A stretch of 44,865 bases of DNA from Bacteroidota bacterium. Its GTDB lineage: Bacteria > Bacteroidota > Ignavibacteria > Kryptoniales > JAKASW01. This document shows positions 1 through 44,865 of this stretch, piece by piece. The notes beneath the pieces are model-generated. The model did no database searches. It saw only the letters and a list, made by a program, of their open reading frames with translations, and was not told the origin of the DNA. The position numbers and the translations under genes were made by a program. The first letter of the stretch is position 1. The number at the start of each line of letters is the position of its first letter. The stretch covers positions 1 through 44,865 of the forward strand of contig JAJZVO010000035.1 of NCBI GenBank assembly GCA_021845665.1, written 5' to 3'.

Positions 1-96
1 TCCGATCTTTTTGTTTGATTGTTTACTAAAGATATTATAACGGCATTCTATGTTAAAAATACCTCGAAATTTTGCTGATTTTCGGAGATTTTATGA

Positions 97-111
97 GTGG
101 GGAAAAAGGGT
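97..111 (+). promoter_or_regulatory. Upstream MraZ-like box pair
   Basis: GTGGGGAAAA starts at 97 and a degenerate AGGGT follows exactly 10 bp later at 107. The ten-base unit is identical to the copy at 160-169 nearer mraZ. MraZ proteins bind short G-rich repeats spaced one helical turn apart, so this may be an auxiliary operator. The second half is imperfect, so the call is weak. Confidence 0.35.
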
Positions 112-122
112 GAAAATACCGC

Positions 123-152
123 TTGACTTTTGGGGCCCGTTGGTTAAATTTC
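123..152 (+). promoter_or_regulatory. Candidate dcw promoter
   Basis: TTG at 123-125 lies 19 bp upstream of TAAATTTC at 145-152. This resembles the TTG / TAnnTTTG promoter of Bacteroidota-type sigma factors. Read as an ordinary sigma-70 site it is TTGACT with a poor -10. It sits about 95 bp before mraZ and just upstream of the GTGGG repeats, where a repressor could block it. Inferred from pattern only. Confidence 0.4.
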
Positions 153-159
153 CAACGTG

Positions 160-179
160 GTGGGGAAAAGTGGGGAAGT
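160..179 (+). promoter_or_regulatory. Probable MraZ operator (GTGGG direct repeats)
   Basis: GTGGGGAAAA at 160-169 is followed at once by GTGGGGAAGT at 170-179, a 10-bp direct repeat. A weaker TTGGG at 130 is in the same phase. MraZ, the first gene product of the cluster, is known in other bacteria to repress dcw transcription by binding TGGG-type repeats with 10-bp spacing. Position between promoter and gene supports autoregulation. Confidence 0.55.
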
Positions 180-246
180 TCCCGGCTTTTCCCAGTGTTT
201 AGTAAAAAAATGTGTCCGACCAACTTTCGGAAGATTTTAGAGGAAA

Positions 247-705
247 ATGTCGTCATTCAAAGGACGTTACGAATACGTTTTAGACTCCAAGGGGAGGCTT
301 AGTATACCGGCTAAACTCCGGAAGAGCTTGTCCCCTGATGCGCACGACACATTCGTCGTGACCAGAGGGGTCGAAAAATGCCTCTATGTTTATCCATTCG
401 ATGAATGGCGGCGACTTGAAGAGAAGCTCCGCTCCCTCAACCAATTTCTGGAGAAGCACAGATACTTCATCAGAACCCTCCTTATGTGGGCTTCCGAAGA
501 ATTCCCTCTGGACTCACAGTCAAGAATTACAATTCCCAAGAATCTACTAGAATTCGCGGAGATAGAGAAGGACGTGGTCATAATTGGCGCCCTTGAGAGA
601 ATCGAACTCTGGAATCCGCAGACCTTTAATCAATATTTGAACTCCCAGCCCGAGAGTTATGCTTCTGTAGTCGAACAAATAATGGCAGTTAATGTCAACA
701 AATAA
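247..705 (+). CDS. mraZ: Transcriptional regulator MraZ
   Basis: DNA-binding regulator that heads dcw clusters and controls its own operon. The 152-residue length is normal. Two SpoVT/AbrB-like halves are visible, each with the DxxxR signature: DSKGR near residue 13 and DSQSR near residue 90, each followed by a short (L/I)(S/T)IP strand. The start has AGGAAA just upstream and the protein begins MSSFKGRYEY, typical of the family. The stop codon shares one base with the rsmH start (TAATG), which suggests translational coupling. Repeats at 160-179 are its likely operator. The identity is secure; regulation is inferred. Confidence 0.96.
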   Translation: MSSFKGRYEYVLDSKGRLSIPAKLRKSLSPDAHDTFVVTRGVEKCLYVYPFDEWRRLEEKLRSLNQFLEKHRYFIRTLLMWASEEFPLDSQSRITIPKNLLEFAEIEKDVVIIGALERIELWNPQTFNQYLNSQPESYASVVEQIMAVNVNK

Positions 706-1622
706 TGGCTGTTTATCACGAACCCGTTCTGCTCAAGGAGAGTATTGATTTCTTGATTACCGATTCGAAGGGAACATATATAGACGCGACCTTCGGCGGC
801 GGCGGTCATACGAGAGAGATTCTTTCGAGGCTAGCACCTGAAGGGCAGGTCATCGCGTTCGATGTGGACGACAACTCTCGTCAAATCGCCAGTGTGCTTT
901 CCGGCTCAGACAGCCGCGTCGCGTTTTTGCAGAAAAATTTTTCCTCTATCATTTCGCTCAAACAGGAATTCCCAGGAAAGCAATTCAACGGCTTTCTCTT
1001 CGATCTTGGTGTGTCATCATATCAGATCGACAACGAAGAGGGATTCAGCTACAGGCGCGACGAAAGGCTCGATATGAGACTCGATAAACGGCTCGATGTC
1101 TCCGCGTTCGAGGTCGTGAACTCTTACGACGCAGCAAGTCTTGCCGATGTATTTTTCAAGTACGGAGAAGAGCCGCGCGCGCGGGTACTGGCCAGAGCTA
1201 TAATTAAGGCAAGAGAAAAGAGAAGCATCGAAACTACGACTCAACTTGCCGAGATCGTCTCGCGCATTTGCGGCAGATCCGCGAAGACACTATCCAGGAT
1301 TTTCCAGTCAATCCGAATCGAAGTCAACAAAGAACTCGAGATGCTTGCCGATGCACTCGATGCCGCGGTCGATCTCGTCGAGCAAGGCGGAAGGGTCGCC
1401 GCTATTTCTTACCACTCCCTCGAGGACAGGATTGTAAAAGAAAAATTCAGATATGAAGCTGCGACATGCGTTTGCCCGCCGGAGGCGATCATTTGTACAT
1501 GTGGGAAAACAGCAAGGCTGAAGATCCTGACGAGAAAACCCATTGTCCCGGGGGAAGCCGAAATCGACAGCAATAGAAGGGCGAGGAGCGCTAAGCTCAG
1601 GGTGGCTGAGAAAATTGTATGA
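705..1622 (+). CDS. rsmH: 16S rRNA (cytosine-1402-N4)-methyltransferase RsmH
   Basis: SAM-dependent enzyme that methylates N4 of C1402 in 16S rRNA, near the ribosomal P site. The SAM-binding loop TFGGGGHT lies at about residues 29-36, FDLGVSS near 105, and the family's cysteine pattern CVCP...CTC and the NRRARSAKLR tail are at the C terminus. The length of 305 residues is usual. It overlaps mraZ by one base and ftsL by four (ATGA). It is the standard second gene of the cluster and has no direct role in division. Confidence 0.97.
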   Translation: MAVYHEPVLLKESIDFLITDSKGTYIDATFGGGGHTREILSRLAPEGQVIAFDVDDNSRQIASVLSGSDSRVAFLQKNFSSIISLKQEFPGKQFNGFLFDLGVSSYQIDNEEGFSYRRDERLDMRLDKRLDVSAFEVVNSYDAASLADVFFKYGEEPRARVLARAIIKAREKRSIETTTQLAEIVSRICGRSAKTLSRIFQSIRIEVNKELEMLADALDAAVDLVEQGGRVAAISYHSLEDRIVKEKFRYEAATCVCPPEAIICTCGKTARLKILTRKPIVPGEAEIDSNRRARSAKLRVAEKIV

Positions 1623-1990
1623 GCGAAGAGATAAAAAAGTCCGCGGCGGCGAAGAAACCTGCAAAAGGCGCCTCTATCTCCGTCTCGAAATTCATCGTCA
1701 TACTCGCAGCGGTCGCAGGCACGCTGCTTCTGATAGTGAACAACAGCGTTACCGTCGATTCGCTTCTGGCGAACATTTCCTCGCTCGATTCTACCAATAC
1801 CGAAATGAAATTTCGGAACGACTCTCTGCAGGCGGAACTGAAAAGGCTTTCCAGCGCGGAGCGCATTACACGCATAGCGTCCGAGAAGCTGGGACTCGTC
1901 TACAGCACACAGACTCTGGAGCAGCTGCGCATAAACAAAGACAAACTTCAAGAAGCTGAAGAGCAGGATGCAATCGACTCGGCAAAATAG
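1619..1990 (+). CDS. ftsL: Cell division protein FtsL-like
   Basis: Small bitopic division protein of 123 residues. A lysine- and alanine-rich cytoplasmic tail (1-24) is followed by one transmembrane helix (about 25-44). A periplasmic heptad-like coiled coil (about 50-90) ends in the motif RIASEKLGLVY, which is characteristic of FtsL. FtsL pairs with FtsB/DivIC and FtsQ to activate septal synthesis by FtsW and FtsI. The ATG overlaps the rsmH stop and the gene runs 23 bp into ftsI. The family is poorly conserved, so the call rests on position, topology and the C-terminal motif together. Confidence 0.85.
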   Translation: MSEEIKKSAAAKKPAKGASISVSKFIVILAAVAGTLLLIVNNSVTVDSLLANISSLDSTNTEMKFRNDSLQAELKRLSSAERITRIASEKLGLVYSTQTLEQLRINKDKLQEAEEQDAIDSAK

Positions 1991-4187
1991 TCCGGATGAA
2001 AACAAAAGGCGGGTTAACTACTCGGGTAGGATCAATTTCCTGCGCGGGTTGTTCGCACTGATCTTCATCGGTATCATGGTCAAGCTGGTAATTGTCCAGG
2101 TTATCCAGGGCTTTTACTATCACCGTGTTGCCCAGGATCAGTATGAGAGCCGAGTGGTTCTTAAGGCGAACCGCGGTCTGATATACGACAGAAACGGCAG
2201 CCTCATCGTGTCGAACAGCTACGGTTACTCATACGCGGCAGACCCACAGCTCCTTGATGGTGCTCAGAAAAATGAAATTGCGCGGAAGCTGGGTTCGGTT
2301 CTCGATGTTCCCGCATCGTTTTTCATGAGCAGGCTTCAAACGAAGGCTCGCTTCATCTGGCTCGCCCGCGATCTTACGCCGACGCAGTCCGGTGCTCTAC
2401 AGGGCTTCAAGATGTACGGACTGATACGTCTGCAGGAGCAGCGCAGGATGTATCCATACGGCTCTTCGGCTGGGCAGATTCTCGGCTTCACAAATGTGGA
2501 CGGGAGGGGGGCGGCCGGCATCGAGCTTGAGTTCGACTCGCTTCTGGCCGGCACGAACGGTTACGAGATAATGCAGCGCGACGGGCTTGGAAGGAAAATG
2601 CCTTCCGTCAGCTATCCCAAAGTAGATCCGATTCCCGGATGCAACATCCAGTTGACATTAGACATGAATATTGAACAGATCGTGGCGCAAGAGCTTGCGG
2701 CTGGAGTAAAGAGGACCGGGGCAAAGGCGGGCACCGCGGTTTTCATGGATCCGAACACCGGCGAAATCCTCGCGATGGCAACTTACCCGGCGTTCAATCC
2801 CGGGAACCTCAGTGACTATAAATCTTCAAATGCCAGAGACCGCGCGATAACCGATGTCTACGAACCTGGTTCGACTTTCAAGATAGTCACCGCGTCGGCT
2901 GCGCTCGAAGAGGGAGTCGTAAATCCGGAAAAAATGTTCTTTGCCGATAACGGAAGCTATACCTACTTCGGCAACGTCATAAGCGACTTTGAGCCTTCGG
3001 GCTGGATCACGTTCAAGCGTGCGATCGAAGTTTCGAGCAACATAGTATTTTCGATGGTTGGTAGAAAAGTCGGGAGCGATAAGTTTTACAGATACGCCAG
3101 AGATTTTGGATTCGGCACTCCGACCGGCATCACTCTTCCTGGCGAAGTTTCAGGTGAGCTTCCAAAACCTTATCAATGGTCCAGAGTCTCATTGGCTTAC
3201 ATGTCGTTCGGGTACGGAGTACTCGTGACGACTCTTCAAATGGCGCAGGCATATGCGGCGATCGCGAACGGTGGCAACTTAATGCAGCCGTACATTGTCA
3301 ACAAGATAACGGCGCCGGACGGCGAAGTGGTTTTTCAAAATGAACCTATGAAAATCAGGAGAGTCGTCACGCCTGACGTCGCACACACTCTGACCGGTCT
3401 TTTCGTAGATGTCGTCAAACACGGTACCGGCCAAAATGCCAGAATAAACAATTTCGTAATCGCCGGGAAGACAGGCACTGCACGGAAGCTTGTCGATGGG
3501 AAGTATTCGGAAACTTATTACCATGCATCCTTTGCCGGTTTCTTTCCCGTGCCGAATCCTCAGTTTGTCGGATATATAATGATCGACTCACCGAAGAGAG
3601 GTTACACTGGCGGAGCCTGCGCCGCACCGATTTTCAAGAAAATTGCGGAACGCATCTACGGTATCATGCAGCGCAAGAGCGTGGATCTCTCCAACAGCGA
3701 CGTCAGAATGGCCTCCAACACCGGCGGCACCGATAATTCACAAGACGTTAAAGAGGCTCCTGCGACATATACAGCGGCGTTCTCAGCAGACAACAGCGAC
3801 CGGGTGCGCGTTCCGGACGTTTCTTTTCTCGACTACTCATCTGCTACCGCGATTCTCGACGAGTTCGGACTCCGTACGTCGCGTTCGGGTCAACATGGTT
3901 TTATAGTCCTTTCGGAAAAGCCTTGTGCCGGAACTGTCGTCAGCAGAGGATCCACGATCAATTTGAATGTTGTCGATGCGAGTCAAGTCACACGCATGCC
4001 AAATTTCAAGGGAACGAGTGTGAGGAACGCCACGAGTTTCCTGATTGCCGCCGGCATACCGTTCCATGTTGTGGGAAGCGGAAGGATTATCGGCCAGACC
4101 CCTTCCGCCGGACAGCCGATCAGCAAGAATGTAACTGTAACAATTAACTGTGAAAACAGAGACTTCACCGTCTCGAGTCTTTACTGA
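1968..4187 (+). CDS. ftsI: Division-specific peptidoglycan transpeptidase (FtsI/PBP3) with PASTA domains
   Basis: Class B penicillin-binding protein that cross-links septal peptidoglycan as partner of FtsW. It has a short basic tail, one membrane helix at about 24-47, a dimerisation region with NRGLIYDRNG near 68, and the transpeptidase domain. Catalytic motifs are STFK (Ser302), SSN (356-358) and KTG (501-503). Two PASTA repeats follow, about 613-672 and 673-730, so 739 residues is longer than the roughly 590 of proteobacterial FtsI. That layout recalls SpoVD/PBP2x and many Chlorobi/Ignavibacteria proteins. The start overlaps ftsL by 23 bp; the stop directly abuts the murE ATG. Confidence 0.95.
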   Translation: MQSTRQNSPDENKRRVNYSGRINFLRGLFALIFIGIMVKLVIVQVIQGFYYHRVAQDQYESRVVLKANRGLIYDRNGSLIVSNSYGYSYAADPQLLDGAQKNEIARKLGSVLDVPASFFMSRLQTKARFIWLARDLTPTQSGALQGFKMYGLIRLQEQRRMYPYGSSAGQILGFTNVDGRGAAGIELEFDSLLAGTNGYEIMQRDGLGRKMPSVSYPKVDPIPGCNIQLTLDMNIEQIVAQELAAGVKRTGAKAGTAVFMDPNTGEILAMATYPAFNPGNLSDYKSSNARDRAITDVYEPGSTFKIVTASAALEEGVVNPEKMFFADNGSYTYFGNVISDFEPSGWITFKRAIEVSSNIVFSMVGRKVGSDKFYRYARDFGFGTPTGITLPGEVSGELPKPYQWSRVSLAYMSFGYGVLVTTLQMAQAYAAIANGGNLMQPYIVNKITAPDGEVVFQNEPMKIRRVVTPDVAHTLTGLFVDVVKHGTGQNARINNFVIAGKTGTARKLVDGKYSETYYHASFAGFFPVPNPQFVGYIMIDSPKRGYTGGACAAPIFKKIAERIYGIMQRKSVDLSNSDVRMASNTGGTDNSQDVKEAPATYTAAFSADNSDRVRVPDVSFLDYSSATAILDEFGLRTSRSGQHGFIVLSEKPCAGTVVSRGSTINLNVVDASQVTRMPNFKGTSVRNATSFLIAAGIPFHVVGSGRIIGQTPSAGQPISKNVTVTINCENRDFTVSSLY

Positions 4188-5681
4188 ATGACACTAAGCG
4201 AACTGATAAAAAACGTTTCGGTAACCGAAATCGTAGGCGACTTCGGGAAGGAGATAACCGAGGTCGTGTACGATTCAAGGAAAGCCTGTGAAGGCTCCCT
4301 GTTCGTGGCGCTGAAAGGATCTCAGTTCGACGGGCATCGCTTCATTGTAGATGCCATAGGTAGCGGCGCGAGCGCGGTCGCGGTCGAGGACAACAGTATC
4401 GTCAACGACGATTACTTCCTCTCTCACCACACCACTAAACTACTTGTCCCCAGTACCCGCCGCGCTCTTGCGCTTATCTCCGCTAATTTCTTCGGACATC
4501 CCGCCGATCGATTGAAAGTAATTGGAGTCACGGGAACAAACGGCAAAACAACCAGCACCTATCTTATCAAGTCGATCCTTCAGGCCGCAACTGAGAAAGT
4601 CCTTCTGATCGGTACTATTCATTACTTGTTCAACGACGCGAAAGTGGGTGCTGCAGTCAACACGACTCCCGAGTCGTGCGATCTTCAGAGGATGATGGCG
4701 TCTTCAATCGAACAGGGGGGAACATCTGTCGTCATGGAAGTATCTTCCCATTCGCTGGTGATGGACAGAGTTTTCGGGATACCTTTCAAAGCCGGTCTCT
4801 TCACTAACCTAACTCAGGATCATCTCGACTTTCACAAGACGATGGAAGAGTACTTCAAAGCAAAGAAAATACTCTTCGACAGCCTGCCCCCGGAAAGCGT
4901 GGCCGTAACGAATTTAGACGACAGCTATGGCAGGAGAATCGTCGCCGACACGAAGGCTAAAAAGGTTACTTACGGATTCGGCGACGGAGCTGATTTTCAA
5001 ATAATCGAATCGGAGTACAGTTTGTCCGGGACAAACATCCTGATAAGATACGATGGGCGGGATTTTGCAATTGATTCGAAGCTGGTCGGAAAGTTCAACG
5101 TATACAATCTGACAGCCGCATTTGCCGTCGCAGTAAGTCTCGGGTACGGTCCTTCACTTGTTTCGAAAGCGCTTTCGGCGGTTCATAATGTGAAAGGGCG
5201 GTTTGAGAGAATCGATTCCGGAAAAGGATTCCTCGTCGTTGTGGACTACGCACACAGCCCTGATTCCCTTCAAAAGAGCCTGCAGTCCGCGAGGGAAATT
5301 CTGGCGGCTGCCAACAAAGGGGGGAGATTGATCACAGTTTTCGGATGCGGCGGCAATCGTGACCGCGACAAGCGTCCGAAGATGGGAAAGATCGCCGAAG
5401 AGCTAAGCGATTTCACGATTGTTACCGAAGATAATCCGCGGTTTGAAGATCCGGACGCCATTGCAAATGAGGTCATGGCGGGCATGACGAAAGGGAGCGA
5501 CAAAGTTATGAAGATCATAGACCGGCATGAAGCGATAGCTGAGAGCCTCAGGAGGGCGCGTCCAAACGACATTGTCCTCCTTGCCGGCAAGGGTCATGAG
5601 AATTATCAAATAGTCAGGAACGTGAAATATCATTTCGATGACCGGGAGGAAGTCGAGAAGGCATTTGGTCTGGACAGTTGA
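4188..5681 (+). CDS. murE: UDP-MurNAc-tripeptide synthetase MurE (meso-DAP-adding)
   Basis: Cytoplasmic ATP-dependent ligase that adds the third stem amino acid to UDP-MurNAc-L-Ala-D-Glu. The ATP loop GVTGTNGKT is at about 113-121. The central-domain motif MEVSSHSL is near 183, and the C-terminal DNPR tetrad is at 415-418. DNPR is the substrate-recognition signature for meso-diaminopimelate; lysine-adding enzymes have a different motif. This supports Gram-negative-type peptidoglycan. The length of 497 is normal. The ATG follows the ftsI stop without a gap, and the stop overlaps the TTG start of murF. Confidence 0.97.
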   Translation: MTLSELIKNVSVTEIVGDFGKEITEVVYDSRKACEGSLFVALKGSQFDGHRFIVDAIGSGASAVAVEDNSIVNDDYFLSHHTTKLLVPSTRRALALISANFFGHPADRLKVIGVTGTNGKTTSTYLIKSILQAATEKVLLIGTIHYLFNDAKVGAAVNTTPESCDLQRMMASSIEQGGTSVVMEVSSHSLVMDRVFGIPFKAGLFTNLTQDHLDFHKTMEEYFKAKKILFDSLPPESVAVTNLDDSYGRRIVADTKAKKVTYGFGDGADFQIIESEYSLSGTNILIRYDGRDFAIDSKLVGKFNVYNLTAAFAVAVSLGYGPSLVSKALSAVHNVKGRFERIDSGKGFLVVVDYAHSPDSLQKSLQSAREILAAANKGGRLITVFGCGGNRDRDKRPKMGKIAEELSDFTIVTEDNPRFEDPDAIANEVMAGMTKGSDKVMKIIDRHEAIAESLRRARPNDIVLLAGKGHENYQIVRNVKYHFDDREEVEKAFGLDS

Positions 5682-7084
5682 TTACTGGCGAAGACATACG
5701 CGGCCTGGAGGGCGCCGAATTTGTGAACCTGAAATTCAGAAACGCCACGAGCATATCTACCGATTCGCGTACGGTTGCGCGCGGGCAGATATTCTTCGCG
5801 CTCAGGGGAGAGAAGTTCGACGGTCATGATTTTGTTTCCAAGGCCGTGAAGAAAGGCGCTGCCTGTGCCGTCGTCGACACGAAGTGGTACCGTGCGGCCT
5901 CGAGAGCCCATCGGTACATCTCAGGTTCCCCGCTCGTGGTAGTCGAAGACACGACGCGCGCTCTCGCGAACCTGGCACAGATTTATCGGCGGAAACTCGA
6001 TATGCCCGTCATTGCCGTCGGTGGCTCCAACGGAAAGACGACCACGAAAGAGCTGATCGCGAAGGTTCTGGGGAGAAAATACAAAGTCCTTAAGACGAAA
6101 GGCAACCACAACAATCAGATCGGCGTGCCGCTCACCATTCTGAGCATGAAGGAATCCCACGGGGCCGCAGTAGTCGAGATCGGAACCAACCACCCTGGCG
6201 AGATCGAGCATCTCTGCGAGGTACTGGCCCCAACTGCCGGAGTGATAACCAACATCGGCGCTGAACACCTGGAGTTTTTCAGGAATATCTCCGGAGTGCG
6301 CCGGGAGGAAGGAAAGCTCTTCGCGTCGCTTTCCCGGAGCGGAGGAACGGCATTCGTCAACACAGACGACAGGCTTGTGGCTGGAATGGCCTCGATGCCC
6401 CGCCGGAGAGTCAACTACGGCTTTCTTACGTCCTCTCGCAGGCACGTTGCCGGGAGGCTGTTCGGCTTCGACAACAAGGGATGCGCGGTTTTCGAGATAA
6501 AATTCGAAGGGAGGACGGAACTTGTTCACCTCGGCGTTCCGGGCATTCACAATGCGGCGAACGCGCTGGCCGCGGCAGCCGTCGGATTTCGGTACGGTGT
6601 CCCGCACCCGGAAGTCAGAGAAGCCCTTGAGTCGTTCAGATCTTGCGACAAGAGAATGCAGATCGAAAGGATTTCCGGCGTGACGATCCTAAACGACACG
6701 TACAATTCAAACTCGGAGTCGGCAATTGCAGCTCTGCATTGGTTCAGCACGGTGCGTGCTGACGGAAAGAAGATCGCAGTTCTGGCAGACATGCTTGAGC
6801 TCGGAGGAGCATCGGCGCGTGAACATGAGAGGGTTGGAAAGGAAGCCGCTGCTGCAGGCATCGACATGCTCTTAACATTTGGAAAAATGGCGCGCCGGAT
6901 TGCGGACAGCGCTCGCGGACAGGTCGAGACCGAATCTTTCGACGACAAACCCAGACTTTTGAGAAAGTTGCTTCGAGCAATCTCCCCCGGCGACGTTATC
7001 CTCGTGAAGGGGTCGCGCGGAATGAAGATGGAGGAGGTCGTGGAAGGACTTGTTTACGGGCTGAAAACCGGGAGGATGCGGTAA
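5678..7084 (+). CDS. murF: UDP-MurNAc-pentapeptide synthetase MurF
   Basis: Adds D-Ala-D-Ala to UDP-MurNAc-tripeptide, the last cytoplasmic ligation of the stem peptide. The ATP loop AVGGSNGKTTTK lies near residue 113, EIGTNHPGEI near 165, and NDTYNSN near 340. The length of 468 is usual. The start is TTG, overlapping the murE TGA as TTGA; no ATG gives a better N terminus, and MITGEDIRGLEGAEF fits the family's first strand and helix. No ddl gene is in the cluster, so the dipeptide must come from a gene elsewhere. The stop overlaps the mraY ATG (TAATG). Confidence 0.96.
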   Translation: MITGEDIRGLEGAEFVNLKFRNATSISTDSRTVARGQIFFALRGEKFDGHDFVSKAVKKGAACAVVDTKWYRAASRAHRYISGSPLVVVEDTTRALANLAQIYRRKLDMPVIAVGGSNGKTTTKELIAKVLGRKYKVLKTKGNHNNQIGVPLTILSMKESHGAAVVEIGTNHPGEIEHLCEVLAPTAGVITNIGAEHLEFFRNISGVRREEGKLFASLSRSGGTAFVNTDDRLVAGMASMPRRRVNYGFLTSSRRHVAGRLFGFDNKGCAVFEIKFEGRTELVHLGVPGIHNAANALAAAAVGFRYGVPHPEVREALESFRSCDKRMQIERISGVTILNDTYNSNSESAIAALHWFSTVRADGKKIAVLADMLELGGASAREHERVGKEAAAAGIDMLLTFGKMARRIADSARGQVETESFDDKPRLLRKLLRAISPGDVILVKGSRGMKMEEVVEGLVYGLKTGRMR

Positions 7085-8193
7085 TGCTGTATTATCTGTT
7101 CGATTTGCTCGAGAGGGAATTTCATCCGCCGGGTTTCGGCGTGTTCAGATACATAACTTTCCGGTCGGCACTCGCGGCGTTGACGGCTTTGTTTATCAGT
7201 TTCGTCATCGGCCCGATAATCATAAAGAAACTTCACAAAATGCAGATCGGCGAGCAGGCAAAGATCGAAGGACCTAAATCGCATCTCGCCAAGGCCGGAA
7301 CACCGACAATGGGAGGAATCATAATTCTCGGGTCGGTCATCATACCGCTTCTACTCTGGGGCGACCTCACAAATCCCTATGTGCTTCTTATCCTGCTCAT
7401 TACGATCTGGCTCGGGGTGCTCGGCTTCACCGACGACTACATGAAAGTAGTGAAGAAGAAACGAAAGGGTCTTATCGCGCGTTACAAACTCATCGGCCAG
7501 ATAACGATAGGCCTACTGGTCGGTGCGGCCCTCTATTTTTCGCCAGCCCTCAAGCCGTTCAATTCGATCACGACCGTTCCGTTTTTCAAAAACCTGAATT
7601 TCGATTACGGCGTGTTCTATATCCCGGTCGTGATATTCATTATCACCGCAACGTCCAATGCAGTCAACCTGACAGACGGTCTCGACGGGTTGGCGATAGG
7701 TACCGTGGGGATAACAGCGCTCACTCTTGCGCTTATGTGTTACGTGTCCGGCAACATCGAGTTCAGCCGTTACCTCAATATCATATACCTTCGCGGGTCG
7801 GGCGAACTGACGGTTTACTGTTTCGCGCTTGTGGGCGCCTCGCTAGGTTTCCTGTGGTACAACACATACCCTGCACAGGTCTTCATGGGCGACACGGGCT
7901 CACTTGCTTTGGGCGGAGCAATCGCCGGCATTTCCATTATGATAAAGAAGGAACTAGTGCTCCCGATATTGGGAGGTATATTCGTCGCGGAAGAGATTTC
8001 CGTGATTCTTCAGGTGCTCTATTTCAGGTACACGAAACGGAAATACGGCGAGGGGAGACGCATTTTCAAAATGGCCCCTCTCCATCACCACTTCGAGCTC
8101 ACGGGAATATCCGAGCCCAAAATAGTCATGAGATTTTATATAATCGGAATCCTTTTAGCGATTCTTAGTCTGACAACGTTTAAGGTGAGATAG
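7084..8193 (+). CDS. mraY: Phospho-MurNAc-pentapeptide transferase MraY
   Basis: Polytopic inner-membrane enzyme that moves phospho-MurNAc-pentapeptide from UDP to undecaprenyl phosphate, forming lipid I. About ten hydrophobic helices are visible. Family motifs include NAVNLTDGLDGLA (near 197), FMGDTGSLALGG (near 265) and the HHHFE loop near the C terminus; the aspartates of the first two belong to the Mg2+-dependent active site. The length of 369 is standard. It overlaps murF by one base, and murD follows after one base. Confidence 0.97.
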   Translation: MLYYLFDLLEREFHPPGFGVFRYITFRSALAALTALFISFVIGPIIIKKLHKMQIGEQAKIEGPKSHLAKAGTPTMGGIIILGSVIIPLLLWGDLTNPYVLLILLITIWLGVLGFTDDYMKVVKKKRKGLIARYKLIGQITIGLLVGAALYFSPALKPFNSITTVPFFKNLNFDYGVFYIPVVIFIITATSNAVNLTDGLDGLAIGTVGITALTLALMCYVSGNIEFSRYLNIIYLRGSGELTVYCFALVGASLGFLWYNTYPAQVFMGDTGSLALGGAIAGISIMIKKELVLPILGGIFVAEEISVILQVLYFRYTKRKYGEGRRIFKMAPLHHHFELTGISEPKIVMRFYIIGILLAILSLTTFKVR

Positions 8194-8194
8194 T

Positions 8195-9550
8195 TTGAGC
8201 AAGCCGGATAAAATAAGATCTGCGAGAGTCTCCGTTCTCGGCGCGGCGAGAAGCGGCATCGCCGTCGCAAGACTTCTTAAATCGAAAGGCGCATCCGTGT
8301 TCGTGAGCGATAAAAAGCCTCGCGAACAGGCGAGTCAGCAGATTCAACAACTTGACGAAATCGGTGTCGAGTATGAATTCGGCTCGCATTCCGACCGGCT
8401 GTTCGATGCAGATTTCATCGTAGTCAGTCCGGGAGTACCGTCCAACCTGAATCTCGTTCAGCATGCAATCAAAGTCGGACTTAACATATACAGCGAGGTA
8501 GAGGTCGCGTCCTGGTTCTGCAAGGCCCCGATCGTTGCGATTACCGGATCGAACGGGAAAACGACGACCACCACTCTGATCGGAAAGATATTCGAGAATT
8601 CCGGGCGCAAGACGGTGGTCGCAGGCAACATCGGTTTCCCGATCTCGGATTATGTCTCGGACACGAGCGAAGATGCGGTCGCCGTCCTCGAGGTGTCAAG
8701 CTTCCAGCTCGACCATGTCGACACATTTAAGCCGATGGTCTCGGTGCTTCTTAATATTACACCCGATCATCTCGATAGGTATGAGAATTACCAGGCCTAC
8801 ATGAACGCGAAGTTCAGAATTTTTGCAAACCAATCGTCCGATGATGTTGCGGTTTACAATCATGACGACGATGCGGTGGACAAGTACTGCCGCGGTTTGA
8901 AAAGCAAGTTGATGCCTTTCAGTGTGAAAGATGAAAATTCATGTGCCGGATTCGCGCGCGACGGCAAAGTTTATCTCGTCGAAAATGGCCAGCCGGTGCA
9001 CCTTATCGACACCAGGGAAATCGGCATACCTGGAGTTCACAATTTATACAATTCTCTCGCGTCGGCTCTGGCGGCACGGGCGCTCGGAGTTCCTGTGAAA
9101 GTGATCGCGGAGACACTTCATGATTTCAGCGGCGTCGAGCACCGGATCGAACTCGTGAGACAACTTAACGGCGTGAAGTACGTCAATGACTCGAAGGCAA
9201 CGAACGTTGATGCGGTTTGGTACGCGCTCGGAAGTTATGACTCGCCGATAATCCTTATTGCCGGCGGTAAAGACAAAGGAAACGATTACTCGCCGCTTTT
9301 CGAGCCGGTGAGGAAAAAAGTCCGCGCTATGATTCTCATCGGAGCCGCCGCCCCGAAGATGCAAAAGGAATTTTCCGACAAAACGAAGTGCATTATGGCC
9401 TCATCGATGGAGGACGCCGTCACGAAGGCCAGGGCCGAAGCTAAGAAGGGTGACGTCGTACTCCTTTCGCCCGCATGCGCGAGCTTCGACATGTTTCAGG
9501 ATTATGAACACAGAGGAAGAGAATTTAAGAGACTGGTAATGGAGCTGTGA
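8195..9550 (+). CDS. murD: UDP-MurNAc-L-alanine:D-glutamate ligase MurD
   Basis: Cytoplasmic ligase adding D-glutamate to UDP-MurNAc-L-Ala. An N-terminal Rossmann-like domain starts at VSVLGAARSGIAVARLL. The ATP loop AITGSNGKTTTT is near residue 113, with FQLDHV and the C-terminal NDSKATN motif present. The length is 451 residues. The start is TTG at 8195, two bases after the mraY stop, with AAGGTGAG a few bases upstream inside mraY as ribosome site. The end overlaps the GTG start of ftsW as GTGA. Confidence 0.96.
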   Translation: MSKPDKIRSARVSVLGAARSGIAVARLLKSKGASVFVSDKKPREQASQQIQQLDEIGVEYEFGSHSDRLFDADFIVVSPGVPSNLNLVQHAIKVGLNIYSEVEVASWFCKAPIVAITGSNGKTTTTTLIGKIFENSGRKTVVAGNIGFPISDYVSDTSEDAVAVLEVSSFQLDHVDTFKPMVSVLLNITPDHLDRYENYQAYMNAKFRIFANQSSDDVAVYNHDDDAVDKYCRGLKSKLMPFSVKDENSCAGFARDGKVYLVENGQPVHLIDTREIGIPGVHNLYNSLASALAARALGVPVKVIAETLHDFSGVEHRIELVRQLNGVKYVNDSKATNVDAVWYALGSYDSPIILIAGGKDKGNDYSPLFEPVRKKVRAMILIGAAAPKMQKEFSDKTKCIMASSMEDAVTKARAEAKKGDVVLLSPACASFDMFQDYEHRGREFKRLVMEL

Positions 9551-10782
9551 ACCGTCAGAGCGCAATCATAGCGGACAAGACTACGGAGTCGGCAAAGAAG
9601 GTGATGAAGCCGGCGGACAAGTGGTTCCTGTTTGCAGTACTCTCGCTCATGTTCATGAGCCTGGTCGTTGTATACAGTGCCAGTGCTTCATGGGCGGAGC
9701 TCAGATTTCAGAATCCTGCCTATCTCCTGAGAAGCCACCTCTTCAAGGTTATGATAGGCATGGTGCTGATCTTTGTCATTGCGAAGGTGGATTATCACAG
9801 ATATCAGAAATTTGCACTTCATTTCGTCATAATATCGGCGTTCCTGGTCGCGCTCGCGATTGGGCAAAGGGTCATAATAAAGGGCGCAGCACGATGGATT
9901 CATCTCGGCCTCTTCAGCTTTGAGCCGTCGGAAATTGCCCGTATTGCGATATTGTTCTTTACCGCTTCCTATCTTGCCCAAAACGCGGACAAGCTGGACG
10001 ATTACAGGAATTTGATGACCCCGATACTTATCACCGCGGTTGTCGCAGGTCTGATTGTGCTTGAGCCTAACTTCAGTACGGCATTAATGATCATGGCCGT
10101 AGTCGGAGTTATGTTCATCGCCGGAGGTGTAAAGAAGACACACATTGCCGTGTTGGTAGGTGCGGCCGTTGTCATAGGAGCCATGGTTCTTGTTTTCGAG
10201 GCATACCGGGTTCACAGAATTGAGGCGTGGATGCATCATGGGGCGGGAAGTTACCAGGTCCGCCAGTCGATAATAGGATTCGGCAACGGTGGGATCTTCG
10301 GAGTGGGGCCGGGTAACAGCAAACAACGGAACCTCTTCCTTCCCGAATCATACGGCGATTTTATCTATTCGATTATCGGCGAGGAATACGGTCTCTGGGG
10401 TTCGACCTTCATCCTATTGATTTTCCTCTTCCTGGCATTCAGGGGAACCGCGATTGCGAAGAAGGCACCCGACAGGTTCGGATATCTACTCGCTACAGGT
10501 ATAACCGCTGCGATGTGTTTCTACGCTTTCATCAATGCCGGAGTAGCCATAGGGCTGTTCCCGACAACCGGTTTGCCGATGCCGTTCGTTAGTTACGGCG
10601 GGACGGCAATGATCATAAACTCATTCGCAGTGGGGATCCTTTTGAATATATCGAAGCAGATTCCCAACGAAGCTGAGTTATCGCTTTCGGAGAAGAATCC
10701 TGTCGAAGTGCCGCAGCACAAACCTCTAAAGAAAAGCAGGCCTCGGAGCGATGAGCCCGTCGTCGGGAGGATCTACAGCTGA
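9547..10782 (+). CDS. ftsW: Septal peptidoglycan glycosyltransferase FtsW (SEDS)
   Basis: SEDS-family polymerase that extends septal glycan chains from lipid II in complex with FtsI. The 411 residues have a hydrophilic N-terminal tail, about ten transmembrane helices and a basic tail. The SEDS motif PTTGLPMPFVSYGG lies near residue 340, and the GNGGIFGVGPGNSKQ loop near 245 is typical. The GTG start overlaps the murD stop; the stop overlaps the murG ATG (TGATG). Its place between murD and murG identifies it as FtsW rather than RodA. Confidence 0.96.
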   Translation: MNRQSAIIADKTTESAKKVMKPADKWFLFAVLSLMFMSLVVVYSASASWAELRFQNPAYLLRSHLFKVMIGMVLIFVIAKVDYHRYQKFALHFVIISAFLVALAIGQRVIIKGAARWIHLGLFSFEPSEIARIAILFFTASYLAQNADKLDDYRNLMTPILITAVVAGLIVLEPNFSTALMIMAVVGVMFIAGGVKKTHIAVLVGAAVVIGAMVLVFEAYRVHRIEAWMHHGAGSYQVRQSIIGFGNGGIFGVGPGNSKQRNLFLPESYGDFIYSIIGEEYGLWGSTFILLIFLFLAFRGTAIAKKAPDRFGYLLATGITAAMCFYAFINAGVAIGLFPTTGLPMPFVSYGGTAMIINSFAVGILLNISKQIPNEAELSLSEKNPVEVPQHKPLKKSRPRSDEPVVGRIYS

Positions 10783-11891
10783 TGGTGCGCGTTGTGCTTG
10801 CAGGCGGAGGTACAGGTGGTCACGTTTTCCCGGCAGTGGCGATTGCCGAGAGGCTGCTGGCCCACGATGGCGTCGACGTCTTGTTCGTCGGGACGAAGAA
10901 TAAAATCGAAGCTCGCATAGTGCCTCAGCTTGGTTACAAATTCAATCCGATCTGGATCGGAGGATTTTCCAGGAAGTTCAAGCTCTCTAATTTCCTCCTT
11001 CCTCTTAAGATTGCAGTGTCGATTGTGCAGTCGCTCAAGCTCATGCTGATTTACAAACCGAACGTTGTTGTCGGAACGGGCGGCTATGTGTCGGGGCCGG
11101 TGTGCGCGGCAGCCGTGATGACTCGTACGCCGATCGTTCTGCAGGAGCACAACAGCTATCCCGGCGCGATGACGAGACTCTTCGCGCCGTTCGCGCGCGA
11201 GATCCACATTGCATTTGAGTCATCCAAAAAGTATTTTTTCAAACACGGGTCGAGCAAACGTGTAAGCCGCAGTTTGATGCTGACGGGCAGCCCTGTCAGG
11301 CAAATGCCGAGGGTGAAGCGAGAGGAAGCGCTGAACTTCTTCGGCTTAAGCGCTGAGAGAAAGACACTCCTTGTTACGGGCGGCAGTCTCGGAGCGGTTA
11401 GGCTCAATAGTGCAGTAGCAAAAGTCGTTGACGAGTTAATAAGCCGCAATTACCAGTTGATATGGCAGACGGGCGCCGTCGATTACGAGAGAATCGCGGC
11501 CAGCCAAAAAGATCGGCCGGACTTCATCCGGGTCGAGAAATTTGTCGAGAGAATGGATTACGCCTATGCGGCGGCCGATGTCGCCGTCTGCAGGGGCGGA
11601 GCGACTACTGTCGCCGAACTCATTTATTTCAACCTTCGTGCGATAATTATCCCTTATCCTTACGCGGCAGCGAATCACCAGGTCGAAAACGCACGCGCTC
11701 TCGTCGAGAACGGCGCGGCTTTGATGGTGCTCGAATCCGAGGCCGATCAGAAATTTGCCGGTGAGCTGCTGAACCTTGTGGACGATCCTACTCGCATCGA
11801 CGGGATGCGGGAGAAAATCAAAGACCTGTCGCACGAAGATGCGGCCGGCGTCATCGCGGAATCTGTACTGAGGATTGCCGGAAATGACTAA
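10782..11891 (+). CDS. murG: UDP-GlcNAc:undecaprenyl-PP-MurNAc-pentapeptide GlcNAc transferase MurG
   Basis: Membrane-associated GT-B glycosyltransferase that converts lipid I to lipid II. The N-terminal loop GGGTGGHVFPA (residues 7-17) binds the lipid diphosphate. TGGYVSGP is near 100 and QEHNSYPG near 122. The UDP-GlcNAc site includes CRGGATTVAEL and PYPYAAANHQVENA in the C-terminal half. The length of 369 is usual. The stop lies inside the next gene, whose ATG starts at 11884. Confidence 0.97.
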   Translation: MVRVVLAGGGTGGHVFPAVAIAERLLAHDGVDVLFVGTKNKIEARIVPQLGYKFNPIWIGGFSRKFKLSNFLLPLKIAVSIVQSLKLMLIYKPNVVVGTGGYVSGPVCAAAVMTRTPIVLQEHNSYPGAMTRLFAPFAREIHIAFESSKKYFFKHGSSKRVSRSLMLTGSPVRQMPRVKREEALNFFGLSAERKTLLVTGGSLGAVRLNSAVAKVVDELISRNYQLIWQTGAVDYERIAASQKDRPDFIRVEKFVERMDYAYAAADVAVCRGGATTVAELIYFNLRAIIIPYPYAAANHQVENARALVENGAALMVLESEADQKFAGELLNLVDDPTRIDGMREKIKDLSHEDAAGVIAESVLRIAGND

Positions 11892-12378
11892 GCAGTTCAG
11901 ACGCAGATTCGAATTCTATTATCAATCCGTCGCAGTCTATGCTGTCGCACTGATAATTTACGCCGTCATCCGCGGGACATTCGCTGAAAGCGAATTCAGA
12001 ATCGTCTTCAAAGATCCTATCGTTTATGCGTTCATAATAGTCCTCGCATACTCGCTTATCGTCCTGGTGTTCAATCTGCTTTATCAGCGGGACGTTCTCC
12101 TGACGGATAACTCTATGATTTTCCAGAATAGGTTCGACAGGAAGGAAATAAATCTTTCGGAGATCGAGTGGATCCGTGTCGGCAAAGCGAAGCGGATGAA
12201 AGTACGCGGCAGTTATAGGGTCATTAGATTGAAATTAAAGAACCAGATGAGAGCAGTTCGCATCAACCCGGTTCACTTTCATGATGAAAAGGCAATGATG
12301 GAGGCGTTCAAGGATCTCAGTGAAAAGCTGGGCAAGTCCGCCGGAGCGCGAAAGGAAAAGGAGACCGGGAATGTTTAA
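11884..12378 (+). CDS. Hypothetical two-helix membrane protein in dcw cluster
   Basis: No named family recognised with confidence. The 164-residue product has two hydrophobic helices (about 15-32 and 47-66). A basic, strand-rich cytoplasmic-type domain of about 65 residues follows: DVLLTDNSMIFQNRF, then IEWIRVGKAKRMKV and YRVIRLKLKNQ. That pattern resembles bacterial PH-like (bPH) membrane proteins, and a charged helix ends it. The ATG at 11884 overlaps murG by 8 bp and is preferred to an in-frame TTG at 11875. The end overlaps murC by 8 bp, so it is translated within the operon. A role at the envelope is inferred from context only. Confidence 0.8.
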   Translation: MTKQFRRRFEFYYQSVAVYAVALIIYAVIRGTFAESEFRIVFKDPIVYAFIIVLAYSLIVLVFNLLYQRDVLLTDNSMIFQNRFDRKEINLSEIEWIRVGKAKRMKVRGSYRVIRLKLKNQMRAVRINPVHFHDEKAMMEAFKDLSEKLGKSAGARKEKETGNV

Positions 12379-13795
12379 GAGCGTCCGGAAGATACACATG
12401 GTCGGGATCGGCGGAATAGGCATGAGCGGAATTGCCGAGATACTTCTCGACCAGGGATTTGAAGTGACCGGTTCCGACCGTTCACTTAGCGAGATAACCG
12501 ACCGGTTGGAGAAACTCGGTGCAACGATACACAAGGGTCACGCTGCTAAGAATCTCGACGAAGCCGATGTAGTTGTGTATTCGTCCGCCGTGCATAAGGA
12601 CAACCTCGAGCTCATCGCTGCCGCAGAGAAGAAGATCCCGGTCATTCGCCGGGCCGAGATGCTCGCGGAACTCATGAGGATGAAGTACGGGATAGCAATA
12701 GCCGGAACGCACGGGAAGACCACTACGACCAGCATGACGAGTCTCGTTCTGATGGAGGGCGGTCTCGATCCCACCGTCATTGTAGGAGGAAAGCTATCGA
12801 GTTTCGGCGGCACGAACGCAAGGCTCGGACGTGGCGACTACATCGTCGTGGAAGCCGACGAGTTCGACCGGTCGTTCCTCCAGCTGACTCCCGTGATTGC
12901 CGCGATCACGACACTCGAACGGGAACACCTCGATATTTATACGGACCTGGAAGACATCAAGCGCGCGTTCGTCGAGTTCGCCAACAAGGTCCCGTTTTAC
13001 GGCTTCGTAATCCTTTGCCTTGACGAACCCTCGATACAGGAAATATTGCCGCTCATCAGGAAGAAGGTCGTGACTTATGGACTGAACCCCCAGTCGGATC
13101 TTCGGGCAGTTAACATTTCATTTCACGAGAATCACAGCAAGTTCAATCTTATCAGGCATGGGAAAGATCTGGGCGAGGTTACGTTGAAAGTTCCCGGCCT
13201 GCATAACATAAAGAATTCGATGGCTGCGATCGGAATCGGGCTGGAAATCGGGATCGGTTTCGAAGAAATAAAGAGAGCAGTGGAATCCTTCACTGGCGTA
13301 TACCGGCGTCTGGAATTGAAAGCAGATGTGGATGGCGTAATGGTCGTCGACGATTATGCCCATCACCCAACGGAGGTCCAGGCCACGCTATCGGCTTTGA
13401 AATCCGGCTGGCCCGAAAAAAGAGTCGTTGCCGTGTTTCAGCCTCATCTTTATTCAAGGACGAGAGATTTTCATGATGAGTTCGGACGAAGCTTCCTGAA
13501 TGCCGACTTGCTTGTCGTGACTGAAATCTATCCGGCGCGCGAGGAACCGATACAGGGAATTACCGGCGAGCTTGTAGTTAACGATGCGAGGGCATTCGGC
13601 CACAAGGAAGCGCACTATATCCCGGACAAGAAGCAGCTCCCGGAATTTCTGGCGAAGACCGCGAAGCCGGGCGATATCGTAGTGACTTTGGGCGCAGGCG
13701 ATATCTCAAAATACGGCGAAGAGTTCATCGGTCTCTTATCGAAGGGATCGGCGTCTGGAAAAGCGAAAAACTCAGGACAGAAGTCAAAGAACTGA
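12371..13795 (+). CDS. murC: UDP-MurNAc:L-alanine ligase MurC
   Basis: First amino-acid ligase of the peptidoglycan pathway, adding L-Ala to UDP-MurNAc. It begins MFKSVRKIHMVGIGGIGMSG, the usual nucleotide-binding start. The ATP loop AIAGTHGKTTTTS is near residue 110, with EADEFDRSFL near 162 and DDYAHHPTEV near 328. The ATG at 12371 has AAAGGAG 7 bp upstream; an in-frame GTG at 12320 would add 17 unrelated residues and is rejected. The length is 474. It is normally followed by murB and ddl, both absent here. Confidence 0.96.
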   Translation: MFKSVRKIHMVGIGGIGMSGIAEILLDQGFEVTGSDRSLSEITDRLEKLGATIHKGHAAKNLDEADVVVYSSAVHKDNLELIAAAEKKIPVIRRAEMLAELMRMKYGIAIAGTHGKTTTTSMTSLVLMEGGLDPTVIVGGKLSSFGGTNARLGRGDYIVVEADEFDRSFLQLTPVIAAITTLEREHLDIYTDLEDIKRAFVEFANKVPFYGFVILCLDEPSIQEILPLIRKKVVTYGLNPQSDLRAVNISFHENHSKFNLIRHGKDLGEVTLKVPGLHNIKNSMAAIGIGLEIGIGFEEIKRAVESFTGVYRRLELKADVDGVMVVDDYAHHPTEVQATLSALKSGWPEKRVVAVFQPHLYSRTRDFHDEFGRSFLNADLLVVTEIYPAREEPIQGITGELVVNDARAFGHKEAHYIPDKKQLPEFLAKTAKPGDIVVTLGAGDISKYGEEFIGLLSKGSASGKAKNSGQKSKN

Positions 13796-13799
13796 AACG

Positions 13800-14573
13800 A
13801 TGCTCAAGATAGACAGGACATATCTGAATCTGATAATAGTCATCAGCGCCCTCGGAGCATTGTTTCTCCTTTCGCAGAGCTGGAAGAATCAGCTCGTGGT
13901 CGAGAAAGTGAAAGTCTATGATGAACGCCTGGTCACCGGAGATGAGGTGAAGTCGCTGGCGGATATTCGAACCGGCAGCCCGTTGTACAAACTAAGGCTC
14001 CTGAAGATCGCTAAAAGAGTCGAGGAGAATCCATTTGTCGATAAAGCAGTTGTCGTACGCGCCCTACCTTACGATGTGGCGATCACCGTCAAGGAGCGCG
14101 ATCCGATCGCGGTCGTCGCGACACCGACCTCGGCTTATTCAATCGACAAACACGGGATTATACTTCCGCTGCCGATGCAGCGGAAGAACAACATGCCCGT
14201 AATTACAGGTGTGCATGAGCAGCTACAGGTCGGCGACACCGCTACCGGCACGCTCATGCAGGCGGTCGATTTCGTGAATGACGCACAGAATCTGGGGCCT
14301 GCGTTCAGCGCCAACATAGCCGAGGTCCGCCTCGATCACGGGGACCTGATCGCTTATACAACCGTCTTTTCGCTCCAGGTAATAGTCGGGAAAAACGATT
14401 TCAACAGGAAGCTCCTTTATCTGCAGAAGTTTCTTCAGGAGGCTGCCATCAACGGCGGCCCGCAGTGCAGTTACGTCGATTTGAGATATAATGGTCAGAT
14501 AGTAGTCGGTACAGGTACGGCCGATATTCACAGCCAGCTCGCGATCGTGAAACCGGCCGGGAAAGAAAACTGA
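13800..14573 (+). CDS. ftsQ: Cell division protein FtsQ/DivIB
   Basis: Bitopic division protein that links early and late divisome parts through FtsL and FtsB. The 257 residues have a short cytoplasmic tail, one membrane helix (about 9-26) and a POTRA-like domain. The POTRA domain starts at LVVEKVKVYDERLVTGDEV and contains the typical VEENPFVDKAVVVRALPYDVAITVKER-like stretch near 80-105. A beta-rich FtsQ domain follows. Sequence is divergent, as usual, but topology and position just before ftsA make the call firm. It starts 4 bp after murC. Confidence 0.9.
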   Translation: MLKIDRTYLNLIIVISALGALFLLSQSWKNQLVVEKVKVYDERLVTGDEVKSLADIRTGSPLYKLRLLKIAKRVEENPFVDKAVVVRALPYDVAITVKERDPIAVVATPTSAYSIDKHGIILPLPMQRKNNMPVITGVHEQLQVGDTATGTLMQAVDFVNDAQNLGPAFSANIAEVRLDHGDLIAYTTVFSLQVIVGKNDFNRKLLYLQKFLQEAAINGGPQCSYVDLRYNGQIVVGTGTADIHSQLAIVKPAGKEN

Positions 14574-14582
14574 GGTGTACGT

Positions 14583-15914
14583 ATGAGTAATAATTTGATT
14601 GTGGCTCTCGATATCGGTACAACAAAAGTCTGCGCCATGGTTGTGGAGAACGACCAGAACGGCAAACTCAACGTGCTTGGTATTGGTACGAGCAAATCCG
14701 GCGGCATGAGCCGTGGAGTCGTGGCCAATATCGACCGGACGGTGAAGTCTATCCAGGAAGCGGTGCACATTGCCGAGTCCAAGCCCGGTACGAAAATTAA
14801 GAGTGCAATTGTCGGGATTGCGGGCGAGCACATTGACAGTTTCAAAACAAACAGCATCATCACTGTCAGCAACGAAGAGCATGAAATAACCGAGAGTGAC
14901 ATAGACCGGCTCATCGAAGATGCAAAACGGGTTCACCTTTCCCGTGACAGGGAGATCATACATATCATCCCGCAGGAGTTTGTCATCGACGGTCAGACTG
15001 TCACCCACGATCCAATCGGAATGGCGGGTGTTCGCGTAGAAGCTTCGATGCATGTGGTTACGGGTCTTGTCACCGCCGCACAGAACATTCACAAGTGTGT
15101 GGAACGGGCGGGCCTCAAGGTCGAGGAATTGGTGTTGCAGCCCCTGGCATCGAGTTACTCCGTGTTGACGGAAGACGAGAAGGAAGTCGGTGTGGCGCTG
15201 CTCGACATAGGCGGCGGTACAACCGACCTGGCGGTTTTTGAGGACAGGACCATTCGGCACACCGCGGTGATTCCGATAGCGGGAGACCATATTACCACAG
15301 ATATCCGGAAGGGACTCGGAATCCTGCCGGAGCAGGCTGAGGAGTTAAAGGTCAACCACGGTTACGCGATGGTTTCCGAAGTCGTCGACGACGAACCGAT
15401 ATTGATTCCCGGAATCGGCGGGCGAAAGCCGATCGAAATAAACAAGAAACTCCTCGCGCAGATCATTCAGCCCAGGATCGAGGAGCTTCTCGATATAGTG
15501 GCGATGGAGATAAAGAGGTCCGGTTATTCGCGTCACCTGTCGGCGGGCATTGTGCTAACCGGCGGAGGCGCATTGCTTAAAGGAATGCCGGAACTTGTAG
15601 AGTACGTTCTCGGTGTTCCCGCGAAGATAGGGATACCGCAGACTTTCGACGGCGGTTTCGCACGCGAGGTGGAGAACCCGATGTACGCAACTGCGGTAGG
15701 GCTGGTAAAGTACGGCCTGAAGCGGGGGGCAGGCAAGTCTACGATCGAATTTGCGGAGACGATCCAGGAGGCGCCCGAAGCTGAGCCGATCGAGAATCCA
15801 AAGAGTGCGAGAAAAGAAAAAGTTTTATCACCGCAAAAGCGAGATCCCTTCGGATTAGGAAGGGGAGTTCAGTTCCTTAAGAAGTTTATTAACAAAAACA
15901 TCGACAATGTTTAA
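14583..15914 (+). CDS. ftsA: Cell division protein FtsA
   Basis: Actin-like ATPase that tethers FtsZ filaments to the membrane and recruits the divisome. LDIGTTKVCAMV (residues 8-19) is phosphate-binding loop 1, LLDIGGGTTDLAV near 205 is loop 2, and LTGGGALLKG near 325 is the adenosine motif. The SHS2 (1C) domain lies between. The C terminus (about 425-443) forms a short basic amphipathic helix, the expected membrane-targeting segment. GAGGTG lies 5 bp before the ATG. Confidence 0.96.
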   Translation: MSNNLIVALDIGTTKVCAMVVENDQNGKLNVLGIGTSKSGGMSRGVVANIDRTVKSIQEAVHIAESKPGTKIKSAIVGIAGEHIDSFKTNSIITVSNEEHEITESDIDRLIEDAKRVHLSRDREIIHIIPQEFVIDGQTVTHDPIGMAGVRVEASMHVVTGLVTAAQNIHKCVERAGLKVEELVLQPLASSYSVLTEDEKEVGVALLDIGGGTTDLAVFEDRTIRHTAVIPIAGDHITTDIRKGLGILPEQAEELKVNHGYAMVSEVVDDEPILIPGIGGRKPIEINKKLLAQIIQPRIEELLDIVAMEIKRSGYSRHLSAGIVLTGGGALLKGMPELVEYVLGVPAKIGIPQTFDGGFAREVENPMYATAVGLVKYGLKRGAGKSTIEFAETIQEAPEAEPIENPKSARKEKVLSPQKRDPFGLGRGVQFLKKFINKNIDNV

Positions 15915-15931
15915 AAAGGAGGCATAAGACA

Positions 15932-17182
15932 GTGTTCGAACTAGACACAGACAAACAGGGCCCGCGGATAAGAGTCGTGGGCATTGGCGGATGCGGCGGG
16001 AACGCCATAAACAGCATCTCCAAGCGAGGGATCCATGGTGTCGATCTGATATCGATGAACACCGATATGCAAGACCTTGAGAGGAATATAGCGCCTAACA
16101 AGATTCAGATCGGGAAGAGCACAACGCGCGGACTCGGCGCAGGGTCGAACCCCGAGATTGGCCGCCGCGCAGCGATCGAGGCACGTGATGAGATCTACCG
16201 GGCGCTGAAAGACAGCGATATGGTTTTCATAACTGCCGGAATGGGAGGCGGCACCGGCACGGGGGCCGCGCCCATAGTTGCAAGTATCCTGAAGGGCGTG
16301 GACCGCGACGAAGTCAAGAAAGACGGTTCGGAAGAGCAATCGCCGCTCGTCGTCGCGGTTGTGACGAAGCCTTTTATTAACGAGGCAAAAGAGCGTATGC
16401 GCAACGCCGAGTCGGGCATCGATGAGCTGAAGAAATACGTCGATGCTCTGATCGTTATCCCGAATGAGAAACTTCTCGCTGTATCAGATAAGAATGCCGG
16501 CTATCTTGCCTCCTTCCAGAAAATCTACGACGTTCTTTACGATGCCATCCGCGGAATATCGGAAATCATAACGAACCCGGGATTTGTTAACGTCGACTTT
16601 GCCGATGTGAGGACGGTCCTTGCATCCAGAGGTGACGCGATTATCGGGACTGGTATTGCGAGCGGCGAGAGGCGAGCTGCTGAGGCTGCCTCCGCGGCGA
16701 TATCCAACCCGCTTCTCGAAGAGGTCGCTCTCGAGCGCGTGGAGGGAATTCTTGTCAGCATCACTTCCGGGCCGAGCTTCGGTCTTCATGAGTACGATGA
16801 AATCGTCAAGACCGTCAGAGGAGTGGCAAAGAACGGAGACGACGAGAGCAAGGTAATCGTCGGCGTGTCGATCGACGAGAAACTTGAGAAAGACCTCATA
16901 GTCACCGTCATCGCTGCCGGTTTGAACAGCCGACCGCAGCCTGCGCCTACACCGACCCCCGATCCGAGGAAAAGGCTGACCCTGAAAGAAAAAGACAAAG
17001 CTAAGGAACAATCCTGGAGCATAAAGGACTGGCGGTCATTCGACGAGCCGACCTTTGAGCGTAACGGAATTAACATACATCTCAACAAGCTGGAAGATGA
17101 AGAAGGACCCGACGGAACTTCCGACAAACCGACTCCGAAACCGGGAGAGAGACCCGCATTTCTGAGAAAAGTCATGGACTAG
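15932..17182 (+). CDS. ftsZ: Cell division GTPase FtsZ
   Basis: Tubulin-like GTPase forming the Z ring. The signature GGGTGTG is at 105-111 and the T7 loop NVDFADV at about 220-226. A linker rich in Pro, Thr and charge (about 325-404) leads to the conserved tail RPAFLRKVMD that binds FtsA. The start is GTG at 15932 with a near-perfect AAAGGAGG 9 bp upstream, the strongest ribosome site in the cluster, as expected for an abundant protein. An oddity is about 14 extra charged residues after the GTPase signature helix (about 125-138) compared with E. coli FtsZ. The length is 416. Confidence 0.97.
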   Translation: MFELDTDKQGPRIRVVGIGGCGGNAINSISKRGIHGVDLISMNTDMQDLERNIAPNKIQIGKSTTRGLGAGSNPEIGRRAAIEARDEIYRALKDSDMVFITAGMGGGTGTGAAPIVASILKGVDRDEVKKDGSEEQSPLVVAVVTKPFINEAKERMRNAESGIDELKKYVDALIVIPNEKLLAVSDKNAGYLASFQKIYDVLYDAIRGISEIITNPGFVNVDFADVRTVLASRGDAIIGTGIASGERRAAEAASAAISNPLLEEVALERVEGILVSITSGPSFGLHEYDEIVKTVRGVAKNGDDESKVIVGVSIDEKLEKDLIVTVIAAGLNSRPQPAPTPTPDPRKRLTLKEKDKAKEQSWSIKDWRSFDEPTFERNGINIHLNKLEDEEGPDGTSDKPTPKPGERPAFLRKVMD

Positions 17183-17212
17183 AATTCCGATAAACAGGAT
17201 TGGAATAATCAT

Positions 17213-17947
17213 ATGGAAGCTTTAAACTCAGTTACCGACATAAGGAATCTCTTTGCGATGGAAAAGCGTGAGCTCAACATAATGATGGTTGAAGACGACC
17301 CGGATATTCCGAAATTGGCTCGTCTTTACCTGAAGCCCTATAAGGATGCTGAGTTTAACCTTGTATGGGTCGAGACCGGAGAGGATGCATTAAGATTCCT
17401 TCAGGATAGCCAGAACCTCGACGTTATCCTCGTTGATTACCAGCTACCCGGCATGAACGGGCTGGAAACCACTCGCGCTATTCGCGAGAAGGGAGTGAGG
17501 ATCCCGATCGTTTTCCTCACGAACGCCATCGACTTCAAGATTGCGATCGAGGCGATGAAGCTGGATGTGGAAGATTACCTTCTCAAAGAAGAGGCGATCA
17601 CTTCTATACTTCCGAGCATCATACTCAACGTTGTCGAACGAGTTCGGCTGCGGGAGAAGCTCGCGGAAGCGGAGATGAACAAGGTTGCCCAGCGCGAGAG
17701 GATTGACGGGATCAAAAGCCTTATCGTGACGATCTCACACGAGCTCAACAACCCGCTGGCCGCCCTGAAGCTTGCCATCAATGTCCTCCAGCGAAAACAG
17801 ATTCCGCCGGATATCATGAGTTATCTTGCCATCATGAAAGAGAATACCGAAAGGATAGAGGGAGTCGTGGCCAAGCTGAGAGACCTGAAAGGGGACAAGG
17901 TGACTGCCTACATCGGCAATATTAAGATGATAGACCTGTCTGAATGA
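17213..17947 (+). CDS. Receiver-HisKA protein lacking an ATPase domain
   Basis: Signalling protein of 244 residues. The receiver domain (about 20-135) has the acidic pocket EDD at 27-29, phosphoacceptor Asp75 in ILVDYQLPG, Thr103 and Lys125. A helical linker follows, then a HisKA dimerisation domain with H-box SHELNNPLAAL and His176 (about 160-222). The protein stops there: no N, G1, F or G2 box of a HATPase domain is present, so it cannot be a complete kinase. It starts 30 bp after ftsZ and ends 4 bp before the NtrC-type regulator, so the two probably form one phosphorelay. A phosphotransfer role for His176 is inferred. An alternative start is the Met at 17258. Confidence 0.85.
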   Translation: MEALNSVTDIRNLFAMEKRELNIMMVEDDPDIPKLARLYLKPYKDAEFNLVWVETGEDALRFLQDSQNLDVILVDYQLPGMNGLETTRAIREKGVRIPIVFLTNAIDFKIAIEAMKLDVEDYLLKEEAITSILPSIILNVVERVRLREKLAEAEMNKVAQRERIDGIKSLIVTISHELNNPLAALKLAINVLQRKQIPPDIMSYLAIMKENTERIEGVVAKLRDLKGDKVTAYIGNIKMIDLSE

Positions 17948-17951
17948 CCGA

Positions 17952-19307
17952 ATGGCCGAGGAATTTAGCGCTCTCGTTGTCGACGATGAAAAGAATGTAG
18001 CAGACCTCCTTAAACTTCAGCTTGTAGAATCGGGCTTCTACGTCGATGTCGCAAATGACGGGGCCGTCGGAATAAATAAGGTTCAGTCCAGAAAATTCGA
18101 TGTAATCCTCCTCGACCTCAAGATGCCCCGGATAAACGGACTTGAAGTATTGAAGTTTGTAAAGGAGAACCAGCCTGATGCCCAGGTCCTGATACTGACC
18201 GGATACGGCGATATCAAGACCGCCGTCGATTCGATCAAGATGGGTGCCTTCGACTTCATAACCAAGCCTTACAATTTTGACGAGCTCCTCGTTTCCGTGA
18301 ACAACGCGCTCGAGATGCGCCGCCTCATCGTGGACAACAAAGTGATGAAGATGCAGCTCGGCGAGGGGAAATTCGAGCTCGTAGGTCAAAGCCCCGCCCT
18401 CCAGAAAGTAGTTGAAGTGGCGCTGAAAGTCGCGCCGAGCGATGCATCGGTCCTCATAACCGGTCCGAGCGGGTCCGGCAAAGAGCTGATTGCCCACCTC
18501 GTCCATGAGAACAGCGAGCGCTCCAGGAAGCCTTTCGTCGCACTCAACTGCGCATCGATTCCGGACACGCTGATCGAAAGCGAGCTCTTCGGACACGAGA
18601 AAGGCGCGTTCACCGATGCGCATACACTGAAGCAGGGGCTCGCCGAGATCGCCGACGGCGGGACTCTTTTTCTCGACGAGGTGGGAGACATAAGTTTTCT
18701 CGTGCAGCCCAAGCTTCTCAGGTTCATCGAAACCGGAACCTACCGGCGGGTCGGAGGTACGACGGAAATGAGCTTGAACGTCCGCATAGTGTCCGCTACA
18801 AACAAGGACCTGGAGCGCGAAGTCGAGGAAGGAAAATTCAGGGAAGATCTCCTTTATCGCCTGAATGTCGTCCATGTTGAAGTTCCCTCTTTGGGACAGC
18901 GCCGTGAGGACATACCGTTGCTGGTCGAGCACTTCCTCCAGAAGAAACAGCGCACGCGGCGGGCGAAGAGAATCTCCGCGAGTGCACTTAAACTACTTAT
19001 GGAATACGACTGGCCGGGAAATATACGTGAGCTGGAAAACGTAATTGAGAGAGCTGCGATACTTGCCGGGGGCGACGAGATTACCACAGAATTGATCGCT
19101 CTTACTTCGAAATCCAAATCAACCGACCTTCGGAAGATCCCGACACGCTTATCGCTCGCAGAGCTCGAGAAGATACATATCGAAAATGTGCTGAAGGCCA
19201 ACGGCTTCAACCGGAATAAGTCCGCGAAAGCACTCGGCATAAGTCTCAAAACACTTTATCTCAAGATCAAACACTACGAGATAGATACTCCCAACGGCAA
19301 AGATTGA
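17952..19307 (+). CDS. Sigma-54-dependent response regulator, NtrC family
   Basis: Activator of 451 residues with three domains. The receiver (about 6-122) has Asp55, Thr83 and Lys105. The AAA+ domain (about 142-370) has Walker A GPSGSGKE (171-178) and Walker B GTLFLDEVG (237-245). A Fis-type helix-turn-helix covers about 400-445. The sigma-54 contact loop reads GAFTDA at 218-223 instead of the commoner GAFTGA. It should drive sigma-54 promoters when phosphorylated, probably by the upstream receiver-HisKA protein or a kinase acting through it. Targets are unknown. Confidence 0.93.
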   Translation: MAEEFSALVVDDEKNVADLLKLQLVESGFYVDVANDGAVGINKVQSRKFDVILLDLKMPRINGLEVLKFVKENQPDAQVLILTGYGDIKTAVDSIKMGAFDFITKPYNFDELLVSVNNALEMRRLIVDNKVMKMQLGEGKFELVGQSPALQKVVEVALKVAPSDASVLITGPSGSGKELIAHLVHENSERSRKPFVALNCASIPDTLIESELFGHEKGAFTDAHTLKQGLAEIADGGTLFLDEVGDISFLVQPKLLRFIETGTYRRVGGTTEMSLNVRIVSATNKDLEREVEEGKFREDLLYRLNVVHVEVPSLGQRREDIPLLVEHFLQKKQRTRRAKRISASALKLLMEYDWPGNIRELENVIERAAILAGGDEITTELIALTSKSKSTDLRKIPTRLSLAELEKIHIENVLKANGFNRNKSAKALGISLKTLYLKIKHYEIDTPNGKD

Positions 19308-19558
19308 CAGTCCAATCCTCAGGACTTCGCTTTACTTCCATCCCATTTCCCGTGAAGATGAGAAAGAACGTTCCGGTGGTATATGCCGATGATTCGTCTC
19401 GTAATCAATTAGTCCAACAGAATCACAATTCGGTATGCCCGATCCGTATTTGCACGCTCAGACGGGGTCAACCGCCCTCGTGCCGATCGGGTCCCTTGCC
19501 CTACGAAAGTCGGCTTGGTTAATTCAGCGCCCGTGCACCGGAATGTGAACGAAGGCGC

Positions 19559-20107
19559 TCAAAATTCTCTGATATATGTTGCCTTGAGCGGGTGGGCTTC
19601 GTGCCGGCCGTCGAAGTAGACAGCCACCCATTCCGAGAGTCGTCTGCCGATCCGGCGGCACGACTCGATCTCTCTCTCTGAACGCGGCTCTCCGGCAAGC
19701 GTTGCGCCGTAGTGTGCGGTGAACTGCCTGGCGGAATAGTCGGTCAGGCCGAACACCAGAAATCCGAAGTTCATCATGATGGTAAGAAGTGTCTGGCATG
19801 TTAGTTCTGCGCCGCCTCCCCATCCGCCTTCGGAACTGAACGCGCATCCGATCTTGCCGTCGATCTTCTGCCAATCCGGAAGAAGGTCTTCCCAAAACTT
19901 CTTCATATCGGCAGCTACCGTCCCGAGGTGAGTCGGCGAACCGAGTGCAATTCCATCGCACCAGTAAACATCTTCTCGTGTCGCCTCACTGATAGACTTC
20001 AGCACCACGTCTATTCCCGTTATTTCCGCCGCGCCTTCTGCAACGTATTCGGCCATTTTCCTCGTGTTTCCATCTTTGCTGTAGTATAGAATTAGAACTC
20101 GTCCCAT
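19559..20107 (-). CDS. Flavodoxin-fold protein (WrbA/NADPH:FMN reductase-like)
   Basis: FMN-binding flavodoxin-like protein of 182 residues. The phosphate-binding loop YYSKDGNTRKMA is at about 8-19, and SPTHLGTVAADMKKFWE near 57-73 matches the isoalloxazine-side loop of WrbA-like proteins. FSSEGGWGGGAE near 90 is the second FMN loop. Such proteins reduce quinones or act as electron carriers; WrbA itself is about 200 residues, so this is a relative rather than a clear orthologue. AAAGGAAA precedes the ATG. It is the last gene of the minus-strand run and is separated from ppk by 350 bp. Confidence 0.75.
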   Translation of the reverse strand: MGRVLILYYSKDGNTRKMAEYVAEGAAEITGIDVVLKSISEATREDVYWCDGIALGSPTHLGTVAADMKKFWEDLLPDWQKIDGKIGCAFSSEGGWGGGAELTCQTLLTIMMNFGFLVFGLTDYSARQFTAHYGATLAGEPRSEREIESCRRIGRRLSEWVAVYFDGRHEAHPLKATYIREF

Positions 20108-20457
20108 TATTGATTTCCTTTTTCGGCTCGCAGGTTGTCAGCATCGCCGAGGTTCCGATCAGCATGGGACCTTCAAGGCGAGCTATTGAAACTACTTCCT
20201 TTGAAGCAAAAAATCACAGAGCGGGGTGACATCTTCAAGACGAAGGTGACCTCTTCTTTTATGCTGGGAACTCCCTGCGTCCTTGGATAATAATAATCTC
20301 ACTAGGAAATAAATTCAATCGGCTTCTATGATGATAGTATTCCACCATACTGCGAATAAATGGTTCAGCCTTGCCTAAATGGAATCTTTTCGGACGGACT
20401 CAACTCGGGGACTTAGCTGGTACGCCTCGACCTGGAATTTGTCGCCGTTCAGTTATC
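20108..20457. other. Intergenic region between ppk and flavodoxin gene
   Basis: No credible gene. It must hold the end of the ppk transcript and the promoter of the flavodoxin gene. The only clear structure is the pair of 12-base direct repeats at 20225-20256. No strong intrinsic terminator was found after ppk. Confidence 0.5.
20225..20256. repeat. Direct repeat pair upstream of flavodoxin gene
   Basis: GGTGACATCTTC (20225-20236) and GGTGACCTCTTC (20245-20256) differ at one base and start exactly 20 bp apart, two helical turns. They lie about 120-150 bp upstream of the flavodoxin start. A regulator binding site is possible; chance is not excluded. Confidence 0.35.
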
Positions 20458-22704
20458 CTATTCTGCTGGTGGCGACTCTCTCGGAACGAGTCTTCTGGAG
20501 GTGAAAGATTTCGAGCGGGCAGCCATAGTTGCATATTGGCTGTCTAATACTTCCGCCCCGTTTTGAGGCCGGACACGCACAAATGACCCATCAGGTTGTA
20601 GTTCTCTTGCCCTGCTAGTGTCCGCGAGAGCGGTGACCAGGACTTCCTCTTTGAGACTATCTATCATCACCGGGTCCTCAATCGGGAACATCAGCTCGAC
20701 TCGCTTGTAGAGGTTGCGGCTCATGAGATCGGCGCTGCTGAGATAAAGCTCCGGATTTCCCCCATTCTCGAAGTAAAACACGCGGCTGTGCTCAAGGAAG
20801 CGGCCGACGATGCTGATTACTCGAATCGTCTCGCTTATGCCTTTCACACCAGGCCGGAGCGAACAAATGCCGCGGACGATGAGCTCTATTTTCACCCCTG
20901 CCTTCGACGCGTCGTACAGCTTCTCTATCATCTGCACGTCGGTCAGGGAATTCATCTTCATGATGATGTGTCCCTGCTTGCCGGATCTGGCGTTTGCCAT
21001 CTCACGTTCGATGAGCAACGTGACGGCCTGTCTGAGTGAAACAGGTGCAACCGCGAGTTTCCTGTATGTTTCCTTGCACGAGTAGCCGGTCAGGTAGTTG
21101 AACACCTCCGTAACATCTTCTGCTATGTCCTCTCTGCACGTGAAGTAGTTTAGGTCGGTATAGATTTGAGCGGTGACCATATTGTAATTGCCCGTGCTAA
21201 GGTGGACGTACCGCCGCAGCCCATCGGGCTCCTTTCTGATAACGAGCGCCATCTTGGCGTGTGTTTTCAAACCGACGAGACCGTAGACCACATGTATCCC
21301 GGCGCGCTCGAGTTGCTTGGCCCAGCCGATGTTATTCTCTTCATCGAAGCGAGCCTTCAACTCCACAAGAACAGCAACCTGCTTGCCGTTCTCCGCGGCC
21401 CTGATGAGGAGCGGTATAAGCGGCGATTCCTTGCCGATCCTGTAAAGCGTTTGCTTGATTGCGAGAACGTTTGGGTCGTTGACGGCAGACTCGATGAACT
21501 GGACAACGGGGCTGAATGAATCGTAAGGAGCGTGCAGAACGATGTCGCGCCGCCGCATGGCCCCGAAAATATCTTCCCCCTCTTCGTCGAGTGAAAGCAT
21601 GGCGGGATGATATGGCGGATCCTTCAGATCGGGCCGCGGGAGCGAAAGCAGCTGCATGAGATGGCTCAGTCCGAGTGGCGGCTGAAGTTCGTAGACTCCG
21701 TCGGGGAGGACATCAAGGTTTTCGATTAGTATATCCCGGATCCGGGCCGGCATTCCTTCCTGAACGGCGACCCTTACTGCCGAACCATACCGCCTCATCC
21801 GGATAGACTCCTCGATCGAATATATCAGGTCCTCCGCCTCGTCCTCCTGAATTTCCATGTCCGCGTTGCGTGTCACCCTGAAAACGTAAGACTCCTTGAT
21901 CGTCATCCCCGGGAAGAGAAGGCTGAGATTCTCCGCGATAAGATCCTCGAGCCACACGAAACGGATCTGACTGGCGTCTTCACCCGGTATGTTTACGAGT
22001 CTCGGTATCACATCGGGTACTTTGATCCTGGCGAACCGCTCTTCGCCGCGTGGAGTAGATACGACTGCTGCGATATTCAGGCTCATGTTCGAGATATGAG
22101 GGAACGGATGGCCGGGGTCGAAAGCGAGAGGTGTCAGCACCGGGAATATGTCGCGGGCGAAATACTCGGAGAGTCTCGCACGTTCACCCTGGCGAAGTTC
22201 ACTCATCTTCAGAAGATGTATCCCGGCAGCGGTGAGCGCCGGGTGCAGGTCTTTCCAGAAGCATTCGCGCATACTCTTCATCATGACCGATGCCTGGTCG
22301 TGGATTGCCTTGAGCTGCTGGTCGGGTGTCATTCCATCCGGCGACAGCTCGACAAATCCCGCGCGTACCTGTTCCTGGATTCCCGCAACCCTTATCATGT
22401 AGAACTCGTCGAGATTGGAACCGACAATGGATAGGAACTTCACTCTCTCGAGCAGTGGATGCCGCGTGTCGCGAGCCTCTTCGAGCACGCGCTTGTTGAA
22501 CTCGAGCCAGCTTAGCTCACGGTTTATGTACAGAGCCGGGTCTAACGAATATCGGGTTTGAGGCACGGACTGGAAGGCCTTTTTGCCGCGAGGGCCGATC
22601 TCCCTCTTCCTCCGGTGCTTTTGGTTCGGAGCAAGCTTGGAAGTCTTGGCGGTAGGATCCCCCCTGCGTTGCTGCTCTCCGTCATGATTATCTGCTGGTA
22701 CCAT
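20458..22704 (-). CDS. ppk: Polyphosphate kinase 1
   Basis: Makes polyphosphate from ATP and can run in reverse. The 748 residues have the PPK1 N-terminal motif YINRELSWLEFNKRVL (about 59-74) and SNLDEFYMIRVAG near 96. The catalytic histidine is His482 in LKTHAKM, followed by HLSTGNYN (501-508). A second conserved histidine, His639, lies in FLEHSRVFYF. A hydrophilic, basic extension of about 50 residues precedes the family's usual start. The ATG has GAGAGGAA immediately upstream. The promoter (TTGACA, 17 bp, TACACT) overlaps a Pho-box-like repeat array, so induction under phosphate limitation is likely. Confidence 0.97.
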   Translation of the reverse strand: MVPADNHDGEQQRRGDPTAKTSKLAPNQKHRRKREIGPRGKKAFQSVPQTRYSLDPALYINRELSWLEFNKRVLEEARDTRHPLLERVKFLSIVGSNLDEFYMIRVAGIQEQVRAGFVELSPDGMTPDQQLKAIHDQASVMMKSMRECFWKDLHPALTAAGIHLLKMSELRQGERARLSEYFARDIFPVLTPLAFDPGHPFPHISNMSLNIAAVVSTPRGEERFARIKVPDVIPRLVNIPGEDASQIRFVWLEDLIAENLSLLFPGMTIKESYVFRVTRNADMEIQEDEAEDLIYSIEESIRMRRYGSAVRVAVQEGMPARIRDILIENLDVLPDGVYELQPPLGLSHLMQLLSLPRPDLKDPPYHPAMLSLDEEGEDIFGAMRRRDIVLHAPYDSFSPVVQFIESAVNDPNVLAIKQTLYRIGKESPLIPLLIRAAENGKQVAVLVELKARFDEENNIGWAKQLERAGIHVVYGLVGLKTHAKMALVIRKEPDGLRRYVHLSTGNYNMVTAQIYTDLNYFTCREDIAEDVTEVFNYLTGYSCKETYRKLAVAPVSLRQAVTLLIEREMANARSGKQGHIIMKMNSLTDVQMIEKLYDASKAGVKIELIVRGICSLRPGVKGISETIRVISIVGRFLEHSRVFYFENGGNPELYLSSADLMSRNLYKRVELMFPIEDPVMIDSLKEEVLVTALADTSRARELQPDGSFVRVRPQNGAEVLDSQYATMAARSKSFTSRRLVPRESPPAE

Positions 22705-22728
22705 TTCCTCTCGTCCTCGATAAAGATG

Positions 22729-22757
22729 AGTGTAAAATATCGCCGTTCCATTGTCAA
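22729..22757 (-). promoter_or_regulatory. ppk promoter
   Basis: On the minus strand, TTGACA (22752-22757) and TACACT (22729-22734) are 17 bp apart, giving a leader of about 18 bases that includes the ribosome site. The -35 hexamer lies inside the third Pho-type repeat, the arrangement in which PhoB contacts RNA polymerase in other bacteria. Confidence 0.6.
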
Positions 22758-22780
22758 TGACAAGTTAAGGAATTGTTAAG
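22748..22780 (-). promoter_or_regulatory. Pho-box-like array of three 11-bp repeats (ppk)
   Basis: On the minus strand three contiguous 11-bp units begin with CTTAAC (22775-22780), CTTAAC (22764-22769) and ATTGAC (22753-22758). The 11-bp direct-repeat layout is that of PhoB boxes. The same array occurs before pstS (27010-27053) and the porin gene (29444-29476) and at no other gene start I checked, so it is probably the phosphate-starvation operator. Confidence 0.75.
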
Positions 22781-22823
22781 CGATCTCCATGAAATCGCTC
22801 CATTTCGCTCTTTTTAGCCGAAT

Positions 22824-23312
22824 TCAACGTATAATTTGCGACGGGCCCATCAGCCATTCCAGCGTCGCACATTTACCGAATCGGAGCGAGTCGGCAGATA
22901 ACTTGCAGAGTCCTCCCTTCTTCAGTCTCAGGGACACGCCGTGCCCGCCGGATATGAGCGCCGAGATAAGCGCCGACAGGTTGGGCTCATGTCCGACTAG
23001 AAGTATCTTCTTCCTGCGGGAGTAATCTTCATTTAGCTCCTTCAGTATCGCGGCCGGTTCTCCGTCGGGTATGAGATTGGGACTAATGCTGATCAGTGAA
23101 GCGCACTCAAGAACTTCGCAGACTATTTCCGCGGTCTCTTTGGCTCGCCTGTATGGACTTGTTAAGATCGCATCGAACGAAAGGTCCATGCTTCCCATTC
23201 CGTTCGCGATCTTCTTCATCTTCTTCGTCCCGGCTTCGGTGAGAGGTCTATCCGCGTCTCTTGTTATTCCGGGTTCGGCTGCATCTCCGTGTCTCAATAA
23301 GTACAAATCCAA
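22824..23312 (-). CDS. sixA: SixA-type phosphohistidine phosphatase
   Basis: Histidine phosphatase superfamily, 162 residues. The catalytic RHG motif is at residues 7-9 in LYLLRHGDA, SPYRRAKETAE is near 52-62, and the second histidine sits in VGHEPNLSAL near 108. The short length and the spacing match SixA, which dephosphorylates phosphohistidine in signalling proteins, rather than phosphoglycerate mutase. The start is TTG with GGAG 7 bp upstream. It lies 23 bp after the CHAD gene and so probably belongs to the ppx-CHAD-sixA operon. A polyphosphate-related substrate is only a guess from context. Confidence 0.87.
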   Translation of the reverse strand: MDLYLLRHGDAAEPGITRDADRPLTEAGTKKMKKIANGMGSMDLSFDAILTSPYRRAKETAEIVCEVLECASLISISPNLIPDGEPAAILKELNEDYSRRKKILLVGHEPNLSALISALISGGHGVSLRLKKGGLCKLSADSLRFGKCATLEWLMGPSQIIR

Positions 23313-23335
23313 TTGTCTTCTCCGTGTATATAGAT

Positions 23336-24295
23336 CTATTTTACCCGTTTCCAGTATGTATCAAGTTCGCCTAACGTTGCAAGGAAAACTCTCAAGTCCT
23401 CGTCGAGGCGCCCTGTCATCAGTTGCACGACGGGACCGAACTGGTCAGGCGGCGTGTTGCCGCGTTTGATTTCCTTCTTTCGCGCTTTTCGTGCCTCCGT
23501 CGAAACCGAAGCAAGCAGGACTTCCGTGTCCTGGATGGTTCCCATCTTCAACTGGAACTCTCTCATTCGTTTCAACAAGCGATCGGACACACCCGGGAGT
23601 GTTGGCTTCAGGATTTCAATGGTATATCGAAAGCGTTTGAAGAGGAGCCTCAACCGGTGAACAATTTCGCATTTCTCCTTCGAATCGTTCGAAGCTCTCG
23701 CGACTTCCTTTCGAAGGGAATTCATCCTGAAGAAGACTTGCGAGAGCAGTCCGTGCAGTATCGACATCGCAACATCTTCCATCGATGGATCGACCAGGAC
23801 GTCGCTTATCTTTGACCTCAATATATCAAACTGCCGTTTCATCGGTTCTATATTTATCCGGTGAATTTCTTTCCGGGCGCGTTTCGACTGAATCGATTCC
23901 CGCGTAATCAGTTCACCGAGGAAAGGCGAAAGCACACCGAATCGAGCTGCGAGTTGCTGAACTTCGAGAATCTGCACCTGGGTATCTCTGAGTGCGCTGA
24001 GAGAATCCAACAGGGACTTCAGCTGTTTTCTGATATCCAGAGCTTCGCTGTTGGGAAGAAAATTGTCTATCATGTCGAGCAGTGCAATCAGGCGGCGCAT
24101 GGCTACCCTCAGGTCGTGAACGGCTTTCTCAGTGGGATTAGATCGTGCTCTTTCCGTTTGCCGTTCGAACTCTTCCCATCTTTCCGAAAGAGCCGAGTCG
24201 AATGTCGACCTCAATTCCGTAGGATTGTCACCGTCAGGATCGGCAAGGTGGTTAGTCGCAATCCTGCCGGACGGGCTTCGTGGGATCCCTTTCAC
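23336..24295 (-). CDS. CHAD domain protein
   Basis: All-helical protein of 319 residues with the conserved-histidine alpha-helical (CHAD) domain. It has VHDLRVAMRRLIALL near 59-73, LRDTQVQILEV near 97-108, and HRLRLLFKRFRYTIEIL near 220-236. These His/Arg/Lys-rich helices are what CHAD proteins use to bind polyphosphate and to settle on polyphosphate granules. The start is GTG with GAGAGGA just upstream. It is 7 bp from the end of ppx and close to ppk, which fits a polyphosphate role. No catalytic domain is fused. Confidence 0.9.
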   Translation of the reverse strand: MKGIPRSPSGRIATNHLADPDGDNPTELRSTFDSALSERWEEFERQTERARSNPTEKAVHDLRVAMRRLIALLDMIDNFLPNSEALDIRKQLKSLLDSLSALRDTQVQILEVQQLAARFGVLSPFLGELITRESIQSKRARKEIHRINIEPMKRQFDILRSKISDVLVDPSMEDVAMSILHGLLSQVFFRMNSLRKEVARASNDSKEKCEIVHRLRLLFKRFRYTIEILKPTLPGVSDRLLKRMREFQLKMGTIQDTEVLLASVSTEARKARKKEIKRGNTPPDQFGPVVQLMTGRLDEDLRVFLATLGELDTYWKRVK

Positions 24296-24302
24296 TATCC
24301 TC

Positions 24303-25817
24303 TCAGTCTTCGACCGATACTTTTACGCCAAAAATCTCTTCGAATAAGTCAGCCTTATTCATCAGGGCCCATTTTTCCAGGAGAAGGTCGCCCTCGCCGT
24401 GCAAATGGACGGTGAAATTCGGCTTCTTGTAATCGACGGTGAATGAGGTGACTCTTGATGCATGCTCATTATCTATCGCGTCCGCAAGCCGTAAGATCGC
24501 CGCAAGTTTCGAGACGACAATCCGATTCTTGGAGGAAAGGATACGGTAATGGTCATGCTGCATCTTAGGGAATGATTTCCTGTGGTATCTTGCAATGTTG
24601 GCGACGATCTGCATCTGTTCGCTGCTGAGTCCTATTACCGGCGTTGCGGTCAGGAGATAATAAGTGTGTTTATGATGGGCAGTCATTCCGATGTGGGTTC
24701 CGATATCGTGCAGCATCGCCGCCGCTTCGAGCAGGAGCCGGTGTTCGAGCGCAAGATTGTGAAGGCTCTTTGTCTGGTCGAAAAGCTCGAGCGCATATCG
24801 CGCCACGCTCACGCCATGTTGTTCATCGAACGAATATTTCCTGCCGATTTCGACCGCAGATGTCATCACCTGGTCCCGGTTGGAAGATCTTTGCTCGCCG
24901 AGTACGGCCTGTCCCATGTCGATCATCAGGCCTTCTTTCAATCCGACTCCCGGTACGATCACTTCTTCTATCCCTGCCACTTTTACAATCTCCTGGAGAA
25001 TGATCGATGCCGGGATAATCACGTCCGCACGGTCGGGCCGCAGCCGGATCTGCCCGACCCTCTCATCGAATGAGAGCGACATCAGTTTCTTCAACATCGC
25101 GTTCAGGTCGTCGCTGGAAAATGAACCGTTGCGTTCTTTGCCGAGGAGATCCTTCCGGAGAGCACCGAGTGCTTCAATGTTGCCGCCTGTGCCGACGCAA
25201 AGATCTATCTTCTTTCCACTGATCTCTTTCTTCAGCCTTCTTCGTGCGGCCTCAACATATTCCTGAACAAGAAGGTTGAACTTCTTCTCTCCCTGTTTTT
25301 TTTCCTCGAGCACCTGGAGGAGCCGTACCGCGCCGAGCCGGTAACTTTCAGTCGAGATAATGCTGCCGTCGACGGTCAGCGTGATTTCGGTGCTCCCTCC
25401 GCCGATATCGATCAGAAGTGCGGTCTTGTTTTTCAAATTCATCTTGTCGCCCACGGCAAGGTGAATGAGCCGCGCTTCCTCTTCGGGGTTTATGATTTCT
25501 ATTTCGATTCCGCAGGCGTGGGAGATGTTGTCCGCAAAAGAGTCACGGTTCATTGCCTCCCGGAGCGCGCTCGTTGCGACCGCTTTTGTGAACGTTACAT
25601 TGTTCCTGTCGATGGCCTCCCGAAACCGTTTGAATGCTTCGATAGCGGCTCCCATCGTCTCTTCCGAAATGACGCGTCCCGTAAATACGTCGCGCCCTAA
25701 TCTAACCGGCTCTCTGAAGTTGTCTGTGACTGTAACCTTTCGGTCGTTGTCGATTCGGCCGATAGATAATCTTATGGCATTCGAACCGATATCAATTGCG
25801 GCAAGTGTCGTTGGCAT
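24303..25817 (-). CDS. ppx: Exopolyphosphatase / pppGpp phosphatase (Ppx/GppA) with HD domain
   Basis: Hydrolyses polyphosphate from its ends, or the gamma phosphate of pppGpp. The actin-like fold has loop 1 AAIDIGSNAIRLSIG (6-20) and loop 2 LLIDIGGGSTEITL (about 133-146), with GTGGNIEALG near 200. The C-terminal half has an HD-type helical domain with LHDIGTHIGM near 370. The length of 504 is that of the long Ppx form. Sequence cannot separate Ppx from GppA; the neighbours ppk, CHAD and pstS favour polyphosphate. A sigma-70-like promoter sits so close that the mRNA may start at the ATG. Confidence 0.93.
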   Translation of the reverse strand: MPTTLAAIDIGSNAIRLSIGRIDNDRKVTVTDNFREPVRLGRDVFTGRVISEETMGAAIEAFKRFREAIDRNNVTFTKAVATSALREAMNRDSFADNISHACGIEIEIINPEEEARLIHLAVGDKMNLKNKTALLIDIGGGSTEITLTVDGSIISTESYRLGAVRLLQVLEEKKQGEKKFNLLVQEYVEAARRRLKKEISGKKIDLCVGTGGNIEALGALRKDLLGKERNGSFSSDDLNAMLKKLMSLSFDERVGQIRLRPDRADVIIPASIILQEIVKVAGIEEVIVPGVGLKEGLMIDMGQAVLGEQRSSNRDQVMTSAVEIGRKYSFDEQHGVSVARYALELFDQTKSLHNLALEHRLLLEAAAMLHDIGTHIGMTAHHKHTYYLLTATPVIGLSSEQMQIVANIARYHRKSFPKMQHDHYRILSSKNRIVVSKLAAILRLADAIDNEHASRVTSFTVDYKKPNFTVHLHGEGDLLLEKWALMNKADLFEEIFGVKVSVED

Positions 25818-25822
25818 ATATG

Positions 25823-25851
25823 AAATTATGCCCTTGCCTGTATTTTGTCAA
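25823..25851 (-). promoter_or_regulatory. ppx promoter, possibly leaderless
   Basis: On the minus strand TTGACA (25846-25851) and TAATTT (25823-25828) have a 17-bp spacer. The -10 element ends 5 bp before the ATG at 25815-25817, so transcription would begin at or within one base of the start codon. No ribosome site is visible between them. Confidence 0.55.
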
Positions 25852-25865
25852 ACGGAATAGATCTC

Positions 25866-26912
25866 TTACTTCAGTATGCTCTCACCGTTGTAAGTGACGG
25901 ATTTCAGCTTTTCGATATTGAGCTTTTGAATCCTGCCAGGAAGCGGCGCATAGTCGAGATCCGCAGAATACTTCTGACCTTCGGTTACCGCCCATCTCAT
26001 GAATTCGAGGACATCTTTGGCCTGGTTGTATTCAGGCTGATTCCTATATATGAGGAACCAGGTGGCGCTCGATATCGGGTAAGATGTTTTTCCTGGAGCA
26101 TTCGTTATCGAGAACCTCAAATCTTTCGGGAGCGTCTTTGCGGCGTTTGCAAGCGCTTCGGTCACTCCGGGAATTGAAGGGTGTACGTAGACGCCGTCGA
26201 CGTTTTTTATGTCCGCAAACGAAATGTCATTCTGAAGAGCGTAAATGAGTTCGACGTAGCCGATCGCCCCCGGAGTTCTCGAGACCTGTCCTGCGACTCC
26301 GTCGTTTCCTTTACCACCGATGCCTGCCGGCCAATCGAGGCTGGTCGACTTGCCGACCTTCTGATCCCATTCCGAACTGACTTTGGAGAGATAATCCGCA
26401 AAGATATAGGTTGTTCCGCTGCCGTCCGCACGATGGACGACCACAATCTTTGTCGCCGGGAGCTTGATTCCGGGATTGAGTGACATGATCCTGCTGTCAT
26501 TCCACGCCGATATTTTCCCGAGATAGATGTCTGCAATCGTTTTACCGTCGAACTTCAGATTCGCAGTCACACCGGGCAGATTGTAAACCACGACCACGGC
26601 ACCGAGTGTCTCTGGTATGTGAATGACATCGCCGTGCACCTTTTTCGCATCGGCCAACTGTTCCTCCGTCATCGGGGCATCGCTCGCGCCGAAGTTTACC
26701 GTTCCTGCGATGAGCTGCCTGATGCCTCCGCCGCTCCCGATCGCCTGGTAGTTGATCCGAACCCTTGGCTTAATTTTCTGGTATTCGCTGGACCATTTTG
26801 AAATGAGTGGGTATGGGAAAGTTGCACCTGCCCCATTGATCACTTCCTGCGCTTTCGCCGTGCCTATCGACAGAAGCACCGCTGTTAATACACTCACGAC
26901 TCGTCTTAGCAT
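25866..26912 (-). CDS. pstS: Periplasmic phosphate-binding protein PstS (copy 1)
   Basis: Substrate-binding protein of a PstSCAB-type phosphate importer, 348 residues. A signal peptide (about 1-21, cleavage after AKA) leads into NGAGATFPYPL. The phosphate-contact segments are GSGGGIRQL near 62, GASDAPM near 75 and RADGSGTTYIF near 160. CAGGAGA lies before the ATG. It has its own Pho-type repeat array upstream and is separated from the other pstS by a terminator. It is a clear tandem paralogue of 27200-28273, with long identical stretches. No lipobox is seen, so it should be soluble in the periplasm. Confidence 0.94.
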   Translation of the reverse strand: MLRRVVSVLTAVLLSIGTAKAQEVINGAGATFPYPLISKWSSEYQKIKPRVRINYQAIGSGGGIRQLIAGTVNFGASDAPMTEEQLADAKKVHGDVIHIPETLGAVVVVYNLPGVTANLKFDGKTIADIYLGKISAWNDSRIMSLNPGIKLPATKIVVVHRADGSGTTYIFADYLSKVSSEWDQKVGKSTSLDWPAGIGGKGNDGVAGQVSRTPGAIGYVELIYALQNDISFADIKNVDGVYVHPSIPGVTEALANAAKTLPKDLRFSITNAPGKTSYPISSATWFLIYRNQPEYNQAKDVLEFMRWAVTEGQKYSADLDYAPLPGRIQKLNIEKLKSVTYNGESILK

Positions 26913-26998
26913 ACTTAGTCTCCTGACTTTTTGTTATGATGTTCTAAACGCCGGAATGAGTCTAATATCGCGCACGATTTGCCCTTATGCACATCGAC

Positions 26999-27053
26999 AA
27001 TTTACCAAGTCAGGGTAACATATGTGTTAATTTTGGATTAAGGAATCGTGAAG
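26999..27053 (-). promoter_or_regulatory. Pho-box-like array and promoter of pstS copy 1
   Basis: On the minus strand 11-bp units start with CTTCAC (27048-27053), CTTAAT (27037-27042), ATTAAC (27026-27031) and a weaker TGTTAC (27015-27020). TAAATT at 26999-27004 lies 20 bp beyond the TTAACA of the third unit; the porin promoter has TAGATT at exactly the same distance. Same order and spacing as the ppk array. Confidence 0.7.
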
Positions 27054-27079
27054 GGAGGGAACCGGCGAAGCACAGCGAT

Positions 27080-27120
27080 CTTTCGAAGGTAGTCCGGATT
27101 CAGCCCGGTACCTTCGAAAG
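27080..27120. repeat. Perfect 12-bp inverted repeat between pstS genes
   Basis: CTTTCGAAGGTA (27080-27091) and its exact complement (27109-27120) enclose 17 bases, within which CCGG occurs twice and can pair as an inner stem. It lies just past the terminator of the upstream pstS and before the Pho array. No T-run follows on either strand, so it is not a plain intrinsic terminator; it could protect an RNA 3' end or bind a protein. Confidence 0.6.
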
Positions 27121-27128
27121 GTTTCCAT

Positions 27129-27167
27129 AAAAAAGCGGGGTCGCAGTTTTTACGCCGCGGACCCCGC
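27129..27167 (-). terminator. Intrinsic terminator after pstS copy 2
   Basis: On the minus strand GCGGGGTC (27160-27167) pairs with GACCCCGC (27135-27142) and is followed directly by six T. It ends the porin-pstS transcript 33 bp after the stop codon. A smaller CCCG/CGGG stem lies at 27178-27190 before it. Confidence 0.85.
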
Positions 27168-27199
27168 ATCCTCTTGCCCCGAAAAACGGGATTTAAATC

Positions 27200-28273
27200 T
27201 TAGTACAGTCTCTTTCCATTATAGTTTACTTTGCGGAGAAGGCCGAGCTCCATCTTCTGGATCGGTCCGGGAATAGGAGCGTAATCCAATGCAGGCTCCA
27301 TCTTCTGACCTTCGGTCAGGACCCAGTGAAGGAACTGGACTGTCTCATTGGCGATCTTGTAGCTTGTATAGTGTCCCTGGTTGACGTAGACAATGAGCCA
27401 TGTCGCGCTCGAGATCGGATAGGATGACTTTCCGGGAGCGTTCGTTATGGAGAACCTGAGGTCCTTCGGAACGATCTTAGCAGCATTGGCGGCCGCATCG
27501 CTGACGCTCTGGATGGTCGGGTGAATGAAGGCGCCCGCCTGGTTCTTCACAGCGCCGAACGGCACGTCGTTCTGAAGTGCGTAGATAAGGGTTACGTATC
27601 CGATCGAATAAGGAGTCTGCTCGATCTGTCCGGTGACTCCCTGGTTCCCTTTGGCTCCGATGCCGACCGGCCAGTCAACACTTGTGCCCCTGCCGACCTT
27701 TTTGTCCCACTGCTTTGACACTTTGCAGAGGAAGTCGACGAATATATATGTGTCGCCGCTGCCGTCGGAACGGTGGACCACGATAATCGGGCGGTCAGGA
27801 AGGTTCACGCCGGGGTTCAAAGCCTTCAGTTCGGGATCGTTCCATTTCGTGATCTGTCCCATGAAGATCTCAGCGATGACCGGCCCCGTGAACTTGAGAA
27901 TGCCCTTATAGCCCGGTATATGATAAGTAACCGCAACCGCACCCATGGCCTCCGGAAGGTGAACGACCGGGCCGTGTGCCTTTTCGGCCGCCGCGATCTG
28001 CTCGTTGTTGAGAGGCGCATCGCTGGCACCGATTTCTACCGTACCGGCTAGCAGCTGCTCGATTCCGCCGCCGCTTCCGATTGCCTGGTAGTTGAATTCA
28101 ATGTCCGGGTGCATCTTGTGGTACACGTCGGCCCATTTTGAAAACATCGGGTAGATGAAAGTCGATCCTGCGCCGTTGATGAGTGTCTGCGCGTTGACCA
28201 TCGCGGTCGAGGCAAACATGGCGACTATCGCGATCAAGACTTTTCCCGCAAGCGGGATCTTCGATTTAAGCAT
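27200..28273 (-). CDS. pstS: Periplasmic phosphate-binding protein PstS (copy 2)
   Basis: Second phosphate-binding protein, 357 residues. The signal peptide spans about 1-29 (cleavage after VNA) and the mature protein begins at NGAGSTFIYPMFSKW. It shares GSGGGIEQLLAGTV, IGASDAPL, RSDGSGDTYIF and SITNAPGKSSYPISSATW with copy 1. AAGGAG stands 6 bp before the ATG at 28273; a GTG one codon earlier is too close to the ribosome site. It follows the porin gene by 67 bp without a visible promoter, so porin and this pstS are probably one Pho-controlled operon. Confidence 0.93.
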   Translation of the reverse strand: MLKSKIPLAGKVLIAIVAMFASTAMVNAQTLINGAGSTFIYPMFSKWADVYHKMHPDIEFNYQAIGSGGGIEQLLAGTVEIGASDAPLNNEQIAAAEKAHGPVVHLPEAMGAVAVTYHIPGYKGILKFTGPVIAEIFMGQITKWNDPELKALNPGVNLPDRPIIVVHRSDGSGDTYIFVDFLCKVSKQWDKKVGRGTSVDWPVGIGAKGNQGVTGQIEQTPYSIGYVTLIYALQNDVPFGAVKNQAGAFIHPTIQSVSDAAANAAKIVPKDLRFSITNAPGKSSYPISSATWLIVYVNQGHYTSYKIANETVQFLHWVLTEGQKMEPALDYAPIPGPIQKMELGLLRKVNYNGKRLY

Positions 28274-28340
28274 CACATGCTCCTTTTTAGTTTTGGATTT
28301 GTCAATAAGAACAAAGAATCGCGAATAACTGTTTCAAATT

Positions 28341-29396
28341 CTAGAAATCGAAGTAGTAGGTGACCCTGTACATGACATCGGGCTTGGAACCGCTCACTCC
28401 ATAGGTAGTATACTCCAAGTTGGGCATGAAGTGAACGTGGTCGTTTACTTTGTAGTCCAGCGCCGCCATGAGGAAATTCTGGGTGCAGTAGAGAAATTGA
28501 TTGGATCCGAGCGTGACGTTCTGGTACGTCTTGTCCGAGTTGCCGTCATAAATGTCGTATCTGCCGACCAGGTTAAGATCCTTGACGAGCGTGACCCACC
28601 CGTTGAAGCTGATGCCGTTGCGATTGAGATTGGAACCGTCGGGGTTTGATTTCGCCACGGTATTCACGAAACCCTGCACACCGATGGAGTAAGTCTTCGT
28701 CTTGTAGTTCAATATGAGGTCGCCGGTGGAGATATCCTTCTGGTCCGGTTCTCCGGAGTATTGTCCATCGAGGTATACGGTAAACCCGTTGACAGTATAA
28801 TCCAGGAAGAGATATGCGCTTTTGTACCTGAAACTCGGATCGAGATTTGTCGGCGTGCCGTTGGCGTTGTCGGGATACAGGCCGCCGCTGTTGCCGCTGT
28901 TGTTGCCAACAAGAAGCCCTGCTGAGAATTCGTGCGTGAATCTCTCCGTCAGTGATACCCCTAAGTCTCTCGAAGCGCTAATACCGTGCAGGTCCTGGAT
29001 GGTCTTCTCAAGAGGCCGATACCCGAATAGTGGTTCCGCAAAATTGATGTTCCATGTTCCCTGCAGACCGATAATGAGGTCGCTGTTGGGGATGGGATTG
29101 TGCCAGTCGATGAAGGCATCCTTAACCCATGTCGAAAGTTTACCATTGCCGAGATTTGAGGCTGTAGGATCTGATTCCAGACGCATCCTTGCCCAGAAAT
29201 CATTAGTTATGTTATAGTGCGCCGTAAGGTAGATCCTCCGGTATTCAAAAGCCTGCATGTTGTTCTGCGAAGGTACGTGATCCTGCGCGAGGTAGTAGTA
29301 ATCTCCGAACATGAGGCCGGAAAATTTCGGGAGGTTCTGTGCGAAAGCCGCTCCCGCAAACAGCAAGAGAGCCATAAAGGCGTAGATTGATCGCAT
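28341..29396 (-). CDS. Outer-membrane porin, probably phosphate-related
   Basis: Beta-barrel outer-membrane protein of 351 residues. A signal peptide (about 1-20, ending AFA) is followed by alternating amphipathic strands rich in Tyr, Asn and Gly, and it ends YYFDF with the terminal Phe expected for BAM-dependent assembly. An upstream in-frame start at 29432 would add 12 charged residues; the ATG at 29396 has AAAGGAG 9 bp before it and gives a proper signal peptide. It resembles OprP/OprO-type porins in size and strand pattern, but selectivity cannot be read from sequence. The Pho-type array upstream and pstS downstream suggest phosphate or polyphosphate uptake. Confidence 0.8.
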   Translation of the reverse strand: MRSIYAFMALLLFAGAAFAQNLPKFSGLMFGDYYYLAQDHVPSQNNMQAFEYRRIYLTAHYNITNDFWARMRLESDPTASNLGNGKLSTWVKDAFIDWHNPIPNSDLIIGLQGTWNINFAEPLFGYRPLEKTIQDLHGISASRDLGVSLTERFTHEFSAGLLVGNNSGNSGGLYPDNANGTPTNLDPSFRYKSAYLFLDYTVNGFTVYLDGQYSGEPDQKDISTGDLILNYKTKTYSIGVQGFVNTVAKSNPDGSNLNRNGISFNGWVTLVKDLNLVGRYDIYDGNSDKTYQNVTLGSNQFLYCTQNFLMAALDYKVNDHVHFMPNLEYTTYGVSGSKPDVMYRVTYYFDF

Positions 29397-29421
29397 GAAA
29401 GTGTTCTCCTTTTTTGCAAAC

Positions 29422-29476
29422 AATCTACCCATGCGCTATAACCTCGACGTTAATAGTGTGTTAAGGATTTGTGAAG
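29422..29476 (-). promoter_or_regulatory. Pho-box-like array and promoter of the porin gene
   Basis: On the minus strand 11-bp units at 29444-29476 start with CTTCAC (29471-29476), CTTAAC (29460-29465) and ATTAAC (29449-29454). TAGATT at 29422-29427 lies 20 bp beyond the TTAACG of the third unit, matching the pstS geometry. The ATG is 26 bp beyond that element. Confidence 0.7.
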
Positions 29477-29518
29477 CGGGGTGGAAAGGCGGCGAGGGGG
29501 CCGGCAATTAGGGTGATC

Positions 29519-29551
29519 GTCACCAGCCCAGGAATATACGGCGCTGGTGAC
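29519..29551. terminator. Hairpin after the M20 peptidase gene
   Basis: GTCACCAGC (29519-29527) is a perfect complement of GCTGGTGAC (29543-29551), with a 15-base loop, starting 11 bp after the peptidase stop. No T-run follows on the minus strand, so termination would be weak or factor-assisted. Confidence 0.4.
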
Positions 29552-29562
29552 AGCCACCACGG

Positions 29563-30924
29563 TTACATCCTGCTTACGGTATCGAAGAATGTCACGAACG
29601 TTTTAACGCCGACAGCATATTGTCCGAAGTCGAAGTACTCGTTGGGCGCATGATAGCCGTGCTCTGGAAGACTCAATCCGATTATGGTTATCGGTGCTTT
29701 CAGGTGCTTTGCCATTGTCACGACCGCACCTATCGAACCGCCTTCGCGTATGAAGGCCGGCTTCTTGCCGAAGGCGAACTCAACAGCATCCGATGCCGCC
29801 TTCGCAAGCGAACCCGAGAAATCACCGAGGTACGGCCCGAGCGCGCTGTGCGGCTTCACCTTGACATCGGGATTTAGCTTCTTTACATAGCCGGTGAGAA
29901 GCTTCAATACCTTCTTCGGCGACTGGTTCGGCACGAGCCTCATGCTGATCTTCGCCTCCGCTCTCGGCGGCACCACGGTCTTTACTCCCGGGCCGGTATA
30001 TCCGCCGACAATGCCGTGCACCTCAAGTGTCGGCATACCCCAGATTCTGGTGAGCACTTCGGCAGGCTTCTTTGTGCGCATGCTCTTTAGGCCATGGACT
30101 CTCTGAAAGTCGCTGACCTTGAATCCGCTCGCGAGGAAATTGTCGATCTCTTTCTTCTTCAGGGGGATTACGTCGTCGTAAAAATGCGGCATCTTCACTT
30201 TGCCGGTCTTGGCGTTGTAGAGCTGCGATATCAGCTGAGCCAGCTCGCCGATCGGATTCCTGGCCGCGCCGCCGGTTACGCCAGAATGCGCGTCGTTCGT
30301 CCCGGTCTCGAGGTGAAGCGTTACCCCCTGTAGTCCCCTGAGCCCGTATGTAATGGCCGGCTTCGTTCGGTCGAGCCAGAGCGTGTCGGATACTACAATG
30401 ACATCCGATTTCAACTCGGCTTTCCTTTTCGTGATGAGGTTTTCGAAATTCGGACTTCCGATTTCCTCTTCGAATTCCCAGATGAAGTTTATGTTGACCG
30501 GGATGTTGTTCAGCATGGCATAGTTTGCGGCAAAGAGCACCGTCATGGCCGGACCCTTATCGTCCGTCGCGCCCCGCGCGTAATACTTGTCACCCTCCAC
30601 CTGGAACCTGAAAGGCTCGCGCACCCATTCCGGCTCGTTTGCAGGTTGAACGTCCAGATGATTGTAAACGGATATCGTCTTTGCGTGCGGGAGGGACCCG
30701 AACTTCGCAATCACCGCACGGTTCCCGCCGGTCTCGACAATTTCTGCCGTCCCTCCCATCGATTCGACAATCTGCTTCGCCTTCTCCGCGCCGCGGAGCA
30801 TGTCTTCCTTGTGAGACGGGTCCATAGATATTGTCTGGATCTCAGTTATCTCCCGGAGTGTGTTCTCAAAATCCGGTCTTGACGCCCGGACAAAGGCCTC
30901 AAGACTTTCAAGCACGGTGCTCAT
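29563..30924 (-). CDS. M20 family dipeptidase
   Basis: Zinc-dependent peptidase of the ArgE/DapE/CPG2/carnosinase family, 453 residues. Metal ligands and catalytic residues are recognisable: HLD in YNHLDVQP, TDDKG in ARGATDDKGPAM, the EE pair in EFEEEIGSP, and a late glycine-rich motif REGGSIGAV. The dimerisation lid domain lies between (about 210-330). The ATG at 30924 follows AAAGGAAAGAAGAG; a longer frame to 31065 adds 47 residues unlike the family and is rejected. Substrate not determined; dipeptide cleavage is the usual activity of this subgroup. A MITE-like element lies about 100 bp upstream. Confidence 0.93.
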   Translation of the reverse strand: MSTVLESLEAFVRASRPDFENTLREITEIQTISMDPSHKEDMLRGAEKAKQIVESMGGTAEIVETGGNRAVIAKFGSLPHAKTISVYNHLDVQPANEPEWVREPFRFQVEGDKYYARGATDDKGPAMTVLFAANYAMLNNIPVNINFIWEFEEEIGSPNFENLITKRKAELKSDVIVVSDTLWLDRTKPAITYGLRGLQGVTLHLETGTNDAHSGVTGGAARNPIGELAQLISQLYNAKTGKVKMPHFYDDVIPLKKKEIDNFLASGFKVSDFQRVHGLKSMRTKKPAEVLTRIWGMPTLEVHGIVGGYTGPGVKTVVPPRAEAKISMRLVPNQSPKKVLKLLTGYVKKLNPDVKVKPHSALGPYLGDFSGSLAKAASDAVEFAFGKKPAFIREGGSIGAVVTMAKHLKAPITIIGLSLPEHGYHAPNEYFDFGQYAVGVKTFVTFFDTVSRM

Positions 30925-31021
30925 CTCTTCTTTCCTTTCTGTCGGTCGTGACAACGAATCATTCCCGCCCATGATGGATAAAGTCAAATTACCAACTTGA
31001 AATATGAAATGCACGCAGAAG

Positions 31022-31030
31022 AAGTACATG
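31022..31030. repeat. Target site duplication, left copy
   Basis: AAGTACATG directly abuts the left terminal repeat of the element at 31031-31178 and is repeated exactly at 31179-31187. Confidence 0.8.
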
Positions 31031-31178
31031 GGGTGTGCGACAAAAATATAACGCACCATCGGCATCCATTAAAAATGGACGCCTGTGAAGGTGCCCGAAA
31101 CCCCGAATGGGGTTTTGAGACTTTTTGAGCCGTTCATTTAAATGAATGGCGATAGTTTCACAAATTTGTCGCAGACCC
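31031..31178. mobile_element. MITE-like non-autonomous transposable element, 148 bp
   Basis: The element begins GGGTGTGCGACAAA (31031-31044) and ends with the complement of GGGTCTGCGACAAA (31165-31178): 14-bp terminal inverted repeats with one mismatch. It is flanked by exact 9-bp duplications of AAGTACATG. The interior has no gene but several stems: AAACCCC/GGGGTTT around a GAAT loop, CCATT/AATGG, and the palindrome TTCATTTAAATGAA. Size, termini, hairpins and duplication are those of a MITE moved by a transposase encoded elsewhere. The transposase family is not settled; 8-10 bp duplications occur in several IS families. Confidence 0.8.
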
Positions 31179-31187
31179 AAGTACATG
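31179..31187. repeat. Target site duplication, right copy
   Basis: Second AAGTACATG, identical to 31022-31030 and directly abutting the right terminal repeat. Confidence 0.8.
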
Positions 31188-31318
31188 TGTCAAGACATTA
31201 CTACCGGCTTTATGATCCATTTCAGATTAATGAGCACGGAAGACGAGGGAGCGACATCGATTAATTCAGATAGATAATCGTTATTGATCCTGTGGCCGTC
31301 TGGTATCAGACAATCCTC

Positions 31319-31612
31319 TTACGCCGCGCGGTCGAGGTGCCGGGTGGCGGAAGGATGATTGGGTGGATACGGCATCCTCTCCGCTATAGCCGCCCGGATA
31401 CGCTCGCAGCAATAGTCAACTACTTCCCATGACTCGCTTCCCGGTCTTACATCTATGAGGATCGTGGCACGCGAACCCGATCGGTGAGCCGGGCAGGTGA
31501 GATGTGAAACCTTACTATCCAGCACGCTTTTGGAACTCTTGATAAACTCAGGCCGCTTTTCCCACACCATATCGACATGTCTGTTGCCTTCCTTGAATAT
31601 CAGGTTTATCAT
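31319..31612 (-). CDS. Small hypothetical protein, 97 residues
   Basis: Not recognised. The product is soluble and mixed in charge. The middle has LTCPAHRSGSRATILIDV and then VVDYCCERIRAAIAER, three cysteines and several histidines, suggesting a compact alpha/beta fold that could bind metal. GAGAGGAA lies 5 bp before the ATG, which together with the balanced composition argues for a real gene. It stands alone, between the MITE and the radical SAM gene's terminator, with no obvious partner. Confidence 0.55.
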   Translation of the reverse strand: MINLIFKEGNRHVDMVWEKRPEFIKSSKSVLDSKVSHLTCPAHRSGSRATILIDVRPGSESWEVVDYCCERIRAAIAERMPYPPNHPSATRHLDRAA

Positions 31613-32012
31613 TGCGTTTCCTCTCTTTCTATCTGGAAAATATCGACCGTCTGTTAAGAGAAGATTTCGGTCCGGTTAATTTTCAGTAAGCAGACACGTG
31701 CAACCATCTGGACTTTGCCGGCGCCTGTTCCCGCATTACAAGCGGCTGTCCTGCACGTCTAAGTGGCTGATTCCTTTGTTCTTCGCTGAATTTCACGAGT
31801 TGGCAATTGAAAATCGGAAGTCCATTCAGGAAAGCCTGCGGCAGAAATCCGAAATCATTCGAACGTCGTCGGGTAGTTCAACCACGGTCCCCGGGGTGAC
31901 AATGCGCCAATTTGAAATCATTTAACCGATGGGGGTTGAACATAGGTAAGAAAAAAGGGGAACGCCGTCCCGCCGGCATTCCCCATCATTTGATTAGGAG
32001 AGCTACTACCGT
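31613..32012. other. Intergenic region around the radical SAM terminator
   Basis: Contains the terminator at 31951-31984 and, at its left end, the leader of the 97-residue gene. A 75-codon open frame at 31698-31925 on the plus strand has no ribosome site or recognisable composition and is not called. Nothing else stands out. Confidence 0.5.
31951..31984 (-). terminator. Intrinsic terminator after radical SAM gene
   Basis: On the minus strand GGGGAATGCCG (31974-31984) pairs, with one G-T pair, with CGGCGTTCCCC (31957-31967); the loop is short and six T follow. It lies 28 bp beyond the stop codon and isolates the gene from the 97-residue one. Confidence 0.85.
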
Positions 32013-33299
32013 CTATTTGACCAACTCCTTTTCCTGTTCCTGTTCGACTTCTATGGCATTCTTCGGGACCATTCGCAAGAAGTCGCCGTACTTCATGAGC
32101 TCTTCTAGTCTGCATGACCAAACGAGCTGTTCTCTCCCCTTGTCATCTTTATAGTAGGTGATGTCGGGACAACCGTCACACATGCTCTGGTCGCCGTTCG
32201 GCATCAGGTCGACAGGCTGGATGATCATGATCGACTGCATGCGTACCTTCTTGAAAAGCCGGAATGGATTTGCCGACAGGTACTTGAAATAGTTGCCTGC
32301 CGCCTTCCGCATTCCTTTGTCGACTCCCCAGGAAGCGAGAAGCGTCGTTCTTCCGAGACCGAGAGTCTTCGGCGAAGCATAGGATATGTAGCGATCGTGC
32401 TTGTAATGATACAGCGTCATTACCAACTCCAGGAACTTACTGCCGGCATATCCGAATATTCGGTCCTTCGTCCCAACCCTTTCCGTAAGGAGCCATTTGA
32501 AATGATCGGGCCTGTGAGTGCCGTTGAGATAAGCGGCAGGCATGAAGTCGGGGTACTTCTCGCGGATCTTGTTCACGATGTCGGGCGCCATTATGTCCGT
32601 GACTTCGCTCTTGTCGGAGTGATAGTGGATGTCATCCATTACGATTTTCCTATCGCCGGCATAGAAGTTAAACGGCGTGTCGGGCGTGATGTAACGGAAG
32701 AGGATGAATACCATCGTGTGGACGATATCGATATGTTTCTGGGCCCACTCGACGAGCTGCGGGACATACTGAATTGTATCGTCATATACTGTCGAGTTGA
32801 AAGAGCACGCTATGTTTCCTTCCGCGGCGAGCATCTCAGCGTAATGAAGCCTCAGGTCGCAAAGTTCGAGCTCGTTCTTTCCCATCCATTCTTTCTCGCG
32901 TCCGCGGCCCTGCTTGCTGTCGATGTGGAATGTGAAACCGAATACACCGGCCTGCTTCAGCTCGTGGAGCAGCTCCTTCGTGAGGGCGATCCCGTTTGTG
33001 TTCAAGATCGGTTTCAACCCGCGGCGCTTGATGTCGGCGACGAGCGGTACGATGTCCGGGTAAAGAAGCGGATCGCCTCCTGCTATCGAGACGCAGTCCG
33101 TCTTTCTCATTGACTGGAAAAAGTCGAGCTCGTGTTTGACTTCTTCCAGCGGTTTATGTGAATTCTTGATATTCTTCCGGTAGCATCCGTAGCAGTTCAG
33201 GTTGCACTGAGAAGTGGGTTCCAGCCATGTGATGCCGTTGTCCGGCATTGTCCAGGGCAGTCGATATAGATTCCTTGCGTCTACGACATGGTTTTCCAT
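32013..33299 (-). CDS. Radical SAM protein of unknown function
   Basis: Iron-sulfur SAM enzyme of 428 residues. The cluster-binding CxxxCxxC is C32, C36 and C39 in CNLNCYGC. SIAGGDPLLYPD near 71-82 is the SAM-contact GGxP-like motif, and LNTNGIALT near 98 fits the barrel. Three late cysteines (C374, C377, C396) sit where SPASM or twitch-type proteins bind an auxiliary cluster. AGAAGGAG precedes the ATG. It is transcribed alone, with its own terminator and no adjacent precursor peptide, so peptide modification is not supported by context. Substrate unknown. Confidence 0.88.
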   Translation of the reverse strand: MENHVVDARNLYRLPWTMPDNGITWLEPTSQCNLNCYGCYRKNIKNSHKPLEEVKHELDFFQSMRKTDCVSIAGGDPLLYPDIVPLVADIKRRGLKPILNTNGIALTKELLHELKQAGVFGFTFHIDSKQGRGREKEWMGKNELELCDLRLHYAEMLAAEGNIACSFNSTVYDDTIQYVPQLVEWAQKHIDIVHTMVFILFRYITPDTPFNFYAGDRKIVMDDIHYHSDKSEVTDIMAPDIVNKIREKYPDFMPAAYLNGTHRPDHFKWLLTERVGTKDRIFGYAGSKFLELVMTLYHYKHDRYISYASPKTLGLGRTTLLASWGVDKGMRKAAGNYFKYLSANPFRLFKKVRMQSIMIIQPVDLMPNGDQSMCDGCPDITYYKDDKGREQLVWSCRLEELMKYGDFLRMVPKNAIEVEQEQEKELVK

Positions 33300-33668
33300 G
33301 AAAGGCTCCTTCTGTATTCTCTCTGTTTTGGCGATATCTCTGACGAGTCGCCCGATGGTGCGAACGCCGTCTGACGGAAGCCGGGGCGACCGGCTCTTTG
33401 CGAACGGTCGGATATTTATATGAAATACTGGTCTGAAACTTGCCGGGCCACGATTCGCGGTTCGGCAAACCGCCTGAGTGCTTTTCTAACCACGTTTACA
33501 AATCAAATATCTATCTGTCAATCCGGGAGCCTTATCTTCGACCTCCAGACTAATCATGAGATTTTACTACTGCCGCCGTGAAAAGTCAAGGCGAGCAGAT
33601 TCTCGTAGATGACCGCTATCGGCCCAAATTCACATGCGCGATGGCCATCTCCTCCTGCATTCTTTTGT
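33300..33668. other. Intergenic region upstream of radical SAM gene
   Basis: No gene seen. It should hold the radical SAM promoter and the 3' end of the cysD-cysNC-propeller transcript. One short stem, GCGGTT/AACCGC at 33457-33473, has no T-run on either strand. Nothing else recognised. Confidence 0.4.
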
Positions 33669-34541
33669 TCATGACGCGAATGAAGCCGCTGTTTCAATTT
33701 GAACGGGACATAGCTCAAGTGAAGCCGGCACCGCGCAGATGTTGTATACTTCGGCGCAATCGAGGTTTATTTCATCTACACGCTCAAAAGTCTTCCTGTC
33801 CAGCGCGACAATTTTGCTTTGTCTCGAGTGCTGTTTGATGTTCCTGGAGCTGCTGATACCGATGTATATGACGTTGTCGATTGCCGCTATTCCCCTTGTA
33901 TAATTTTCGAACTCGAAGATCGTCGTCTCACCCGTAGTTGTGTCGATGCGACGGACAGTCTTCTCTTCGGAATTGCAGATGAAGAGAGCGCCGTCGATAA
34001 TCCGGGGGGAGTGAGGCTGCGAGAATCCTTTGAAGAGGACGTCGCCCGACTCATAGTCGAAGACGATTCCTGCGCCGCGCGTTTTATTTTTGTATCCGCG
34101 GTGTCTTCGGAATTTTCCGAACGCGGAAACAATAAGTCGGTTCCGGTATATCTCGAGGCAGTTAAGATGCCACGCGTCTCCTTTGCCTTTCATTCGGACC
34201 CTGCTAAGAATTTCAAGCCGGTCGGCAGAGAGCTCGAATATTTCATTCGTGCCGGTCGAGACGATGAAAAGTCTTCCGTCGAAACCGATTATGTCGTGAG
34301 CGTCGCGAATCTCCGGAAAAACCAGTTTTTCATTCTGTCCTTCACCGTACACAATCATTTCGAGAGGCGTGTCTATCGTATTCTGGAGACATTGGAATAC
34401 TCTTCCTTCATAAAAACAGATGCCGGTTGTGTCTATCCTGTCCAGAAAAGTGGAGCTATCGTCGTGAATCCGGACAAGCCCACCCTCATTGGGACATGAG
34501 ATAATGATATCTGTATTCTCAGTTGCAATCAGGTCAGTCAT
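33669..34541 (-). CDS. Beta-propeller-like protein (TIGR03032/DUF4915-like), sulfation-linked context
   Basis: Product of about 290 residues made of repeated beta segments: NEGGLVRIHDD, DAHDIIGFDGRLFIVSTGTNEIF, GDAWHLNCLEIYRNRLIVSAFG, QPHSPRIIDGALFICNSEEKTVRRID. The WHLNCL and PHSPR phrases recall propellers of the TIGR03032/DUF4915 kind; this is from memory and not searched. No signal peptide is evident. The ATG at 34541 is chosen; an in-frame TTG at 34586 would overlap cysNC by 14 bp. Neither has a good ribosome site. Position after cysD-cysNC suggests use of PAPS-dependent sulfation, an inference only. Confidence 0.65.
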   Translation of the reverse strand: MTDLIATENTDIIISCPNEGGLVRIHDDSSTFLDRIDTTGICFYEGRVFQCLQNTIDTPLEMIVYGEGQNEKLVFPEIRDAHDIIGFDGRLFIVSTGTNEIFELSADRLEILSRVRMKGKGDAWHLNCLEIYRNRLIVSAFGKFRRHRGYKNKTRGAGIVFDYESGDVLFKGFSQPHSPRIIDGALFICNSEEKTVRRIDTTTGETTIFEFENYTRGIAAIDNVIYIGISSSRNIKQHSRQSKIVALDRKTFERVDEINLDCAEVYNICAVPASLELCPVQIETAASFAS

Positions 34542-34572
34542 GCTTGCACGGTCCAGTCGGGTTTGCGAATAA

Positions 34573-36435
34573 TCAATCTTCAGCAAGGTAATTTAGGATT
34601 TGTTCTACAGCCTCCTGCGGAGAGCAAAGGGAGGTGTCAATGGCGATCTCCGGATTGACCGGCGGCTCGTAGGGGGAGGAGATGCCGGTGAATTCGGAGA
34701 TTTCTCCTCTCCGGGCTTTCGCGTACAACCCCTTCGGGTCCCTTCGTATGCACTCTTCGATAGGGGCGCTTACGTAGACTTCGCAAAACTCTCCTTTTGC
34801 AAAAAGAGACCTCACGAGCGAGCGGTCCTTTATGAAAGGTGAAATGAAAGATGCTATGACAATTAATCCGGCATCTACCAGCAGCTTCGCGGCTTCCCCG
34901 GCGCGCCGGATGTTTTCTCTCCTACCGGCCGCGTCGAATCCGAGATCGCCGTTAAGGCCGTTCCTCAGTATATCTCCGTCGAGCAGATAAGTATGATAGC
35001 CGCTTTCGTACATCCTCTGATCGAGCAGGTTGCCGATCGTTGATTTGCCCGCACCGCTGAGACCGGTCATCCAGATGAGCATAGGATGCTGACTCTTCAT
35101 CGAAGCGCGCATCGATTTGTTCACGATGGTGGCGTACGGGTAAGTTGGGCCGGTGTTCTCGATCGAATCGATTGTGCCCAGGCCGACTGTATCGCCTGAT
35201 CCGATATCGACAACAAGAAACGAGCCGAGATCCTTTGAATCGTTGAAAGGGAGACAGAAGTGCGCAGCTGACAGCACAATGCGACCGAATCCGATCTCGT
35301 TTTGTTCCAGGCCACCTGTCGGTATCCTCTTGAGATTATCTAAATCGAATTTTTCCTTGATCTGCGTGATCGTTCCGCGGATTCTGCGGGAAAAGAATTT
35401 CATCTCGCAGATATTACCGGCGGTTGCTGGCTTCTCGCCGAACCAGAAAAGTCTGCACGACAGCGCGTTGCCCTGCGCCAAGTCCTTCTCGGATTTAACG
35501 AGCCTGTCTCCACGTGAGACATCGATATCGTCTGCAAGTTCGACCATAACCGGGTCACCCTCTTCGGCGCCGGTGGAGTCATGTCCCGCGACCGAAATCC
35601 CTTTTACGGTCGTCCTCTTCGAAGAAGGGAGAACGACAATTTCGTCTCCGGTCGAAAAGGACCCCGAGATGACGGTGCCGGTGTAAAAGCGTTTGCCCGA
35701 GTCGCGCGCAACATATTGCACCGGGAGGCAGAAAGGGGAATCTTTGCTGTCATCCACTTCCAGCCCTTCCAATAGCTCAAGAATACTCTTTCCGCTGTAC
35801 CACGGCATCTTCGCCGACCCGCCCACGACATTGTCTCCATGTCTGGCAGATATGGGTACGAACTCAAAAGAACAAGGATGATCGTATACGTTTTGAATCG
35901 TCCTGGCGGTTTCATCCTTGATTTTCCTGAATTGCTTCGTGTTGAATCCAACGAGATCCATCTTGTTCACCGCAATTATCAGGCGGTCGACTCTCAGCAT
36001 TGACAGGATGGAGAGGTGCCGTTTGGTCTGGATCTTCACGCCCGATGTGGCGTCTACGAGGACAATTGCGGCGTCGGAGTTGGAAGCGGCCACAGCCATA
36101 TTCCGTGTGTACTGTGCATGGCCCGGGGCGTCGGCGACAATGAACTTTCTGTTCGACGTAAAGAAATAGCGGTACGAGACATCTATAGTAATTCCCTGCT
36201 CGATTTCGGCCTTGAGGCCGTCGACGAGGAAAGCGAGTTCGGGAGCCTTTCCGGTCGAATCCGCTCCCCGGCCCGAGTTCTCGATTGCTCTCAACTGGTC
36301 GTTTAACACATTGCCGCTGTCGAGGAGAAGCCGGCCGAGGAACGTGCTCTTGCCGTCGTCGACACTGCCGCAGGTCATGATTTTCAAGACCGGGGTTTCA
36401 AGATAATTCGAAATGCGTGAGTTGGTATCGCTCAA
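34573..36435 (-). CDS. cysNC: Sulfate adenylyltransferase GTPase subunit fused to APS kinase (CysNC)
   Basis: Bifunctional protein of 620 residues. The N-terminal CysN GTPase has G1 GSVDDGKST (23-31), G3 DAPGH and G4 NKMD, followed by EF-Tu-like beta-barrel domains. It drives sulfate adenylation by CysD. The C-terminal CysC domain (about 450-620) has P-loop GLSGAGKST (458-466), [11 protein letters not shown] and the family's FISPF and KGLYAKAR motifs; it phosphorylates APS to PAPS. The start is TTG overlapping the cysD stop as TTGA. A longer frame to 36591 is only cysD read out of frame. No PAPS reductase lies nearby. Confidence 0.94.
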
Positions 36436-37409
36436 AAGTATCCCATCACTTTTTTTTCTTCCATCGAATTCGGCTCGTCGTGATCGATCAGCCGGCCGGA
36501 GCGCTCCGAGATGCCGGTCATGAAAAGCTCGTCGATGATTTGAGGGACGGTCTCCGCGTCCGATTCGATTGCCGCGGTTAGCGGGTAACATCCGAGCGTA
36601 CGGAACCGGACTTTCCTCGTCTGAGGCGTTTCGTCTTCGGCTAACTTGAAGCGGCCGTCGTCTACCATAATTAAGCTGCCGTTTCGCACTACGACCGGCC
36701 TCTCTGCGGCGAAGTAGAGTGGTACCACGGGAACGTTCTCTTCGTGGATGTAGAGCCAGATATCCAGTTCAGTCCAGTTTGAAAGAGGGAAGACTCTCAT
36801 GGTCTGGCCGGGGTTGAGACGCGAGTTGTGCAGATTCCAGAACTCGGGCCTCTGACTTCTTGGATCCCACCTGTGACCGCTTTCGCGCAGCGAGAAGATG
36901 CGCTCCTTCGCCCTGGATTTTTCCTCGTCTCTTCTCGAACCTCCGATAATCATGTCGAACTTGTGAACGTCGAGCGCCTGCTTCAGAGCTTCAGTTTTCA
37001 TGACCGATGTGTAGTGAGCGCTCCCCGTTGAAAAAGGATTGATCCCCTTCTCAAGCCCGTCGGCGTTCGTGTATGTGAGGAGACTGACACCCAGCTCTCT
37101 CGCCCTTCGGTCCCGGAATTCGATCATCTCCCTGAATTTCCAGGTGGTATCGATGTGGAGGAGCGGGCAGGGGAGTTTGGCGGGATAGAATGCTTTAATT
37201 GCCAAGTGGAGAAGCACCGAGGAATCTTTGCCTATCGAATACAGCAGGACAGGGCTTTGCGATTCGGCAATAGCTTCTCTTATGATGTAGATGCTCTCGT
37301 CTTCCAGTCTTCGCAGCACCGGCCCCATCATCGCCCTCGGATCGGTCTCTTCTGAGAGCGCATGAAGTTGGACTGAAGGTTCATCACCATTTCCTAATTG
37401 GTTCTTCAT
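36432..37409 (-). CDS. cysD: Sulfate adenylyltransferase subunit 2
   Basis: ATP-sulfurylase catalytic subunit, making APS from ATP and sulfate with CysN. It is a PP-loop protein with [14 protein letters not shown] near 56-69, [10 protein letters not shown] near 83 and the arginine-rich [16 protein letters not shown] near 158, all standard for CysD. The length of 325 is slightly long: Met27 or Met28 (about 37328-37331), preceded by GAGGGCG, is an alternative start closer to the usual length. The upstream 290 bp carries its promoter but no riboswitch that I recognise. Confidence 0.94.
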
Positions 37410-37701
37410 TATAACAATGGCCAGGTATTCCGTCTGAATTCATCCTGACGCGACGGCGTCGGGAAAAATGTCCCGTACATCGCCGGCAACCTCGCAAGGC
37501 CCCTTTCAGCGGATTCCAGAACACGAACAGGTTAAATCGTTGAACCCAAAAGCGTAACAAGACCGTCTTCAGTTCAATAATATACTAACTAATAGACGAA
37601 ATCGTTTTTCATTGGTTTATTATGGAAACACTTTTGTTGGGAAGATCGGACTACTGGGAATGCCCGTGGCCTGTTATCGGAATTGCATGCTGCAGGCGAA
37701 T

Positions 37702-38742
37702 TTACGCACCGTCGTTTTCGTCTGCCGCCTTCATAAGATTCCTGAGCGAGCCTATTTTGAGCCTCCTCATGAATATGAATGCGAAGATCGATCCGACAAT
37801 CGTGATGGCTATATATCCGAAGAAATAGGTAAGGGTCGCATAAGTAAGGGCTTCAGGCGTGGAGACGCCCGAGATTATGACGAGTGCCTGCGAAACGAGA
37901 AGATGGTAAACTCCCATGCCACCCGGGGTGGGAAGAGCCCAGGCAATCGTCGTCACAAGTAGGAGAAGGAAAGCATCGTAGAAAGTGAGATGGAGTCTCG
38001 CTCCGAATGGAAAAGCGAAAAAAGGGATGTACATCGTAAATACATAGACCAGCCAGATCACCGCCGTGTAGAACGATACGATGCCGACTCGTTTACCCGA
38101 TCGAAGAAGCCTGAAGGAAGTGAGGAATGACAGTAACATCGACTCCACCTTGTGCGCAAACTTCTTCGGAAGCATAATCGTGATTATACGCATCGTTATC
38201 TTCTGTATCTTTTCGGAGATGGACGCCGCGTAGAGAACACCGCCGACCGCGACAGACGCCGCAACGAGAATTATCCCGGCGACGCGAAGAAAGGGAAACG
38301 ATTTCACCAGGCTCCCCTTGTAAAGGAAAAGCGCTATGCCGAAGAGTATTCCCGATGACATCATGTCGAAAAGCCTCTCGAGTACGATTGTGCCGAACAC
38401 TCCGCTTACGCTTACCTTCTCGAGCCGTCCGGTCGTATAACCCCTGACGACTTCCCCGAGGCGAGGAATGAAGTTGTTGAAAAGGTAGCCGACCATTATG
38501 CTTCCCCAGGTGTCGATCAGAGATATTTCCGATTTCAGCTCCTGCAATATCGCGCGCCATCTCAGCGCCCTGAAAAAGTGACTCAGGAGGACGACCAGAA
38601 CCGTAAGGATGAGTATCCAGTAGTTCGCGCGCAGCGCATCGTGAAGGAGCGACTTGAACGATATACCTCGGAAGGCGAAGTAGATGAAGAGCGCCGCCAT
38701 CAAAAGACCCACGATTGTGCGCAGAAGATTAGATCTTCTCAA
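37702..38742 (-). CDS. Lysylphosphatidylglycerol synthase TM-region / UPF0104 membrane protein
   Basis: Polytopic inner-membrane protein of 346 residues with about eight hydrophobic helices. Family phrases include FFRALRWRAIL near 56-66, FNNFIPRLGEVVRGY near 87-101 and LERLFDMM near 120. It is the flippase-like domain found in MprF and in AglD-type proteins, without the synthase domain, and is usually linked to lipid or glycolipid handling. The start appears to be TTG with no clear ribosome site. It follows lolA by 41 bp. Substrate unknown. Confidence 0.85.
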   Translation of the reverse strand: MRRSNLLRTIVGLLMAALFIYFAFRGISFKSLLHDALRANYWILILTVLVVLLSHFFRALRWRAILQELKSEISLIDTWGSIMVGYLFNNFIPRLGEVVRGYTTGRLEKVSVSGVFGTIVLERLFDMMSSGILFGIALFLYKGSLVKSFPFLRVAGIILVAASVAVGGVLYAASISEKIQKITMRIITIMLPKKFAHKVESMLLSFLTSFRLLRSGKRVGIVSFYTAVIWLVYVFTMYIPFFAFPFGARLHLTFYDAFLLLLVTTIAWALPTPGGMGVYHLLVSQALVIISGVSTPEALTYATLTYFFGYIAITIVGSIFAFIFMRRLKIGSLRNLMKAADENDGA

Positions 38743-38783
38743 TAGTCGTCCCGCGTAATTCGGTTTGAGATGTCAACGGCCCG

Positions 38784-39434
38784 TCAATGCTGGCGAAGAT
38801 CCACTACCTGAGCTCCCTTCGGCGGCACGAATTCAAACTCCGAATTCGGAAGCCCCGTGTTCGTCTTGAGACTCTCGACATCGTAGGTGTATCGAGTGTC
38901 GTTCATGTCCGATATCACGGCGCTCTTTATCGTCCAGCTGCTGTCCTCGATCTCGATAGTGATTGCTCTGATGAACGAGTTGTCGCTTTTTGGGGTGAGC
39001 CGGAGCACGTATAAGTTTCCCTTCGTCGTCTTATTCGTCGAAAGAAGCACGGCGAAGTAATCCTCCGGAACGTCCAGCAGGAATTTCTCCGGGGTTATCG
39101 TGTTCTTGTCGTTGCGGAAATTGTCTATCAGTACCTGCTGCGATTGCGGCAGATACACCCACGACGTCTTGCCATCCGTAACAATTACCTTGTCCTCCGT
39201 GTCGATCCGGTACTTGTTCCCCTTCTTAATATACAAAGTGCCGGAGGTTGTCCTCGATACTTTTGACAAAGGGAATACGACGGTCTGGGTGAACTTTATA
39301 GTGGCGTCCTCGATCTTGTTATAATTGTCCTGGACATTCTTCACGATCTGCATCGCCGACGGCGGTTCGGCGAACAAGGGGAGCGCTGACATCATTAGAA
39401 TGGCGAATGCGATTGTTAATTTTCTCATGACCAT
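38784..39434 (-). CDS. lolA: Outer-membrane lipoprotein carrier LolA
   Basis: Periplasmic chaperone that carries lipoproteins from LolCDE to the outer membrane. The 216 residues have a signal peptide (about 1-22, ending LFA). The LolA half-barrel pattern follows: IVKNVQDNYNKIEDATIKFTQTVVFP, then SGTLYIKKGNKYRID, DGKTSWVYLPQSQQVLID and LTPKS. Two in-frame ATGs, at 39434 and 39428, are possible. A strong promoter ends only about 9 bp upstream, so the mRNA would be almost leaderless. Its presence supports an outer membrane with lipoproteins. Confidence 0.9.
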   Translation of the reverse strand: MVMRKLTIAFAILMMSALPLFAEPPSAMQIVKNVQDNYNKIEDATIKFTQTVVFPLSKVSRTTSGTLYIKKGNKYRIDTEDKVIVTDGKTSWVYLPQSQQVLIDNFRNDKNTITPEKFLLDVPEDYFAVLLSTNKTTKGNLYVLRLTPKSDNSFIRAITIEIEDSSWTIKSAVISDMNDTRYTYDVESLKTNTGLPNSEFEFVPPKGAQVVDLRQH

Positions 39435-39442
39435 ATCGGTAA

Positions 39443-39471
39443 ACTATACTGGGTTAGGGGTGAAAATTCAA
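39443..39471 (-). promoter_or_regulatory. lolA promoter, nearly leaderless
   Basis: On the minus strand TTGAAT (39466-39471) and TATAGT (39443-39448) are 17 bp apart. The -10 ends 8 bp before the first ATG and 14 bp before the second, leaving room for at most a few leader bases. It lets lolA and the downstream membrane gene be expressed apart from ftsK. Confidence 0.65.
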
Positions 39472-39547
39472 GCTAACAAAACGGGAATCGAAAACGGCAA
39501 AGACTGAGGTCGATCATGTCTGACGCACTGTGTCGAACGTGTCTCCG

Positions 39548-42022
39548 TCACATCCCCAATTCAGTGAGTCTCGCATCCAGCTCCGCCTCGCTCTCCATGA
39601 GTACTTCGCGTCCCTTGCTCCCTTCGAACGGTCCGATTATCCCGGCCTCTTCCAACTCATCGACGACGCGCGCCGCCCTGCCATAGCCGAGTTTAAGCCT
39701 TCGTTGCAGGAACGAGGTTGATGCCTGCTGGTGCCGGACGACAAGCCGGGCAGCCTCTTCAAACATCTCGTCGAATTCGGAGGCAAGTGAGCCTCCGTTC
39801 TTCTTCCTGTTCAATACCGACGGAAGTTGATACGGTCTCGAGAAACCCTGCTGTCCCGCTATGTAATCGACAACCCTTTCAGTCTCTTCTGTGGATAGGA
39901 AAGAGTTCTGCAGTCTCTCCGGCTTGGAGCTGCCGGCGGCTAAGTAAAGCATATCGCCGTTGCCGAGAAGCTGCTCCGCACCGTTCTGGTCGAGTATCGT
40001 GCGGGAGTCGATGCGGGATGCAACCTGGTACGCTATGCGAGCGGGGAAGTTTGCCTTGATGAGGCCGGTGATTACGTCCACCGAAGGTCTCTGCGTGGCA
40101 AGCACGAGATGTATTCCGATCGCGCGCGCCAGCTGTGCCAACCGTGTAATCGGATCTTCCACTTCCCGTGCGGCTGTGAGCATGAGATCCGCCAGTTCGT
40201 CTATTATTATTACGATGTACGGTAACTTGATGAACTTCGCCTCTTCCGTATCCAGCAGTTTTCCTTCGGCGAGCTTCTTATTGTAATCCTGTATGTTCCT
40301 GACACCGGCCTTCGCAAGCAGCGAGTACCGGTTGTCCATCTCCGCTTCTGCGCACTTGAGGGCGAGAACTGCATTGCCCGATTCCGTTATGATCTCTTCG
40401 GGCACGTCCGGCGAAATCGCGAGGAAGTGCCTGCTCAGCTTGCGGTAGATCGAAAGCTCGATTTTCTTCGGATCGATTATCATGAACTTTATCTCGCTCG
40501 GATGGAGCTTATAGAGCATGCTCATCATTATCGTGTTGATACCGACGCTCTTGCCCGAACCCGTCGCTCCCGCTATCAAAAGGTGCGGCATCTTGGAAAG
40601 ATCGTCGACGACGATTTCCCCCGTCGTCGTCTTGCCCATCGCGATGGGAAGGCTGAACCTCATATCTTTGAACTTGGGGGAAGACACGATGCTCTTGAAT
40701 TTTACTATCTGCGGCTTCCTGTTCGGTATCTCGACGCCGACCGCACCTTTTCCCGGTATCGGCGCGATAATTCTAATCCCGCGTGCCTGCAACGCTAGGG
40801 CGAGGTCGTCGGCCAAGCTGGTGATCCTGCTTATCTTTACACCCTCTGCCGGGACAAGCTCGTAGAGGGTCACGACCGGTCCGGGTATTACACTCACACT
40901 CTCGATCTGGATGCCGAAGACTTCGAGCTTCGAACGGAGGAGGTCCGCATTCGACCGGAGCTCCTCGTCCGAGACTTTGTCGACTTCAACCGGCACATCC
41001 AGCAGATCCACTGACGGCTTGGTGTACTCTATCTCTTCGTCGACGTTCTCAGTATCGCTTATCTCGCGCGCGGGAACGGCTGCCGCTGCTTTTCTGGCGG
41101 GAGCGGGACGTGCATCCTCTTCTTCTTTTTCCTCTTCCGGTTCAAGCCGCTCTTCCTCGACTTCCTCATCCTCTTTCAGTTCCGGCTTGGTCATCACCCG
41201 CTTTACCAGGTCTTTCGCTTCCTCGATCAGGCCTGCGTCCTGCTTAGGTTTTGCATCCTCCCGGACAATTTTTACGGGCGCTGCCTCGACTTTCGAGCGG
41301 TTTTGTTTTTCCGCCGCAGGCCGAGCGGCTTTAACGGGACGCTCCTTCCCGTTTCTCGTCGATGCGAACATCCCTTTGATCGATTCGCCGGCCCAGGCAG
41401 CGGCCGAGCCCAGGGCGTCTATGAGCTCACGCGGAGAAATCTTCAACGTGTAAACTACGAGTGCGAAAACGAGTATGAAGATGACGCCCCCTCCGCCGAC
41501 GGCACCGAAGGCCCGCGTAAGTCCCGTTGCCGCCTGCAAACCGATCAGCCCGTACCATTGTGTGCCGAACCTGTCGGACCCGATCAGCGTCTTGAGATAA
41601 CCAGAGAGAATGGCGACTGCCGCCGCATATAGTAGCACCATCGTACTGATGCGCGCGGCATTTCTGTAATCTTTGTTTAAAAGCGCAGTCCAGCTGAAGA
41701 TAAATAGGACGATAGGAAATGCGATGGAGAAATAACCGAGGGTGTAATTGACGAAGAAGTGTGCGATATAAGCCCCGAAGAGGCCCAGCCAGTTGTTTAT
41801 TGTCGCCGCCTTCGCACGGATGGTCTCGTCTCCAATGAGTAGCCTGAAAGTATCGAAGAAACCTATCTCGGATCTCGCGTCGTCCGCCGGCGAAAATGAG
41901 AGAACGCTTAACCCGATAAGGATCGATATTACCAATAATGAGAAATTAATTACCTCGGAACGGATTGATTTCTTCTGTTTCTTCTTCCCGTTCCTCTCCT
42001 TTGTGTCTTTTTCTTCAGCCAT
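39548..42022 (-). CDS. ftsK: DNA translocase FtsK/SpoIIIE
   Basis: Septal DNA pump that clears chromosomes during division, 824 residues. A basic tail and four or five membrane helices (about 25-195) are followed by a charged linker (about 215-330) with a long Glu-rich tract. The RecA-like motor then has Walker A GATGSGKSV and Walker B IVIIIDELADLM. The C-terminal gamma winged-helix domain (about 755-815) contains TSFLQRRLKLGYGRAARVVDELE, which reads KOPS-type polarity sequences. Length and order are typical. It is 6 bp downstream of comB, tying division to this metabolic run. Confidence 0.96.
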   Translation of the reverse strand: MAEEKDTKERNGKKKQKKSIRSEVINFSLLVISILIGLSVLSFSPADDARSEIGFFDTFRLLIGDETIRAKAATINNWLGLFGAYIAHFFVNYTLGYFSIAFPIVLFIFSWTALLNKDYRNAARISTMVLLYAAAVAILSGYLKTLIGSDRFGTQWYGLIGLQAATGLTRAFGAVGGGGVIFILVFALVVYTLKISPRELIDALGSAAAWAGESIKGMFASTRNGKERPVKAARPAAEKQNRSKVEAAPVKIVREDAKPKQDAGLIEEAKDLVKRVMTKPELKEDEEVEEERLEPEEEKEEEDARPAPARKAAAAVPAREISDTENVDEEIEYTKPSVDLLDVPVEVDKVSDEELRSNADLLRSKLEVFGIQIESVSVIPGPVVTLYELVPAEGVKISRITSLADDLALALQARGIRIIAPIPGKGAVGVEIPNRKPQIVKFKSIVSSPKFKDMRFSLPIAMGKTTTGEIVVDDLSKMPHLLIAGATGSGKSVGINTIMMSMLYKLHPSEIKFMIIDPKKIELSIYRKLSRHFLAISPDVPEEIITESGNAVLALKCAEAEMDNRYSLLAKAGVRNIQDYNKKLAEGKLLDTEEAKFIKLPYIVIIIDELADLMLTAAREVEDPITRLAQLARAIGIHLVLATQRPSVDVITGLIKANFPARIAYQVASRIDSRTILDQNGAEQLLGNGDMLYLAAGSSKPERLQNSFLSTEETERVVDYIAGQQGFSRPYQLPSVLNRKKNGGSLASEFDEMFEEAARLVVRHQQASTSFLQRRLKLGYGRAARVVDELEEAGIIGPFEGSKGREVLMESEAELDARLTELGM

Positions 42023-42028
42023 CTATCG

Positions 42029-42787
42029 CTATTGGGTTTGGCCAGTAATTGATTGGGCAGGCGAGCCAGGCTGCTTTATCCTGACGACGAGGCCGGAAAC
42101 GACCGGCACGACCGGAACGCCGTCGACAATGGAACAGAACTTCAGATCCTCTTCGAAGCCGATCGACATCAGGTATTGCCCGTGTTGGGACTTCTTCATC
42201 ATGCCGAGTAGGCTTTTCTTGTAGTTTTTGTAGAGTATGAGCGTTGTCAGCCCCGCGTCCTCCGTATCGACATCCGTAACTTCTTTCACTTTGGAAATGA
42301 TCATCCCGGCACAAGTAGCATCCTCTACGGAGAATGCCCCCTGTCTGCCTGAACAAAGTATCGTCCATGTACCGCCGATCTCCACTACCGTTTCCACGAT
42401 TGCCGAGACATTCACGAAGCTTGCGACGAGGGCAGTCGAGGCGTACCTGCACTTGTGAATTGCGCCGGCGCCGTTGGTGGTCGTGAAGATGATCGACCTG
42501 TTCTTGACTTTCTCCGGCGTGTATTCCGCGGGCGAATTGCCGAGATCGAATCCGTCTATCTTCTTTCCCTGCCTTTCGCCGCCAAGAAGGCGCGAATCGC
42601 TGCTCAGGTTCGAAGATATCTTCGTGGCGTTCTCTATATCCGCTGTCGGAATGACCTCGCGTGCGCCGTTGCTTAACGCCGTACAGATGGTCGTCGTAGC
42701 CCGCAAGACATCTATTATTATGACATTTCGTCCGCGCATGCCGAGTTCGTCGATACCTACGGGCGAAAAGAATACTTCTATCTTCAT
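42029..42787 (-). CDS. comB: 2-phosphosulfolactate phosphatase (ComB family)
   Basis: Mg2+-dependent phosphatase turning 2-phosphosulfolactate into sulfolactate, a step known from coenzyme M synthesis and bacterial sulfolactate formation. The 252 residues show the ComB signatures: IIIDVLRATTTI near 23-34, LLGGERQGKKIDGFDLGNSP near 67-86, TTTNGAGAI near 101 and CSGRQGAFSVEDATCAG near 144-160. It lies 8 bp after gcvT and 6 bp before ftsK. No ComA or other sulfonate gene is in the window, so the real substrate in this organism is open. Confidence 0.9.
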   Translation of the reverse strand: MKIEVFFSPVGIDELGMRGRNVIIIDVLRATTTICTALSNGAREVIPTADIENATKISSNLSSDSRLLGGERQGKKIDGFDLGNSPAEYTPEKVKNRSIIFTTTNGAGAIHKCRYASTALVASFVNVSAIVETVVEIGGTWTILCSGRQGAFSVEDATCAGMIISKVKEVTDVDTEDAGLTTLILYKNYKKSLLGMMKKSQHGQYLMSIGFEEDLKFCSIVDGVPVVPVVSGLVVRIKQPGSPAQSITGQTQ

Positions 42788-42795
42788 CTATCCTC

Positions 42796-43884
42796 TCAAT
42801 TCTTCTTCGCGACGAAAGGCAGTTTCACGACGTGCGCGCGCGTTTGCTTTCCGCGGATGTCGACAGAAATCGGCGTGTTCTCGCCGGCCAGGGAGCTATC
42901 GACGTAGCCCATGCCGATTCCCTTTCCGAGCGTTGGGGAGAAAGTCCCGCTCGTCACGATGCCTGTCTTGACGCCGTTGCCGGAATGAATCTCATAGCCG
43001 TGCCGTGGAATCGCATTCTCATCCATCATGAATCCGACAAGCTTGCGCGTAACGTTCTGTTTTGCCCTAATGATCGCGTCTTTCCCGAAGAAATCTCCTT
43101 TGTCTAACTTCGTGATCCATCCGAGGCCGGCCTCGATGGGATTGGTAGTCTCGTCAATATCGTTGCCGTAAAGGCAGTATCCCATCTCGAGCCTCAGCGT
43201 GTCTCTCGCGCCGAGCCCGATGGGTAGGATGTCGAATTCCTTTCCTGCATCGAAAATCGCGTCCCACATCTTTTCGCAGTCCTCTGCTTCGGCGCCGAAG
43301 AAAACTTCGAATCCTACTTCGCCGGTATATCCGGTCCGCGAGATGATAGCATCGATGCCTGCAATCTTTCCTTCGGCGAAATGGTAGTATTCGATCGCCG
43401 AAAGATCGACATCAGAAATCTTCTGAAGTGTGTCCTTGGACCGGGGACCCTGAATCGAAAGAAGGGCGGTCGCGTCGCTCGCATTCTCGAGTTTCACGTC
43501 GCCGCTCTTCCTCGACAAGCACGCGTTGAAATCTTTCTCGATATTGGAAGCGTTCGCGACAACCATGTACGCGTTGTCGAGCTTGTACACTATCAGGTCG
43601 TCGAGGAGAAGCCCGCTTTCGTTTACGAGGGCCGTGTATTGCGCCTTGCCGGCAGTCAGCTTGGTAACGTCGTTCAGCGTGTTCCGTTGAAGAAAGGCCT
43701 CGGCATCTTTGCCATGTACGAAGAATTCGCCCATGTGCGAGACATCGAAGACTCCGATACCCTCCCGGACCGTGTTGTGCTCGTTTACAATTCCGGAATA
43801 TTGTATCGGCATTTCAAATCCGGCAAACTCGACAAGCTTGGCACCGAGTCTCCTATGGATTTCGTTGAACGGTGTCTTTTTCAT
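42796..43884 (-). CDS. gcvT: Glycine cleavage system T protein (aminomethyltransferase)
   Basis: Tetrahydrofolate-dependent subunit that releases ammonia and forms methylene-THF from the aminomethyl group carried on GcvH. The 362 residues start [25 protein letters not shown], with FDVSHMGEF near 46, [19 protein letters not shown] near 82, [14 protein letters not shown] near 186 and [19 protein letters not shown] near 225. All are standard for GcvT. It overlaps the transaldolase stop by four bases (ATGA). GcvH and GcvP are not in the window. Confidence 0.96.
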
Positions 43885-44534
43885 TTACGGTTCGTCTTCT
43901 TCCAATCAGCTAGAAATTTCTCGAGTCCGATATCCGTCAGCGGATGCTTAATCAGCTGGTCGATAACCTTGAAGGGCATCGTTACGACATCGGCTCCCAG
44001 AAGGGCCGCATCTACGACGTGCATCGGGTGCCTGACGCTGGCAACGAGAACTTCGGTATCGAACCCGTAGTTACCGTAGATTGTAACTATCTGTTCGATG
44101 AGCTCCATGCCTTCCGTGCTTATATCGTCAAGCCTGCCGATGAAAGGGCTGATGAATGATGCTCCTGCCTTTGCAGCAAGGAGTGCCTGATTCGGGGAAA
44201 AGCAGAGCGTGACGTTCGTCTTGATCCCTTCTCCCTTCAGCCTCTTAACGGCTTTCAAACCGTCCTTGATAAGCGGGATCTTGACCACCACGTTGCTCGC
44301 GATCTTTGCAAGGTCATGCGCTTCGTTCATCATCCCTTCGACGTCGGTGGAGACAACCTCCGCACTTACCGGTCCCGGGACGATCTTACAAATTTCACCG
44401 ATCAACTCCTTGAAGCTTATATCGTATTTCTCTTTTGCCACCAGGCTGGGGTTTGTCGTGACTCCGTCCAGTATGCCGAGCTCGGCAGCTTCCTTAATCT
44501 CGTCAAGATTTGCCGTGTCTATGAAGAATTTCAT
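43881..44534 (-). CDS. tal: Transaldolase, small TalC/FSA-like type
   Basis: Class I aldolase of the non-oxidative pentose phosphate pathway, 217 residues, the length of the compact decameric type. It begins [16 protein letters not shown] and has GVTTNPSL near 24-31, the Schiff-base Lys85 in [24 protein letters not shown] near 114 and SVRHPMHV near 167. Residue 59 is Glu (SAEV), as in true transaldolases; fructose-6-phosphate aldolases have Gln there. GGAGGTAA lies 6 bp upstream of the ATG. It heads the gcvT-comB-ftsK run. Confidence 0.94.
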
Positions 44535-44865
44535 TGCTATTACCTCCGTTTGCGTTCAGTTAATCCTGCGGAACAAGGTCCATAACTTCTCACCATGTCA
44601 GTTCGTCGCTTGTCCTCATCGGTATTTGAATATCGAAAATTAGCAATTGGGGGCCTAAAATGAAAGGGAAAGGAAGACCAAGCCGGCCGGTTTTGATGCA
44701 AGTCAATATTGTTACTAACGGTTTCCGCTTGGGAGAATTAACCCAAGTTCGACGGTAGTGGTACAGAAGAAATATTTTTTGTGGCAATTTGATTTGGATA
44801 AGCGGATGAGGCTGGAAAAGTCGATGTAGTGCCGACCTTCCTTATTGCAAAGGGTTAGAGGCGAG
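44535..44865. other. Intergenic region upstream of transaldolase
   Basis: No gene recognised. It should carry the transaldolase operon promoter. A short inverted repeat CTTGGG/CCCAAG lies at 44728-44747. No clear -35/-10 pair could be chosen with confidence. Confidence 0.4.

Follow-up and report, generated by a model that had tools for sequence, protein, structure and literature searches.

The window, by which we mean the whole stretch of 44,865 nucleotides that was analyzed, carries on its minus strand an outer-membrane porin gene (28341..29396), followed, in what the gene order suggests to be the same operon, by a second copy of pstS (pstS2; 27200..28276; TIGR00975, 366.1 bits). Farther downstream lie the first copy of this gene (pstS1; 25866..26912; TIGR00975, 390.7 bits) and the polyphosphate kinase 1 gene ppk (20458..22704; TIGR03705, 896.9 bits, above the cut-off). 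Between pstS1 and ppk, and again on the minus strand, ppx (24303-25817), a CHAD-domain gene (23336-24295) and a sixA-like gene (22824-23312) are found; as judged from the gene order, these three genes (22824..25817) are probably co-transcribed with pstS1. The co-directional arrangement of pstS1, ppx, the CHAD-domain gene, the sixA-like gene and ppk (20458-25817) has the appearance of a polyphosphate gene cluster situated behind Pho boxes.

The porin has no match in Pfam or NCBIfam. Its predicted fold, modeled with modest confidence (mean pLDDT of 61), comprises a signal helix and about 16 strands, and its Foldseek neighbors are consistently general porins. Going by this model, the product of the reading frame at 28341-29396 may belong to a porin family that has no name as yet and is linked to phosphate control. 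The congeners align from position 29396, and translation is therefore likely to start there, after AAGGAGAA, and not at 29432. Between pstS2 and the promoter region of pstS1, a long inverted repeat (CCTTTCGAAGGTA...TACCTTCGAAAG; 27080-27130) was noted by eye; it is perhaps the terminator of the porin operon.

Three arrays of direct repeats, all on the minus strand, precede ppk, pstS1 and the porin-pstS2 operon. Upstream of ppk (22753..22780), the hexamers CTTAAC (22780-22775), CTTAAC (22769-22764) and ATTGAC (22758-22753) are separated by five nucleotides each and match the scan pattern described below exactly; no fourth unit can be recognized at this site. The pstS1 array (27015..27053) consists of CTTCAC (27053-27048), CTTAAT (27042-27037), ATTAAC (27031-27026) and a weaker TGTTAC (27020-27015), and that of the porin-pstS2 operon (29438..29476) of CTTCAC (29476-29471), CTTAAC (29465-29460), ATTAAC (29454-29449) and GGTTAT (29443-29438). 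The step of 11 bp is exact in all three arrays, and the self-similarity of each site is maximal at a period of 11. A previous sequence-only reading of this DNA had reported these arrays with the hexamers CTT(A/C)AC, CTTAA(C/T) and ATT(A/G)AC, and both their places and their sequences proved accurate. Its assignment of a fourth, weaker unit to the pstS site also stands, but this unit is not peculiar to pstS1 since the porin array possesses one as well, which is conserved in the congeners as xGTYAC/xGTYAA.

The arrays stand in a fixed relation to the putative core promoters. A TAAATT box at pstS1 (26999..27004, minus strand) and a TAGATT box at the porin (29422..29427, minus strand) are both of the TAnnTT type of -7/-10 element, in keeping with the -7 consensus TAnnTTTG of Bacteroides and Flavobacterium promoters (PMC4747536; PMC9723704). 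In each case 21 bases, not the 20 bp previously counted, intervene between the third unit and this box, and the TAnnTT start lies at exactly this distance in 36 of the 37 pstC, pstS1 and porin promoters of this genome and its congeners. With such a spacing, 10 nt separate the end of the conserved fourth hexamer from TAnnTT, as seen directly at pstS1. The ppk promoters do not follow the 21-nt rule; there, the third unit contains the -35 element instead, as had been proposed. The likely ppk promoter (22729..22757, minus strand) can be read directly as TTGACA (22757-22752), a spacer of 17 nt and TACACT (22734-22729), and a TA(C/G)AC(T/A) box is retained at the ppk loci L114 and L115.

We scanned both strands of the assembly from which the window derives (4.64 Mb in 135 contigs, 95.6% complete) with the pattern CTTMAC-N5-CTTAAY-N5-ATTRAC and used the reversed pattern as the control. 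Allowing up to two mismatches, only four matches were recovered, every one of them exact: the three arrays of the window and a fourth upstream of pstCAB, about 0.0008 exact matches being expected by chance. The reversed pattern yielded four matches at up to two mismatches and none at up to one. Within the window, the next-best match after the three arrays already carries four mismatches. When scored with a matrix trained exclusively on other genomes, the four sites reach 34-40 bits, whereas no site in 10 Mb of Markov sequence scores above 17.8. A looser pattern at two mismatches gave no excess over its reversed control, and we make no claim for weak sites. The scan had been suggested by the sequence-only reading, which had not seen the pstCAB locus; all matches in the genome proved to lie upstream of phosphate genes.

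The fourth match (C31:22764-22791) did not contribute to the definition of the pattern. The start of pstC lies 33 bp downstream of it, followed by pstA and pstB, all three scoring above their NCBIfam cut-offs. Unit numbers range from three to four in the arrays of the window to about six at pstC, where (L005:8765-8814, on the same contig) two extra units, GTTAAC and CATCAA, are present on the upstream side; the units of this promoter are mostly conserved in congeners.

In 12 congeners, the pattern found 20 matches at up to one mismatch and the reversed control none. Eighteen of these are located upstream of pstC, pstS, the porin or ppk; one of the remaining two falls within a long reading frame, and the other precedes a TonB-dependent receptor in L081, a genome whose pstC array is approximately 5 kb away. 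For the converse test, each orthologue was located and its upstream DNA inspected for an array. Arrays were present before the porin in each of the 13 examined genomes of this genus, before pstC in all 11 genomes in which the gene was found, convincingly before pstS1 in 12 of 13, and before ppk in about five of eight; the ppk array is kept by the closest congeners and has been lost or has decayed in several others. No array was found upstream of pstS2 in 12 genomes, the best match there having six to eight mismatches, and we consequently rejected pstS2 as an independent Pho target. As the second gene of the porin operon that lacks an array of its own, pstS2 serves as a natural negative control.

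A candidate for the cognate regulator is encoded on contig C92, where phoB (L008:16632-17315), phoR and phoU follow each other in this order. PhoU scores above its NCBIfam cut-off, and PhoR falls below the equivalog cut-off with PnpS/PhoR as its best model. Because PhoB also scores below the equivalog cut-offs (TIGR02154, 245.8 vs. 296.2; NF053854, 238.3 vs. 270), its name rests on the best-matching model, which is PhoB, on the gene order and on the recognition helix. Its DNA-binding domain aligns with structures of the Escherichia coli PhoB protein (E of about 2e-21), and the core of the recognition helix, RTVDVHIR, is identical in both proteins. An array was sought upstream of phoB and none was found, the best match having seven mismatches.

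Considering the repeats, which are restricted to phosphate genes and conserved, together with the fixed promoter spacing and the presence of phoB-phoR-phoU, we are highly confident in predicting that the arrays serve as PhoB operators (Pho boxes), and hence represent a known kind of switch in a little-studied lineage of the Bacteroidota. We infer from these observations that PhoB binds to the arrays, that they respond to phosphate, and in which direction they exert control. The same interpretation, a Pho regulon operator, had been advanced in the sequence-only reading; it gains support from the genome scan and from the arrays kept in the pst and porin, and less often in the ppk, promoters of relatives, and the motif is not scattered over many unrelated genes.

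Pho boxes are built from direct-repeat units of 11 nt whose sequence varies between species (PMC4415409). The E. coli Pho box shares this architecture and leaves about 10 bp between its end and the -10 element (PMC1906773), but its unit is CTGTCAT as compared with the CTTAAC-like unit found here, and our pstC site has about six units. In cyanobacteria, the SphR Pho box consists of at least three direct repeats of CTTAACCT, each of 8 bp with a 3-bp linker, and precedes pstS, pstCAB, sphX and phoA; the box of Synechocystis pstS2, for instance, reads CTTAATTC-tat-CTTAATTT-cga-CTTAATCA (PMC1906773). Both the CTTAAC(CT) unit and the 11-bp step thus recur in the arrays of the window, although these come from another phylum, have ATT(A/G)AC as their third unit and, at the pst and porin promoters, are locked at 21 nt to the Bacteroidota TAnnTT element. 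A regulator of the Bacteroidota, PhoP of Riemerella anatipestifer, likewise has a similar motif, with TTTAACA as the most conserved bases in DAP-seq, but its 583 peaks represent a far broader set than our four strong sites, and it goes by a different name (PMC9603813). In view of the cyanobacterial consensus and the Riemerella motif, the earlier suggestion that the hexamer is a lineage-specific variant had to be abandoned. In the open-licence literature searched, we found no earlier description of the array in this lineage and no Bacteroidota Pho-box consensus beyond the Riemerella motif.

A close functional parallel is offered by Bacteroides fragilis, a member of the same phylum. In this species, PhoB binds to the pstC promoter in EMSA experiments, and the PhoB-dependent genes include pstS, pstCAB, a ppk, a ppx and the gene for a polyphosphate-selective porin (PMC3547664). 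This is nearly the gene set found behind our arrays; the comparison covers the gene set and binding to the pstC promoter.

Spacers rich in A and T abound in TTAAC-like hexamers, and the looser pattern at two mismatches did no better than its control. One might hence view the arrays as functionless similarities that arose by chance or from base composition. We give this explanation practically no credence in the face of four exact matches vs. 0.0008 expected, an independent site at pstCAB, conservation across 13 genomes, the fixed spacing and the negative control provided by pstS2. A different regulator of the OmpR family that reads 11-bp TTAAC direct repeats and whose targets are phosphate genes deserves somewhat more attention. 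Members of this family have a common DNA-binding fold, and many of them score well against the PhoB protein of this genome, which itself stays below the equivalog cut-offs. Related response regulators, such as those of the ArcA type, can bind similar TTAAC direct repeats, and the motif of Riemerella PhoP resembles that of E. coli ArcA (PMC9603813). However, nearly all close matches are at phosphate genes, the genome contains phoB-phoR-phoU, the RTVDVHIR helix core is identical to that of E. coli PhoB, and nearly the same gene set is under PhoB control in B. fragilis (PMC3547664), so that we deem another regulator very improbable.

The ppk array poses a question of its own, as it might be a repressor site covering the -35 box, with activation confined to the pst and porin promoters. 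Its TTGACA lies inside the third unit at 17 nt from TACACT, and its spacing is unlike that of the other promoters. As a rule, though, Pho boxes that overlap the -35 element are activating. Moreover, one ppk of B. fragilis is induced 24-fold in a PhoB-dependent manner at low phosphate (PMC3547664). Repression at ppk is accordingly an unlikely, though not a far-fetched, alternative.

With the arrays taken as PhoB operators, the following regulatory model can be proposed. At low phosphate, PhoR, together with sensing by Pst/PhoU, would phosphorylate PhoB, which would then bind head-to-tail on a single face of the DNA, each 11-bp unit accommodating one monomer. The last of the four units lies 10 nt ahead of the Bacteroidota TAnnTT box at pstS1, the porin-pstS2 operon and pstCAB; this fourth unit would stand in for a -35 element, with RNA polymerase being recruited by PhoB. 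At ppk, where the third unit contains a good -35 sequence, the promoter would be usable by itself, and PhoB would modulate its activity, most likely by activation. The resulting regulon would unite entry across the outer membrane (the porin), capture (two PstS proteins), uptake across the inner membrane (PstCAB) and the storage of polyphosphate (ppk and probably ppx).

Arrays of this type extend beyond the genus. Among 395 Bacteroidota genomes, 44 possess an exact CTTAAY triple, with about 67 matches vs. about seven for the reversed control, and in families elsewhere in the class and the phylum the arrays are positioned upstream of pstS, pstC, porins and TonB receptors. Among the loci that we read, many arrays lie before the gene for a TonB-dependent receptor that bears a carboxypeptidase-regulatory-like (CarboxypepD_reg) domain at its N-terminus (L164, L168-L172, L174-L177, L179, L181, L183, L184, L187 and L188; also L067, L068 and L077); next come genes for large secreted proteins that are related to each other and, in one case, pstS and phoU. 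On the basis of this gene arrangement, the receptor and secreted-protein operon is a candidate phosphate-starvation uptake operon. In Flavobacterium, transcript and protein measurements have revealed TonB receptors adjoining lipoproteins that are induced by low phosphate (PMC8115612). The balance tilts slightly toward the view that a large part of the Bacteroidota uses the CTTAAC array as its general Pho box, with the TonB-receptor and large-secreted-protein operon as its main target in many families. If so, this receptor family would be a phosphate-starvation uptake system that can be identified by sequence alone.

Two further sets of loci are recorded here as observations. In genomes of family f38 (L205-L209), no phosphate gene directly follows the exact arrays; reading frames resembling alanine dehydrogenase are located at a distance of 0.5-4.5 kb from them. 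At L078 and L173, the arrays are followed by genes that we named by eye, encoding a two-domain acyltransferase-like protein and a phosphonate-binding-protein-like product; the former is perhaps involved in lipid replacement under low phosphate.

Collectively, our analysis allows the phosphate-starvation regulon of an uncultured lineage of the Bacteroidota to be defined by sequence, and it indicates that a common switch for the porin, PstS, PstCAB and polyphosphate kinase is probable. The motif can be used across the phylum to find phosphate-regulated genes of unknown function, such as those for TonB receptors and secreted proteins.
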